From assembly GCA_027081505.1 (NCBI GenBank), contig JALWKK010000007.1, positions 1 through 59,935 of the forward strand: a DNA stretch of 59,935 nt, given 5' to 3'. The notes below the pieces were generated by a model that saw only the letters and a program-made list of their open reading frames with translations, was not told where the DNA came from and searched no databases. A program made the translations under genes and the position numbers. The number at the start of each line of letters is the position of its first letter. The first letter of the stretch is position 1. This document shows, piece after piece, positions 1-59,935 of the stretch. This DNA is from Flavobacteriaceae bacterium (GTDB taxonomy: Bacteria > Bacteroidota > Bacteroidia > Flavobacteriales > Flavobacteriaceae).

Positions 1-3000
1 CTCCGGAAGCCACTGCTGAATTTTCTACATAACCTTGGTCAATATCGGCTTGCGTGATTACGTGTTCTGCCGTTACAGTTGCACTCGCGCCGGGTGCTAA
101 ACTTGCTATCGGATTGCCTGATATGATAGTTGCATTGGCATCGGTTACTTCGATGTTAACTAAATCTATGTCTCCCGTATTAGTTACAACAATGTCGTAA
201 GTGATGGTATCGCCTAATCCGCCTGCTACATTGGTCTGACTCTTAATCACGCTCATTGAAGGGTTAAAAGAAGACAAAGTAATAGTGATTACTTCCTGGC
301 AACCGTTGGCATCTGTTACTGTTACCGTATAAGTTCCGGTTCCTAACCCTGTAATAGTCTGCGTGGTTTCACTATTAGGTGACCAAAAATAGGAATATGG
401 AGGAGTTCCTCCTGTTACTGATGCCGTAGCACTTCCATCTCCGGCACCAGGATAACTTTCATTTACAGTAGTTACAGAAACATTTAAAGCACTTGCCGGT
501 TGTGTAATGGTTGCGCTATTAGTGAGCGTACACCCATTTGCATCTGTAATGGTTACTGTATAGTTACCAGCTGGTAGATTGTTAATGTCTTCTGTAGTTT
601 CACCATTACTCCATAGGAATGTATAAGGGAAAGTTCCTCCTGATACAGTTAGGTCTAACGAACCTGTGGATTCGCCAAAACATAAAACGTGAGAAACAGC
701 AATTCCTGAACTTAGTTCGTTAGGTTCATTTACCGTAACAGAGGATGTTGCCGTACATTGTGTAACGGAATCCGTAACTGTAACCGAATAAGTTCCTCCC
801 GGTAAACCGGATATATTTTGTGTTGTAGCACCGGTATTCCATAAATAGGAAATATTTCCTGAACCTCCTGTCACAACGGCTGTTGCCGAACCATTGGTAT
901 CTCCATAACAAGCAACAGGAGTTGCAGTAGCAGAGACACTTAAATCCAAACAAGTTCCCGGATTAACCACAACTGTTGCAGTTGCCATACAACCATTTGT
1001 ATCGGTTACGGTAACCGTATAACTTCCTGCACTTAAACCTGTAATTGTTTGAGTAGTTTCACCACCCGGCGACCAAACGTATGTATAAGGAGGCGTTCCA
1101 CCGGAAGGTGTTGCGGTAGCTGTTCCGTCTCCTGTAGTTGGACCGCTTTCGTCTGTTGCAGTTGCTGTAACACTTAAAGCATTTGCCGGTTCTGTAATTG
1201 TTATACTTTGCTCAACCGGTTGGCATACAGTTCCATCAATGGTAACACTTACCGTATAAACTCCGGCGACTAATCCGCTGAGAGTACTTGAAGTAACTCC
1301 GGAATCAACATAGCCGTTACTCCAAGTAAATGTAAACGTTGCAGTTGGGTTTGCAACTGAGCTTGCGCTTACTGTAGCATTTCCGGTGTTGTCTCCTGTA
1401 CAAAGTATGTCTGTTATATTATCTACTGTAATAACTGCATCACAAGTATTTATACAATCGATTACAACTCCTTGTTCTATTTCGCAGCCATTTGCATCTG
1501 TTACGGTAACAGTATGTGTTCCGGTAGGAAGATTTGTAGCTGTTGGCGTTGTTTGATTTCCCGCACTAGCACTCCATTGATAAGTATAAGGAGGAGTTCC
1601 TCCGGTTACTGTAACTGTAGCTTCCCCGTCTTGACATCCTTGTCCGGTTGTTGCATTTTCTTTAGTAATTATAACACTCAAAGCATCGGGTTCGTTAACG
1701 TTAATTCCCTGTTGAGCTACAATACACCCATTAGCATCGGTTACAATTACGGTATAAGTTCCGGAAGGTATATTGTCTATATCTTCGGTGGTGGCTCCGT
1801 TACTCCAAGAATAAGTATAAGGTGGCGTTCCACCTGAAACCGTTATATCAATAAATCCGGAAGAATCACCATTACATTCAACATTTTCCACTCCGTAAGT
1901 TAATGATAAGGCAGAATTAGGTTGCTCAATAATCTCGGTTTCAGTTTTTACACATCCATTTGCATCTGTTACCGTAACGGTATAGGTTCCTGCCGGAATA
2001 TTGTTTAGATCTTCTGTTGTTGCGCCGTTACTCCAAGAATAAGTATAAGGTGGTGTTCCACCGGTTACGGCAATATTAATTGCTCCTGTGGACTCTCCAT
2101 AACAGAGAACATTATCTTTATTTTGTGTATTAATAATCAGTTCATCCGGTTGTTCAATAATAACATCTAATAACGTTGCTAAATTTCCGATAGAATCGGA
2201 AACTGTTACCGAATAAGTTCCTGCCGGAATATTGTTTAAATCTTCTGTTGTTGCGCCGTTACTCCACAGGTAAGTGTAAGGTGGTACTCCACCGGTTACT
2301 GTGATATCTATTGAGCCTGTAGCTTCTCCGAAGCAAGATACGTTTTCTTTGTTGTTCAGAATAACTTCCAAATCATCATAACAAATTGATTCTATACTTA
2401 TCATACTTGACATAACCCAAGATTGTCCGGCCACAGATTGTCCGTTTTGATAGTTTCTGGTGTCGATTGTTATAACGACTTGGTTGGCGGTACCCGGTAC
2501 ACCTGCAAGTGTAAGAGAGGGAATTGCCAGACAGCAATTTCCTCCGGGTAAAGAGCTATCGGGTCCATAAATAAATGTTTGACTTGTAACTCCTCCGGCA
2601 GTTGCGGATAATAACAAATACCTACCGTCAGGGGTTAATTCAGATAGCGGTACATCGATATTAATGTCTCTGGAAGATGAATGGAGCGGGATATCTAAAG
2701 TAATGTATTGAATACTATTATATCCGCTTCTTACGGTAAATTCTCCTGTATTGGCGGGAGCGCCAGGTATGTTTCTAAAGGCATATACCATAACCGATTG
2801 AAGCGAGCAGTTATTGGAATTATCTACATAAGTAATTGAACTGGTAGTTCCGTTAATAATTCCTCTATACACCCAAACATTATGGCTACCACCAAACGGA
2901 GTTGTTCTATTTAGAGTATAAGAAAAATTTGAAGAGTCTGTAAATTGTATGGTATTTCCGGGATTGGTTCCTTTATAAATAATTTCAACAGCATATTGAT

Positions 3001-4474
3001 AAATATTGTTTGAATCCGGAATTGGTATAAAAGTATTTTGTTGACAATTTGCGTTGTATCCGTATTCATCTACTTTTTTATCATCTCCACAATCAAATGA
3101 CCAATCGAATGAACCGTTGGATATGTTAATTTGATAGTCTTCTGTTTCCCCGTCAATTGCAATGCTATTACCGGCTGTTAAACCGGTTTCTGAAGAGTAT
3201 CTAAATCTGGCATAGGAAGTACCTACAGAGGCATTTGCAGGAACGTTGATAGTAAGGTTTAGTAATCCTCCGGAGGAAGCGATGTCTGTTGCAACTTGTT
3301 CTGTAGCATCAAAAGTTCCGTTTCCATTCCAATCTATCCAAGCGTTTAAGTATCCAACTCCATATGTAGTTATATCGAGTGTATATGATTCTCCAAGTAA
3401 CAGGTTTTGTCCGTCTAATGAATTTCCGTTTAAATCAACTCCTTCCTCATCGTCAACACCATTGTTATCGTCTCCTGAACCATTTCCGAAAATTGTTAAG
3501 GGGTTTTCAGAATCGGGTGGAACAATTCCTAAATATGTAGTTGGTATATTTGAAATTATAGGCGACATATAATGAGCTGCCCAACCGTAAGATTCCGGTG
3601 CATCTCCACCGTCGGTTCTGGCTCCGGCATTTCCCGTAACGCCCTCAACATCAAAGATTCCTCCCAAATTTGCAGCAGGAGTAATATTTCCTGTTGTAGT
3701 AACTTCATACAAAAGCCTGCTTGCACCTGCAGTATCATCTTCGGTGTACATTTTTCTATCGGCGGCAAATCCTATTCCGTCTCCTTCGATTGTGTTTTGT
3801 ATGGTAAAAGCGTAGGTTGTTGAAGCGTTGCTTACATCAACGGTATAGAAATCTACACTTAAATTATTAGGATTTGTTCTTTGAACATAAAGTTGGGCTG
3901 TTGTGGGATCCCAAGATATTCCGTTAACATAATTAGTGTCACCTGAGAAATATTTATAAAATCCCGCATAAGGTGCCCAGTTATTATTTGGATCAAAAGC
4001 ATAAAGTTTTATTGCACCAGTATTGCTTTGATTGGGGTAGCCAACAACAAACATTACTTCTTCCCCGGTTGTGTTATTTACATAAAATTCTATTCCAAAA
4101 GCTCTTCCATGTATGATCCATCCGGCAACAAAAGTGGTTGTTCCGGTTTCAATATCAATTTCATACAATGATCTATCAAAAAAGGCATATAGTTTATTGT
4201 TAGTTGCTCTATACCCAAAAGCTTTACCGGTAAAAGTTCTGTCCAGAACCTGAGTTGTTGTGGAAGGCAACGGATTTTCGGCGGGGTTGGGTACTGCCGT
4301 ATAGAATTCGGCATGATTATCGGGTAATGCGTATAAAACCGGTAACCCTTCATTTGGATTAGGCACTAAATTTGGTAAGTTTTGCCCCTTTATATTACCC
4401 ACAAAAAATAACATTATCAATAAGTTGATTAGGGTAATGCGATTCTTTAGAATTTTAAAAATATTTTTTTGCAT
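1..4474 (-). CDS. giant secreted SprB-repeat adhesin, 5' part (3' end outside window)
   Basis: An open frame runs leftward from the ATG at 4474-4472 to the window edge without a stop, about 1,491 codons. Residues 1-31 are a signal peptide. Residues ~50-300 form a repetitive beta-rich region (motifs such as [17 protein letters not shown]) that could be a propeller of the DUF6923 kind. Residues ~310-445 are a GEVED domain ([13 protein letters not shown], then [11 protein letters not shown]). Residues ~450-695 are an unassigned beta-rich segment. Residues ~700-1405 hold nine SprB-like repeats with the signature [13 protein letters not shown]...[13 protein letters not shown]. From ~1406 a DUF7507/DUF11-like domain begins ([21 protein letters not shown]). 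By family knowledge these are surface adhesins exported by T9SS and moved by the gliding machinery; the T9SS tail would lie beyond position 1. Shadow frames on both strands should be ignored. The function as a gliding adhesin is inferred from the repeats only. Confidence 0.88.
265..2380 (-). repeat. nine SprB-like protein repeats encoded in tandem
   Basis: Each unit is about 75-95 codons. Each has a cysteine near CxGExTG, the core [37 protein letters not shown], and a closing xxEPxxL. Units 1-3 (about 2380-1680) are the most alike; unit 5 carries a longer insertion, and units 6 and 9 lack the early cysteine. At DNA level the units are only moderately similar, so this is an old protein repeat rather than a fresh DNA duplication. 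Confidence 0.85.
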
Positions 4475-4532
4475 CTCTATTATATTTTGATACTTATTTA
4501 AGTAAAATGCCCCAACTGCATTTATTTTTTTA

Positions 4533-4540
4533 CAAATATA
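4533..4540 (-). promoter_or_regulatory. -7 element (TATATTTG) of the adhesin gene
   Basis: On the minus strand TATATTTG matches the Bacteroidota -7 consensus TAnnTTTG, 58 bp upstream of the adhesin ATG. A TTTG at 4569-4566 could be the -33 element, but the 25-nt gap is longer than usual. The leader would be about 50 nt. Confidence 0.5.
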
Positions 4541-4780
4541 AATAGCTAAATACAGTAAAACCTTACAAAAAGTAATCTTTTAGTTAAACTGTAATATAAA
4601 TTCGTTGAACTGCATAAAAACACATTTTATTTCGACTTTTTTTGTTATAAATTGTAGGAACACAACATACGTAAAAACACGTATACGCCTGATATTTTAA
4701 GGGTTAACCTTTAAAAAAATGTGAGAATAAAAATATACATTTTACTTCATTATCTACTTAATATTAAACAAAACAACTCG
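4541..4780. other. divergent intergenic region adhesin/prfC, with near-palindrome at 4695-4716
   Basis: No gene is visible here. Two inverted repeats stand out: a 6-bp pair ATACGT/ACGTAT near 4669-4686, and a 22-bp near-perfect palindrome at 4695-4716 centred on GGTTAACC with one mismatched pair. The latter lies about 65 bp upstream of the prfC -7 box and could be an operator; no regulator can be assigned. Confidence 0.35.
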
Positions 4781-4788
4781 TATATTTG
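4781..4788 (+). promoter_or_regulatory. -7 element (TATATTTG) of prfC
   Basis: TATATTTG fits TAnnTTTG exactly and lies 21 bp before the prfC ATG, giving a predicted leader of roughly 15 nt. No clear TTG/TTTG -33 element is seen at the usual spacing. Confidence 0.55.
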
Positions 4789-4809
4789 CCCCTTTAAATC
4801 AAAAATTTA

Positions 4810-6399
4810 ATGTCATTACAAAAAGAAATTAACAGGAGAAGAACCTTTGGGATTATTTCTCACCCGGATGCAGGAAAAACAACTTTAACCGAAAAATTAT
4901 TACTTTTTGGCGGAGCTATTCAAGAAGCCGGTGCAGTGAAGTCTAATAAAATTAAAAAGGGAGCAACCAGCGATTTTATGGAAATAGAGCGACAAAGAGG
5001 AATCTCTGTAGCTACTTCGGTTTTGGCTTTTGAATATAACGGCACAAAAATAAATATTCTAGATACTCCGGGACACAAAGATTTTGCCGAAGACACTTTT
5101 AGAACACTTACAGCTGTAGATAGTGTAATTGTTGTTATCGATGTTGCCAAAGGAGTGGAAGAACAAACCGAAAAGTTGGTTGAAGTTTGTAGAATGCGTA
5201 ACATTCCTATCATTGTTTTTATTAATAAGCTGGATAGAGAAGGAAAAGAAGCCTTTGAATTACTTGACGAAATAGAACAAAAACTAAACCTTAGAGTTAC
5301 TCCTTTGAGTTTTCCGATAGGAATGGGATATGAATTTAAAGGTATTTATAACATATGGGAGAAGAATATTAATCTTTTTAGCGGAGATAGTCGAAAAAAT
5401 ATTGAAGAAACTATTGAAATCTCAAACCTTGAAGACAATGAGCTAGATAAGCTTGTAGGAAATCAAGCCGCTTCGACACTACGAGAAGAAATAGAATTAA
5501 CATCGGGTATTTACCCCATATTTTCAAAAGAAGAATACCTTAACGGGGCGTTGCAACCTGTTTTCTTTGGTTCTGCTTTAAACAACTTTGGTGTTAGAGA
5601 ATTATTGGATTGTTTTGTTGAAATAGCTCCTGCTCCACGACCTAAAGAAAGTACGATTAGACTCGTTAAACCCGACGAACCAAACTTTACAGGCTTTGTT
5701 TTTAAAATTCATGCTAATATGGATCCCAAACACAGGGATCGATTGGCTTTTATTAAAATTGTTTCAGGTGTTTTTGAACGAAACAAACCCTATTTACATG
5801 TTAGAAATGGTAAAAAAATGAAATTTTCCAGCCCTAATGCTTTCTTTGCCGAAAAAAAACAAATTGTAGACAAATCCTATCCCGGCGATATTGTAGGATT
5901 ACACGATACCGGAAACTTCAAAATTGGTGATACAATTACTGAAGGTGAAAACTTACTTTACAAAGGCATCCCTAGTTTTTCTCCCGAACATTTTAAGTAC
6001 ATTAATAATGCAGATCCTATGAAAAGCAAACAACTTGAAAAAGGGATAGACCAATTAATGGATGAAGGAGTCGCGCAACTTTTTACACTAGAACTAAACG
6101 GAAGAAAAGTAATAGGTACCGTTGGTGCGTTACAGTTTGAGGTAATTCAGTACCGCTTAGAACATGAATACGGGGCTACTTGTAGGTACGAAAACCTTAA
6201 TGTATATAAAGCTTGCTGGGTTGATATAAACAAATCCAATTATGATGAACTTATCGAGTTTAAACGAATAAAAGCTAAATTTTTAGCCAAGGACAAACGA
6301 GGGCAGTTGGTGTTTTTTGCAGATTCTAATTTTACATTGCAAATGACGCAACAAAAATTTCCAAACGTTAAATTACATTTTGTAAGCGAATTTAATTAA
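4810..6399 (+). CDS. prfC: peptide chain release factor 3 (RF3)
   Basis: A 529-residue translational GTPase that recycles RF1/RF2 from the ribosome after termination. The G1 loop HPDAGKTT is at 18-25, the G3 motif DTPGH at 85-89 and the G4 motif NKLD at 139-142. The RF3-specific N-terminus (LQKEINRRRTFGIISHPDAGKTTLTEKLL, in two parts) and the C-terminal region (TVGALQFEVIQYRLEHEYG) are intact, and the length is normal for the family. The ATG is 21 bp downstream of a TATATTTG box. It stands alone, divergent from the adhesin gene and convergent with the DUF3467 gene. A weak 7-bp hairpin (6398-6418) overlaps the stop codon and lacks a good U-tract. Confidence 0.96.
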   Translation: MSLQKEINRRRTFGIISHPDAGKTTLTEKLLLFGGAIQEAGAVKSNKIKKGATSDFMEIERQRGISVATSVLAFEYNGTKINILDTPGHKDFAEDTFRTLTAVDSVIVVIDVAKGVEEQTEKLVEVCRMRNIPIIVFINKLDREGKEAFELLDEIEQKLNLRVTPLSFPIGMGYEFKGIYNIWEKNINLFSGDSRKNIEETIEISNLEDNELDKLVGNQAASTLREEIELTSGIYPIFSKEEYLNGALQPVFFGSALNNFGVRELLDCFVEIAPAPRPKESTIRLVKPDEPNFTGFVFKIHANMDPKHRDRLAFIKIVSGVFERNKPYLHVRNGKKMKFSSPNAFFAEKKQIVDKSYPGDIVGLHDTGNFKIGDTITEGENLLYKGIPSFSPEHFKYINNADPMKSKQLEKGIDQLMDEGVAQLFTLELNGRKVIGTVGALQFEVIQYRLEHEYGATCRYENLNVYKACWVDINKSNYDELIEFKRIKAKFLAKDKRGQLVFFADSNFTLQMTQQKFPNVKLHFVSEFN

Positions 6400-6421
6400 A
6401 AGTTGTTGCAAAACTTTTGGT

Positions 6422-6736
6422 TTATGCTTGCCCTGTAGGTCCAAAACTTAAAGGCATTGGTGGCTGGTCATAGTCTTTAATTTCACCATGTGCCTTTTCA
6501 AAACGATGAATATTATCTCCTAATGCTTTTAACAATCGTTTCGCATGTTGTGGTGTTAAAATAATACGAGATTTTACTTTACTTTTCGGTACGCCGGGCA
6601 TAATGGAAACAAAATCAATTACAAACTCTGAAACAGAATGATTAATAATTGCTAAATTACTGTAAATACCTTGAGCTACTTTTTCTTCAAGTTCGATGTT
6701 TATTTGTCCTTTTTTAGGTTGTTTTGAATCTGACAT
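6422..6736 (-). CDS. DUF3467 family protein
   Basis: A 104-residue protein matching the DUF3467 family by its core (GIYSNLAIINHSVSEFVIDF, then LTPQHAKRLLKALGDNI). The function of the family is unknown. It has no signal peptide or membrane segment, so it is probably cytoplasmic. It lies immediately downstream of rpoC on the same strand but is separated from it by a hairpin (6794-6815) and has its own TATCTTTG box, so it is probably transcribed separately as well. The last residues (PPMPLSFGPTGQA) look disordered. Confidence 0.85.
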   Translation of the reverse strand: MSDSKQPKKGQINIELEEKVAQGIYSNLAIINHSVSEFVIDFVSIMPGVPKSKVKSRIILTPQHAKRLLKALGDNIHRFEKAHGEIKDYDQPPMPLSFGPTGQA

Positions 6737-6755
6737 AATTGTATAAATATTTTTA

Positions 6756-6763
6756 CAAAGATA
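6756..6763 (-). promoter_or_regulatory. -7 element (TATCTTTG) of the DUF3467 gene
   Basis: TATCTTTG on the minus strand fits TAnnTTTG. A TTTG at 6790-6787 lies 23 nt upstream and may be the -33 element. The start codon is 19 bp downstream. Confidence 0.5.
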
Positions 6764-6790
6764 AGAATTAGTAATTAGTTAAGATACAAA

Positions 6791-6822
6791 AATCCCGACA
6801 AGAAAACTTATCGGGTTTTTTT
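6791..6822. terminator. terminator after the rpoBC operon
   Basis: The stem arms CCCGACAAG (6794-6802) and CTTATCGGG (6807-6815) pair with one mismatch around an AAAA loop. On the plus strand seven T follow; on the minus strand ATTTTTTG follows. The hairpin sits 29 bp after the rpoC stop and can work in both directions. Confidence 0.7.
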
Positions 6823-6843
6823 ATACTTCATATTGTATTACAA

Positions 6844-9800
6844 TTAGTTATAATTTACTTCTTGCTTTTCACGGCTCATTTCTTCCAATTCTTCTTTAGA
6901 GCCTACAATGATAGACTCATATTCTCTCATACCCGTTCCGGCAGGAATTCTATGACCTACAATTACATTTTCTTTTAAACCTTCTAACGTATCAACTTTA
7001 GCAGCTACAGCAGCTTCGTTTAATACTTTAGTTGTTTCTTGGAATGATGCAGCCGAAATAAACGACTTGGTTTGGAGCGAAGCTCTGGTAATTCCTTGCA
7101 GAATTGGAGTTGCGGTAGCTGGCACCGCATCTCTGGCTTCAACTAATTGTTTATCGTTTCTACGCAAAATAGAATTTTCATCTCGCAACTCTCTTGGTGA
7201 AATGATTTGACCTTCTTTTAATAATTCAGAATCACCTGCATTGGTAACCACCTTCATTCCGAATATTTTATCGTTTTCTTCTATAAAATCGTATTTATGA
7301 ACCAATTGATTTTCTAAGAACGTGGTATCGCCTGAATCAACAATCTTAACTTTACGCATCATTTGGCGAACAACCACCTCAAAGTGTTTATCATTAATCT
7401 TCACACCTTGTAAACGATAAACCTCTTGTACTTCATTTACCAAATACTGTTGAACCGCAGAGGGTCCTTTGATGTTAAGGATATCGAGCGGAGTTATTGA
7501 ACCGTCTGAAAGAGGAGAACCGGCTCGCACATAATCGTTTTCTTGAACCAGAATTTGATTGGAAAGTTTAACCAAATACTTCTTAATCTCACCTGTTTTT
7601 GCTTCAATAATAATCTCACGATTACCGCGTTTAATTTTACCGAAAGAAACCACACCGTCTATTTCACTTACAACTGCTGGATTTGATGGGTTACGCGCTT
7701 CAAACAATTCGGTTACACGAGGTAGACCTCCTGTTATATCTCCGGCTTTTGAAGATTTACGCGGAATTTTAACTAAAATTTTACCAATTTTAATTTTCTC
7801 TTCATCCTCTACCATAATGTGTGCTCCTACCGGTAAGTTGTACGAGCGTATTACCTCTCCTTCTTTTCCTATAATGTGAAGTGTAGGTATTTTTTTCTTA
7901 TCTCTAGATTCAGAAATAACTTTTTCTTGGAAGCCGGTTTGTTCATCAATTTCAACTTGGAAAGTAACCCCTTGTTCTATATTTTCATATTTAACAGAAC
8001 CTGCAAACTCAGAAATAATAACACCATTATACGGATCCCATTGTGATATTACATCACCTTTTTTAACAGTATCACCATTTTTAATAAAGATAGTTGAACC
8101 GTATTGAATGTTATTTGTGCTTAAAACAATACCTGTTTTCTTATCAACAATTTTAATTTCTGAAGTACGAGAAATTACAACGTCAACTATTTTTCCTTCA
8201 GAATTTTCGCTTTTAACGGTTTTAAGGTCTTCTATTTCAGCAATACCATCAAATTTGGCTAAGAGTTTATTTTCCTCTGAAATGTTTCCGGCAATACCTC
8301 CAACGTGGAAGGTACGCAACGTTAACTGTGTTCCCGGTTCACCAATAGATTGTGCTGCTACTACTCCTACAGCTTCTCCTTTTTGAACCATTTTATTGGT
8401 AGCGAGATTTCGACCGTAACAAGCGGCGCATATACCTTTTTTAGCTTCACATGTTAATGCTGATCTTACTTCTACCGATTCGATTGGAGATGCTTCAATT
8501 ACTTGTGCAATTTCGTCCGAAATATGCCCGCCGGATTCAACTAACAACTCGTTTGTTAATGGGTTATAAACGTCATGTAATGATGTTCTACCGGCAATTC
8601 TTTCACCTAAGGTTTCAACAACTTCTTCATTTTTCTTGAGTGGTTTCACTTCTATACCTCGTAAGGTTCCACAATCTTCCGTATTGATAATTACATCTTG
8701 AGATACATCTACCAGGCGTCTGGTTAAATAACCGGCATCTGCTGTTTTAAGAGCCGTATCTGCAAGTCCTTTACGTGCGCCGTGAGTAGAAATGAAGTAT
8801 TCAAGGATTGATAGTCCTTCTTTAAAGTTTGAAAGAATTGGATTTTCAATAATTTCGCCTCCTCCAGCGGTAGATTTTTTAGGCTTTGCCATTAACCCGC
8901 GCATTCCGGTGAGCTGTCGAATTTGTTCTTTACTACCTCTTGCACCTGAATCAAGCATCATATACACCGAATTAAATCCTTGTTTATCTTCTCTGATACG
9001 TTTCATAGAGAGTTCGGTAAGTTCGGCATTGGTTGCCGTCCAGATGTCAATAACTTGATTATAACGCTCATTATTGGTAATCAGACCCATATTATAGTTT
9101 CCTATAATAGCATCTACTTTTTTATTGGCTTCATCTATCATAGATTGCTTTTCGGAGGGGATAATAATATCTCCGAGGCTAAATGACAATCCTCCTTCAA
9201 AGGCAAATTTATAACCTAACGTTTTGATTCCGTCAAGAAATTCTGCAGTAGTAGGTACATCTGTTATTTTTAAGATATTACCAATGATATCTCGTAAAGA
9301 TTTTTTGGTAAGTATTTCATTAATATATCCGGCTTGTTCTGGAACTTGCTCATTAAAGATTACTCTACCTACGGTAGTTGTAATAATTTGATTAACCAAT
9401 TCTCCTTTTTCATTAAAATCTTTTGTTCTTATTTTTATTTCAGCATTGAGATCAACTTTTTTTTCGTTATATGCTATAATTAATTCTTCTGCTGAATAAA
9501 AGGTAAGTCCTTCTCCTTTTACTTTATGATCTTTGGTTGATTTTCTTAACTTGGTCATATAATATAGCCCCAGTACCATATCTTGAGAGGGTACTGCAAC
9601 CGGAGATCCGTTAGCAGGGTTTAGGATATTATGAGAGGCTAACATTAATAGTTGTGCTTCCAATATTGCTTCCGGTCCCAGAGGCAGATGTACTGCCATT
9701 TGGTCTCCATCAAAATCGGCATTAAATGCCGTACAAACCAATGGATGCAATTGAATTGCTTTTCCTTCGATTAATTTGGGTTGAAAAGCTTGAATACCTA

Positions 9801-11145
9801 AACGGTGCAAAGTAGGAGCCCTGTTAAGTAGTACCGGATGTCCTTTTAATACATTTTCCAGAATATCCCAAACGACCGGTTCTTTTTTATCGATAATCTT
9901 TTTAGCAGATTTTACAGTTTTTACAATTCCTCTTTCTATTAATTTTCTAATAATGAAAGGTTTGTAAAGTTCAGCGGCCATATCTTTAGGGATACCGCAT
10001 TCGTATAATTTAAGTTCGGGTCCTACAACAATTACCGAGCGAGCCGAGTAATCTACTCTTTTACCTAATAGGTTTTGACGAAAACGTCCTTGTTTCCCTT
10101 TTAAAGAATCTGAAAGTGATTTTAACGGTCTATTGGCTTCGGTTTTTACAGCTGAAGATTTACGTGTGTTATCAAATAATGAATCTACAGATTCTTGTAG
10201 CATACGCTTTTCATTACGTAAAATAACTTCCGGTGCTTTTATCTCTACTAATCTTTTTAGACGATTGTTTCGGATGATTACTCTTCGGTATAAGTCATTT
10301 AAGTCGGATGTAGCAAAACGACCACCGTCTAATGGTACAAGCGGACGTAGTTCGGGTGGGATTACCGGGATTACTTTCATAATCATCCACTCGGGTTTGT
10401 TTTCTCTATTTTTATTGGCTTCACGGAGAGCTTCTACTACTTGTAATCGTTTTAACGCTTCTGTTTTACGTTGTTTGGAAGTTTCATTATTAGCTTTATG
10501 ACGAAGTTCAAAAGATAGTTCATCCAAATCTATTCGTCTTAATAATTCTATTAAACATTCGGCACCCATTTTAGCAATAAACTTATTGGGGTCGCTATCT
10601 TCCAGATACATATTTTCTTGCGGAAGTGTATCGAGGATATTCAAGTATTCTTCTTCTGTTAGGAAGTCCATTTTTTGTAATGGTTCTCCTTCTTCATTTT
10701 TGGCAATTCCGGGTTGTATTACTACGTATCTTTCGTAGTAAATAATCATATCCAATTTTTTGGAAGGTAGTCCTAATAGGTATCCTATTTTGTTAGGGAG
10801 ACTACGAAAGTACCATATATGTGCTACGGGTACTACCAAATTAATATGCCCTACCCGGTCTCGTCTTACTTTTTTCTCAGTAACTTCTACTCCACAACGA
10901 TCACAAACGATTCCTTTATAACGAATACGTTTGTATTTTCCGCAGGCACACTCATAGTCTTTTATAGGACCAAATATACGCTCACAAAACAATCCGTCAC
11001 GTTCTGGTTTATGAGTACGATAGTTAATGGTTTCGGGTTTAAGCACTTCGCCTCGAGATTCTGCTAGGATTGACTCCGGAGAGGCTAAACCAATTGAAAT
11101 TTTACTAAATTTCTTAACTGTGTGTTCTTTATTTCTTCTTGCCAT
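6844..11145 (-). CDS. rpoC: DNA-directed RNA polymerase subunit beta'
   Basis: A 1,433-residue catalytic subunit. The N-terminal zinc ribbon has cysteines at 66, 68, 81 and 84. The catalytic Mg-binding motif NADFDGD is at 475-481. A second cysteine cluster ([14 protein letters not shown]) and the trigger-loop/bridge region [18 protein letters not shown] are visible. The length matches Bacteroidota RpoC. It follows rpoB after 105 bp that hold two hairpins, and is the last gene of the secE-nusG-rplKAJL-rpoBC block. The C-terminus ends in [15 protein letters not shown]. Confidence 0.98.
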
Positions 11146-11195
11146 AATACTTATTATGCTTTGTTATGTTTTTTTGAAGTAGTATCTACTTCTGT

Positions 11196-11246
11196 TTTCG
11201 TTTAAAAACGAAATATATTCCCGCAATAACCGATTATTTGCGGGAA
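11196..11246 (-). promoter_or_regulatory. tandem hairpins between rpoB and rpoC
   Basis: Two inverted repeats lie in the 105-bp gap: TTTCGTTT/AAACGAAA near 11196-11214 and TTCCCGCAA (11218-11226)/TTGCGGGAA (11238-11246). On the minus strand neither is followed by a clean U-tract, so RNA processing or partial attenuation is more likely than full termination. Inference only. Confidence 0.45.
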
Positions 11247-11250
11247 ATTT

Positions 11251-14200
11251 TTACTCTTCTAATCTAATGTCTAACCCAAGACCTTTTAATTCGTGCATCA
11301 ACACGTTGAAGGATTCGGGTAATCCGGGTTCGGGCATAGGTTCGCCTTTTACGATTGATTCGTAGGTTTTGGCTCTTCCTATTACATCATCAGATTTTAC
11401 GGTTAAAATTTCGCGTAGTGTACTTGAAGCACCGTATGCTTCAAGTGCCCAAACTTCCATTTCTCCAAATCTTTGTCCACCAAATTGTGCTTTACCACCG
11501 AGTGGTTGTTGCGTAATCAATGAGTAAGGACCTATCGAACGTGCGTGCATTTTATCATCAATCATATGCCCAAGTTTAATCATGTAAATAACACCTACGG
11601 TAGCGGGTTGGTCAAAGCGTTCGCCTGTTCCTCCGTCATAGAGATAGGTGTGCCCGAATCTAGGTATTCCGGCTTCATCTGTAAGCGCATTTATTTGGTC
11701 TATGGTTGCTCCATCAAAAATGGGAGTTGCAAATTTGCGTCCTAATTTTTGACCGGCCCAACCTAACACGGTTTCGTATATCTGACCGATGTTCATACGA
11801 GAAGGTACTCCGAGCGGATTAAGCACAATATCTACCGGTGTTCCGTCTTCTAAGAAAGGCATATCTTCTTGGCGTACAATACGTGCAACGATACCTTTAT
11901 TACCGTGACGTCCCGCCATTTTGTCTCCGACCTTAAGTTTACGTTTTTTAGCTACATAAACTTTTGCAAGTTTTAAAATGCCTGAAGGCAATTCGTCCCC
12001 TACGGAAATAGTAAATTTTTCACGTCTTAGGTTTCCTTGCAAATCGTTTTCTTTTATCTTGTAGTTGTGCATTAACTCTTTTACCAGTTTGTTGGTTTCT
12101 TTATCTGTTGTCCAAGTTCCACCGGTAAGATGAGAGTAGTCGTCTACAGCATTAAGCATTTTTAGAGTGAATTTTTTTCCTTTCGGAAAAACTACTTCGC
12201 CCAACTCATTGGTCACTCCTTGCGCTGTTTTACCTCCTACGATGGTAAAAAGTTTTTCGATAAGAACCTCACGGAGTTTATCAAATTTTATATCGTATTC
12301 GGCTTCTAGTGCGGCGATATCTTCTTTGTCCTGCGCTCTTTTTCGTTTGTCTTTTATTGAGCGTGAAAACAATTTTTTATCGATAATTACACCGTGTAAA
12401 GATGGAGATGCTTTTAAAGAGGCGTCTTTTACATCACCGGCTTTATCACCAAAGATAGCTCGTAATAATTTTTCTTCGGGTGTTGGATCACTTTCTCCTT
12501 TTGGTGTAATTTTTCCGATTAAAATATCGCCCGGTTTTACTTCGGCACCTATTCGTATCATTCCGTTTTCGTCTAAATCTTTTGTGGCTTCTTCAGAAAC
12601 GTTTGGAATATCATTGGTGAGTTCTTCATTGCCTAATTTGGTATCACGAACTTCCAGGGAGTATTCATCGATATGGATAGATGTAAAGATATCTTCACGA
12701 ACAACTTTTTCAGAAATTACGATTGCATCCTCAAAGTTATATCCTTTCCAAGGCATAAATGCTACCTTCATATTTCTTCCTAGTGCCAACTCACCTTTTT
12801 CGGTGGCATAACCTTGGCAAAGTACTTGCCCTTTTGTTACCTTATCTCCTTTTTTAACAATAGGTTTTAGGTTAATGGATGTACTTTGATTGGTTTTTCT
12901 AAATTTAATTAGGTTATAGGTTTTGGTATCTCCGTCAAAACTTACTAATTGTTCTTCTTTGGTTCGGTAGTATTTAATTCTTATCTGGTCTGCATCAACA
13001 TATTCAACGACCCCTTCTCCTTCGGCATTGATTAATACTCTTGAATCTTTTGCTACTTGACGTTCTAATCCGGTTCCTACAATAGGAGATTCAGCAACCA
13101 TAAGCGGTACCGCTTGACGCATCATATTAGAACCCATCAAGGCACGGTTTGCATCATCGTGTTCTAAAAATGGGATTAAAGATGCCGAGATTGAGGATAT
13201 TTGATTGGGTGCCACATCTGTATAATGAATATCTTGTGGTGTAACCACCGGAAAGTCTCCTTCCATACGAGCAATAACTCTATCTTCAAGGATGGTACCG
13301 TCTTCATCTAAGTTAATATGGGCTTGTGCTATTTTCTTTTCTTCTTCTTCTTCGGCAGAAAGATAAATTGGTTCACTTTTTAAATCTATTTTTCCATCTT
13401 CAACCTTACGATAAGGTGTTTCTAGGAAACCTAAGTGATTTACTTTTGCATATACGGAAAGAGAAGATATTAATCCGATATTTGGTCCCTCAGGTGTTTC
13501 AATAGGACATAATCTTCCGTAGTGTGTGTAGTGAACATCACGTACTTCAAATCCGGCTCTTTCTCTTGAAAGACCACCGGGTCCTAAGGCAGAAAGACGA
13601 CGCTTGTGCGTAATTTCTGCTAAGGGATTGGTTTGATCCATAAATTGAGACAATTGATTGGTCCCAAAAAATGAATTAATTACCGATGATAATGTTTTTG
13701 CATTAATTAAATCTATTGGTGTAAACACTTCGTTATCTCTAACGTTCATTCGTTCGCGAATGGTACGAGCCATACGTGCTAATCCTACTCCAAATTGAGA
13801 TGAAAGTTGTTCACCGACAGTACGAACACGTCTGTTAGACAAGTGATCTATATCATCAATTTCAGCTTTTGAGTTAATTAACTCGATTAAATATTTTACG
13901 ATGGTGATGATGTCTTCTTTGGTAAGAACAAGCTTATCCATGTCGATATCAAGACCTAATTTTTTGTTCATTCTAAAACGACCAACTTCTCCTAAGTTGT
14001 AACGTTGATCACTAAAGAACAGCTTATGAATAATTCCACGTGCTGTTTCTTCATCCGGTGGTTCGGCGTTACGAAGTTGTCTGTAGATATGCTCTACGGC
14101 TTCCTTTTCGGAATTGGTAGGGTCTTTTTGTAATGTATTATGTATAATGGCGTAATCTGCCAAGTGTTGATCTTCTTTGTGAAGCAGAATTGTTTTTGAA

Positions 14201-15063
14201 CCGGATTCTAAAATTTCCTCAATATGCTCTTTTTCAAGAACGGTATCGCGGTCTAAAACAATTTCGTTTCGTTCAATAGAAACAACTTCTCCCGTATCTT
14301 CATCTACAAAGTCTTCATGCCAAGTTTTTAATACACGAGCAGCAAGTTTTCTACCTAGATATTTTTTAAGTCCTGTTTTTGTGGCTCTTACTTCTTCGGC
14401 AAGGTCAAAAATTTCAAGGATATCTTTATCTCTTTCAAAACCTATGGCGCGGAAGAGCGTTGTAACAGGTAATTTTTTCTTTCTATCGATATAGGCATAC
14501 ATTACGCTGTTAATATCGGTAGCAAATTCAATCCAAGAACCTTTAAAAGGTATTACTCTTGCCGAGTAAAGTTTTGTACCGTTAGCATGAAAAGATTGTC
14601 CGAAAAATACACCCGGTGAACGGTGAAGTTGAGAAACAACAACGCGTTCTGCTCCATTTATTACAAAAGTGCCACTGGGTGTCATGTAAGGAATGGTACC
14701 TAAGAAAACATCTTGAACAATGGTTTCGAAGTCTTCGTGTTCGGGATCCGTACAATACAGTTTTAAGCGTGCTTTTAGTGGTACACTATAGGTTAATCCA
14801 CGCTCTATACATTCTTGAATAGAATATCTAGGAGGATCTACAAAATAGTCTAAAAATTCTAAAACAAATTGGTTTCTAGTATCGGTGATTGGAAAATTTT
14901 CCAAGAAGGTTTTATAAAGTCCTTCGTTTCCTCTTTCATCTGATTTGGTTTCCAGTTGGAAAAAATCTTGGAACGATTTAATCTGAATATCCAAAAAATC
15001 CGGATATTTTGGAATGTGTTTTACAGAGGAAAAATTCAATCTTTCAGTTTGCGTTGCTGACAT
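11251..15063 (-). CDS. rpoB: DNA-directed RNA polymerase subunit beta
   Basis: A 1,270-residue core polymerase subunit. It shows the rifampicin-pocket region ([27 protein letters not shown], in two parts), the [15 protein letters not shown]-like segment (here [15 protein letters not shown]), and the C-terminal [24 protein letters not shown] clamp region. At the rifampicin pocket the usual D, H, R and S residues are present, so no resistance change is obvious. It starts with ATG at 15063, 136 bp after the rplL stop; that gap contains a strong hairpin. Confidence 0.98.
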
Positions 15064-15118
15064 CTATGGATGAATTTTAATTAAAGTAATTAGTGTTTGC
15101 ATATACGTAAAAAACGTG

Positions 15119-15177
15119 AAACCATTATATACGCAAAATGGTTTAGGTCTAACCCGAGCATCGGGAAGACCTAAACC
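15119..15177 (-). promoter_or_regulatory. rplL-rpoB intergenic hairpin with an overlapping alternative stem
   Basis: A perfect 11-bp stem pairs GGTTTAGGTCT (15140-15150) with AGACCTAAACC (15167-15177), with a smaller CCGA/TCGG helix in its loop. A second stem, AAACCATT (15119-15126) with AATGGTTT (15137-15144), uses the same GGTTT bases, so the two cannot form together. The minus-strand U-tract is short (ATTTTG). The position matches the attenuator and RNase III site known at the same boundary in E. coli; the same role here is inferred. Confidence 0.55.
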
Positions 15178-15199
15178 TTAAGGTTTTCTGTGTGCGAAC

Positions 15200-15577
15200 T
15201 TATTTAAGTTCAACTTCAGCTCCGGCTTCTTCTAACTGTGTTTTTAAAGCTTCGGCTTCGTCTTTAGACACACCTTCTTTAATTGGAGAAGGTGCATTAT
15301 CAACTAATCCTTTTGCATCTTTAAGACCGGCACCTGTTAATTCTTTTACCAATTTAACAACTGCTAATTTAGAAGGTCCTGCTGCTTTAAGAATTACATC
15401 AAATTCGGTTTGCTCTTCTGCAGCTTCACCTCCTCCGGCTCCACCGGTTGCGGCAACGGCTACAGCAGCAGCAGCTGGTTCTATGCCATATTCTTCTTTT
15501 AAAATATCAGCCAACTCATTTACTTCTTTTACTGTTAAGTTAACTAATTGTTCTGCGAAATCTTTTAAATCTGCCAT
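15200..15577 (-). CDS. rplL: 50S ribosomal protein L7/L12
   Basis: A 125-residue stalk protein that recruits translation GTPases. The N-terminal dimerisation helix (residues 1-35) is followed by an Ala/Gly-rich hinge (~36-52) and the C-terminal domain with the conserved [23 protein letters not shown] segment (in two parts). It follows rplJ after 56 bp, as in most bacteria. Confidence 0.97.
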
Positions 15578-15633
15578 TTTCTATCGTTTTTAAGTAATTT
15601 TAATATTTAATTTAAAGTTGTTTTTTTAATGTA

Positions 15634-16155
15634 TTATCCTTCTTTTTCGGATAATGTTTTAAGGATACCCGCTAATTTTCCGCCACCTGACTTAAGTGCC
15701 GAAATAACGTTTTTAGCTGGTGATTGTAGCAATGAAACAATATCACCAATTAATTCGTCCTTAGATTTAATATTTACAAGTGCATCTAATTGCTCATCTC
15801 CTATATAAATAGCTTCTTCAATGAATGCTCCTTTAAGTAAGGGTTTGTCAGATTTTTTTCTGAATTCTTTAATTACTTTAGCGGGTGCATTGCTCACATC
15901 AGAAAACATAAGAGATGTATTTCCTTTAAGAACTTCGGGTAAATCTCCAAAGTCTTTATCAGACCCGTCCATTGCTTTTTTAAGCAATGTGTTTTTTACA
16001 ACCGAAAGTTTTACTCCGGCTTTAAAACAAGCACGACGTAAGTTACTGGTTGTTCCTGCATCAAGTCCTGAAATATCTGCCAAGTAAATAGTTTGACTTT
16101 CAGAAAGCTGTGCAGTAAGTGCTTCGATTACTTTTGATTTTTCTTCTCTTGTCAT
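15634..16155 (-). CDS. rplJ: 50S ribosomal protein L10
   Basis: A 173-residue protein that anchors the L7/L12 dimers on 23S rRNA. The N-terminal RNA-binding part (MTREEKSKVIEALTAQL, LRRACFKAGVKLSVVKNTLLKKAM in two parts) and the C-terminal helix for L12 binding (LQSPAKNVISALKSGGGKL) are intact. It starts 14 bp after the rplA stop, so there is no room for a separate L10 leader structure of the E. coli kind. Confidence 0.97.
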   Translation of the reverse strand: MTREEKSKVIEALTAQLSESQTIYLADISGLDAGTTSNLRRACFKAGVKLSVVKNTLLKKAMDGSDKDFGDLPEVLKGNTSLMFSDVSNAPAKVIKEFRKKSDKPLLKGAFIEEAIYIGDEQLDALVNIKSKDELIGDIVSLLQSPAKNVISALKSGGGKLAGILKTLSEKEG

Positions 16156-16169
16156 ATCGTTATATTTTA

Positions 16170-16865
16170 CTACCCAGCAAGGCTTTTTGCATCTATTTCT
16201 ACACCCGGACTCATGGTACTGGACATAAAAATGCTTTTGATATAAACACCTTTAGCCGCTTGCGGTTTTAATTTAATAAGTGTTGATATTAATTCTTTTG
16301 CGTTACCAACTATTTTATCGGCATCGAAAGATGCTTTTCCTATTGCAGCATGAACAATTCCGGTTTTATCGACTTTGAAATCGATTTTACCGGCTTTTAC
16401 ATCCGAAACCGCTTTAGCGACATCCATAGTTACAGTTCCGGTCTTGGGGTTAGGCATTAATCCACGAGGTCCTAAAATACGACCTAACGGACCTAATTTT
16501 CCCATAACACTAGGCATTGTTACAATAACATCTACGTCTGTCCATCCACCTTTTATTTTGGTGAGGTACTCGTCTAATCCAACATAATCGGCACCAGCGG
16601 CTTTAGCTTCTTCTTCTTTATCTGGGGTTACTAAAGCTAATACCTTAACATCTTTACCTGTTCCGTGAGGAAGTGTAACTACTCCACGCACCATTTGGTT
16701 CGCTTTACGCGGGTCAACATTAAGTCGTACAGCTAGGTCGACCGAAGGGTCGAAATTTACGTTGGATATTTCTTTAATTAAAGCTGAAGCTTCATCGATA
16801 GAATATACCTTGTTAGGTTCTATTTTTGAGCGAGCTTCTTTTTGCTTTTTTGTTAATTTTGCCAT
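16170..16865 (-). CDS. rplA: 50S ribosomal protein L1
   Basis: A 231-residue protein of the L1 stalk, which helps release E-site tRNA. Typical segments are [20 protein letters not shown] near the N-terminus, the [19 protein letters not shown] signature (residues ~127-146) and a C-terminal [11 protein letters not shown]. It starts 21 bp after rplK. In many bacteria L1 represses rplK-rplA by binding the leader of the mRNA; a hairpin upstream of rplK is a candidate target. Confidence 0.97.
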
Positions 16866-16886
16866 TTTTTTTGATTCTTTTTCAGG

Positions 16887-17324
16887 TTAAAAAGGTGCTG
16901 CACCTTTTATTTTTACTCCCATTGAACGCGCTGTTCCGGCAACCATTTTCATTGCAGATTCAATTGTAAATGCGTTTAAATCCGGCATTTTATCTTCAGC
17001 AATTGCTTTTACTTGGTCCCAAGTAATAGTAGCTACTTTTCTAACATGCGGTTCTCCGGAACCTTTCTTAATCTTAGCAGCTTCTAGTATTTGTACAGCG
17101 GCAGGAGGTGTTTTAATAACAAAATCGAATGATTTATCTTTATACACCGTAATTGCAACTGGTAATACTTTACCCTGCTTATCTTGAGTTCTTGCGTTAA
17201 ATTGCTTGCAGAACTCCATAATGTTAACACCTGCAGCTCCAAGTGCGGGTCCTACCGGTGGCGATGGGTTAGCAGCACCTCCACGAACTTGCAGTTTTAC
17301 TACTTTATCTACTTCTTTTGCCAT
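16887..17324 (-). CDS. rplK: 50S ribosomal protein L11
   Basis: A 145-residue protein of the GTPase-associated centre. The N-terminal domain carries the thiostrepton-site proline pair ([20 protein letters not shown], residues 15-34) and the C-terminal RNA-binding domain ends in the [14 protein letters not shown] signature. It follows nusG after 73 bp. Confidence 0.97.
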
Positions 17325-17344
17325 TTCTAGTTTTTAAAAATTGG

Positions 17345-17375
17345 GGTTTGTTAAAGTGGAAGCCAATAACAAACC
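17345..17375 (-). promoter_or_regulatory. hairpin in the rplK leader
   Basis: Arms GGTTTGTTA (17345-17353) and TAACAAACC (17367-17375) form a perfect 9-bp stem with a 13-nt loop between nusG and rplK. No U-tract follows. The place fits an L1 autoregulatory site, but the loop was not matched to a known L1 target, so the role is a guess. Confidence 0.4.
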
Positions 17376-17397
17376 AAATTTATATAGTGTGTAACAA

Positions 17398-17952
17398 TTA
17401 AATTTTTTCTACTTGCATATAGCTTAATTCTAATGGGGTTTTTCTTCCAAAAATCTTCACCATTACCTCAAGTTTACGCTTTTCTTCGTTAATTTTTTCT
17501 ACGGTTCCGTTAAATCCGTTAAACGGACCATCGATAACTTTTACTGTTTCTCCAATTACAAACGGTATATTAACATTTTCATCTTGAACAGAAAGTTCAT
17601 CGACTTTACCTAACAACCTGTTAACCTCAGCTTGTCTAAGTGGTACAGGATCTCCTCCCTTAACTTCTCCCAAAAATCCAATTACACCGTTTATAGATTT
17701 TATAATATGGGGTATTTCACCGGATAGGTTTGCCTGAATGTATAAATAACCCGGAGTAAATACTTTTTCTTTATTTATTTTTTTTCCGTTGCGTATTTGA
17801 ATCACTTTTTCAGTAGGAACTAAAACCTGCTCTATATAATCCTCAAGTTTTAATCGAGAAACTTCAGATTCAATATATTCTTTTATTTTATGTTCCTTTC
17901 CGCTCACCGAGCGAATCACATACCATTTTTTTGTATTCTTAGTTTCAGTCAT
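17398..17952 (-). CDS. nusG: transcription termination/antitermination factor NusG
   Basis: A 184-residue elongation factor that binds the RNA polymerase clamp. The N-terminal NGN domain covers residues ~8-115 (KKWYVIRSVSGKEHKIKEYI, FTPGYLYIQANL), and the KOW domain begins near 130 (GETVKVIDGPFNGFNGTVEKI, in two parts). Start is ATG, four bases after the secE stop, so the two are co-transcribed and probably translationally coupled. Confidence 0.97.
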   Translation of the reverse strand: MTETKNTKKWYVIRSVSGKEHKIKEYIESEVSRLKLEDYIEQVLVPTEKVIQIRNGKKINKEKVFTPGYLYIQANLSGEIPHIIKSINGVIGFLGEVKGGDPVPLRQAEVNRLLGKVDELSVQDENVNIPFVIGETVKVIDGPFNGFNGTVEKINEEKRKLEVMVKIFGRKTPLELSYMQVEKI

Positions 17953-17956
17953 TTTT

Positions 17957-18145
17957 TTAAGACTTAATCCATTGAAAGTAAATACTTATTATTTTAGAAA
18001 AAACCGTATCTACTCCATAAACAGCCAGCGCTAAAACCACCGAAAAGCCGGCTACTATAACCGTCAATCTTTGTGCTTCTGCCCAGGGGGTCCAAGTAAC
18101 ATGGTTTTTTAACTCGCTAAAGGATTCTTTTATATAATTAATCAT
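17957..18145 (-). CDS. secE: preprotein translocase subunit SecE
   Basis: A 62-residue single-span SecE of the short bacterial type: an amphipathic helix (SFSELKNHVTWTPWAEAQRL) followed by one membrane helix (residues ~27-48, VIVAGFSVVLALAVYGVDTVF in two parts). It clamps SecY in the SecYEG channel. The gene order secE-nusG is conserved across bacteria. Its ATG overlaps the end of an inverted repeat. Confidence 0.96.
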   Translation of the reverse strand: MINYIKESFSELKNHVTWTPWAEAQRLTVIVAGFSVVLALAVYGVDTVFSKIISIYFQWIKS

Positions 18146-18164
18146 AACTAAATGTATTTAGTTA
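18145..18164 (-). promoter_or_regulatory. inverted repeat touching the secE start codon
   Basis: TAACTAAAT (18145-18153) and ATTTAGTTA (18156-18164) are perfect inverted 9-mers with a 2-nt spacer. The distal end shares the first base of the secE ATG. Such a hairpin could hide the start or mark an operator; too AT-rich to be sure it matters. Confidence 0.3.
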
Positions 18165-18194
18165 AATTTTAAATTTCAACAGTTCTATTTATCT

Positions 18195-18376
18195 TCTCGC
18201 CTTCAACCTTGCTTCGCACGGGTTGAGAGGCTTCCCGAAATTCAATCCTTTCATTCGGGACAGGCTTCTCGCCTTCCACCTTGCTTCGCACGGGTTGAGA
18301 GGCTTCCCGAAATTCAATCCTTTCATTCGGGACAGGCTTCTCGCCTTCAACCTTGCTTCGCACGGGTTGAGAGGCT
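18195..18376 (-). repeat. 72-bp tandem repeat that copies the 3' end of tRNA-Trp
   Basis: Unit A (38 bp) occurs at 18195-18232, 18267-18304 (one mismatch) and 18339-18376; unit B (34 bp) occurs at 18233-18266 and 18305-18338. The third A copy includes the last 16 bases of tRNA-Trp (18361-18376), so copies 1 and 2 are extra tRNA 3' ends downstream of the gene. B carries the inverted repeat TCCCGAA/TTCGGGA. Each A carries CAACC/GGTTG arms (one broken in copy 2) around a GCTTCGC core. Short frames in this region read through the repeat and are not genes. Confidence 0.9.
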
Positions 18377-18433
18377 CGAACTCCCGACACCTGGTTTTGG
18401 AGACCAGTGCTCTACCAACTGAGCTAAACCCGT
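18361..18433 (-). tRNA. tRNA-Trp (anticodon CCA)
   Basis: A 73-nt cloverleaf. The acceptor stem pairs ACGGGTT with AACCCGT, the D arm reads AGCTCAGTTGGTAGAGC, the anticodon stem is CTGGT/ACCAG with the loop CTCCAAA, and the T arm contains GTTCGAGC. It lies between tuf and secE. Its 3' end is the seed of the downstream tandem repeat; CCA is not encoded. Confidence 0.95.
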
Positions 18434-18495
18434 ATAATTTGTTAATCACTTTGGCGAATTAACATTTTTTTGTGTTTTAAAGAACACTTAAAGGC

Positions 18496-18551
18496 GTTAT
18501 AAAAGTCAAGGTATCCCGAAAAAAAATCGGGACACCTTACTCTTTTTATAA
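18496..18551 (-). terminator. extended hairpin after tuf
   Basis: AAGGTATCCCGA (from 18508) pairs with TCGGGACACCTT (to 18538) with one mismatch. Outside it GTTATAAAAG and CTTTTTATAAC can extend the stem. It starts 21 bp after the tuf stop. The U-tract on the minus strand is weak (GACTTTTAT), so it may act as a partial terminator or a processing site ahead of tRNA-Trp. Confidence 0.55.
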
Positions 18552-18558
18552 CATATGT

Positions 18559-19746
18559 TTAATCTAAAATTTCGGTAACTTGTCCAGCACCTACAGTTCT
18601 ACCACCTTCACGAATAGCAAAACGAAGACCTACATTCATTGCAATAGGCTGTAATAAATCTACAGTTATGGTGAGGTTATCACCGGGCATTACCATTTCA
18701 ACTCCGTCAGGTAGATTAATTGTTCCTGTTACGTCTGTTGTACGAACGTAAAACTGCGGACGGTAGTTATTATGGAATGGCGTGTGACGACCTCCTTCTT
18801 CTTTTTTAAGGATATAAACTTCAGCTTTGAATTTTGCGTGAGGAGTTACGGAACCCTGCTTACAGATAACCATTCCTCTTCTAATTTGAGATTTTTCGAT
18901 ACCTCTTAAAAGTATACCCACATTGTCTCCGGCTTCACCTCTATCCAATATTTTACGGAACATTTCTACTCCAGTAATAACCGAGGTTAATTTTTCTGCT
19001 CCCATACCAATAATATCTACCGGATCTCCTGTGTTGGCAACTCCAGTTTCAATACGACCGGTTGCTACAGTACCACGACCTGTAATTGAGAATACATCCT
19101 CGATAGGCATCAAGAAATCTTTATCAACATCACGTTTTGGTAATTCGATCCAAGTATCTACAGCATCCATTAAGTCCATTACGGTCTTAACCCATTTTTC
19201 TTCGCCGTTTAAAGCACCAAGTGCAGAACCGGCAATTACGGGACCGTTATCACCGTCATACTCATAAAAAGAAAGAAGCTCTCTAATTTCCATTTCAACT
19301 AATTCTAGTAACTCTTCATCATCTACCATGTCTACTTTATTCATAAACACGACGATACGAGGAATACCTACTTGACGTCCTAAAAGGATATGCTCACGTG
19401 TTTGTGGCATAGGTCCGTCTGTGGCTGCAACAACAAGTATTGCACCATCCATCTGCGCGGCACCGGTTACCATGTTTTTTACGTAATCGGCGTGACCGGG
19501 ACAGTCAACATGTGCGTAGTGACGATTAGCTGTTTGATATTCTACGTGTGAAGAGTTGATTGTAATTCCTCTTTCTTTTTCTTCAGGTGCGTTATCGATT
19601 TGATCAAATGATTTTGCTTCTGAAAAACCGGCATCTGCTAAAACTTTTGTAATAGCAGCCGTTAAAGTTGTTTTACCGTGATCTACGTGTCCAATTGTCC
19701 CAACATTTAAGTGTGGTTTCGAACGATCATATGTTTCTTTTGCCAT
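18559..19746 (-). CDS. tuf: elongation factor Tu
   Basis: A 395-residue GTPase that delivers aminoacyl-tRNA to the ribosome. The P-loop GHVDHGKT is at 19-26, followed by DCPGH and NKVD motifs, the effector loop region ([16 protein letters not shown]) and the normal C-terminal barrels ending [10 protein letters not shown]. It lies in the order Thr-Tyr-Gly-Thr tRNAs - tuf - tRNA-Trp - secE, which matches the E. coli tufB locus apart from the tRNA-Trp. It is probably transcribed together with the tRNAs. Confidence 0.98.
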
Positions 19747-19801
19747 TTTGTATTAATTTAATCTTAGTTATATATTTATTTTTATTATGAACAAAAATTT
19801 G

Positions 19802-19873
<72 letters not shown>

Positions 19874-19958
19874 GTAAAGTCTACCTTAAAATATATTAAG
19901 GAAGAAATCTTTTAGCAAAAACATCATTTTCATTTTGCTTTTCATTTTGCTTTTTTTG

Positions 19959-20031
19959 AGCGGGAGACCGGGTTCGAACCGGCGACATTCAGCTTGGAAG
20001 GCTGACGCTCTACCAACTGAGCTACTCCCGC
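19959..20031 (-). tRNA. tRNA-Gly (anticodon TCC)
   Basis: A 73-nt cloverleaf. The acceptor stem is GCGGGAG/CTCCCGC, the anticodon stem TCAGC/GCTGA with the loop CTTCCAA, and the T arm contains GTTCGAAC. Confidence 0.96.
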
Positions 20032-20195
20032 TTTTTAAGTTTTTACAAAATTTATAAGTTCACTTACACCTATAAAAGGCGTGCAAAGGTACTTAATGTT
20101 TTGATATTTTCCAAACATAATATACCGATAGCCTTCACATTATTTTTTTAAACTCCTTTATTTCAAATTCGACTATATTTATACTGGAGTTTTAG

Positions 20196-20277
20196 TGGGG
20201 AGAGCAGGATTCGAACCTGCGAAGGTAAAACCAACAGATTTACAGTCTGTCCTCGTTGGCCGCTTGAGTATCTCCCC
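20196..20277 (-). tRNA. tRNA-Tyr (anticodon GTA)
   Basis: An 82-nt class II tRNA with a long variable arm. The acceptor stem is GGGGAGA/TCTCCCC, and the anticodon arm CAGACTGTAAATCTG gives GTA. It sits between the Thr(TGT) and Gly genes. Confidence 0.96.
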
Positions 20278-20306
20278 AATTTAATTAATATCAACAATTC
20301 AAAAAA

Positions 20307-20433
20307 CAATGAGCCGATGGAGGGACTCCCTTCGGCTTCGCGCAGGGTAAACTTCTCGTCCCTCGAAAAGATATCATTAAACATCTTCTTATCCTGAAAA
20401 CTCATCCATTTCAATGAGCCGATGGAGGGACTC
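20307..20433 (-). repeat. 22-bp direct repeat copying the 3' end of tRNA-Thr(TGT)
   Basis: The 22 bp at 20412-20433, which cover the last 17 bases of tRNA-Thr plus five bases of flank, recur exactly at 20307-20328, 105 bp downstream of the gene end. The segment between them holds no gene; it includes a GCTTCGC core at 20335-20341 like that in the tRNA-Trp repeat. The layout looks like a pair of att-type direct repeats around a tiny element. Confidence 0.85.
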
Positions 20434-20490
20434 GAACCCACGACCTGCTGATTACAAATCAGCTGCTCTAGCCAGCTGAGCTACATCGGC
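20417..20490 (-). tRNA. tRNA-Thr (anticodon TGT)
   Basis: A 74-nt cloverleaf. The acceptor stem is GCCGATG/CATCGGC, the anticodon arm CTGATTTGTAATCAG, and the T arm contains GTTCGAGT. It is the first tRNA of the cluster. Its 3' end is duplicated downstream. Confidence 0.96.
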
Positions 20491-20510
20491 ATTTTTACTT
20501 TTTTTGACAT

Positions 20511-20546
20511 AAAAAAGTCCGCTATTGCTAACGGACTGCAAATGTA
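20511..20546 (-). terminator. terminator after hpf, overlapping a possible tRNA-operon -7 box
   Basis: AGTCCG (20516-20521) pairs with CGGACT (20532-20537), with a small inner helix and a TTGC loop. On the minus strand it is followed by TTTTTT. It ends the hpf transcript. Directly before it, TACATTTG (20546-20539) fits TAnnTTTG and could start the tRNA-tuf transcript; no -33 element is clear, so that part is tentative. Confidence 0.6.
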
Positions 20547-20587
20547 AATAAATAATTATTTATAGAAAACTTTTTTATAAAAATTTC

Positions 20588-20890
20588 TTAAGAAAATGCT
20601 CTTTCTTTTTGTTTCTTTTTTTTAAGCTGTCTTTCTAAGGCTTTAGTAGCCTCGTCTATAGCCTCTTCAAAAGTTTTTGCTTCCTTTTTTGCCACGGCAT
20701 CTTCACCGGGTAAGCTTAGTAATATCTCTATGGTTTTATTCTCTTTTCCACTTGTATTCTGAACTTTTAGAAAAACATCTGCATAAACAATTCTATCATA
20801 AAACGTTTCCAACTTAGAAAGTTTCTTGTTAATAAAACTGATAAGCTTAGCATCTGCTGAAAAATTTGGGGTTTGCACATTTACTTTCAT
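20588..20890 (-). CDS. hpf: ribosome hibernation promoting factor (HPF/RaiA, short form)
   Basis: A 100-residue protein of the short HPF/YfiA fold (beta-alpha-beta-beta-beta-alpha): KVNVQTPNFSADAKLISFI at the start, KKLSKLETFYDRIVYADVFL in the middle, and the TFEEAIDEATKALERQLKK helix with a basic tail. It lacks the C-terminal dimerisation domain of long HPF. It binds and silences ribosomes in slow growth. It follows xerC by 27 bp, so the two are probably one operon. Confidence 0.92.
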   Translation of the reverse strand: MKVNVQTPNFSADAKLISFINKKLSKLETFYDRIVYADVFLKVQNTSGKENKTIEILLSLPGEDAVAKKEAKTFEEAIDEATKALERQLKKKKQKERAFS

Positions 20891-20917
20891 ACTAAAAATA
20901 GATTTAAGGGTTATTTA

Positions 20918-21802
20918 TTATCTTCTCGGATGCGATTTTAAATATACATCTTTAAGTTTTGCTATACTATTATGAGTATATACTTGTGTTGATGCTAAAC
21001 TCGCATGCCCTAGCAATTCTTTTACTGCTTTAAGGTCTGCTCCTTCGCTTAATAGGTGTGTTGCAAAAGAATGTCTTAAAATGTGCGGGCTTCTTTTGAC
21101 TTTTTGCGACACCAGACTAAAGTACGAATTTATAATTCTATACACAAGAGTTTCGTAAATTTTAACTCCTTTTTTAGAAATAAATAAAAATTCTTGATCT
21201 TTAATGGTTGGTATTTCATCTCTAAAACGAATATATAGTTTTATTGTTTCTATAACGGATGGCAATAACGGGATGATTCTTTCTTTATTTCTTTTTCCCA
21301 AAACTTTGACGGTTTGTTGGGAAATGGAAATATCTTGTACTTTAATATTGATTAATTCGGCTCTGCGTATTCCGGTGGAGTAAAAAAGCTCTACTATTAA
21401 TTTGTTACGAACACTCTCAAAATCGTCTGATTCATTTAATAGTGAGAGTACTTGTTGTATTTCCTTTTCGGAAAAAGGAACTTGTATTTTTTTTGCTACT
21501 TTTAATGCTTTATGTTTTGCCAAAGGATTTTCTTTAATACTTCCTGTTTTAAGCAAGAATTTATAATAGGATTTTAAAGAGGATATTTTTCGGTTGATGG
21601 TTCTATTTGTTATTCCCGAATCTACTAAGTGTACAATCCAACTTCTAATGATGGGATAGTGTATTTCTTCTATAGATGAATATGCAAATTTTTCTGAGGC
21701 AAATTGTAAAAAACTTTCTAAATCATTCTTATAGGCAAGCACAGTATGGGTTGAATATTTTTTTTCAAATTCCAAGTATGAAAGAAATGAGATAAAGGGC
21801 AT
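20918..21802 (-). CDS. xerC: tyrosine recombinase XerC-like
   Basis: A 294-residue site-specific recombinase of the Xer kind. The N-terminal SAM-like core-binding domain spans ~1-85 (FEKKYSTHTVLAYKNDLESF). Catalytic residues are R146 (TGIRRAEL), K170, H240 and R243 (HILRHSFATHLL), H266 (LLGHASLASTQVYTH) and the nucleophile Y275. The position next to hpf and rpsU and the length fit chromosome dimer resolution rather than a phage integrase. XerC versus XerD cannot be decided from this gene alone. Its ATG sits directly after the U-tract of the rpsU terminator. Confidence 0.92.
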   Translation of the reverse strand: MPFISFLSYLEFEKKYSTHTVLAYKNDLESFLQFASEKFAYSSIEEIHYPIIRSWIVHLVDSGITNRTINRKISSLKSYYKFLLKTGSIKENPLAKHKALKVAKKIQVPFSEKEIQQVLSLLNESDDFESVRNKLIVELFYSTGIRRAELINIKVQDISISQQTVKVLGKRNKERIIPLLPSVIETIKLYIRFRDEIPTIKDQEFLFISKKGVKIYETLVYRIINSYFSLVSQKVKRSPHILRHSFATHLLSEGADLKAVKELLGHASLASTQVYTHNSIAKLKDVYLKSHPRR

Positions 21803-21848
21803 AAAAAAATCCGTTAAGCAAAGTAAAGTTACAACTTTTTAACGGATT
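21803..21848 (-). terminator. rpsU terminator abutting the xerC start codon
   Basis: A perfect 10-bp stem AATCCGTTAA (21808-21817)/TTAACGGATT (21839-21848) with a 21-nt loop is followed on the minus strand by TTTTTTT that ends exactly at the xerC ATG. It lies 30 bp after the rpsU stop. Read-through would be needed for xerC unless another promoter lies upstream. Confidence 0.8.
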
Positions 21849-21877
21849 ATTAAACTTTTATTTTAAAGTTTTACAAT

Positions 21878-22072
21878 TTAAATTTGTTCCTTATCTCTAA
21901 GGCGTTGTATATATTGTGCCTTTTGAATTTGCGCTCTTCTTTTAACCGAAGGCTTTGTAAATTGTTTTCTTTCACGTAATTGACGCATTGTACCGGTACG
22001 GTCAAACTTTCGTTTAAAACGTTTTAATGCTCGGTCTATATTTTCTCCTTCTTTTACGGGTATTATTAACAT
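21878..22072 (-). CDS. rpsU: 30S ribosomal protein bS21
   Basis: A 64-residue bS21, which binds near the anti-Shine-Dalgarno end of 16S rRNA. The sequence LIIPVKEGENIDRALKRFKRKF is typical and the tail is strongly basic. The ATG at 22072 is chosen over an upstream in-frame start (22105) because it gives the usual N-terminus MLIIPV and is spaced correctly from a perfect Shine-Dalgarno sequence. Family knowledge: in Flavobacterium, bS21 helps hide the anti-SD, and ribosomes lacking bS21 are reported to translate rpsU preferentially. The strong SD here fits that autoregulation. Confidence 0.96.
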   Translation of the reverse strand: MLIIPVKEGENIDRALKRFKRKFDRTGTMRQLRERKQFTKPSVKRRAQIQKAQYIQRLRDKEQI

Positions 22073-22078
22073 AGTATC

Positions 22079-22090
22079 ATCACCTCCTTT
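22079..22090 (-). promoter_or_regulatory. 12-nt perfect Shine-Dalgarno sequence of rpsU
   Basis: AAAGGAGGTGAT on the minus strand is complementary to twelve bases of the standard 16S rRNA 3' end (ATCACCTCCTTT). The AGGAGG core is 10 nt from the ATG. Most other starts in this window have AT-rich leaders without such a sequence, so this one is exceptional. Confidence 0.92.
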
Positions 22091-22102
22091 CTTTTGGGAC
22101 GG

Positions 22103-22110
22103 CAAATATA
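22103..22110 (-). promoter_or_regulatory. -7 element (TATATTTG) of rpsU
   Basis: TATATTTG on the minus strand fits TAnnTTTG. It would give a leader of roughly 25 nt made up almost entirely of the Shine-Dalgarno region. Confidence 0.6.
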
Positions 22111-22153
22111 AGTAAAGTTTTTTTAATTTGAGATAGTGGACTTGAGATTTTTT

Positions 22154-23581
22154 TTATTGTTTAAATAAAGAAGCTCTCATACTTAAATCCTGTATTAGCT
22201 TTTCTTCTTCTTCGCTTTCAAGCAACACATTGTAGTTTTTCCAGAACTCCTCATTATAAGGTCTATATGAAAAGATATCGTCTGACCATTTTTCAGAAAG
22301 TGATTCTTTTACTACTAAAGGATCGGTAATAATTTCTGTAAAAATCATTTCTTGTATAGTGTAGTAAAATTGTTCTTCTCTATCTTTTAATTTTTCTTCT
22401 TCGGTGCGTTTGTCTTCAGAAGAACGATTGCCTACTTTAACCAGTTTGGGTGTTTCGTAATAAACATAATTAAGGTACATTTTATCTTGATACGCTTTGT
22501 AGCTTAAAATTAATTTATGGTTTAGTAGCGTATCAAAAAGACTTTTGCTTCTACGTTTTTGAGCGTCTGAGGCTGCTACTAATTCGTATTCTATTTTTTT
22601 TACCGCAAAATTATCCCAATAAATATAAATCCATCCGTTGGGTTGATATCCTTCATTATAAATATAAGGTGTGTTTAATCCTACATAATCTTTTCCGGCT
22701 GAGATTTTAATTTTATATATTTTTTTTCCGTCATCTACCAATATTGTATCGAGGGTAAATTGGTGTTTGTCGAGTATTTTTTTTCCGAAAAGGGCGCCCG
22801 GTTCATCTACATTACGCAACAAATTTAGTCGTCCTGTAAAAAGATTTTTCAATCCGTTTACTCGTTTATCGTTCCATTTAATAGCTTTTATTAAGGAAGT
22901 GGTTTTTATAGTATCTCTTCGGAGTTGCTTTTTTTGAAGATTGAGATGTCTGGCGTGATATTTTAAATAAGAATAATAGGCATAAATGCTATCTACATCT
23001 CGTAAATCATAGCTTTTTCGGGTTTCATCTACGTTTATTTTAAGATACTTTTTAGCACTGGAAGCATAACTCGAATCGTATAAACTTATAGCACTTTCGA
23101 TAAGCCATTTATATTGTTTTTTATTTCGTTCTCTATGTCGAAGAAATCCTTTTTGAATATATGAAGAGTCTGGCATATTTACTGTTAGTCGCTCTATAGC
23201 TCTAAGAACAATATCGTTTCCGGTTTTGGGTCGGGTTTCTGCAACGATTACTACTTCGTCCAGCGATGCTACATCTTGATCTAGAAAAATCGGTGTTGAC
23301 GAATCAAACTCATTTATTGCTGTTTTAAAACTTTTAAATCCTATGGAAGAAATAATGAGGGTGTCATTTATATTTTTTTTTGGTATTTGGAGTAAAAATT
23401 TTCCATCAATATTACTAATGGTTCCTATGGTTGTATTTTTAATATAAACGCTTGCACCAATAACGGGTTCTTGAGTTGTAAAATCATATATTGTGTTTTT
23501 TATTTCTTTTTGAGCAAAACTTGATACCGTTACAAACACAAGAGACAAAGTTGCTAAAAATTTTACGAAGGATTTTTTCAT
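22154..23581 (-). CDS. exported protein with carboxypeptidase-like regulatory domain
   Basis: A 475-residue protein with a signal peptide (1-23, ending SFAQ), then a CarboxypepD_reg-like beta-sandwich (residues ~26-100: YDFTTQEPVIGASVYIKNT...GTISNIDGKFLL) and the VDEVVIV-type linker (LDEVVIVAE) familiar from TonB receptors. No TonB plug or barrel follows. The remaining ~350 residues are mixed and charged, and not assigned to a function. Proteins of this build are common in Flavobacteria and probably act in the periplasm or at the outer membrane. It stands alone between rpsU and the acyl-CoA dehydrogenase. Confidence 0.75.
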   Translation of the reverse strand: MKKSFVKFLATLSLVFVTVSSFAQKEIKNTIYDFTTQEPVIGASVYIKNTTIGTISNIDGKFLLQIPKKNINDTLIISSIGFKSFKTAINEFDSSTPIFLDQDVASLDEVVIVAETRPKTGNDIVLRAIERLTVNMPDSSYIQKGFLRHRERNKKQYKWLIESAISLYDSSYASSAKKYLKINVDETRKSYDLRDVDSIYAYYSYLKYHARHLNLQKKQLRRDTIKTTSLIKAIKWNDKRVNGLKNLFTGRLNLLRNVDEPGALFGKKILDKHQFTLDTILVDDGKKIYKIKISAGKDYVGLNTPYIYNEGYQPNGWIYIYWDNFAVKKIEYELVAASDAQKRRSKSLFDTLLNHKLILSYKAYQDKMYLNYVYYETPKLVKVGNRSSEDKRTEEEKLKDREEQFYYTIQEMIFTEIITDPLVVKESLSEKWSDDIFSYRPYNEEFWKNYNVLLESEEEEKLIQDLSMRASLFKQ

Positions 23582-23637
23582 TCTAAACGATTATTATTAT
23601 TTTATAGATAGAGAGAAACAAAAATTAAACCAAAACG

Positions 23638-24804
23638 TTATGTGGCGGGCTTGTAATGTTTTCCGTCCACTATCATTTTAGCAATTATCTCTTTTAATAT
23701 TTCTGAAGTTCCTCCACCAATGGGTCCCAATCTACTGTCTCTAAACATTCTTGCCAATGGGTAATCCTCCATATAACCATAACCTCCCAGAAGTTGTAGG
23801 CATTGATACATTACTTCATCTGCAACTTTGGTTGAGATAAGCTTTGCCATAGTTGCTTCTTTAACAACATATGCTCCTTCTTGCAGGCGTTGGGCTGTCA
23901 TATAATTAAAGGTTTTACAATGTTCAATCTCGGCAGCCATTTGCGAAACCTTATGCCGAAGTGCTTGAAATTTTGCAATGGGTTGTCCAAAAGCTTGTCG
24001 CTCCTTCATATATTGTATGGTATATTGTAAAGCAAACTCACTTCTTGCATGAGCATTTACCGCCATCACCAATCGCTCTAACGAAAAATGTTGCATTATA
24101 TACGGAAAACCTTTGTTTTCTTCACCCATTAATTGTGAAGCCGGGATGGTTACATTGTCGAAAGCTATTTCGCCTGTATCACTGGCTCGCCATCCGAGTT
24201 TGTTAAGTTTTGTTGCCGAAATTCCGGGAGTATCTCTATCCATTATAAAAATACTAATTCCTTTGTTTCCCAATTGGGGCGAAGTTTTGGCTGCTACTAC
24301 CAGATAATCGCTATAAACTCCGTTGGTAATAAAGGTTTTGGACCCGTTAATTACATACGAATCGCCTTGTTTTACGGCTGTTGTTCGCATACCCGAAACA
24401 TCGCTCCCACCAAAAGGTTCGGTGATACACAAGCATCCAATTTTTTCTCCTGCGATACTTGCAGTAAGGTATTTTTGTTTTATTTCTTCACTTCCTTCTT
24501 TATTTACGTGTGTCATTGCCAAATAGGTGTGTGCCCACATGGCTGCAGCAAATCCGCCGGAATTTATTTTCTGCAATTCTTCTAAGAAAATAATCGTGTA
24601 AAATATATCTAAATTTAGACCGCCGTATTCTTCCGGATAGGAAAGTCCAAAATAGCCCATATCGCCAAATTTTCTCCATACTTCACTTTCTATATGGGCA
24701 GTTTCTTCCCATCTATCTATATTTGGCACTACTTCTTTTTGTAGAAAGTCTTGTAAACTTTTTCTAAATAGTTGATGCTCTTCTGTAAAAAACCTGTCTT
24801 CCAT
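23638..24804 (-). CDS. acyl-CoA dehydrogenase
   Basis: A 388-residue FAD enzyme that introduces the alpha-beta double bond in acyl-CoA thioesters. Signatures are CITEPFGGSD and QLLGGYGYMEDYPLARMFRD. The usual short-chain catalytic glutamate near the C-terminus is replaced (IGGGTSEI), while E243 in the motif SLERLVMA occupies the place used by isovaleryl- and long-chain enzymes, so this is probably of that group. The ATG at 24804 (MEDRFFTEEHQL) is preferred; an in-frame TTG at 24825 would add seven residues and overlap the gene upstream. Substrate unknown. Confidence 0.9.
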   Translation of the reverse strand: MEDRFFTEEHQLFRKSLQDFLQKEVVPNIDRWEETAHIESEVWRKFGDMGYFGLSYPEEYGGLNLDIFYTIIFLEELQKINSGGFAAAMWAHTYLAMTHVNKEGSEEIKQKYLTASIAGEKIGCLCITEPFGGSDVSGMRTTAVKQGDSYVINGSKTFITNGVYSDYLVVAAKTSPQLGNKGISIFIMDRDTPGISATKLNKLGWRASDTGEIAFDNVTIPASQLMGEENKGFPYIMQHFSLERLVMAVNAHARSEFALQYTIQYMKERQAFGQPIAKFQALRHKVSQMAAEIEHCKTFNYMTAQRLQEGAYVVKEATMAKLISTKVADEVMYQCLQLLGGYGYMEDYPLARMFRDSRLGPIGGGTSEILKEIIAKMIVDGKHYKPAT

Positions 24805-24821
24805 TGTTTTTATATATTTTT

Positions 24822-25694
24822 TCAATCAAGAGTCAAATATAACTCAATTAGCTTTAATTTTTCGGCTGAAAGAGCTTCTATTTTTTTCAATTCAGAGAAA
24901 CTTTTTATTCGTTCTCTAAGTATTCTAAATTCCCAAATTTTCTTTGCCAAATCAAAAGAAATTCCGGGTATTGTTGCCAGGTCTGAAGCTGTTGCGGAGT
25001 TGATGTTAATTTTATCGATGTGTTTAGGCGTTTTTACGGTAAAATATTTTTGTATTTCCCGAATGGTTTCTTTTTTTAAGCCATACACTTGATAGAGCTG
25101 CACATCGTCTGTAAATCCTCCCAATTTAGTGCGATAGGCAATTATACGTTTGCTCAACGTTTCTGCTATGCCGTACACTTTTTGTAATTCTTCGGAAGTT
25201 GCTTTGTTTAGATCTATTTTTTCAGAAGGAGATTTTGGTGTTTTAAACTTGTTATTAAAACTTTTTTTATTGGAAGTTGTTACCCAATCCGGAAATTTAA
25301 AATAGGGACTTATAACAGCTAGTAATGAATCTGAAATACCGGTTACTTTTTTAAAATCACTTATAGAATTCATCCATTTACCCGAAGCGCGGTAGGTATG
25401 TAACCTATCTATCTCGCTAGGTGTCATTCCCAACTTATATCCTTTATATTCGGTGATAAAATTAGGGTTAAACTTATAAATTTTTGGTTTATCATTTTCT
25501 TTTTTTACTTCTCGCAAAGAATCTATTTCACTTTTTAACTTTGCTATTTCTGGAGAGTTTACTATAAATACATTTTTTGGTGATGGATTATAAAAAAGAG
25601 AGATTCCAAGAAGAAGAATAAGTAATAGTAGCAATAAAACAATCCCTGCTTGTTGTTGTTTGGTAAACACAAGTTGGGATTGCCATTTTCTCAT
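24822..25694 (-). CDS. helix-hairpin-helix (ComEA-like) membrane-anchored protein
   Basis: About 290 residues from the ATG at 25694 (MRKWQSQLVFTKQQQAG); a TTG 42 bp upstream is less likely. One membrane segment (LLLLLLILLLGISLF) near the N-terminus is followed by three HhH-type stretches: IDRLHTYRASGKWMNSI, KIDLNKATSEELQKVYGI and KININSATASDLATIPGI. This arrangement is found in Bacteroidota proteins related to ComEA, the DNA receptor for uptake. DNA binding is likely, a role in natural transformation is possible but not shown by the neighbours. Confidence 0.82.
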   Translation of the reverse strand: MRKWQSQLVFTKQQQAGIVLLLLLLILLLGISLFYNPSPKNVFIVNSPEIAKLKSEIDSLREVKKENDKPKIYKFNPNFITEYKGYKLGMTPSEIDRLHTYRASGKWMNSISDFKKVTGISDSLLAVISPYFKFPDWVTTSNKKSFNNKFKTPKSPSEKIDLNKATSEELQKVYGIAETLSKRIIAYRTKLGGFTDDVQLYQVYGLKKETIREIQKYFTVKTPKHIDKININSATASDLATIPGISFDLAKKIWEFRILRERIKSFSELKKIEALSAEKLKLIELYLTLD

Positions 25695-25779
25695 ATTTGT
25701 ATATTTTATACCTATTCTTAATATAAAATAGTTCAATGAGATAACTAGAAATTGAACTATATTGAATTCGTATTCGGTA

Positions 25780-27387
25780 TTATTTATCTGTTTTTTTTAT
25801 TGCTTTCATATATTTTGATAACTCTTCACGAACTTTAGGAGCCAAAATAACCAACCCTATCATATTGGGTACCATCATTGCAAAAATCATTGCATCAGAA
25901 AATCCTATTACCGAACCCAGACTGGCGGCTGCACCTACGATAACAAATAAGCAAAAGATTAGTTTGTATGTGTATTCCATTTTTTTACTTCTTCCGAAGA
26001 GGTATGACCAACCTTGAAAGCCATAGTAAGACCACGAAATCATTGTACTAAAAGCAAACAATACTACTGCTACGGTAAGCACATACGGAAACCAAGATAT
26101 TACGGATGAAAAAGCATCTGTAGTTAACAAAATAGCTTGTGCATCGTTAAGTGAAGCGTTCTCGGGATTTACAAAACCGGTAATTATTAATACTAATGCT
26201 GTCATGGTACAAACTACAACGGTATCGATAAAAGGTTCGAGCAGGGCTACCATTCCTTCAGAAGCGGGATATTTGGTTTTTACAGCAGAGTGTGCAATAG
26301 AAGCCGAGCCTATTCCTGCTTCGTTTGAAAAAGCTGCTCTTCTAAAACCTTGAACCAAAACTCCAATGGCACCTCCGGCTACTCCTTCTGGACTAAATGC
26401 TCCGTCTATAATTTGACCTATAGCCCAACCTATTTTATCGTAATTTACAAAAATGATAAATAAAGAAGCCAGCACATAAATCACTACCATAAAAGGCACA
26501 ATTTTGTCGGTTACTTTGGCAATTGATTTAATACCGCCTATTATTACAACACCAACCAAAATTGCCATCACCAAACCAAAAGCCCAGCCGTATCCGTGTA
26601 TAAATGAGTTTTCGCCTCCGGTAATATTTTCAACCAATTGAAATGCTTGATTTGCTTGAAACATATTTCCGCCACCAAAAGATCCTCCTATTACAAATAT
26701 GGCAAACATCGCTGCCAGAATTTTTCCTAAACCTCCCATTCCTTTAGAGTGTAACCCTTTTCGTAAATAATACATCGGTCCGCCGAAAACGGTTCCGTCC
26801 GGTTCTATATCTCTATATTTTACACCTAAGGTACATTCAACAAATTTTGATGCCATACCGAGAAATCCGGCGATTATCATCCAAAAAGTAGCACCGGCAC
26901 CGCCAATTGATACGGCAATGGCAACTCCGGCTATGTTTCCTAAGCCAACGGTTGCCGACAAAGCAGCTGTTAACGCTTGAAAATGAGAAACCTCTCCTTC
27001 GTGACCTTCTACTCTAATAGTATCCGGGTTGTCACCGTCATCGGTAAAAATTTCTGCTTTTTCTTCAATTTCTACTTTGTGGTCTTTTCTTCCTTCAACG
27101 TCATCGTATTTTCCGCTTACAATTTTTACAGAAGTAAGAAAACCTCTAAGATTAATAAACTTGAAATAAAGGGTAAAATATAAAGCGCCCAGAATTAAAG
27201 GGAATAAAACCCAATATACCTCGACGTTACCGATTGGTATTTTTGCAAAAATAAAATCGACAAACCAACCTGTGGCATTGCCAAAAGCTTGGTCAATTTT
27301 CTCGTCAAGTCCCATTTTTTCAGATTCTTGTGCTACAGATAATAAAGGGGAAATAGTTGTAATAAGAAAAAGAAATAATTTCTTCAT
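25780..27387 (-). CDS. sodium:alanine (AGCS family) symporter
   Basis: A 535-residue polytopic protein of the alanine/glycine:cation symporter family. Family segments are ALTAALSATVGLGNIAGVA, VLVQGFRRAAFSNEAGIGS (with FSNEAGIGSA typical) and SWSYYGFQGWSYLFG. Residues ~93-135 form a charged loop (KYDDVEGRKDHKVEIEEKAE...) after the second membrane helix. It would take up alanine or a related amino acid with Na+. It has its own TAAATTTG box upstream. Confidence 0.93.
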   Translation of the reverse strand: MKKLFLFLITTISPLLSVAQESEKMGLDEKIDQAFGNATGWFVDFIFAKIPIGNVEVYWVLFPLILGALYFTLYFKFINLRGFLTSVKIVSGKYDDVEGRKDHKVEIEEKAEIFTDDGDNPDTIRVEGHEGEVSHFQALTAALSATVGLGNIAGVAIAVSIGGAGATFWMIIAGFLGMASKFVECTLGVKYRDIEPDGTVFGGPMYYLRKGLHSKGMGGLGKILAAMFAIFVIGGSFGGGNMFQANQAFQLVENITGGENSFIHGYGWAFGLVMAILVGVVIIGGIKSIAKVTDKIVPFMVVIYVLASLFIIFVNYDKIGWAIGQIIDGAFSPEGVAGGAIGVLVQGFRRAAFSNEAGIGSASIAHSAVKTKYPASEGMVALLEPFIDTVVVCTMTALVLIITGFVNPENASLNDAQAILLTTDAFSSVISWFPYVLTVAVVLFAFSTMISWSYYGFQGWSYLFGRSKKMEYTYKLIFCLFVIVGAAASLGSVIGFSDAMIFAMMVPNMIGLVILAPKVREELSKYMKAIKKTDK

Positions 27388-27456
27388 AATATTTTATTTG
27401 TAATTTAGATTTTAATATTTAGCGGTTAGCAAGATGCTAAAAAAAAACGGGACTGT

Positions 27457-27464
27457 CAAATTTA
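27457..27464 (-). promoter_or_regulatory. -7 element (TAAATTTG) upstream of the AGCS symporter
   Basis: TAAATTTG on the minus strand fits TAnnTTTG, 69 bp upstream of the start. A TTTG at 27483-27480 is 15 nt further up, shorter than the usual -33/-7 spacing. Confidence 0.4.
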
Positions 27465-27615
27465 ACGATGTTTAATTAGCAAAATGGGGTGCAAAATTCG
27501 GGATAGTAATAATATGTTTTGGTTGTCTTTTTTTAGTGAAAAAATCTCTTTTCTAATTAAAAGTTAAGCCCGAACTACACAATTATTGTCGCAGGTTTGC
27601 AATATAAGCAAGTCT

Positions 27616-28626
27616 TTAAATATGATACAGTTGTTTTAATTTTTCAATTTGCAAGGGTCGTCCCAGTAGAATAAGTTTTGACCGTTGTTTTATAACTGTT
27701 GAGGGTTCCGGATTTACAATATATTCACCCTCAGGAGTTTTGTAACCAATTATTGAGCAACCTGTACGTTTTCTAATATCTAATTCGCTGATAGCCTTTT
27801 CTTCTCCGCTTGGACAAATATTTTTAAAAGGTATTTGTTCCACATTAATACTGTCATCATCACCCGAGACAGATAGGTTGTCAAGAAATTCAACTAGGTC
27901 TGGTGTTACAACGAGCGAAGCCATATGTTCTCCTCCGATTTTATCGGGCATAATCACGTTGTCTGCTCCAGCGAGTTTTAGTTTTTTAAACGATGTTTCT
28001 TCGGAAGCGCGACTTATAATTTTTAAATCTTTCTTAATTTGTCGTGCCGACAAGACAATAAATAAGTTATCGGCATCGCCCGGTAAGGCGCAGATTAGCG
28101 TTTTGGCGTGTTCGACACCTGCTCTTTTAAGTGTTTCATCTTCATTGGCATTTCCTAAAACAAACAAATACTCGTCATTAGCATATTTTTCAACAATATC
28201 TTGGTTTTTTTCGATAACAACAAAGGGTTGCTTATAAGCATGTAACTTATGAGCAGCTTGTTTTCCGTTTCTACCGTAACCACAAACAATAATATGGTTT
28301 TTTAATTTGGCAATTTTCTTTTCCATTCTTTTTTGTTTTAAGTTACCTATGTTATTTTTACTTAAAATGTATTCGGTAATAACCGAAATTGCATACCCGA
28401 CTATAAAAATACTTGAAAAGATTAAGATGGAAGTAAATATTTTTCCGAAAGAATTTAAAGGGTGTACTTCTCCAAAACCTACTGTAGTTATTGTAATTAC
28501 CGTCATATAAATAGCATCTATCCAGGTGTAATTCGAAAAATACCGAAACCCTAAAATTCCGGTAAAAAAAACCAGAATTAACAATAGTAGTGCTGTGTAT
28601 AATTTTGTTTGAAATAACTTTGTCAT
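27616..28626 (-). CDS. two-helix potassium channel with RCK (TrkA-N/TrkA-C) domains
   Basis: 336 residues. Two membrane helices (8-30 and ~62-86) flank a pore loop with the K+ filter TVGFGE (48-53). A Rossmann RCK domain follows (GYGRNG at 116-121), then a TrkA-C domain (~250-336). This is the MthK/Kch-like design, in which ligand binding at the RCK ring opens the pore. Its start overlaps the stop of the PspC-like gene by four bases (ATGA), so the two are translationally coupled. Confidence 0.92.
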   Translation of the reverse strand: MTKLFQTKLYTALLLLILVFFTGILGFRYFSNYTWIDAIYMTVITITTVGFGEVHPLNSFGKIFTSILIFSSIFIVGYAISVITEYILSKNNIGNLKQKRMEKKIAKLKNHIIVCGYGRNGKQAAHKLHAYKQPFVVIEKNQDIVEKYANDEYLFVLGNANEDETLKRAGVEHAKTLICALPGDADNLFIVLSARQIKKDLKIISRASEETSFKKLKLAGADNVIMPDKIGGEHMASLVVTPDLVEFLDNLSVSGDDDSINVEQIPFKNICPSGEEKAISELDIRKRTGCSIIGYKTPEGEYIVNPEPSTVIKQRSKLILLGRPLQIEKLKQLYHI

Positions 28627-28853
28627 AAGTCAAAAACCGAACTTCTTTTTGTGTAAATCAAATCTTTTAGTCGTAATAAAAATGCCAATGTAATATAAAA
28701 TGCAAAACCCATTCCTATTGTTGCAAATGACAAATAAATAAAAAACAACCGTACGCTTTTTGCTCTAATTCCTAATCTTTCGGCAAACCTAGAGCTTACA
28801 TAGAACCCATGTTTTTCAAGAAAATGTCGTATGGAATAAATCATATTTAGCAT
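28623..28853 (-). CDS. small PspC-domain membrane protein
   Basis: 76 residues resembling the PspC family: RHFLEKHGFYVSSRFAERLGIRAKSVRLFFIYLSF followed (in two parts) by a membrane span (SFATIGMGFAFYITLAFLLRL). PspC proteins act in envelope stress in other bacteria; in Bacteroidota their job is unclear. ATG at 28853 or 28844 are both possible. It forms an operon with the potassium channel through an ATGA overlap, which hints at an envelope or ion-balance role. Confidence 0.75.
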   Translation of the reverse strand: MLNMIYSIRHFLEKHGFYVSSRFAERLGIRAKSVRLFFIYLSFATIGMGFAFYITLAFLLRLKDLIYTKRSSVFDL

Positions 28854-28893
28854 ATCGCAAAATAAGGATTTTAAATTAGTAATAAAAGTATTA

Positions 28894-29508
28894 TTAGGTT
28901 ATTAAGATAAAAATAGTAATACCTATAAATACAACAACCTGTATCCATTTTAAAATCAAGCCTGTTTTTTTATGCTTACTTAAGTAATTTGAAACAGTTC
29001 CTGCTAGTAACGATATGCTTGCAAAAGTGATAAATGCCACAACCATAAACACAACTCCCAAAACATAAAACTGAAAAATAGTTTGTTGTTTGTCATCCCA
29101 TAAGAATCCCGGAAAAAACCCCAGAAAAAAAACCAATACTTTCGGGTTAATAAGGTTCATAACAAACCCTTGTTTAAATAAGCTTAAAAGAGATTTTTTA
29201 GGCGCTTTTGTATGCAAAGAAATACTTTCATCACTATTATAGACAAGGTATGCCAAGTATAATAGATAGGTTGCTCCGGCTATTTTAATTCCATAAAATA
29301 AAGCAGGAGAAGTCGCAATAATAGCAGAAATACCTAAAGCCAAAAGCGTTGTGTGAACCAATACACCACTAACCAAACCAGCAGATGTAGCCAATCCGCT
29401 TTTAGAACCATTGGCAAGCGATTGTGCTAACACATAAATATTATCGGGACCCGGTGATAACGCCAGTAGAAATGAAGCAATTGAAAAAGCAACTAAATTT
29501 TCTATCAT
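28894..29508 (-). CDS. LysE family exporter
   Basis: A 204-residue membrane protein with about six helices. The LysE/RhtB N-terminal pattern is clear ([33 protein letters not shown], read in two parts) and the second half has [17 protein letters not shown]. The family exports amino acids or related small metabolites; the substrate is unknown. Its ATG overlaps the pyrD stop by four bases (29505-29508), so it is co-translated with pyrD. Confidence 0.9.
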
Positions 29509-30524
29509 CTACTACTTATTGCTTTATTAATTTTTTTTATCAACGAAGGTCCTTCATATATAAATCCGGTAAAAATTTGTATAAGTGAAGCTCCGGCTTC
29601 AATTTTATCCAGTGCATCTTGAGTCGAATGGATACCGCCTACACCTACAATAGGAAACGCTCCGTTACTTTTTTTGTGAAGATATCTAATTACTTGAGTA
29701 GACTTATCGGCGATAGGTTTTCCGCTTAAGCCGCCCCATTCTTTTTTGTTTTCGGAAAGAAGTCCTTCCCTATTTACTGAAGTATTGGTAGCGATTACAC
29801 CTTCAATTTGAGTTTCTGAAACAATTTCGATAATTTCATCTAACTGAAGCGTATTTAAATCGGGAGCGATTTTTAATAAGATCGGTTTTTGTTTATCAAA
29901 TGTGTTATTCTCTTTTTGAACGGCTTTAATGAGTTCGATTAGATATGCTTTGTCGTTTAATTTAGCGTGGCTGGACACATTCGGGCAACTCACATTTAAC
30001 ACAAAATAATCTACATAAGGATGTAATGCTTTAAAGCAAGTAATGTAATCTTGTGTATAGTTTTCGGGCAAGGTATTGGTATTTTTGCCTATGTTTCCAC
30101 CAATGATTAAATTCTTATTTTTTCTTTTCTTAAGGTTTTTTACTACAGTATCAACTCCTTTATTATTAAATCCCATTCGATTAATAACGGCTTGGTCTTT
30201 TTTTAATCTAAAGAGTCTTTTTTTGGGATTGCCTTGCTGCGGTTTTGGTGTAACAGTACCTATTTCAATAAAACCAAAACCAAAATTGGATAATTCATCA
30301 AATAAAAACGCATTTTTATCAAATCCTGCTGCCAGTCCAACCGGATTGGGAAAAGTAATACCAAATAGCTCTCTTTTCAGTGACGGATTGTTTATTTGAT
30401 ATAAATCTTTTATTAGCCCGCCTAAGCCTATATTGTGCATTGCTTTTAAAAATGAAAAGGTGAAATGATGCACTTTTTCCGGATCAAAAAGAAACAGTAT
30501 GGGTCTGATAAGTATTTTGTACAT
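29505..30524 (-). CDS. pyrD: dihydroorotate dehydrogenase (quinone), class 2
   Basis: About 339 residues from the ATG at 30524 ([21 protein letters not shown]); the longer frame start at 30572 lies inside the upstream hairpin region and is rejected. It has the N-terminal membrane-binding extension of class 2 enzymes, the signatures [15 protein letters not shown] and [23 protein letters not shown], the catalytic serine region VLNVSCPN, and the FMN-binding [13 protein letters not shown] and [17 protein letters not shown]. It oxidises dihydroorotate to orotate for pyrimidine synthesis, passing electrons to quinone. It starts right after a terminator and overlaps lysE. Confidence 0.95.
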
Positions 30525-30527
30525 AAC

Positions 30528-30560
30528 AAAAAATGAGGTTGCTAAGTTAGCAACCTCATT
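30528..30560 (-). terminator. strong terminator between the TonB receptor gene and pyrD
   Basis: AATGAGGTTGCTAA (30532-30545) and TTAGCAACCTCATT (30547-30560) form a near-perfect 14-bp inverted repeat, followed on the minus strand by TTTTTTG. It lies 25 bp after the receptor stop and only a few bases before the pyrD ATG. Confidence 0.88.
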
Positions 30561-30584
30561 ATAGATATTCAAAATTAAATGGTT

Positions 30585-33440
30585 TTATTTAATTGTAATA
30601 TTCATTCTGGCGAAAATGAATCTTCCCGCTATACCAAACTGAGTAGATCTACGAGAATAGATAAACCTTCCGCTGGATCTAAATGCAGCGTCAGATTCAT
30701 CGGGATATACATCTAATAAGTTGTTTGCTCCAAGAGTAAAACGCATGTTTTCCGAGAAATTATGAGAGATGCTCAAGTCTGTTACAACTTTACCTGCATA
30801 AATTCTATCTACAGTCGGATCTGTGATATTGGTAGCTTCTTCAACTTCACCGAAATAACTGTTACGCAAAAGTATATTCCACTTTCCGTCGTTAATTGCC
30901 AAATTGTTTGCCAGTGTGCCTTTGGTTCTTGGTACTGCAGCTTCTAAGAAGATTCTGCTGGTATTGTCAAAGAAAGTATCCGATAATTCTGCATTTGCAA
31001 CAGCTTCCGGAATATTAGTGTCTGTAACTTCGGTATTAGAAAATGTAAACGATAGTGTGTTGGTAAGTTTCATATTGGTAGAGACGTTCATTTTGTTTTC
31101 GGCTACAAAATCGATACCCGAAGTTTGTGTGTCAACAGCATTGTTAAAGAATGCCGCTCTACTTGCATTTGCTTGTGCAAATAATGCTGCTAATTCGGCA
31201 TTTCCACCATCATCAAACTGTCCGCTAAGACCTACTCTGTCATTAACTCTTATTGTGTATCCATCTACAGTAAATTTTAGATTTGCAGAAGGTATTTTTG
31301 CAGTAAACCCTAAGGTAAAACCGATAGATGTTTCTTCTTTTAATTCATCTATACCTAAAATTCTTGCTACTCGCGATGTATTAGGAAATATTCCTACTTC
31401 ATTTGGTACACCGTCTACAAAGATAGTAGATGTTGAGTTAAAATGAATTTGTTGTAAGGACGGAGCTCTAAAACCGGTTTGAGCAGAGCCACGAAGATTA
31501 AAATTTTCTGATAGTTTACCTAAAAATGAAAGTTTTCCGTTCAGTGTTCCGCCAAAATCGCTAAAATTTTCGTATCTAATAGCACCTGAAGCTCTAAATC
31601 TTTCAGAAAAATCTGCTTCTACATCGGTATATAAAGCGATAGAATTTCTATAGGCGTTTACTTCATTTTCGGGTTTAAATCCCGGAAAAACTTGAATACC
31701 GCCGGGTCTGGTATTGCCAAAGAAATCGGTTGGCACAACAGAGTTAGGATCTGTCGGGTCGTGTACATTCCCTAGGGTATTGTATTGTGCATACGAAATT
31801 TCTTCGCCCGCAAAAATAGCGTAGTTTTCAACTCGATATTCTGCTCCAAAAGCTAAATTTAGACCGGACATTGTATCTTCAAAAAATTTTGAAAAATCGA
31901 GATTTGTTGTGTTTTCTCCATAAGCAAAACCACCTGAGTCTGCTTCAAATGGAGTTGATTTTTCCATTGAAGCATTTAACGAATTGGATATTCTAAATCT
32001 AAAATTGTTTTGCCCTGTTGTGTTACTAAAGTCAACATTCCAATCGCCAATCTTTCCTTTTATTCCTATTGCGAGAGATTTGTCTTTGATATTTGTATTA
32101 ATTTCAGGTAAAAATCCGTTTATTCTTGCGGGTGTATATGCTCTTGATTGGTAAGGAAGTCTATAAAATCCTGCTGCATTTCCATTTTTAAAACTAAGTC
32201 CTCCAAAGGCATAAGCCTTAAGGTTTTCGCCGAGAGGTAATTCAAAATTACCAAAAAACTGTCCACCTCGTAATCGAGATTGTCCTACTCGCATGTTAAA
32301 GTCTCTTCTTTCCAATCCTCTTGCATTGAGTTCAGCTTCGGTATTATCGGCACTTAAAATATCTTGTAATTCTTCTTTTGTAGCATTGGGGTCTAGATTT
32401 AGCCCTGCCATATTTCCGTAAAGAATAACATCGCTTACGTCGTCATCAAGTAAATTACTAATATCATACCCGTCGTTTGCTGCAACACGCTCTATTGTGT
32501 TGTAAAGGTTAAAAATATCACCTTCCCATTCTTTCATACGGTTTGTATCTCCTCGAAAGTCAAAATTACCTGTAAAATTAATAAAGCCACCGTCTTTACC
32601 CAAAGGCAAACCGTAATTAGCTCCAATATTAATTTTTTCACCATCGATAGAATCATCGTAATTTTCACTAGTAAAATTAGCTCCAGTAGTAGTTGTTAAT
32701 TCTAAAACATTGGTCGCTTTTTTAAGAACAATATTAATTACTCCGGCAATAGCATCTGAACCGTATTGTGCGGCTGCTCCGTCGCGAAGTATTTCTATTC
32801 GTTCTATCGCGTTAGAAGGAATGGTGTTTAAATCGGTTCCTACCGAACCTCTACCAAAAGTTCCGTTTACATTAACTAAAGCCGTTTTATGCCTTCTTTT
32901 TCCATTAATTAAAACCAATACTTGGTCGGGACCTAAACCTCGTAATGATGCAGGTGCAATATGGTCTGTACCATCTGATATAGATTGAGGATTTGAAGTA
33001 AAAGAAGGTGCAACATAATTTAAAATTTCTGTTACCGTTATTTGAGGTGCATTTTTAACAATATCGGTAACATCTAAAACATCTACCGGAACAGCCGAGT
33101 TTAGTGCTGTCCTGCTTGGATTACGCGTTCCTACCAAAACAACCTCGTCTAAAGATACACCGGAAGTTAAAGTAACATCCATAATGGTTCCGGTTACTAC
33201 AACTTCTTTGGTTTCAAACCCAACATAAGAGAACACAAGCGTATCTCCTTGTGATGCCGAAATGCTATATTTACCGTCAAAATCTGTAATAACACCTTCT
33301 GTAGTGCCTTTTATTACCACACTAACTCCGGGTAAAGGTTCGCTTGAATCATCCGTTACAGTTCCGGTTACTTGCTGTGCATTAGCAAAGCTAAATGCAA
33401 ATAGTGCTGCAAGTAAAATTAAAAAGTTTTTTTGTTTCAT
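30585..33440 (-). CDS. TonB-dependent outer membrane receptor
   Basis: 951 residues. A signal peptide (1-21, SFANAQ) is followed by a CarboxypepD_reg-like domain (~22-100, [20 protein letters not shown]), the TonB-box-like [10 protein letters not shown], a plug domain (~115-245, [39 protein letters not shown]) and a 22-strand barrel ending in ...[12 protein letters not shown]. It is not a SusC: there is no partner SusD, and the plug lacks the SusC-type SNGVILITTK pattern. The substrate is unknown. It is divergent from pepT and shares with it a 22-bp palindrome. It could import peptides, iron chelates or a vitamin. Confidence 0.92.
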
Positions 33441-33480
33441 AATATATTTTTTAAAAATTAACGGGTGTAAATATACAAAA

Positions 33481-33502
33481 AATATTATGCGCGCATAATA
33501 TT
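33481..33502. promoter_or_regulatory. perfect 22-bp palindrome, probable operator for receptor and pepT
   Basis: Each 11-bp half reads AATATTATGCG toward the centre and the two halves are exact reverse complements. It lies 41 bp from the receptor start and 44 bp from the pepT start. It ends 16 bp before the pepT -7 box and overlaps a TATTTTTTG on the minus strand (33484-33476) that resembles a -7 box for the receptor. A dimeric repressor bound here could control both genes. Confidence 0.65.
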
Positions 33503-33518
33503 AAATTTTTTGTTGTTG

Positions 33519-33526
33519 TATCTTTG
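33519..33526 (+). promoter_or_regulatory. -7 element (TATCTTTG) of pepT
   Basis: TATCTTTG fits TAnnTTTG and lies 19 bp before the preferred pepT ATG at 33546. The more upstream in-frame start at 33510 precedes this box, which is why it is rejected. Confidence 0.6.
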
Positions 33527-33545
33527 TATAAAATATTATAAAATT

Positions 33546-34787
33546 ATGATAGACAAACAACACCTAATAAATCGTTTTGTAAGCTATGTAACGGTTGACA
33601 CCGAAAGCGACCCGAACAGCGATACCACTCCCAGCACAAAAAAACAATGGAATCTTGCTAATAAATTGGTTGAAGAATTAAACAAAATAGGAATGCAAGA
33701 CGTTTCTATAGATGAAAATGCCTATGTCATGGCAACACTTCCCAGTAATATAGATAAGAAAGTACCTACCATAGGATTTATATCGCACTTTGATACTTCG
33801 CCCGATTTTACCGGTGCAAATGTAAAACCTCAAATAGTAGAAAATTATGACGGAAAAGACATTATACTAAACAAAGAGCAAGATATCGTTTTATCACCTT
33901 CATATTTTGAAGATTTATTACTTTATAAAGGGCAAACACTCATTACCACAGACGGCACTACACTGCTAGGTGCAGATGACAAAGCCGGCATTGCCGAAAT
34001 TATTTCTGCGATGGAATACCTTATTAATCATCCCGAAATCAAACACGGAAAAATTAGAGTAGGTTTTACTCCGGATGAAGAAATAGGTCGCGGTGCACAC
34101 AAGTTTGATGTAGAGAAATTTGGAGCCGATTGGGCATACACAATGGATGGAAGCCGAGTAGGCGAATTAGAATATGAAAATTTTAATGCTGCAGGTGCCG
34201 TAGTAACTCTAAAAGGAAAAATCGTACATCCCGGTTACGCCAAAGGTAAAATGATAAACAGTCAATTTTTTGCTTCGGAATATATGAATTTGCTTCCCAA
34301 GAATGAAACTCCCGAAAAAACCGAAGGCAGAGAAGGATTTTATCATCTGTACAGCATTCAAGGTAAGGTAGAAGAGACCAAACTTCAATATATAATACGA
34401 GACCATGATAGAAAAAAATTTGAAGCCCGTAAAAAGTTTATGAAACAACAGGTTGATGCTTTAAACCAAAAATACGGAAGAGAAGTTGCCTCTATCGAAA
34501 TTAAAGATCAATACTATAATATGCGCGAAAAAGTAGAACCTGTTATGCACATTGTAGATATTGCCGAAGAAGCCATAAAAAAAGCCGGCATTACTCCTAT
34601 TATAAAACCCATAAGAGGAGGAACAGACGGGTCTCAATTAAGCTATATGGGTTTACCTTGCCCAAATATATTTGCGGGCGGACATAATTTTCATGGAAGA
34701 TACGAATATGTTCCTGTTGAAAGTATGCAAAAAGCTATTGAGGTAATTGTAACTATTGTTCAACTTACAGCGCAACGTTTTATCTAA
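33546..34787 (+). CDS. pepT: peptidase T (tripeptidase, M20B)
   Basis: 413 residues from the ATG at 33546 ([22 protein letters not shown]). It is a di-zinc aminopeptidase releasing the N-terminal residue of tripeptides in the cytoplasm. Visible metal and catalytic residues are H81 and D83 (SHFDTSPDF), D144 (GADDKAG), E178/E179 (PDEEIGRG), the TMDGS segment, and the C-terminal histidine in GGHNFHG. Length is normal. It is divergent from a TonB receptor with a shared palindrome, which suggests joint control of uptake and cleavage of peptides. Confidence 0.95.
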
Positions 34788-34860
34788 TGTCAAACTAACA
34801 TCAAAATACTATAAATCTGCAAGTAAAATTCGTACTTACTTCCTTATTGTATTGTAATGT

Positions 34861-34876
34861 AAAAAAAAAAAAAAAA
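34861..34876 (+). repeat. run of 16 A ending in the start codon of the CDF transporter gene
   Basis: Sixteen consecutive A precede TG, the last A being the first base of the ATG at 34876. Immediately upstream a start-stop pair ATGTAA runs into the tract. The tract occupies the ribosome-entry site, so changes in its length by replication slippage could alter translation. Confidence 0.85.
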
Positions 34877-35664
34877 TGTACAAGACTATATTTGAAATTA
34901 CCAAAATGGATTGTCCTTCCGAGGAAAACTTAATCCGAATTAAATTGAACGACATTTCAAGTATAGCGAGTTTAAACTTTGACATCCCAAACCGAAGACT
35001 TACAGTTTATCATAGCGGAGAAATTGAGCAAATAGAAAAAAGCATTATAGAACTGAATTTAGGCGGAAAAATAATTTCTACCATCCCAACCAAGCAAGCT
35101 GACTTCAATAAAAACACCAACCAAAGAAAACTACTTTGGACGGTACTGATAATTAATTTTGCTTTTTTTATTATAGAAATAACAACCGGTCTTATTTCAA
35201 AATCTATGGGTTTGATTGCCGATAGTTTAGATATGCTTGCAGACAGTTTTGTTTACGGAATTAGTCTTCTTGCCGTCGGTGCAACACAAATAAAGAAGAA
35301 ACGTGTTGCAAAAATTGCAGGATATTTTCAAATAGCACTTGCCGTTATCGGGTTTGTAGAAATTTTAAGAAGGTTTTTTGGTATAGAGAAACTTCCCGAT
35401 TTTTCAACGATGATTATTGTATCGATTTTAGCACTCATTGCAAACGGAATTTGCCTTTATATTTTGCAAAAATCAAAAGGGAAAGAAGAAGCGCACATAA
35501 GAGCAAGTATTATTTTTTCGTCAAACGATATTATTATCAATATAGGAGTACTATTAGCAGGAATTTTAGTCAATTGGTTAAACTCAAATCTACCCGATTT
35601 AATTATTGGAACAACCGTTTTTATTTTGGTAATATATGGAGCTTTGAGAATATTAAAATTGTAA
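34876..35664 (+). CDS. CDF-type cation transporter with N-terminal HMA-like domain
   Basis: 262 residues. The first ~70 form a small HMA-like fold with KMDCPSEE (C13), followed by about six membrane helices. The TM2 metal site reads D119xxxD123 in GLIADSLDMLADS; in the fifth helix D218 (SSND) is kept but the usual histidine four residues before it is F214. The protein ends after the last helix, so the cytoplasmic C-terminal domain of most CDF exporters is missing. It probably exports a divalent metal; which one is unknown. A run of 16 A lies at its start. The gene precedes nhaC with a 90-bp gap. Confidence 0.82.
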   Translation: MYKTIFEITKMDCPSEENLIRIKLNDISSIASLNFDIPNRRLTVYHSGEIEQIEKSIIELNLGGKIISTIPTKQADFNKNTNQRKLLWTVLIINFAFFIIEITTGLISKSMGLIADSLDMLADSFVYGISLLAVGATQIKKKRVAKIAGYFQIALAVIGFVEILRRFFGIEKLPDFSTMIIVSILALIANGICLYILQKSKGKEEAHIRASIIFSSNDIIINIGVLLAGILVNWLNSNLPDLIIGTTVFILVIYGALRILKL

Positions 35665-35754
35665 TAAATTAAATGACGTACCAAAAACCGAAGACTAAAA
35701 ACTTGCAAAGCTCTTTACAAAATCGTAACATTACGGAGTAAAAAAATAAAGAGT

Positions 35755-37239
35755 ATGCAAAGCCAAGAAATAAAACCCGGAAAACCACAAGACGAACACA
35801 TTGTCGAAAACAAAGAGTTAAGTATTTGGGAAGCTCTCATTCCTGTTATAGCACTGGTTGGAATGTTATTTTATAATGTACTGTTTGCTTACGGCGATGA
35901 TGCTTTAAGTGGCAGTAATCAATTTATTTTATTATTGGGTGCTGCCGTTGCAGGCATCGTAGGACACTTTAACAAGGTGAGTGTTAAGCAAATGATGGAA
36001 GAAGTTGCAGAGAATATAAAATCAACAACCGGAGCTATTTTAATATTACTAATGGTAGGTTCGTTAGCCGGCACTTGGCTTATTAGTGGAATTATTCCGA
36101 CAATGATTTACTACGGTTTGCAAATATTAAACCCAACAATCTTTTTAGCCTCATGTGTTATTATTTGTGCAATTATTTCGGTGGCAACCGGAAGCAGTTG
36201 GACGACTTCGGCAACGGTAGGCATAGCACTTATCGGTATTGCCGGTGCCTTGGGAATTTCGTTGGGAATGACTGCCGGTGCTGTTCTTTCCGGAGCGTAT
36301 TTTGGCGATAAAATTTCGCCTATGAGTGACACAACCAACCTTGCTCCGGCAATGGCAGGAACCGATTTATTTACCCATATAAAATATATGTTATACACAA
36401 CCATTCCTACCATTACCATTGCACTACTTGTTTTTATTATCATTGGTCTTAATATAGAACCCGAAGGAGTAGCAGATACATCTGTTATTTTACACGATAT
36501 AAAACAATCTTTTAACATTAACCCTTGGCTTTTTATCGTACCTGTGATAGTGATTTTTTTAATTATCAAAAAGACACCTCCACTCATTGCCTTGATGATA
36601 GGAACTCTTCTCGGTGGAATTGCGGCACTTATTTTTCAACCCGACATAGTTGCTACCATTGGTGGCGGAAAAACTCTAAATGCTACAACAGCTTACAAAG
36701 GAGTTATGAATGCTATTACGATAGAAACAAGTGTGGCAACAGAAAATACGGTATTAAAAGACTTATTTTCTGCCGGAGGAATGAGCGGTATGCTGGGTAC
36801 TATCTGGTTAATTATTTGTGCTATGGTTTTTGGAGGTGTTATGGACGGAATAGGTGCTTTATCAAGAATTAGCAAAGCACTGTTAAAATTATTTCATACC
36901 ACATTCGGACTTTTTGCCAGTACAGTAGCCAGTTGCTTAGCCTTAAATGTTACTGCCAGCGACCAATATTTAGCCATTGTTGTACCCGGCAAAATGTACA
37001 GCAAAGCTTTTAAAGACAAAGGGTTGGCTCCCGAAAATTTAAGTAGAACCCTTGAAGACAGTGGTACTGTAACCTCTGTTTTGGTTCCTTGGAATACTTG
37101 CGGTGCTTATCAAAGCGGCGTTTTAGGTGTGAGTGTAGCTGATTATTTTGTTTATGCTATATTCAACTGGCTAAGCCCGTTTACGACGTTATTATTTGCT
37201 GCTTTCAAAATAAAAATTAGACAACTTACAAGCAAATAG
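35755..37239 (+). CDS. nhaC: Na+/H+ antiporter NhaC
   Basis: 494 residues with about 11-12 membrane helices. NhaC family features include IISVATGSSWTTSATVGIALIG, GAYFGDKISPMSDTTNLAPAMAG (in two parts), and LEDSGTVTSVLVPWNTCGAYQSG. It exchanges internal Na+ for external protons. ATG at 35755 follows a purine-rich leader. It is preceded by the CDF transporter on the same strand and ends 130 bp before the peroxiredoxin gene, which has its own promoter. Confidence 0.94.
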   Translation: MQSQEIKPGKPQDEHIVENKELSIWEALIPVIALVGMLFYNVLFAYGDDALSGSNQFILLLGAAVAGIVGHFNKVSVKQMMEEVAENIKSTTGAILILLMVGSLAGTWLISGIIPTMIYYGLQILNPTIFLASCVIICAIISVATGSSWTTSATVGIALIGIAGALGISLGMTAGAVLSGAYFGDKISPMSDTTNLAPAMAGTDLFTHIKYMLYTTIPTITIALLVFIIIGLNIEPEGVADTSVILHDIKQSFNINPWLFIVPVIVIFLIIKKTPPLIALMIGTLLGGIAALIFQPDIVATIGGGKTLNATTAYKGVMNAITIETSVATENTVLKDLFSAGGMSGMLGTIWLIICAMVFGGVMDGIGALSRISKALLKLFHTTFGLFASTVASCLALNVTASDQYLAIVVPGKMYSKAFKDKGLAPENLSRTLEDSGTVTSVLVPWNTCGAYQSGVLGVSVADYFVYAIFNWLSPFTTLLFAAFKIKIRQLTSK

Positions 37240-37295
37240 AGCCTTACACTATCAATTTTATTGATTGGTATATAAAAAATAAATTAACTCATTCA

Positions 37296-37325
37296 TTGGC
37301 AAATCGGTTTTGTGATGTATTTTTG
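37296..37325 (+). promoter_or_regulatory. promoter of the peroxiredoxin gene (TTG - 19 nt - TATTTTTG)
   Basis: TTG at 37296-37298 and TATTTTTG at 37318-37325 are spaced by 19 nt, the standard Bacteroidota -33/-7 arrangement. It is the best promoter in the window and predicts a leader of about 37 nt. Confidence 0.75.
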
Positions 37326-37368
37326 TATTGAAATAAAAAAGTTGTATAACTAATTAAAATTAAAAAAT

Positions 37369-38007
37369 ATGTCATTTGTAGGAAAAAAATTCCCGAACAT
37401 CACCGTAAAAGCAATGAGCAATATGGGTGATAATTTAAACATCAATGTTTTTGAAGAGGCCGTTAATAACAAGAAAAAAGTATTGTTATTTTGGTATCCT
37501 AAAGATTTTACCTTTGTGTGTCCAACCGAGTTACACGCTTTTCAAGCGGCAATGGATGAGTTTGAAAAAAGAAATACCATAGTAATCGGTGCTTCTTGCG
37601 ATACAGCCGAAGTTCACTTTGCTTGGTTAAACACACCTAAAGACCAAGGAGGAATTGAAGGAATAACCTATCCTATTTTAGCAGATACCAACCGTAACTT
37701 ATCCAGCGTATTAGGTATCTTAAATATTACCGGAGAAGAGTATAACGAAGAACTAGATGCTGTTTTGGTAGAAGGCGACAGTGTTACCTATCGTGCAACA
37801 TATTTAATCGATGAAGAAGGAACCGTTTTCCATGAAGGTATCAACCATATGCCACTTGGAAGAAACGTTCACGATTTTATACGATTAATTGATGCCTACA
37901 CACACGTACAGGAAAAAGGAGAAGTTTGTCCTGCAAACTGGGAAGAAGGCAAAGATGCCATGAAACCTAGTTTAAAAGATACTGCCGAGTACTTAGCTTC
38001 ACACTAA
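37369..38007 (+). CDS. 2-Cys peroxiredoxin (AhpC/Prx1 type)
   Basis: 212 residues. The peroxidatic cysteine is C51 in DFTFVCPTELHAFQ and the resolving cysteine is C187 in GEVCPANW, so this is a typical 2-Cys enzyme that reduces H2O2 and organic peroxides. The GGIEGITYPILAD and YLIDEEGTVFHEGINHMPLGR stretches match the family. It has its own promoter and a strong terminator. The thioredoxin gene next door is a natural electron donor. Confidence 0.95.
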   Translation: MSFVGKKFPNITVKAMSNMGDNLNINVFEEAVNNKKKVLLFWYPKDFTFVCPTELHAFQAAMDEFEKRNTIVIGASCDTAEVHFAWLNTPKDQGGIEGITYPILADTNRNLSSVLGILNITGEEYNEELDAVLVEGDSVTYRATYLIDEEGTVFHEGINHMPLGRNVHDFIRLIDAYTHVQEKGEVCPANWEEGKDAMKPSLKDTAEYLASH

Positions 38008-38019
38008 ATAACAATTCAG

Positions 38020-38068
38020 CCTACTAGGTTTTCTTTTCAACTTAATAATAAACCTAGTAGGTTTTTTT
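38020..38068 (+). terminator. terminator after the peroxiredoxin gene
   Basis: A perfect 12-bp stem CCTACTAGGTTT (38020-38031)/AAACCTAGTAGG (38050-38061) is followed by seven T. It lies 13 bp after the stop and 13 bp before the thioredoxin ATG. Confidence 0.9.
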
Positions 38069-38080
38069 AAAATCTACAAA

Positions 38081-38389
38081 ATGTTACAAGAATTACAACA
38101 AGATAATTTACACGAATTAATTACTGAAAACGAAATTGTAATCGTACAGTATATGGCAACTTGGTGTGGAAACTGCCGTATTATGAAACCTAAATTCAAA
38201 AAATTGGCAAGTGAAAATCCATCTGCAGTTTTTGTATTGGTGGATGCCGAAAAGTTTCCGGAATCTAGAAAACTGGCTAATGTGGATAACCTCCCTACTT
38301 TTGCTACTTTTAAGAACGGAGAATTTGTTAATCAAGTACAAACCAACAAGTTTGAAGTCTTAAAAGAATTGGTAAATGAGGTTCTTTGA
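38081..38389 (+). CDS. thioredoxin family protein
   Basis: 102 residues with the thioredoxin fold and the active site W28-C29-G30-N31-C32 (CGNC rather than the standard CGPC). Other fold marks are FVLVDAEKFPESRKLANVDNLPTF with the cis-proline at LPTF. There is no signal peptide, so it works in the cytoplasm. It follows the peroxiredoxin gene after a terminator and precedes the DUF6952-like gene by 58 bp. The CGNC centre suggests a redox potential somewhat different from housekeeping thioredoxin. Confidence 0.92.
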   Translation: MLQELQQDNLHELITENEIVIVQYMATWCGNCRIMKPKFKKLASENPSAVFVLVDAEKFPESRKLANVDNLPTFATFKNGEFVNQVQTNKFEVLKELVNEVL

Positions 38390-38447
38390 CCCCATAATTC
38401 ACAGATAAAATAATAAAATACTCATACATCAATAAAAACAACTTTAA

Positions 38448-38705
38448 ATGAAGCTACCCGTTATCAAGCATATTACCAACTTTATAGAAGAAAACGATGA
38501 AGATTATGTTATAGAAACAATTGAAACGTTAGAAAATCTTACCGAAGCTAGAGGTATAAGTGATGAAGAAATGGATGTTATTGGTGAGATCATCTCGAAT
38601 ATGTACGGAGCCATTGAAGTTACAAAATTGATAAAAGAAGGCGCCAGTAAAAAAGATGCTTTAAATTCTTTTATGAAACGCGTGCAAGGTTCTATAGATA
38701 CTTAA
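38448..38705 (+). CDS. small conserved protein, DUF6952-like
   Basis: 85 residues, acidic and helical (MKLPVIKHITNFIEENDEDY at the start, NMYGAIEVTKLIKEGASKKDALNSFMKRV near the end, in two parts). I recognise it as a conserved flavobacterial family found next to thioredoxin/peroxiredoxin genes, probably DUF6952. No function is known. Its stop codon overlaps the stop of the convergent TonB receptor gene on the other strand (shared TTAA). Confidence 0.78.
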   Translation: MKLPVIKHITNFIEENDEDYVIETIETLENLTEARGISDEEMDVIGEIISNMYGAIEVTKLIKEGASKKDALNSFMKRVQGSIDT

Positions 38706-41014
38706 AAAGTTGCTCTCATTACAAAATTTGGTGTAAATCCTAACGAAAATTTATCGACTACCGAGACCGAATCATTTGTTCCGTTATTTCCAGAATATTC
38801 TCTACTTAATTGGTTTTTCTTATCATACACATTGCGAATAGAAACACCCAGATTACATTTCACCTTTTTCTTTTTGGAAAAATAAAACGCATAGGTTGAT
38901 GAAAAGTCCAGCCTATGGTAATTAGGTAATCTTTTGGTGTTAATACCTTCAAAACCAATTATGTTTTTGTCTTCATCTACAATAGCCATTGTATAGGGCT
39001 TACCGGTTCGCCAGTGCCAAGCAAGTGCCGTTTCAAACCGATGTAACTTATATAAAACCGAGATTGTTACAAAATGCCTTATGTTGCTACTTGCTGTAAA
39101 ATAGTTGTTGTTATTAATTCCCGAATAATTACTTTGCACATTATTAAAGCTGTAACTTAACCACATATTAAAATGTTTGTAGTTTTTTTTAACAAAAAAA
39201 TCTAAGCCGGTAACATCCTGCTTTCCGATATGAAAACCAGTGCTGTTAGGATTTAAAAAACCTAGTGCTAAAGCTGTTAATCCCGTAGTTCGTTTAATAT
39301 ATCCATCTACATCAAGCATCCACCCGTTTTTTTCAAAAATTAATCCGGTTGAAACTTGAATCGTATTTATTATTGGATATTCTTGATTATTTGCTAACCG
39401 CCACAACCTGTTTTCTAACGAAAAGTTACTAATAACCGTTTCGTCTATCTCATTTATAACTTGGTTTTTAATCTCTCCTGAAACTTGAAGTTTAAGGTTT
39501 TTAAATAATTTTCGAAACAACAATACTCGCGGTTCTACTCTAAAAGAGTTTAATTGCGGGTAATAATTAATTCGCAACCCAAAAGAGCCTTCGTAATTTT
39601 TCTTACTCTCTAATTTAAAATTTCCAAAGAGCGAATGGGTAGCCACTTGTGTTTTATCTACATCTAAAACAAACGTACTTGTAGTTGTTTTAATAAATGA
39701 ATACCCTACATCTTTAAAATTATATTCGTACCCGAGCAACAAAGAATTCTCTTTAGAAACCGGAAACGAAAGCATTGATTGAATACCCGAATCGTATATA
39801 TCATTTCTCTTTTCAAAATTAGATATTCTTGAAAAATTAGCATTTTCAATAAAGTTATATTTTAATTTGTATTTAGAAAAAAAAGCTTTCGTATTTAACT
39901 GGATGTTCTTCCATGATTTATCCCATTTTATGCTATAACCATCATTTACGGTAGTTAAAACATCATTAAGCGAATTTGTTTCATCATTATTTAAAACAAG
40001 AAAATCCAACCGGTTTGTTATAGAGATTCCGCTTAACGAAATAACCGAATTGGGAGTTGGTTCTATTAACAATTTAAAAGTATAGTCTGAAAAGGTAAAA
40101 TCGTTTGTTTTGTTTTTTGTGTTCTTTATTTTAGTTGTTTGAAATACTTTTTTGGCAAGTTTTTTAAAAGTTAAATCTTCGGTATAACTTTTTCTAGCGG
40201 CAAACTGAAGGCTTATTTTATTTTTTATAATAGGCACTTCCGAAAAAATATCGGCATTAATACCATTAATTCCGGTTCCTATTTTAAGCTTATTTTTTAC
40301 ATATTGGTTAGAGCTTATATCTATTACACTGGAAACGCGCTCACCATATTGTGGAGGAGTTCCTTTGTTATAAAAATTAACTTTTTGTGTAATATTGGGG
40401 TTAAACCCGGATAACATTCCAAAAAGATGCCCTTTATGATACATTGTAATACCGTTCCAAATAATTCGGTTTTGGTCGGTTTGCCCACCTCTCACGGTAA
40501 AACCTGTAGCTGTTTCGTTTGGGCTTACTACTCCCGGTAATTGCTGAATACTTTCTAAAACATCGGCTTCTACAAGACCGGCTAAAATACCTAGTTTTTT
40601 GGGTTTTAAGACAAATGAGCCATCTTTGTTTTTGGTTATCCCTTTTGTTAAATAACCAAACAAAATAACGCTTTGCAGTTGTTGTATATTTAAAACAGAA
40701 AAAACATTGTCATTTTTTATTGGTGTTGCAATAATGTATCTATTATTTATAAAACTAAATTTTACTTGGGTTTGTTTGGTTATGTCTTGAAGTATTTCTT
40801 TTAGTGTTCGCTTCTTTTTTGTTAATGTAACTGTATTATTTTGAACGGTTTTTTCGATATAAGAAAATCGCACACCAAATAAATCTTCAATAGTAACAAA
40901 TACTTCATCGAGTGGTTGGTTAACAGCCTCAACAGAAAAAGCAATCTTTTCTTGAGAAAAGACTGCTTTAGATAAAACAACAAACAATATAATTAAAAGA
41001 AGTTTATTTGTCAT
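38702..41014 (-). CDS. TonB-dependent receptor/transducer with N-terminal STN domain
   Basis: 770 residues. A signal peptide (1-20) is followed by an STN domain (~22-90, EVFVTIEDLFGVRFSYIEK, LKEILQDITKQTQVKFSF), which in FecA-like proteins contacts the FecR anti-sigma factor. The plug (~130-240: PGVVSPNETATGFTVRGGQTDQNRI in two parts) and the barrel follow, ending FTPNFVMRATF. It is probably both importer and sensor. Its ATG overlaps the fecR stop by four bases. Substrate unknown: no siderophore or heme genes are nearby. Confidence 0.9.
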   Translation of the reverse strand: MTNKLLLIILFVVLSKAVFSQEKIAFSVEAVNQPLDEVFVTIEDLFGVRFSYIEKTVQNNTVTLTKKKRTLKEILQDITKQTQVKFSFINNRYIIATPIKNDNVFSVLNIQQLQSVILFGYLTKGITKNKDGSFVLKPKKLGILAGLVEADVLESIQQLPGVVSPNETATGFTVRGGQTDQNRIIWNGITMYHKGHLFGMLSGFNPNITQKVNFYNKGTPPQYGERVSSVIDISSNQYVKNKLKIGTGINGINADIFSEVPIIKNKISLQFAARKSYTEDLTFKKLAKKVFQTTKIKNTKNKTNDFTFSDYTFKLLIEPTPNSVISLSGISITNRLDFLVLNNDETNSLNDVLTTVNDGYSIKWDKSWKNIQLNTKAFFSKYKLKYNFIENANFSRISNFEKRNDIYDSGIQSMLSFPVSKENSLLLGYEYNFKDVGYSFIKTTTSTFVLDVDKTQVATHSLFGNFKLESKKNYEGSFGLRINYYPQLNSFRVEPRVLLFRKLFKNLKLQVSGEIKNQVINEIDETVISNFSLENRLWRLANNQEYPIINTIQVSTGLIFEKNGWMLDVDGYIKRTTGLTALALGFLNPNSTGFHIGKQDVTGLDFFVKKNYKHFNMWLSYSFNNVQSNYSGINNNNYFTASSNIRHFVTISVLYKLHRFETALAWHWRTGKPYTMAIVDEDKNIIGFEGINTKRLPNYHRLDFSSTYAFYFSKKKKVKCNLGVSIRNVYDKKNQLSREYSGNNGTNDSVSVVDKFSLGFTPNFVMRATF

Positions 41015-41934
41015 TGACCGGAGCTAAGCACTATCGTTTGTTTATCTGTTTTTTTATAACGTATTCCTGCAGTTTTAAAAACAGACTCTAAAGCAATATT
41101 AATATTAGAATGTGTAAAACTTCCTGTAAAAATAACAGAATCATCAACATTATCCAATATAAATTTAATATTATATTGCTTCTCAAAAGCACTTAAAACA
41201 TATTTTAGAGGCATTTTGGTAAAGGTACTTTCTCCTTCAATCCAAGAGGGTCTTTTATAAGGTGTTTTTTCTGATGTAATGGCATTTCCTATTTTCCGAT
41301 AGGAGTCTTTGGGTAAAAGAATAACCGGCAAGCTATCTGTAGTTGTTTTAACGCTTACTTTTCCGGTAAAACAAGTTACTTCAAAAAAATTGGTATCACT
41401 ATTAACATTAAAAGAAGTACCCAGTACTTGCACCGTTCCTTCATCTGTAACTACAGTAAACGCACTTCCCTTCTTTACTTTAAAAAAAGCTTCTCCCTTA
41501 AGGGTTACTTTTCTAAAATCTTCCCAGTTGCTTTTGTCGTAACGTAATGTAGAATCATTATTTAACAAAATAGTTGAACCATCAAGCAATGCAATGGTTT
41601 TTTGTTCTCCTCTATCTGTTTTAATAATTTCGATGTCGTTTTTTAATAAAGTAAAAAGACCGAAAAACAAAACCAAACCGGCGGCTATGGATACCGCCCA
41701 TTTGGTGTAGAGGTGTTTAAGTTGGTAGTTTTTCTTTTTCGCAATTTTCTCCCTAATAACTTTAAATGTGTCATCAACGGGTTTTTCAAGAAACGCATAA
41801 GCGTCCACCCCTTTTTTTAGTTTTTGATAGTGCAAAAATTCATTTTCAGAAACATATTGCTGAAATTCAGCATCGGTTATGCTTCCTTCAAACCATTTTG
41901 CCAAAAACGTAGTATTTACTTTTTCTTTTTCCAT
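41011..41934 (-). CDS. FecR-type anti-sigma factor
   Basis: 307 residues. The N-terminal cytoplasmic anti-sigma region (~1-70) is followed by one membrane helix (~77-97, VSIAAGLVLFFGLFTLL), a periplasmic FecR domain (DRGEQKTIALLDGSTILLNN, GEAFFKVKKGSAFTV) and a C-terminal DUF4974 domain (PLKYVLSAFEKQYNIKFIL). It holds the sigma factor until the TonB receptor reports its ligand. The gene has a promoter-like block ending only 6 bp before its ATG, so the mRNA leader would be very short. Confidence 0.93.
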   Translation of the reverse strand: MEKEKVNTTFLAKWFEGSITDAEFQQYVSENEFLHYQKLKKGVDAYAFLEKPVDDTFKVIREKIAKKKNYQLKHLYTKWAVSIAAGLVLFFGLFTLLKNDIEIIKTDRGEQKTIALLDGSTILLNNDSTLRYDKSNWEDFRKVTLKGEAFFKVKKGSAFTVVTDEGTVQVLGTSFNVNSDTNFFEVTCFTGKVSVKTTTDSLPVILLPKDSYRKIGNAITSEKTPYKRPSWIEGESTFTKMPLKYVLSAFEKQYNIKFILDNVDDSVIFTGSFTHSNINIALESVFKTAGIRYKKTDKQTIVLSSGQ

Positions 41935-41940
41935 ATTTTC

Positions 41941-41975
41941 AAGTATAAGACAACTTAAATTTAAAAAACCCTATT
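41941..41975 (-). promoter_or_regulatory. putative ECF-sigma promoter of fecR-receptor (copy 1 of inverted pair)
   Basis: Read toward fecR, the 35-bp block has AATAGGGTTTTTT, then AAATTTAAGTT, then GTCTTA (41951-41946). It recurs almost exactly in the opposite orientation at 42574-42612. The GGGTTTT and GTCTTA boxes are spaced like -35 and -10 elements. GTCTTA ends 11 bp before the ATG, so the transcript would be nearly leaderless. Confidence 0.7.
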
Positions 41976-42008
41976 GTTATGGTTATTTTTTGCCGGACAT
42001 TAATAAAA

Positions 42009-42521
42009 TTACACCTTTCCTATCTTTTTATTTATAACTTTTAAAGCGTCGTGCATTCTTTTTTCAACTGTTTTTATGGATACTCCCAACAGTAGAGCAA
42101 TTTCTTTGTATTTCTTCTTTTCTATTCTGCTTAACAAAAATACTTCCCGTTGTTTGTCGGGCAATTCGCTTATAGATTTTTCAATTTTTAACAAAAATTC
42201 TTTTTCTATCATTAAATATTCGGGTGATTGTTTGTTTACAGAGTCACCTAGTCCTTTTTGATAATTACGAACTACTTTTAAATGTTTTGTATGATTTATA
42301 AACAAATTGTTCGCAACAGTAAACAAATAACTTTTTAGCTTTAAAATATTTACATTATCGCAATTTTCCCATAACTTAATAAATGTTTCTTGTAAAAGAT
42401 CTTCTGTTTTTTCAATATTTTGTGTTTTAAAAAATAAAAAACGCTTTACGTCTTGTGCGTATGTAGAAAAAATTTTTTCAAATTTTTTTTCATCACATAT
42501 ATTAGGTATATTTTTTTTCAC
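42009..42521 (-). CDS. ECF RNA polymerase sigma factor (FecI-like, Bacteroidota type)
   Basis: About 170 residues from a GTG at 42521, or 178 from a TTG at 42545; there is no in-frame ATG before residue ~112. Region 2 reads RFLFFKTQNIEKTEDLLQETFIKLWEN and region 4 LPDKQREVFLLSRIEKKKYK and EIALLLGVSIKTVEKRMHDAL. GTG is preferred because a TAGCTTTG box at 42557-42550 would start the transcript about at the TTG. It is followed by fecR and the TonB receptor, the standard surface-signalling set. The inverted promoter copies flank exactly this gene, so it probably recognises them itself. Confidence 0.9.
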   Translation of the reverse strand: MKKNIPNICDEKKFEKIFSTYAQDVKRFLFFKTQNIEKTEDLLQETFIKLWENCDNVNILKLKSYLFTVANNLFINHTKHLKVVRNYQKGLGDSVNKQSPEYLMIEKEFLLKIEKSISELPDKQREVFLLSRIEKKKYKEIALLLGVSIKTVEKRMHDALKVINKKIGKV

Positions 42522-42549
42522 TATTTTGCTTTTCGAAACAAACAAGGCT

Positions 42550-42557
42550 CAAAGCTA
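42550..42557 (-). promoter_or_regulatory. possible housekeeping -7 element (TAGCTTTG) of the sigma factor gene
   Basis: TAGCTTTG fits TAnnTTTG; a TTTG lies about 14 nt upstream, which is shorter than usual. If used, it would let the sigma gene be made by the housekeeping sigma factor while its targets use the GTCTTA-type promoter. Confidence 0.35.
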
Positions 42558-42573
42558 TGAAAATTATTTTTCA

Positions 42574-42612
42574 AATAGGGTTTTTTAAATTTAAGTTGTC
42601 TTACTTATACTT
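42574..42612 (+). promoter_or_regulatory. putative ECF-sigma promoter of the Kazal lipoprotein gene (copy 2)
   Basis: The same block as 41941-41975, inverted, with one 4-bp difference (an extra TTAC/CTTA step near the end). GGGTTTTTT is at 42578-42586 and GTCTTA at 42598-42603. The ATG follows at 42613, nine bases after GTCTTA. The match covers 35 bases with no substitutions, far more than neutral intergenic DNA would keep by chance. Confidence 0.72.
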
Positions 42613-43716
42613 ATGGTAAAATTGAATATTTTTTTTGGTAAAAAACCCAACTACTTTTATTTATATTTCTTCATTGTGAGTAGTTTGCTTATCGGCACCT
42701 ATTCTTGTGTTAACAACGATTCTTCATATGAAAGTTTAGAAACAGATATTGAAGAGAGCTCTTCTCTTACCTATGTTTTAAATGAAATGGAAACCTTTTT
42801 TGACAATGAAGGAAATCCCACCTCAGGTCAAAATCCTACCGGTAATTTTGTAATGGATTTTTGCTTTGATTTTGTTTATCCCGTTACATTAATTTACAAT
42901 ACAGGCACTACGGTAACCATTACCAATTTTGATGATTTTATTGCTATTTTGGTAAATTCCAGCGAAAATTTATACTTAACAGGAATTGAATTTCCTTTTC
43001 AAGTTCAAGTGTATAATGAAGAAACACAGACTATTGAAATTATTACTATCGAAAATGAAGTACAATTTCAAAACCTAATAAACATTTGTAATTTTAACGA
43101 CTGCTATTGTACTACAGATTACGATCCGGTTTGTGTGTCGATAGGTTTACCTGACGGAACTTTTGAAATATTAGAATACCCAAACTCGTGTGTAGCGACA
43201 TGCTATGGGTTTGACTATGAAGATTTTCTGGATTGTAACAGTTCTTGCAATTGTCCACTCACAACAGATCCGGTTTGTATTTACGATTCAACTCTAGGAA
43301 TAATTGAATTTAACAACACTTGTGAAGCACAATGTGAAGGCTATACTCCTAACGATTTTGTAGATTGTAATGGATGCAGTATTTATGATGTAAACATCTT
43401 TACAGGAGATTGCTACTCAGCAGGTACCTACAATTTATTTATTGATTTTGAGTATACTGCCACTACTAATTATCCTTATTTTGATATCTATTTAGAAAAT
43501 AATGAATATTTTACTTCTATTCCACTATTCGATCTACCGGTAGTAATTGTTAACTTTCCAATGAGTGGTAATCAAAATGATTTTATAAAAATCTGTATAG
43601 ATGGTGGAACCGATTGTTGCATTGAAGAACAATGGTTATCACCTAATTGTGGAGCTCCTGTTCCCCCTGCCGGACAAATAAATGATGAAAGAATTATTTA
43701 CAGAACCGTAAAATGA
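42613..43716 (+). CDS. lipoprotein with two Kazal-like domains
   Basis: 367 residues. A signal peptide ends in a lipobox-like TYSC (C32), so the protein is probably lipid-anchored. Residues ~50-158 are unassigned. Two Kazal-like modules follow: C164-C208 (CYCTTDYDPVCV...EYPNSCVATCYG) and C212-C252 (CNCPLTTDPVCIY...FNNTCEAQCEGY), each with the DPVC and NxCxAxC marks of Kazal inhibitors. The last ~115 residues are beta-rich with a CC pair. Kazal domains inhibit serine proteases in animals and some bacteria; inhibition here is inferred. It shares its promoter block with fecR-receptor. Confidence 0.82.
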   Translation: MVKLNIFFGKKPNYFYLYFFIVSSLLIGTYSCVNNDSSYESLETDIEESSSLTYVLNEMETFFDNEGNPTSGQNPTGNFVMDFCFDFVYPVTLIYNTGTTVTITNFDDFIAILVNSSENLYLTGIEFPFQVQVYNEETQTIEIITIENEVQFQNLINICNFNDCYCTTDYDPVCVSIGLPDGTFEILEYPNSCVATCYGFDYEDFLDCNSSCNCPLTTDPVCIYDSTLGIIEFNNTCEAQCEGYTPNDFVDCNGCSIYDVNIFTGDCYSAGTYNLFIDFEYTATTNYPYFDIYLENNEYFTSIPLFDLPVVIVNFPMSGNQNDFIKICIDGGTDCCIEEQWLSPNCGAPVPPAGQINDERIIYRTVK

Positions 43717-44134
43717 AAGCAATCGTTAAAGCAGTTCGTAACGCTGTTTTGTTTTTAATATAAATTTTCTCAACAATGATGGTATCTTACTTTTGTAAGA
43801 ACTTTATATTTTACTATTGATTAGTAATACCAAAAGGAATTGTATTTTAGTCCAAAATAAATTGGAATATTTTGTACTAGTAAATACTGACACCAAAGAA
43901 ATTGCAAGCTTTATTCATCCCGAATATTAAAAGAGAAAAGAGAAAATAAAAGTGTTTTTTTTCCGCAAATGTTGCTCTTATGGTTACCGAAATAATTTTT
44001 ACACAAATCAAAAAAACCGGAATAATAAATACCACCTAATGCAACTCTCTAAACCAATAACTCCCCTTTAATGTAAATTTTAAAGGAGAGTTATGCGCTG
44101 TTTAAACAGAGAATTTGTTGAGAAAAACTATATT
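43717..44134. other. convergent intergenic region without a gene
   Basis: 418 bp between the lipoprotein gene and the starch locus. A run of about 45 codons without an ATG (ending TDTKEIASFIHPEY near 43929) is the only coding-like stretch and is not recognised. There is one good hairpin (44057-44094). A weak CGTTA/TAACG hairpin just after the lipoprotein stop, followed by a T-rich tract, could end that transcript. Confidence 0.5.
44057..44094 (-). terminator. hairpin downstream of the starch gene cluster
   Basis: ATAACTCCCCTTTA (44057-44070) and TAAAGGAGAGTTAT (44081-44094) pair over 14 bp; in minus-strand RNA the single odd pair is a G-U. It is 41 bp after the stop of the 44135 gene. No U-tract follows, so termination may be factor-assisted. 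Confidence 0.5.
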
Positions 44135-44722
44135 TTATCTTGTGATAATTTTTACTGATTTCTTAAAGTTATTTCCTTCCAATTGAACAACCACTACTTG
44201 ATTTTTGGGTAAATTCAAATCGATTGAAAAATTACCGTCAATTTCAGCATTAGATACTTTAGCCAAAAGTCTTCCGGAAATATCAAAGGCATTAATAGTA
44301 ACCGTACCGTTATAGCCTTTTATATTTAACAAATTATTGGTATAAAAAACAGAAATAGTATTGGAAATATCATCTATGCCTAAAACTTCATCAAATAAAT
44401 ATTCGCCAGTAGTTCTGTTAAAAGTAACATTATAGGTTCCCGCTATAGCCGGAATGTTTGGTCCGTCTTGTACACCGGTACCTGAAGGGAAAGAATCTGC
44501 TCCCCAATTAATAGCCCAGGATGCATCTTGTCTAAACTTAACACCACCATCGGCATCCAATACAAAGTCATCGATAGAGTAGTTTTCGTTATCTGTCGTA
44601 GTAAGAAAAACGTCGGCAGACCATCCGTTAAAGTCTCCGATTAATCCAATATCTTGAGCTTTTAAAGCTGAAAAGTGTAATGTTGTAAGTAAAAATAATG
44701 TAAATAGTAATTTTGTTTTCAT
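44135..44722 (-). CDS. secreted SusE/SusF-like starch-binding protein with T9SS tail
   Basis: 195 residues. The signal peptide (1-22, ALKAQ) is followed by one domain of the SusE/F outer-binding type (~23-115: IGLIGDFNGWSADVFLTTTD, VKFRQDASWAINWGADSFPSGTG in two parts, TYNVTFNRTTGEYLF). The last ~75 residues are a type A T9SS sorting domain (NTISVFYTNNLLNIKGYNG, VTINAFDISGRLLAKV, ending VKIITR). It is therefore exported by T9SS and cell-attached or released, rather than lipid-anchored like SusE. It probably binds starch. It carries its own copy of the 19-bp motif that is also found upstream of susC. Confidence 0.85.
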   Translation of the reverse strand: MKTKLLFTLFLLTTLHFSALKAQDIGLIGDFNGWSADVFLTTTDNENYSIDDFVLDADGGVKFRQDASWAINWGADSFPSGTGVQDGPNIPAIAGTYNVTFNRTTGEYLFDEVLGIDDISNTISVFYTNNLLNIKGYNGTVTINAFDISGRLLAKVSNAEIDGNFSIDLNLPKNQVVVVQLEGNNFKKSVKIITR

Positions 44723-44793
44723 GATGTATGTTTTAATTATTTAATACAATTTTACGAATTATACTTTAAAAAGACAAGAAAAAAAGCAACTAT

Positions 44794-44812
44794 AACGTTT
44801 TCGTGTTAATAA
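44794..44812. promoter_or_regulatory. 19-bp regulatory motif upstream of the 44135 gene
   Basis: AACGTTTTCGTGTTAATAA is identical to 54258-54276 upstream of susC. The half-site ACGTTTTCG is that of LacI-type operators, but the left half here is degraded (CTATAACG). It lies 72 bp upstream of the start. Confidence 0.65.
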
Positions 44813-44843
44813 AAGCAATAAAACGGTTATTAAGTTACAAAAA

Positions 44844-45530
44844 TTATTGAGATCTCACCAATACATAAGCACTTTCTACCGTGATACTTGCACCTGGGTT
44901 TACCCAACCAAATAAGTGAATTTCGTGAGCGTTAATACCGGCATTCCAACTTTTCCAATCGCTGGTTATAACACCTCCGTTTTGGGTACTGGCAGTAATC
45001 CAAGAATCGGTCCAAACGATAGGCCAAGATTCGGTGGTACCATCATGCGCTCTTAGTTGAAAATTAACAATACCCGAAACTGACGAGTATCTAATTACCA
45101 ATTTGACTTCAATATTACCCGATGAATTATATATAGAAGGCTCTAAAGCACTATCGTAGCCGGGAATATCTGCACCAACTGTTGAGTTTATGGTTACTGT
45201 GTCATTCCACAGTGGTATGGTAGAAATGTTTTTTGTGTTGGCAATTAATTTTTCCCAACGAGTGCCGTTAAAAAAATAAAATCCTGTTCCGTCTCCTCCG
45301 ATAACAGCGGCGTTAGTGTTGTAAACCATAAGGCTTTCTACCGGAGAATTAACGGGAGATGTAGTGTTTGTAACGTCTGTCAATGCTACTCTGGGTATTA
45401 ACAAGCCTCTGTCTGTAGCTGTAATGTCTAATTGTGCCGAGCCATCAAGTGTTGTTGTGCCTATACCTACTTGTGCAACTAAAAAATAGTTGAAAAACAA
45501 ACACAAAACGGAGATAAATAAGTTCTTCAT
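44844..45530 (-). CDS. secreted protein of unknown function in the starch locus
   Basis: 228 residues. A signal peptide (1-19) is followed by the flavobacterial N-terminal motif VGIGTTTLDGSAQLDIT...RGLLIPRVALT, a segment often seen in large surface proteins, and a conserved FYFFNGTRWEKL. The C-terminal ~110 residues are beta-rich with many W and aromatic residues (AHDGTTESWPIVWTDSW, SDWKSWNAGINAHEIHLFGW in two parts), which would suit carbohydrate binding. No T9SS tail is seen. I do not recognise the domain. It lies 59 bp downstream of the GH13 gene. Confidence 0.7.
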   Translation of the reverse strand: MKNLFISVLCLFFNYFLVAQVGIGTTTLDGSAQLDITATDRGLLIPRVALTDVTNTTSPVNSPVESLMVYNTNAAVIGGDGTGFYFFNGTRWEKLIANTKNISTIPLWNDTVTINSTVGADIPGYDSALEPSIYNSSGNIEVKLVIRYSSVSGIVNFQLRAHDGTTESWPIVWTDSWITASTQNGGVITSDWKSWNAGINAHEIHLFGWVNPGASITVESAYVLVRSQ

Positions 45531-45589
45531 TTTAAAATGTTTTAAAGTTACTTACTACAAAGAGCAAAAAGCAGGTTAAGAAATGGTTT

Positions 45590-48400
45590 CTATTCTTTAA
45601 CAAATTTTATATTATATACATCAGAATCTATCAGGGCTTTTATTATATAAATACCGGCGTTTAGGTTGTTAACTGAAATGGTCTTATTTGCCGTATAATT
45701 ATTTTCGGAAAAAATTAATTTTCCGGTTATTGAATATACAGACAATTTATCTATGTTTTTGTTTAATTTGATCTCGTTTCCGGAAGGGTTTGGATAAACG
45801 CTTAGTGTTTGTAAAACAGGTTTATCCGGTGAAGATAAATAGGTTGATTGATTTGAATAAACTCGATACTCACCGGGTTGTAACCAAATCGGGTCGTTGG
45901 TGTTGGTAACATTTATCATTGTGTCATCCAGCATATTATACCAAGTTCCCGTTTCTTGAAACTGAGGATAAATATTTTTTGCTACTACATCAAAATTTCC
46001 TAAAACGGTAACATATTTTATTTGCGTTCCGGTTGCAAACGGGTCTTCTAATTGAATTCTTTTTAATCCGTCCGGATTTCCAACATCCAGCATAAAGTTG
46101 TTTGTCCAGAAAATAGGGTTGTAGATTTTTAGTCCGATAAGTTTTTTCCAAACATTATATAGATCCATTCTGTCCTGATCATTGAGGTAGCCTAAGTTCC
46201 AAGCGATAGGTTTCGGGTCCACTCTACAGTTTGAATTAATGGTTCCGTCTTGGCAATAGTTAATGCTGTATTCGTATCCCAATTCATCAAACTGCCAAAT
46301 CATTTTAGGACCGGGTATAGTAAAAAAGAATGCTCCGGCGAGTTCCATTCTGTCAAGAGCCGTGGAAAGTTCTTGAATGTCATAACTTCCGCTTGAATTT
46401 CCCCATTGCAAGTTTTTATACATCAATCTTTCTTCGTCGTGGCTTTGCATATAGGCAAGATTTGACGGAGTGCTCCATCCTCTGTTTAAATATGATATCC
46501 AAGAAAAATTTGAGTTATTGTTCCATCCCATAGTCGCCTCGTTGTAGGTGTAATTATGGTTAGCCCAAACCATCATACCGGGTTCTTCCGGATCTGATGT
46601 TGCTCTATGGTTTATTAGTTCTGTTTCTTCGCTATTGGGTGCAAAATGTTCAAGAATAACATATGCGGTAGGATCTACTTGACGTATGGCATTGTACATT
46701 CTTTCAAGTATGTATATTCGAGAGGCATCATAACCACCTCCATCTCCAACAACATTTGTAAATCCTTTTGTAAAATCAAATCTAAAACCATCCAAATTAA
46801 ATTCGGTTAACCAATATTCGTTAAGTTTGTCTATGTAATGTTGTGTTGCCGGTGACTCGTGATTAATATCGTTAAAAAATTGAAAAACCGTGTTTGGGTC
46901 ATTTACATTAAAAATCGGGTTTTCGGGGGTAGCTTGCCCAACATAACATCCGTTACAATCGTTCCACATTCGATAGTAAGGATTTTGTCCGGTTGCATGG
47001 TTATAAACAACATCTATAATAACTGCAATACCTCTGGCATGACATTCATCAACAAAGGCTTTAAACTTTTCTTTGCTACCGTATTGCTTGTCTAAAGCCA
47101 TATGAAAAGCAGGATTGTATCCCCAACTTGAATTGCCGTCAAATTCACTTACCGGCATAATGTGCAGAACATTTACATTTAAGTTTTCGAGATAATCCAG
47201 TCTTCCGTTATTTATTAATGCCTCATAGCTTTGTTGTGAGTCAAAATCTCGTATTAACAATTCATAAACAACCAGTCTGTCTTGTTTTGGTCTGTTAAAA
47301 TCTGTAATTTGCCAGTCGTAAGGTTGCTCGTTAAGGTCGAACCAAGTTACTGCATGAGAAGTTTTTCCGACGGGATAATCCGGAATATTCGGAAATGTGG
47401 ATGCCGGGATATAAGGATCGCCATATTCGTCTAATATGTAGGTAGAATAAGGGTCTGCCACAGTTATTTGTCCGTCTATAACATATTGATATAGCAAGTT
47501 GGAGTCTCCGGCATCCAAATTGGTAAGTGTAATCCAAAATCTATCTTGAGACGAGTCTTTGTTTAGTAAAAAGTTGTTTGTTAATCGCCAATCGTTATTA
47601 TTAAAATTACCAATTACGTGAACAAAGTCTTTACCCGGAGCATATAAAACCAGTGTTACTTGTGAGGGATCGTTATAATCGAAATTTAATCCGTCTTCCA
47701 TTCCGGCTGGAACCGGAATTTCTTGCGGGTTTGGAGTTAGTATTACATTAAACGTTACTGTTTTTTCTTGTCCGGTAATAACGTCTTCGGCAACTAATTC
47801 AAACCAAGTGTCTTCATTAACAGAGTAGTTTAGTGAGTAATTTGTGATATTGTTTTGAATATCGACAGAGGTTCCGTTTGCAAATAGCTCAAAATTTCCG
47901 GCTTGTGAAGCAGTAACCGAAATAGGTAAAATATCTCCGGGATTTATGATTGTATTGGCTTCGGTAGGGTAATTAAGTGTGATTTGAAATAGTCCTACTT
48001 CAAAGTAATGGTCTTGGGTTTTTTTGTCGCCGGTTCCGTCATCTGCTTTTGCAAGAACTCCTATTCTTCCGATATCTGTATCTCCAAATAATACAGAGGG
48101 TGTAAATGTAAAGGAGAATGTACCATCTCCATTATCGGTAAATTTTTGGGATTCATCCGAATTTGACCAAGAGCCGTTTGTGGGTGAGTTTCCAGCAAAA
48201 TTATAATCAAAATCATAATACCAAGTCCATAAATAAATATCTGTAACTCCCCATAGTGAAGGGTCTACATTGTCAACCGTAATGGTAATTTCGTCTGTGG
48301 GTGCAAATGTAGGTGGGCTAACTGTAAAAATCCCTGTTTGAACTTGGGCAAATGTACTAACAGTAATAAATATATAAAGATAGGGAATTATTTTTCTCAT
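45590..48400 (-). CDS. secreted GH13 alpha-amylase/pullulanase-type enzyme with T9SS tail
   Basis: 936 residues. Signal peptide 1-18; N-terminal beta domains (~22-225); a CBM48/E-set-like domain (~245-320, LVLYAPGKDFVHVIGNFN); the GH13 barrel (~375-800); and a T9SS type A tail (LSVYPNPSGNEIKL, GIYIIKALIDSDVYNIKFVKE in two parts). GH13 regions: DVVYNH (463-468), nucleophile D542 in GFRFDF, acid/base E584 in ILEHF, and D655 in MQSHDEE. It cuts alpha-glucans outside the cell for import by SusC/D. Whether it cuts alpha-1,4 or alpha-1,6 bonds cannot be told from sequence alone. Confidence 0.93.
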   Translation of the reverse strand: MRKIIPYLYIFITVSTFAQVQTGIFTVSPPTFAPTDEITITVDNVDPSLWGVTDIYLWTWYYDFDYNFAGNSPTNGSWSNSDESQKFTDNGDGTFSFTFTPSVLFGDTDIGRIGVLAKADDGTGDKKTQDHYFEVGLFQITLNYPTEANTIINPGDILPISVTASQAGNFELFANGTSVDIQNNITNYSLNYSVNEDTWFELVAEDVITGQEKTVTFNVILTPNPQEIPVPAGMEDGLNFDYNDPSQVTLVLYAPGKDFVHVIGNFNNNDWRLTNNFLLNKDSSQDRFWITLTNLDAGDSNLLYQYVIDGQITVADPYSTYILDEYGDPYIPASTFPNIPDYPVGKTSHAVTWFDLNEQPYDWQITDFNRPKQDRLVVYELLIRDFDSQQSYEALINNGRLDYLENLNVNVLHIMPVSEFDGNSSWGYNPAFHMALDKQYGSKEKFKAFVDECHARGIAVIIDVVYNHATGQNPYYRMWNDCNGCYVGQATPENPIFNVNDPNTVFQFFNDINHESPATQHYIDKLNEYWLTEFNLDGFRFDFTKGFTNVVGDGGGYDASRIYILERMYNAIRQVDPTAYVILEHFAPNSEETELINHRATSDPEEPGMMVWANHNYTYNEATMGWNNNSNFSWISYLNRGWSTPSNLAYMQSHDEERLMYKNLQWGNSSGSYDIQELSTALDRMELAGAFFFTIPGPKMIWQFDELGYEYSINYCQDGTINSNCRVDPKPIAWNLGYLNDQDRMDLYNVWKKLIGLKIYNPIFWTNNFMLDVGNPDGLKRIQLEDPFATGTQIKYVTVLGNFDVVAKNIYPQFQETGTWYNMLDDTMINVTNTNDPIWLQPGEYRVYSNQSTYLSSPDKPVLQTLSVYPNPSGNEIKLNKNIDKLSVYSITGKLIFSENNYTANKTISVNNLNAGIYIIKALIDSDVYNIKFVKE

Positions 48401-48451
48401 TTTAAAAAAATTAATATAAAGTAACTATGGCAATGATTGTGATAAAAAGTT

Positions 48452-48496
48452 AAAAAAATATCCCGAAAACTATTTGTCTTCAGGATATTTTTCGGG
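48452..48496 (-). terminator. hairpin between susE and the GH13 gene
   Basis: CCCGAAAA (48462-48469) and TTTTCGGG (48489-48496) pair, with an inner TAT/ATA extension, and the minus strand continues ATATTTTTTT. It lies six bases after the susE stop. It may lower expression of the downstream GH13 gene relative to susCDE. Confidence 0.72.
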
Positions 48497-48501
48497 TAAT
48501 A

Positions 48502-49599
48502 CTATTGTAATTCTAAGGAATAAGTATATTGTCTGGGGTTTCTTAAATCTAACGTGATTAAATACGTCCCACTTTGCGGTACTCCAATATTATCACCTTC
48601 ATATTCTAAGCTTCCATCTGCACCGGTATCGCCCAAGTTTAATGCCCAATTATCGTTTGCTCTAAATTTAAGTCCATCATTGGGTGCTGTTTGTTCTGTA
48701 AGGTCTAGTGTTACTGTCCACAATCCTGTTGTAGCGTCATAAACCATATCGGTATCACTATCCCATCCTGTTGGTGTTGCATTTCCGAGTACGCCCCAAT
48801 TTGCGGGAGAAATACTGTATGTAAGGTCTGTGGTGTTTGCATTAATTCTATAATATCCGGCTACATCAGCAACACAGTCAACTTCACCGGTTTCAACTAA
48901 AACACCTGTAAAAGTACCATCGTCTCCCCAATCTGTATTTCCCCAAGCAAAGTTGCCGTCTGCATCGGGAGCTACAAATTTATATCCTCCGTCTAACCAA
49001 GCATAGCCTTCATAATTGGTTTGTCCTATTCCTTCGGCTGCAACACGAGTCGCACTTGCAGGATCCCATCCTTGGTGATTTCCTGGAACTGCCAACATAG
49101 GTAATTCTTCTACGGGAATTTCATCAGATTCGGGTAGAATAAGGTTTAGGCTTTGAACATCGGAGAATGTTTCATTTCCACCTGTGCCAACGTAAGCTCT
49201 TAGTCTTACAAATACGGTTCCGGAATTTGGTTCCGGAGTGTCGGGATCTGCATCCAAACCTAATTCTGCAGCGTAGCCTAACATATCACCAATTGTAATT
49301 GCCAACTCATTATCCGATGTTGTATCAATCAATTGTGATTCGGTAAAATCTTGTGTATTAGAACGCAGCAAATCATAAGACACATTTGTCGGTACTCCAA
49401 AATCTACGCTATTCCAAGTAAAGCGTTCTCCTAAGTTTGATGCTGTTGCAGGAGTTAAAATGTATTCGGATAAGAAACTATTGGTAAAAGACAATCCTTC
49501 TGCTTCTTGTGCAATAAAGACAACCGAGTCATCGCTGTCACAAGAGTTAAAAGTTGTTAAAGAAAAGCAGAAAAGTATAAATATTGCGATTTTTTTCAT
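48502..49599 (-). CDS. SusE-like starch-binding outer membrane lipoprotein
   Basis: 365 residues. The lipoprotein signal ends in FNSC (C20). A SusE N-terminal domain (~25-145, LSEYILTPATASNLGERFTWNSVDFG in two parts) is followed by two binding domains (AVPGNHQGWDPASATRVAAEG and VLGNATPTGWDSDTDMVYD), the GNHQGWDP and GNATPTGWD marks being typical of SusE/F. It helps hold maltooligosaccharides at the cell surface. It is last in the susC-susD-susE order, 20 bp after susD. Confidence 0.9.
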   Translation of the reverse strand: MKKIAIFILFCFSLTTFNSCDSDDSVVFIAQEAEGLSFTNSFLSEYILTPATASNLGERFTWNSVDFGVPTNVSYDLLRSNTQDFTESQLIDTTSDNELAITIGDMLGYAAELGLDADPDTPEPNSGTVFVRLRAYVGTGGNETFSDVQSLNLILPESDEIPVEELPMLAVPGNHQGWDPASATRVAAEGIGQTNYEGYAWLDGGYKFVAPDADGNFAWGNTDWGDDGTFTGVLVETGEVDCVADVAGYYRINANTTDLTYSISPANWGVLGNATPTGWDSDTDMVYDATTGLWTVTLDLTEQTAPNDGLKFRANDNWALNLGDTGADGSLEYEGDNIGVPQSGTYLITLDLRNPRQYTYSLELQ

Positions 49600-49619
49600 T
49601 TTATAAGTATTTTAATTTA

Positions 49620-51215
49620 TTAGTAACCTGGATTTTGTTCTAAGTTTGGGTTTACACCTAAGTCTGAAGCCGGAATGGGCATAATGTCTCTAAAGGATTC
49701 TGTTGTGGTGCCATTCGGCACATTTCCTTTCCACGGCCAGATACCTTGACTTGAAAATTGATTAAATCTTATTAGGTCTGTTCTTCGGTGTGCTTCCCAA
49801 TATAATTCACGAGATCTTTCAGATAAAATAAAATCTAATGTTAAATCTGCTTCGGATATATTTCCTGAAGAATTTCCATAGGCTCGTGTTCTAATTTCAT
49901 TTATATAATCAACCGCTGTGGAGCCGTTTCCTCCACCGCCTCGTAAATAAGCTTCTGCATACATAAGGTAAACATCGGCAAGCCTAAACATAGGGAAATC
50001 GGTGTCCGGAAAATTATTCGGATCGGATCCGGGGTTTCCGTTTACGTCAACATTTCTAAATTTTTCTATGGCATATCCGTGATTAAAATTTGATATATCC
50101 AAAATTTCTTTGGTTTGGTTTGTTGTAAAAAACTGGGCTCTATTGTCTGGAGAATTTTCTTCGCCCGGAAATTGTTCAACAAAAACAGAGGTTGTTCTTA
50201 GTCCTGCCCATCCTCCGTTTATACCAAAGTCGGCTGGATTCATATCTCCTCCTACGGCAGCATGTACTAAAAAGGTCATTCCGCCGTAAGATTGCGTACG
50301 TAATCCATCAAAAGGTATGGTAAATATTGTTTCTTCTTGTGCGCCATTTGTATCATTATCTGCCAAAAAAAGGTGTTTGTAAGGTATTTGTGCAATTGAA
50401 AAACCGGAAGAAGTAATTTTATTACAATAATTTATCACATCTTGATAACGGGCACTTCCGATATAGACTTCGCTGTTTAGGTATAATTTGGCTAATAATG
50501 TCCATACTGCCGCTTGGTCTGCTCTTCCGTATTCGTTTTGTCTTGCAGGCACAATTTTGTTTTCTATATCTAATAACTCGGACTCGATATAGTTAAACAA
50601 TTCTGCTCTTTGAATTTGTTCCGGCAGGTAGGCTCCGATAGGGTCATTTTCGGTTACAAACGGAGGGTTTGCAAATAAATCTAATGCGTGCCAGTAGCTT
50701 AAAGCTCTCATAAATCTCGCCTCAGCTCTATAATTATTAATGTCTGCTCTTAGTTCGTTACTTACTCCTCGTTCATCTAATAACTCGGGTGTGGTTTGCC
50801 TTAGAAACTCGTTACACAAAGAAATTTGATACATTATACGACTATACATTGTGCGTATAAATTCATTTCCGGACGTCCAGTTTTGCCCGTGTAAATCTTT
50901 TATAGTTCCATCGTTCCAACCTATTACGGCTTCGTCGGTAGTAAGTTCTTGCATTTTCCAGTAAAGCCTAAGGTAGTTTGAGAAACCTTCATCAAGTCCT
51001 TCCAAATCCGGTGAACCAGCCGGACCTTGTTGCCCGCTTAAAGATATTCCGGCATAAATTTTTGCGAGAAAAGCTTTGTATGACTGCGGGTCGTCAAAAG
51101 CTGAAGCAGAAGTATTTCTGTCATCTTCAGGTATTAAATCTAAGTTACTTTCACAAGACACAAAAAACAGTGTTAATGTAAAAAGAATAAGAATTTTTTT
51201 GATACTATTATACAT
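49620..51215 (-). CDS. SusD/RagB family starch-binding lipoprotein
   Basis: 531 residues. The lipoprotein signal has FVSCES (C21) and the body has the TPR-like SusD fold (LRADINNYRAEARFMRALSYWHALDLFANPP in two parts; YADVYLMYAEAYLRGGGG-like segment FRLADVYLMYAEAYLRGG; the C-terminal LSERSRELYWEAHRRTDLIRF). It forms the lid on the SusC barrel and binds the sugar. It lies 22 bp downstream of susC, so it is the same operon. Specificity for maltooligosaccharides is inferred from the locus. Confidence 0.95.
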   Translation of the reverse strand: MYNSIKKILILFTLTLFFVSCESNLDLIPEDDRNTSASAFDDPQSYKAFLAKIYAGISLSGQQGPAGSPDLEGLDEGFSNYLRLYWKMQELTTDEAVIGWNDGTIKDLHGQNWTSGNEFIRTMYSRIMYQISLCNEFLRQTTPELLDERGVSNELRADINNYRAEARFMRALSYWHALDLFANPPFVTENDPIGAYLPEQIQRAELFNYIESELLDIENKIVPARQNEYGRADQAAVWTLLAKLYLNSEVYIGSARYQDVINYCNKITSSGFSIAQIPYKHLFLADNDTNGAQEETIFTIPFDGLRTQSYGGMTFLVHAAVGGDMNPADFGINGGWAGLRTTSVFVEQFPGEENSPDNRAQFFTTNQTKEILDISNFNHGYAIEKFRNVDVNGNPGSDPNNFPDTDFPMFRLADVYLMYAEAYLRGGGGNGSTAVDYINEIRTRAYGNSSGNISEADLTLDFILSERSRELYWEAHRRTDLIRFNQFSSQGIWPWKGNVPNGTTTESFRDIMPIPASDLGVNPNLEQNPGY

Positions 51216-51237
51216 TGTTATATAAATTTATGTTGTT

Positions 51238-54153
51238 TTAATAAGAAAAATTTAAACCTACTACAATACCTCTTGGTCTGGGATAAAAGTTGTTGTCGAT
51301 TCCTCCGGGAATTTCGGGGTCTATTCCTTCGTAGTTGGTGAAAGTTAAAAGGTTTGTACCTGTTATGCTTGCCATAAATCTTACTTTTTCAAAAGGAAAA
51401 GTATATGCTACGGTAAGGTTGTCTAATTTTACAAAATCTGCCCTTTGAATGTAATAGTCTGAAAATAGTTGAGGATCTTGAAAATTAGTATCTAAAAGAT
51501 TTGTATTACCGTTCTGAAAGAAAGGACCGGGAGCATCTGTAATGTTTGCATAATTTCCGGTATTTGAACTTACATTGTTATATACATAGTTTCCGAAACT
51601 GCCTCTAAAGGTAAAACTAAAATCAAAATTTTTGTAAGATAAAGAAGATGTTAAACCTACAAAGGCATCAGGGGTCGCTTTTTTATAAGGTTGTCTATCG
51701 GCTTCGGTAATTTGATTATCTCCGTTTACGTCTACATAGGCTCCTTCTATTGGGTTTCCGGATTGGTCATATACTTGTCTGAAAACAAAAAATGTAGTTG
51801 GGTCGTATCCGGGTTTCCACAACTGAATGGTGTTTCCAACTCCGCCCGATATTCCGCCTTGCGGTATAAAAAATTCTGAATCACCACTAAGATTTAACTG
51901 TGTTATTTCTACTTCTTGAAAAGTAAGGTTTGCAGAAATATCCCAATTAAAGTTTTTGTTTGAAGCTATATTGGTATTTAATCCAATCTCGAGTCCTCTA
52001 CTGGTAGTTTGTCCTACGTTAGTTAACAAAAAGTCTGATAGGTTAGAGCCGGCAGGTACGGGAACTCTGGCTAATAAATCTTTTGTTTCTCTATAATAGC
52101 CATCGATGGTGAGGTTTATTTTATCGTTTATAAGACCAATATCTAAACCGGCATTGTATTGGGTTGTTTCTTCCCATTTAAGGTTTTCATCAAACTCTTC
52201 GGGTCTTAAGGTATTAATAAATTGGTTTCCAAATTGGATGCTTGCAGAGGGTTCGCCCGGTGTGTAAACACCCAGATATCCGTAATTTTGCCCTATTTCT
52301 TGATTTCCTGTTATACCGTAACCACCTCTTAATTTAAGATTTGAGATAATTTTAGATTCTTTTAAAAAATCTTCGTTGCTTATTTTCCAGCCTACCGAAG
52401 CTGCGGGAAAGTTACCCCAACGATTATCTTTGGAGAACCTTGACGAGCCGTCTCGTCTGTAACTGGCTGATATTAAATATTTGTCATTTATATCAAAACT
52501 TATTCTTCCGAAATAAGATTCTAAGGCATTGCGATTAATGATTACGGGTTTTGTTATCAGCACGCCAAGTTCGGTTACATCTCTTTCGGATTTAATATAA
52601 AACTCTTGAAAGGTATGTCCGGCTGTAATTTCATAATTTGTTTTTAAAGAAGTTATTTCATTATTATATTTTAAGATTAGGTCAAGATTGGTATTTCTGT
52701 TTAAGCCGGAGTAAAAGTTTTTAAATTCGCCGTTTTCTTGTGTTGCCGAAGAAGCCTGTATGTATTCTTCACCTTTTAGCTCTGAATAGTCAAAACCTGC
52801 ATTTGAAATAAATTTTAATTCGGGTAAGAAGGGAAATCTAAAGGTTGTGTTAAGGTTTGTTATGTTTCTTTTGTTTCTGGCTTTGTTTTGAGATTGTCTT
52901 AATAAAGCAAGTGGGTTTCTGGGTGCCAAAGCAATTACATTACCACTACCGTCAACATATTCAAAAAACCCGTCAAAAGGGCTTCCTTCCTGATAAACAG
53001 GTTGTGAAGGGTCAAAGCGTATTGCATTGCCAATTGCTCCTCTGTTTGCAAAAGAGTTATCATCAAAGCTTCCTTTAGATGTGAGGTTTAGTTTTAAATG
53101 ATTGTCAAATAAATTTCCTGTTAAATTAACATTAAGCGCATTACGGGTGTATAAATCTTTCTTCAAAATCCCTTGTCTGTTTGTGTTGTTGTAATTAACC
53201 CTGTAAGTAAAATTTTTAAACCCTTGCGAAAAGGTAACATCGTGTATACCACCGGTTGCCGTTTTGTAAATTTGATCTTGCCAGTCTGTACTGTCATTTC
53301 CTAAGAGAGATGTATCTTCACCGGGTATATTATTTATTAGGTTAATAAATTCGTTTGAAGAAAACACAGGTACTTTATCTATTAAATTTTCTACAGAGAA
53401 TTGATATCCGTAATCAATTACAAATTTTGAGTTTTTTCTTGCTTTCTTTGTTGTAATTAAAATGACACCATTAGAAGCTCTAGAGCCGTATATTGCGGTT
53501 GCAGAGGCATCTTTTAGAATAACAAAATCTTCAATTTCGTTAGGGTTTATGGAGTTTAGTTGGTTTCTAACTCCCTGTACGCCTCTTTGGTCTAACGGAA
53601 TACCATCGACAACAATTAAAGGAGAATTATTTGCCGAGAGTGATGCTCCGCCTCTAATTCTAATTTCGGACCCTTCTCCGGGAGCTCCGCCTCCGCTGGT
53701 AATTCTCACACCGGCGGATTTTCCTGATATTAACTGGTCGGGAGAAACTATTGAGCCTTTGTTAAATTTTTCGGTAGAAATTTTTTCTACAGCTCCTGTT
53801 GCGTCTTGCTTTTTAGTTGAGCCGTATCCTATTAAAACAACAGTGTCAAGTTGGGCTACATCTTCTTCAAAAGCAACATTTATATTTTTTTGTCCTGAAA
53901 AGACAACCGATACCGTTTTAAAACCTATATAGGAAAAAACAATTTCATCACCTTCCTTTACATTGTCTAGAGAATAATTTCCTTCAAAATTAGTTACCGT
54001 GCCGTTGGTAGTCCCCTTCACTATAACATCAACGCCGGGAAGCACCATTCCGGTTTGTTTTTCGGTTACAGTACCGGTTACGGTAGTTTGTGCTACCATA
54101 CATAAGGGCATAAACAATAAGATTAATAAATATCTTTTAAAAAACTGTTCCAT
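51238..54153 (-). CDS. SusC/RagA family TonB-linked outer membrane protein
   Basis: 971 residues. Signal peptide 1-21; CarboxypepD_reg-like domain (~23-100, GTVTEKQTGMVLPGVDVIVKG in two parts); TonB-box-like VVLIGYGSTKKQDATGAVE; a plug with the SusC marks IRIRGGASLSANNSPLIVVDG and ATAIYGSRASNGVILITTKK; then the barrel to RPRGIVVGLNFSY. It imports oligosaccharides across the outer membrane with energy from TonB. It is the first gene of the susCDE operon, divergent from the LacI regulator. Confidence 0.95.
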   Translation of the reverse strand: MEQFFKRYLLILLFMPLCMVAQTTVTGTVTEKQTGMVLPGVDVIVKGTTNGTVTNFEGNYSLDNVKEGDEIVFSYIGFKTVSVVFSGQKNINVAFEEDVAQLDTVVLIGYGSTKKQDATGAVEKISTEKFNKGSIVSPDQLISGKSAGVRITSGGGAPGEGSEIRIRGGASLSANNSPLIVVDGIPLDQRGVQGVRNQLNSINPNEIEDFVILKDASATAIYGSRASNGVILITTKKARKNSKFVIDYGYQFSVENLIDKVPVFSSNEFINLINNIPGEDTSLLGNDSTDWQDQIYKTATGGIHDVTFSQGFKNFTYRVNYNNTNRQGILKKDLYTRNALNVNLTGNLFDNHLKLNLTSKGSFDDNSFANRGAIGNAIRFDPSQPVYQEGSPFDGFFEYVDGSGNVIALAPRNPLALLRQSQNKARNKRNITNLNTTFRFPFLPELKFISNAGFDYSELKGEEYIQASSATQENGEFKNFYSGLNRNTNLDLILKYNNEITSLKTNYEITAGHTFQEFYIKSERDVTELGVLITKPVIINRNALESYFGRISFDINDKYLISASYRRDGSSRFSKDNRWGNFPAASVGWKISNEDFLKESKIISNLKLRGGYGITGNQEIGQNYGYLGVYTPGEPSASIQFGNQFINTLRPEEFDENLKWEETTQYNAGLDIGLINDKINLTIDGYYRETKDLLARVPVPAGSNLSDFLLTNVGQTTSRGLEIGLNTNIASNKNFNWDISANLTFQEVEITQLNLSGDSEFFIPQGGISGGVGNTIQLWKPGYDPTTFFVFRQVYDQSGNPIEGAYVDVNGDNQITEADRQPYKKATPDAFVGLTSSLSYKNFDFSFTFRGSFGNYVYNNVSSNTGNYANITDAPGPFFQNGNTNLLDTNFQDPQLFSDYYIQRADFVKLDNLTVAYTFPFEKVRFMASITGTNLLTFTNYEGIDPEIPGGIDNNFYPRPRGIVVGLNFSY

Positions 54154-54210
54154 TTAGATAGAATTAAATTTTGTTATTATTAAACAAGCATTATATTTTT
54201 ACTTCCACTT

Positions 54211-54218
54211 CAAATTTA
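54211..54218 (-). promoter_or_regulatory. -7 element (TAAATTTG) of susC
   Basis: TAAATTTG fits TAnnTTTG and lies 58 bp upstream of the susC start. No -33 TTG is visible at the normal spacing, as would fit a promoter that needs an activator. Confidence 0.5.
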
Positions 54219-54253
54219 ATTGATTTTATCTGAAAAAATAATAAAAAAATAAC

Positions 54254-54276
54254 CGAAAACGTTTTCGTGTTAATAA
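54254..54276. promoter_or_regulatory. LacI-type operator upstream of susC
   Basis: CGAAAACGTTTTCG (54254-54267) is a perfect 14-bp palindrome with the central CG of LacI/GalR sites. It continues into GTGTTAATAA, giving the 19-bp identity with 44794-44812. Its centre is about 46 bp upstream of the susC -7 box and about 158 bp upstream of the LacI gene. Confidence 0.78.
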
Positions 54277-54417
54277 GTTTTTCTAAACTATCCTATCTTT
54301 AACAATCAAAAACTTGATGAAAAATTAATTTTTCATAAAAAAATTGTACCTTTAAGGTGTTTATTTTATCTTCTTTGATAAATCCGCATTATAGTATTTT
54401 AAAACGTATTTTGTTTT

Positions 54418-55461
54418 ATGCAAAAACTAACCCTAAAAAAAATTGCAAAAGAGCTGGATGTTTCTATTTCTACAGTTTCCAAAGCACTAAAAGACAGTAA
54501 TGAAATAAGTGCTGAAACTCGCGAAAAAATTAAAGCGTTTGCTTCTTTTTACAACTACAAACCTAATAACATTGCACTAAGTTTAAAAAACCGAAAAACA
54601 ATGACTATTGGAGTTATTATACCTCAAATAGTACATTATTTTTTTACAACTGTTATTAGTGGTATAGAAAATGTGGCAAATAAAAAAGGATATAATGTTA
54701 TAATAGGTTTATCAAATGATTCTTTTGAAAAAGAAGTTAGTAATATGAAAACACTCTCCAATGGTAGCATTGATGGTTTTATTCTTTCTGTTGCAAACGA
54801 AACCCAATTATTAAAAAATTACGAACACTTAAGAGAAACCATAAATCAAAACACACCTGTGGTAATGTTTGATAGAGTAATACCCGAAATTAATTGTGAT
54901 AAAGTTATTGTTGACGACGAAGAAGCAGCCAAAAAATCCGTGTCAAAATTGTTATCATTAGGCTGTAAAAAAATAGCTATTATCACCACCAAAGATTATG
55001 TAAGCGTTGGAAAATTAAGGACAAAAGGTTATTTAAAAGCTTTAAAAGAAAATAATGTAAACGTTAACAGCGATTTGATTTTAAAATTGGAAGATACACT
55101 TGATAATGATAGTAATCTAAAACTGTTAGAGACCAAAATTAGTAAATTTTTAAAATCCAATTTTGAAATAGACGGAATTTTCTGTGTTAATGAAATTTAT
55201 GCTTTAACGGCAATTAAGGCAGCTCGAAAACTAAATAAAAAAATCCCTCAAGACATCAAAGTAATAGGTTTTACAGACGGTGTGTTATCTAGATTTTCTA
55301 CTCCAAGCCTCACCACTATCAGTCAGCACGGTAGGTTAATAGGAGAAAAGTCGGCTAATTTGTTAATAAATCGGTTGGAAGGCAAAGTCTCTAAGAATTC
55401 CTATCAAACCATTATCATTGAGACCGAATTGATTGAAAGAGAATCCACGCTTATTTGTTAA
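54418..55461 (+). CDS. LacI family transcriptional regulator
   Basis: 347 residues. The N-terminal helix-turn-helix is at ~3-24 (LTLKKIAKELDVSISTVSKAL) followed by the hinge helix region (NYKPNNIALSLKNRKTMTIG), then a periplasmic-binding-protein-like sugar-sensing domain to the end (VIGFTDGVLSRFSTPSLTTISQ typical). It probably senses maltose or a maltooligosaccharide and binds the motif upstream of susC and of the 44135 gene. It lies between the minus-strand starch operon and the plus-strand MFS-pgmB-GH65 operon, in the place of a local regulator of both. Confidence 0.93.
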   Translation: MQKLTLKKIAKELDVSISTVSKALKDSNEISAETREKIKAFASFYNYKPNNIALSLKNRKTMTIGVIIPQIVHYFFTTVISGIENVANKKGYNVIIGLSNDSFEKEVSNMKTLSNGSIDGFILSVANETQLLKNYEHLRETINQNTPVVMFDRVIPEINCDKVIVDDEEAAKKSVSKLLSLGCKKIAIITTKDYVSVGKLRTKGYLKALKENNVNVNSDLILKLEDTLDNDSNLKLLETKISKFLKSNFEIDGIFCVNEIYALTAIKAARKLNKKIPQDIKVIGFTDGVLSRFSTPSLTTISQHGRLIGEKSANLLINRLEGKVSKNSYQTIIIETELIERESTLIC

Positions 55462-55548
55462 AAAACATTCGGTTTTAAAAAAAAACCTTATATTTACCCC
55501 CGATATGTCAAGACTTATATTTTTACTTCCTGTTAAATAAGTTTTGAT

Positions 55549-56922
55549 ATGCAAAAACCAAAGTTAAGTTTTTGGGAAATTTGGAACATGAGTTTCGGTT
55601 TCCTTGGTATTCAATTCGGATTTGCTTTACAAGGCGGATTCATGTCCAGAATTTTTCAAACATTAGGAGCCTCCAAAGATGACATACCGTTACTTTGGAT
55701 TGCCGCCCCGTTAACGGGATTAATAGTTCAGCCCATTATAGGATATCTAAGCGATCGCACTTGGAGTCCTCGCTGGGGAAGAAGAAGACCTTATTTTTTA
55801 ATTGGTGCTATCTTAAGCTCAATAGCTTTATTTTTTGTACCACATTCTCCTGCCCTGTGGATTGCGGTAGGTTTTTTATGGATATTAGATGCTTCGATTA
55901 ATATTTCAATGGAGCCTTTTAGAGCTTTAGTAGCAGACAAACTTCCCGAATCTCAACGATCTTACGGTTTTGTTGTGCAAACTCTAATTATCGGTATAGG
56001 AACTTGGGTTGCCAGTAATCTGCCTTGGGTGGTATCAAAACTGGGCATAAGCGATCAAGCACCGGCCGGAGTGGTTCCTATGTCTGTTAAAGTAGCATTT
56101 GCCATTGGAGCTTTTGTTTTTCTTTTTAGTATTCTTTATACTGTTTTCAGCACCACTGAATACCCTCCGGATGACCTAGATGCCTTTATTGAGGAAAAAA
56201 AGAAAAAGAATAATTTCATTTCAGATATTTTAGGAAATATTAAATCGATGCCCAAAACTATGAAAAAATTGGGAATCATTCAATTTTTCAGTTGGTTTGC
56301 TTTTTTCAGTATGTGGAGTATGGCTAATCCTGCACTTACCGAACACGTTTTTAAAACTCCAATTCCAATCGAAGCCAATTTTGATATGGAAAACCCTTCC
56401 GAAGCAAAAGAATTTGATACGGCAAATACCGCTTTTCAAAAATCTTCAAATCTGGTAGGCTCCTATATGGGAATTTACGGTTTATCCTCAATGGCTTTTG
56501 CTTTATTACTGACGTTTTACACATCCAAAAGAACAATCAATAGAAAATATGTACACCTTGTTTCGCTAACTTTAGGCGGTATAGGCTTCTTGCTTATGTA
56601 TTATATCCCGAATCCAAAATGGTTAATTATTTGCTTTGTTCTTGTTGGTTTTGCTTGGGGTAGTATATTGTCTATGCCTTATGCTATGTTATCAAGCTCT
56701 GTGAATCCCAAAAAAATGGGAGTTTTTATGGGTATTTTTAATATGTTTATCGTAATCCCTCAAATAGTAGCAGCCCTGGGCGGAATCAACTTTGTGTATA
56801 AACTCATTGGCGAAGATAGTATTAATGCAATGATAATTGCCGGCATTAGCCTTATTATTGCAGGCTTATTAAATCTAACAATTACTAATCCTCACGCTAT
56901 TAGATACCAAACTGAACTATAA
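55549..56922 (+). CDS. MFS sugar transporter (maltose-type, SLC45/GPH-like)
   Basis: 457 residues with about 12 membrane helices. Marks are the N-terminal MSFGFLGIQFGFALQGGFMSRIFQ (in two parts), the loop GYLSDRTWSPRWGRRRPYFLIG (two parts) with the RWGRRRPY motif of SLC45-like sucrose/maltose carriers, and MEPFRALVADKLPESQRS. It would move maltose or short maltooligosaccharides across the inner membrane with H+. It is followed after only four bases by pgmB, so the three plus-strand genes form one operon. Confidence 0.9.
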   Translation: MQKPKLSFWEIWNMSFGFLGIQFGFALQGGFMSRIFQTLGASKDDIPLLWIAAPLTGLIVQPIIGYLSDRTWSPRWGRRRPYFLIGAILSSIALFFVPHSPALWIAVGFLWILDASINISMEPFRALVADKLPESQRSYGFVVQTLIIGIGTWVASNLPWVVSKLGISDQAPAGVVPMSVKVAFAIGAFVFLFSILYTVFSTTEYPPDDLDAFIEEKKKKNNFISDILGNIKSMPKTMKKLGIIQFFSWFAFFSMWSMANPALTEHVFKTPIPIEANFDMENPSEAKEFDTANTAFQKSSNLVGSYMGIYGLSSMAFALLLTFYTSKRTINRKYVHLVSLTLGGIGFLLMYYIPNPKWLIICFVLVGFAWGSILSMPYAMLSSSVNPKKMGVFMGIFNMFIVIPQIVAALGGINFVYKLIGEDSINAMIIAGISLIIAGLLNLTITNPHAIRYQTEL

Positions 56923-56926
56923 AAGA

Positions 56927-57583
56927 ATGCAAAAAAAAGGATTTATTTTTGACTTGGATGGAGTAATAGTAAACACCGCCATATATCATTATCTGGCTTG
57001 GAAAAAAATAGCCGACCAACTGGAAATACCTTTTTCAGAAATAAAAAATGAGCAATTAAAGGGAGTGAGCAGAACAGACTCTTTAAAAAAAATATTATCT
57101 TGGAAAAATCTCACGGTTACTAAAGAGATATTTAACCATTTGCTGGAGAAAAAAAACAACGATTACCTACACTATATCTCTAAAATGACAGAAAATGATA
57201 TATTACCAAACGTAGTTAACACACTAAAATGGCTTAAAAACAATAATCAACAAATAGCATTGGGTTCTGCAAGTAAAAATGCAAAAATCATTATAGAAAA
57301 AATACAGTTAACACATTTTTTTGAAACGATAATCGACGGAAATTCGGTTACTAAAACAAAACCCAATCCAGAAGTATTTTTAAACGCTGCAAAATACCTA
57401 AAATTACCACCTGAAAAATGTATTGTTTTTGAAGACTCTGTTGCCGGAATACAAGCAGCAAATTCGGGAGGAATGATTAGCATTGGAATAGGTGATAAAA
57501 AAACCTTATCAGATGCTCATTATAACTTTAAGGATTTCACTGAAATTAAAAATGAATTTCTTCTTAAACTTATAAATAACTAA
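56927..57583 (+). CDS. pgmB: beta-phosphoglucomutase
   Basis: 218 residues of the HAD superfamily. D9 (nucleophile) and D11 (acid/base) in FIFDLDGVIVNTA are in the places known from the Lactococcus enzyme; further motifs are GSASKN (motif II), KTKPNPEVFL (K in motif III) and VFEDSVAGIQAA (motif IV). It converts beta-glucose-1-phosphate to glucose-6-phosphate. The next gene makes that substrate, which supports the specific call over a general HAD phosphatase. Confidence 0.93.
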   Translation: MQKKGFIFDLDGVIVNTAIYHYLAWKKIADQLEIPFSEIKNEQLKGVSRTDSLKKILSWKNLTVTKEIFNHLLEKKNNDYLHYISKMTENDILPNVVNTLKWLKNNNQQIALGSASKNAKIIIEKIQLTHFFETIIDGNSVTKTKPNPEVFLNAAKYLKLPPEKCIVFEDSVAGIQAANSGGMISIGIGDKKTLSDAHYNFKDFTEIKNEFLLKLINN

Positions 57584-57605
57584 AAATTTAAGTACTTAGA
57601 ATAAA

Positions 57606-59921
57606 ATGAACCAAAACTACATAAAACCCGACGAGTGGTCTATTATTGAAGAAGGTTTTGACCCTAACAGGGTTAAATCTTCCGAAAGCCTTTTTAGTCT
57701 TGGAAACGGTGCCATGGGACAACGAGCAAATTTTGAAGAAGATTACTCCGGAAAAACCTTTCAAGGAAGTTACATCGCCGGTATTTATTACCCCGACAAA
57801 ACCAAAGTAGGCTGGTGGAAAAACGGATATCCCGAATATTTTGCAAAGGTATTAAATGCTCCAAACTGGATCGGAATAAAAGTAATTATTAACAACCAAA
57901 CCCTTGACCTGAACACCTGCAAAGAAGTATCTGATTTTAAAAGAGAATTAGATATGAAAAACGGTATTTATTACAGAACTTTTGTCGCAACTCTAAACAA
58001 CGATATTAAAATACAAGTTAATGTTGCACGCTTTTTATCCTTAGAAATTGAGGAAATAGGCGTTATAAAATATACAGTTAAACCCTTAAATGCAGATATT
58101 AACTTAACAATAATCCCGTACATTGATGCCAATGTAACAAATGAAGACGCAAATTGGGACGAAAAATTTTGGGAAGTTCTGAATACCGAAAAAAATAGCT
58201 CTCAAGGTTTTATTCGCACAAAAACTTTAAAAACCAACTTTAATGTTTGCACCCATATGCAATCTGAAATCTATTTAAACAAAAAAGAACTCACAATAGG
58301 TTTTGACATCATAGAAAAAGAAGGTTTTTTAGGTTTTAAATACACAACAGTAGCAAAAAAAAATCAAACCGCTACACTTATTAAGTACGGCGGTTATTGC
58401 GTTTCTACAAACCATCCTACTGAAAATCTTACAACTGCTTCAAAAAACGTATTAGAAAAAGCCACAAGTTTAGGGTTTAACAAATTATTAAAACTACAAG
58501 AAAAATCTTGGGAAAAAATTTGGGAAACATCAGATATTTCCATAGTTGGCGATACAAAAGCGCAACAAGGAATAAGATTTAACATCTTTCATCTTAACCA
58601 AACTTATTCTGGAAAAGATCATAGGCTAAATATCGGTCCAAAAGGATTTACAGGCGAAAAATACGGAGGAAGCACATATTGGGATACCGAAGCATACTGC
58701 CTGCCGTTTTACATGGCAACAAAAAATCAAAAAGTAGCCCGAAACCTGCTCATTTACAGGTATAATCATTTAGAAAAAGCTATAGAAAATGCAACCAAAT
58801 TAGGATTTAGTAACGGAGCCGCATTATACCCGATGGTTACAATGAACGGTGAAGAATGCCATAACGAATGGGAAATAACTTTTGAAGAAATTCACCGCAA
58901 CGGAGCCATCGCTTTTGCTATCTATAACTACGTTAGATACACTTCAGATTTCGGTTATATCCCCGAAAAAGGACTGGAAGTTCTTATTGCAATAGCACGA
59001 TTTTGGTATCAAAGAGCAAATTTTTCAGAAGAAAAAAACAAATATGTTATTCTTGGTGTAACAGGACCAAACGAATACGAAAATAATGTAAACAATAATT
59101 GGTACACAAACTACATATCAAGATGGTGTATTAATTATTGCATTAAATGCATCGAAAAAGTTAAAGAATTATACCCAAACGACTATGTTAGAGTGTTAAA
59201 TAAAACAAAACTATCTAATGCCGAAATTGAAAAATGGAGCGATGTGGCAGAAAATATCTATTTCCCTTTTTCAAAAAAATACAATGTATATTTACAACAA
59301 GACGGTTTCCTTGATAAAGAACTTTTTACCGTTTCTAATTTAGATAAAAATCAACGACCCATCAACCAAAACTGGTCGTGGGATAAAATTTTACGATCAC
59401 CTTACATCAAACAAGCAGACGTTTTACAAGGATTTTACTTCTTTGAAGACCATTTTACAACAGAAGAACTCAAAAATCATTTTGACTTTTACGAACCGTT
59501 TACAGTTCACGAAAGCTCTTTATCACCCTGTGTTCATAGCATCCTGTCTGCAAAATTAAACCGAATAGACCAAGCCTATAATTTTTATCTGCAAACCTCA
59601 AGATTAGATTTAGACGATTATAACCACGAAGTAGAAGAAGGACTGCATATAACCTCTATGGCAGGTACCTGGATGAGTATTGTTGAAGGATTTGGCGGTA
59701 TGAGAATAGTAAATAATACCTTATCCTTTGACCCGAAAATACCAAAACAATGGAAAGCCTACTCTTTTAAAATTAACTACAGAAACCACATTATCAAAGT
59801 TACAACAACACAAACAGAAACAAAATTTGAACTGGAAGCAACTAATAAGCTGAAAATTTTGGTAAACAATAAAACCTTGACCATTTATCCAAGCATAAAA
59901 GTATTTTTAAACAAAAAATAA
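57606..59921 (+). CDS. GH65 maltose phosphorylase
   Basis: 771 residues, complete. The GH65 marks are GNGAMGQRANFEEDYSGKT near the N-terminus, TYWDTEAYCLPFYMATKN, NGEECHNEWEITFEEIHRN (415-433 region), the general acid E490 in TGPNEYEN, which aligns with E487 of the Lactobacillus brevis enzyme, and a C-terminal GGMRIVNNTLSFDP. It splits maltose with phosphate into glucose and beta-glucose-1-phosphate in the cytoplasm (no signal peptide). Kojibiose or trehalose phosphorylase are alternatives within GH65, but the starch locus favours maltose. The stop is 14 bases before the window end. Confidence 0.93.
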   Translation: MNQNYIKPDEWSIIEEGFDPNRVKSSESLFSLGNGAMGQRANFEEDYSGKTFQGSYIAGIYYPDKTKVGWWKNGYPEYFAKVLNAPNWIGIKVIINNQTLDLNTCKEVSDFKRELDMKNGIYYRTFVATLNNDIKIQVNVARFLSLEIEEIGVIKYTVKPLNADINLTIIPYIDANVTNEDANWDEKFWEVLNTEKNSSQGFIRTKTLKTNFNVCTHMQSEIYLNKKELTIGFDIIEKEGFLGFKYTTVAKKNQTATLIKYGGYCVSTNHPTENLTTASKNVLEKATSLGFNKLLKLQEKSWEKIWETSDISIVGDTKAQQGIRFNIFHLNQTYSGKDHRLNIGPKGFTGEKYGGSTYWDTEAYCLPFYMATKNQKVARNLLIYRYNHLEKAIENATKLGFSNGAALYPMVTMNGEECHNEWEITFEEIHRNGAIAFAIYNYVRYTSDFGYIPEKGLEVLIAIARFWYQRANFSEEKNKYVILGVTGPNEYENNVNNNWYTNYISRWCINYCIKCIEKVKELYPNDYVRVLNKTKLSNAEIEKWSDVAENIYFPFSKKYNVYLQQDGFLDKELFTVSNLDKNQRPINQNWSWDKILRSPYIKQADVLQGFYFFEDHFTTEELKNHFDFYEPFTVHESSLSPCVHSILSAKLNRIDQAYNFYLQTSRLDLDDYNHEVEEGLHITSMAGTWMSIVEGFGGMRIVNNTLSFDPKIPKQWKAYSFKINYRNHIIKVTTTQTETKFELEATNKLKILVNNKTLTIYPSIKVFLNKK

Positions 59922-59935
59922 CTAAACTATATATC

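Follow-up and report, generated by a model that had tools for sequence, protein, structure and literature searches.

In the 59,935-nt stretch of Flavobacteriaceae DNA analysed here (the window), a TonB/FecR/ECF surface-signalling module very probably reads two copies of one promoter, placed in opposite orientation on the two sides of its sigma gene, with a divergent Kazal-like lipoprotein as its main other output. The locus holds a sigma factor with regions 2 and 4, a FecR-type anti-sigma factor, a signalling-type TonB receptor and a promoter that is conserved in relatives. Its features are as follows.

38702..41014, minus strand: TonB-dependent receptor, 770 aa, with an N-terminal signalling-type (FecR_C/STN-like) domain and a plug
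41011..41934, minus strand: FecR-type anti-sigma factor, 307 aa (FecR 7.6e-19, FecR_C 1.7e-9)
41946..41975, minus strand: putative ECF-sigma-type promoter of the fecR-receptor operon (inverted repeat, conserved element and spacing); TAGGGT at 41973-41968, TGTCTTA at 41952-41946
42009..42545, minus strand: ECF sigma factor, 178 aa from TTG 42545 (Sigma70_r2, Sigma70_r4_2; TIGR02985 just under its cut-off)
42550..42557, minus strand (read 42557-42550): candidate sigma-A-type -7 box TAGCTTTG of the sigma gene, TAnnTTTG toward sigma
42574..42603, plus strand: putative ECF-sigma-type promoter of the lipoprotein gene (inverted repeat, fixed spacing, conserved element); TAGGGT at 42576-42581, TGTCTTA at 42597-42603
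42613..43716, plus strand: lipoprotein, 367 aa (open reading frame, alignment, PDB profile, module pattern and predicted model)

Two predicted promoter copies around the sigma gene

Read directly, the minus-strand block running from 41975 to 41941 (35 nt) differs from the plus-strand block running from 42574 to 42612 (39 nt) by a single 4-nt indel and by nothing else. The arms 41946-41975 and 42574-42603 form a perfect inverted repeat of 30 nt, 100% complementary and 598 nt apart. The first-pass annotation had described a 35-bp block recurring in opposite orientation with no substitutions and one 4-bp indel, its copies flanking the sigma gene and each facing its own target, and both statements are borne out, the fecR ATG lying at 41934 and the lipoprotein ATG at 42613, each downstream of the copy oriented into it. 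A chance origin of the repeat can be ruled out: the longest exact inverted repeat in first-order Markov copies of 41500-44000 had a mean of 13.5 nt and a maximum of 22 nt (200 trials), the sites are conserved in relatives, and a 30-mer search with up to three mismatches found no third site in the window's genome (2.12 Mb, 112 contigs, 78.8% complete).

The same annotation had proposed -35/-10-like elements. The two-part promoter stands; its parts need to be redrawn, the conserved upstream element being TAGGG(T) and not GGGTTTTTT, and the downstream one TGTCTTA and not GTCTTA, with 17 nt between TAGGG and GT. The family as a whole reads GTAGGG, and the window has A in place of the first G (ATAGGG) in both copies. 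By the numbering used for sigma-H, the predicted transcript starts would lie at about 41940 for the fecR-receptor operon (6-nt leader) and at about 42609 for the lipoprotein (4-nt leader). On the fecR side of the relatives the first ATG is most often found 11-15 nt after the -10 element, a distance so short that near-leaderless anti-sigma mRNAs are likely in the family.

The sigma gene itself seems to be outside the control of its own promoter. The sigma-A-type consensus TAnnTTTG, taken from PMC9723704, reads toward sigma in 65/69 loci (shuffled mean 5.1, maximum 11), and in the window this box stands back to back with the lipoprotein promoter. Because of the position of the box (42557-42550), and because relatives start later, GTG 42521 is a likelier start of the sigma gene than the listed TTG 42545. 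Housekeeping promoters for the lipoprotein and for fecR were also considered and rejected, since a TAnnTTTG box pointing the same way follows the motif in just 3/69 and 2/75 regions, respectively.

Among the domains of the receptor, FecR_C (1.2e-7, residues 32-95) and Plug (7.9e-6) score above their cut-offs, and the STN model (E 0.023) below it. In the window's genome FecR_C occurs only in this locus and in a second full sigma-fecR-receptor set on contig C56 (L091:3405-9346). This set has GTAGGGT sites of its own, with CTGTTTGA and CTGTTGTA as -10-like elements, and a divergent 598-aa lipoprotein whose META/lipocalin-like match is weak and under the cut-off. Adjoining the locus in the window (45590-51215) is a starch-type set composed of an alpha-amylase with a secretion sorting tail and SusE and SusD proteins.

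Conservation in relatives and the probable tie to the sigma factor

The comparison with relatives began from loci found through lipoprotein homologues (20 fetched), which already had the motif at both places. Eight receptors from these loci, together with the window receptor, were the seeds for a search of named genomes, from which the best 80 of 106 confirmed loci were used; with the window these make 81. They include Psychroserpens, Winogradskyella, Aureisphaera, Meridianimaribacter, Yeosuana, Kordia and Pedobacter cryophilus. Since the seed receptors came from lipoprotein-found loci, the set leans toward lipoprotein-bearing kin, and the counts describe relatives of common ancestry, in which loci are not independent events. 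The fecR side comprises 75 loci, after removing two without fecR and four with too little upstream sequence, and the divergent side 69, after excluding nine without sigma and three with sigma at a contig edge.

GTAGGG is found upstream of fecR in 70/75 loci and on the divergent side of sigma in 64/69, against a shuffled mean of 0.6 (maxima 4 and 3) and no occurrence on the opposite strand. TAGGG is absent from the fecR side in L124 and in L150, the latter truncated by the contig end. TGTCTTA or a near variant follows at a fixed distance, with 17 nt from TAGGG to GT in 66/66 fecR-side and 63/66 divergent-side sites, in a test that allowed 14-19 nt with a small score bonus for 16-17 and that took loci with good dyads on both sides. 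Sixty-seven of the 69 loci could be paired, 66 of them with good dyads on both sides; those left over are L166, whose divergent side has no TAGGG, and probably L120, whose region is shortened by an ORF start, L154 being under the score cut. Within the window's own genus, the sigma factor is found with E no higher than 1e-50 in 9/19 genomes, each of which, counting that of the window, has both sites; by sequence, all of these loci but L180 are also in the 80-locus set. A wider sigma group of 30 loci, window included, gives raw counts of 27 TAGGG on the fecR side and 27 on the divergent side, with L077 having neither. Because this group keeps TAGGG, often with a TGTTTTA-like -10, the -35 element is the part common to a broad group and the -10 the more variable part. 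Altogether, the comparison gives good support to reading the block as an ECF-sigma-type promoter that relatives share, GTAGGG-N16-TGTCTTA. The annotation had asked whether the block always precedes fecR/TonB and Kazal genes near this type of sigma; this is largely so, with both sites present across genera at fixed spacing, although not in every locus. A look for the same sigma lacking the block elsewhere came out in favour of the claim, given the recurrence of both sites across genera.

Several observations suggest that the promoter probably belongs to this sigma factor. The base after GT is the same in both promoters of a locus in 55/66 cases, compared with 37.8 on pair shuffling. In a set of 93 labelled sigmas, all 83 loci with Asn84 (window numbering) have T before GT and all 9 with Asp or Ser have C; in a tenth C locus the sigma is gapped at position 84, and L075 (Lys84), with its -10 at another distance, was left out. 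In the further loci that were then compared, the count also omits L069 (shifted -10, as in L075) and, as having no countable site, L054, L055, L045 and L077 on both sides and others on one side. Every countable site in these further loci agreed with the rule, with or without L063 and L181, which repeat first-set loci, and L065, which is the same as L050. Position 84 is one among several associated columns and was chosen for its place in region 2, and along the sigma tree the association comes down to only two changes (sign test p 0.5), so that the link between residue and base is suggestive, not significant. In sigma-H, N92 contacts the base pair at -11 (PMC6411747), and by residue spacing against that paper we match position 84 with N92, a correspondence that is our own and tentative. 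Finally, at a single locus, L124, fecR and the receptor are found with unrelated genes where sigma would be, and the block is missing.

The lipoprotein and the breadth of the regulon

A homologue of the lipoprotein diverges from sigma at 62/69 loci, the window included. The remaining seven comprise four with other cargo, L166 with another gene adjoining sigma and no TAGGG there, and L151 and L154, which end before the divergent gene. The four are L138, L147, L149 and L169 (Yeosuana, Pedobacter cryophilus and a MAG), where a thioredoxin-like/ApbE/DUF3570-type operon takes the place of the lipoprotein (Pfam: L149) and is the gene set that the divergent promoter site stands before; three of them have two successive divergent sites. 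We think that this is swapped cargo on one signalling chassis, for which the Kazal lipoprotein is the usual, not the obligate, cargo, as far as the sequences tell. A rearranged module occurs in G214 (L045:7612-15697), where the gene of a large Kazal-like lipoprotein shares the strand of sigma and stands upstream of it, a further gene intervening. Extra genes separate sigma and fecR there, and GTAGGGT still precedes the lipoprotein. Lipoprotein homologues are present in 19/249 genomes of the family, its own included, and in 2/148 of an order-wide draw, one of which is its own.

Behind a signal peptide with Cys32, the lipoprotein has a conserved domain at its N-terminal end (about 45-160), then a pair of Kazal-like modules (about 164-208 and 212-252) and a C-terminal beta-sandwich (about 253-345). 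In the predicted model (pLDDT 81.6, pTM 0.50) each module has two strands and a helix, between the N-terminal domain and the sandwich. The pattern C..PVC..N-x-C-x-A-x-C is present in 52/59 complete lipoproteins, with 1-5 modules each and 107 in all. A PDB profile search with E up to 1 gave three matches, all of them non-classical Kazal inhibitors (E 0.04-0.3). Pfam finds Kazal_2 in 2/25 members, with a best E of 0.023, and none in the window protein, and unrelated models score better in a few members (RHS_repeat in 3/25, best 2.1e-5). The P1-like residue is acidic in 62/83 modules, which makes it doubtful that trypsin- or elastase-like enzymes are inhibited; the window modules have Thr and Leu. 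The domains had been called protease-inhibitor-like, a description that is weak in view of the Kazal scores and the acidic P1-like residues. The fold search returned weak matches, mostly fibronectin-III/Ig-like and presumably falling on the C-terminal sandwich of the model; several of the top ones, with rmsd about 20, have little meaning. No SusD domain was found in the window lipoprotein (E up to 0.05) nor among the 25 listed of 26 families for the lipoprotein alignment. The surface-export signal of Bacteroidota consists of a polar or positive residue and then two acidic ones after the Cys, as given in PMC5080379; several relatives have CTNDD or CTNDE, and CVNNDSS in the window is a poor fit to it.

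The exact pattern GTAGGG-N16-TGTCTTA has 33 matches in 19 genomes, 18 of which carry at least one, and 29 of the matches fall within this locus; the reversed control gave 2. Three of the four outside matches (L194, L198 and L205, Winogradskyella) lie before genes of related lipoproteins, 358-453 aa long and each with a pair of CxxCH motifs. The regulon thus appears nearly private, with further targets possible, the exact pattern being blind to variant -10 elements. In the window's genome, TAGGGT-N13-18-TTGTNNTA gives five matches (reversed control 1), two of which are the sites of the locus; the other three are before a lipoprotein paralogue (C59), inside an ORF (C45) and before another gene at a different spacing (C79). 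The C59 paralogue (L051:7896-8690) stands alone, has an Asp-rich repeat tail and follows a GTAGGGT...TTGTTTTA site; the surrounding 16 kb contain nothing related to sigma, fecR or the receptor. In other ECF/FecR systems too, among them a second one of the window's genome, GTAGGG stands upstream of genes, and cross-talk is therefore possible. An earlier reading of the locus as a private regulon keeps its core, the two promoters and the near-private distribution; it does not extend to the four relatives with other cargo, nor to the exact identity of the copies, which is lineage-specific.

Probable origin of the copies, proposed mechanism and known systems

The spacers of the two window copies are identical (1.0), compared with a mean of 0.61 within loci and 0.55 between loci, and the lipoprotein ATG is only 9 nt after the -10, a fecR-like distance, instead of the 42-52 nt of 47/60 loci. 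Both copies carry ATAGGG and then TATACTT and ATGG, and by alignment the window lipoprotein has about 11 extra N-terminal residues relative to its relatives. Most simply, this would be the result of a recent event that placed a copy of the fecR promoter, as far as the start codon, before the lipoprotein gene; the extra residues would be accounted for as well. The genus-mate G188 has no near-identical copies, and the exact identity is, from this comparison, a lineage-specific trait and not a general rule; with 0.61 against 0.55, spacer identity is a weak sign of function and was discarded as such. One may ask whether the identity reflects just a recent duplication devoid of regulatory meaning, as the spacers and the shifted ATG could suggest. 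We find this hardly credible, for TAGGG and TGTC persist at both positions in relatives whose spacers differ widely, and the promoter function is therefore older than the copying.

Perfect 30-bp arms flanking exactly the sigma gene also bring to mind a recombination site at which the sigma segment inverts between its neighbours, and invertible DNA segments are known in Bacteroidota. Nevertheless, sigma reads toward fecR in 69/69 loci (the script took this orientation only), the arms are not identical in relatives, and L124, the sole locus with room but without such a sigma, has unrelated genes there; visual inspection of the ORF list between 33000 and 50000 turned up no recombinase. Such inversion is very improbable. 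Somewhat less remote, and still improbable, is that the block binds another regulator co-controlling both genes, which a different sigma would transcribe. Both copies are placed where a regulator could bind, and the tie of sigma to the block comes from sequence comparison. The two-part shape with fixed 17-nt spacing and an ECF-like -10 argues against this, as do the scarcity of same-direction TAnnTTTG boxes downstream, the base before GT that tracks a sigma residue (two changes only) and L124, one locus that lacks both sigma and block.

We therefore favour the two-promoter signalling module. By analogy with FecI/FecR/FecA, FecR would hold the ECF sigma until the N-terminal signalling domain of the receptor meets its signal, and the freed sigma would then bind and read the two copies of TAGGG-N16-TGTCTTA, that of fecR-receptor and that of the divergent lipoprotein. 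With a separate housekeeping-type promoter for sigma there would be no self-amplification, and the main outputs would be its own anti-sigma factor, the receptor and the lipoprotein. Equal promoters would yield matched amounts of receptor and lipoprotein, as for partners, and the lipoprotein may perhaps be surface-exposed and serve the receptor as its partner, as a lid or as a ligand trap. A more speculative idea, which we regard as rather unlikely, is that the lipoprotein is a dedicated surface partner of the TonB transducer that traps or presents the signal, e.g., a protease of foreign origin or a protein that such a protease has cut, in a module that senses and answers proteolytic attack or protein prey, and which would represent an undescribed kind of receptor pair. 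In that case, docking on the receptor would fall to the conserved N-terminal domain, and what is caught would depend on the variable modules (0-5 Kazal-like; lipocalin-like or Asp-rich repeats in some relatives).

Dozens of ECF/FecR/TonB loci of marine Flavobacteriaceae can thus be brought under one two-promoter regulon with a defined and testable consensus, GTAGGG-N16-TGTCTTA, and with the lipoprotein named as its main further output. With this consensus the targets of uncharacterised sigma factors become readable in sequence data, and the association of the base before GT with residue 84 gives a concrete hypothesis for ECF -10 specificity. The sharing of a promoter in many related bacteria suggests that receptor and lipoprotein act together; if the lipoprotein is the partner of the receptor, this would be a SusD-independent pairing of a TonB transducer with a surface protein.

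The apparent position of the sigma gene outside its own regulon has a parallel in fecI, which is likewise not known to be transcribed by FecI. The locus further resembles FecI-FecR-FecA signalling in its ECF sigma, FecR anti-sigma factor and TonB receptor with N-terminal signalling domain (PMC9249621, PMC11637429). It differs from that system in having a sigma-type promoter between sigma and fecR, which would serve anti-sigma factor and receptor, and a second copy before the divergent lipoprotein; no iron-transport genes were noticed beside the locus in the ORF list. In Bacteroidota, SusC/SusD pairs under ECF/anti-sigma control combine a TonB receptor with a co-regulated lipoprotein, and the present pair is alike in joining an outer-membrane TonB receptor to a lipoprotein under predicted shared regulation. 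ECF sigmas occur inside polysaccharide loci (PMC12596196). Unlike SusD, the lipoprotein here gave no match to a SusD family, is divergent and has its own promoter copy. Among Flavobacteriaceae, the ECF promoter class SM6 of F. psychrophilum has a CGT -10 box and is linked to T9SS genes (PMC9723704), and CGT is also the -10 in a minority of these loci; the main type here, however, is TGTC with TAGGG as -35, which the available passages of PMC9723704 do not mention for SM6. The modules share a C-x-C...PVC...N-x-C-x-A-x-C-like framework with non-classical Kazal inhibitors, such as the elastase inhibitor 1y1c and the leech tryptase inhibitors 2kmo and 1an1, and differ from them in a longer middle loop, a mostly acidic P1-like residue and their place inside a bacterial lipoprotein. 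In the open-licence literature we found no report joining a Kazal lipoprotein to ECF/FecR/TonB signalling, nor this consensus. ECF/FecR/TonB signalling and lipoprotein partners of TonB receptors are already known; what appears new with respect to that literature is the double-promoter layout with a Kazal-like second target.
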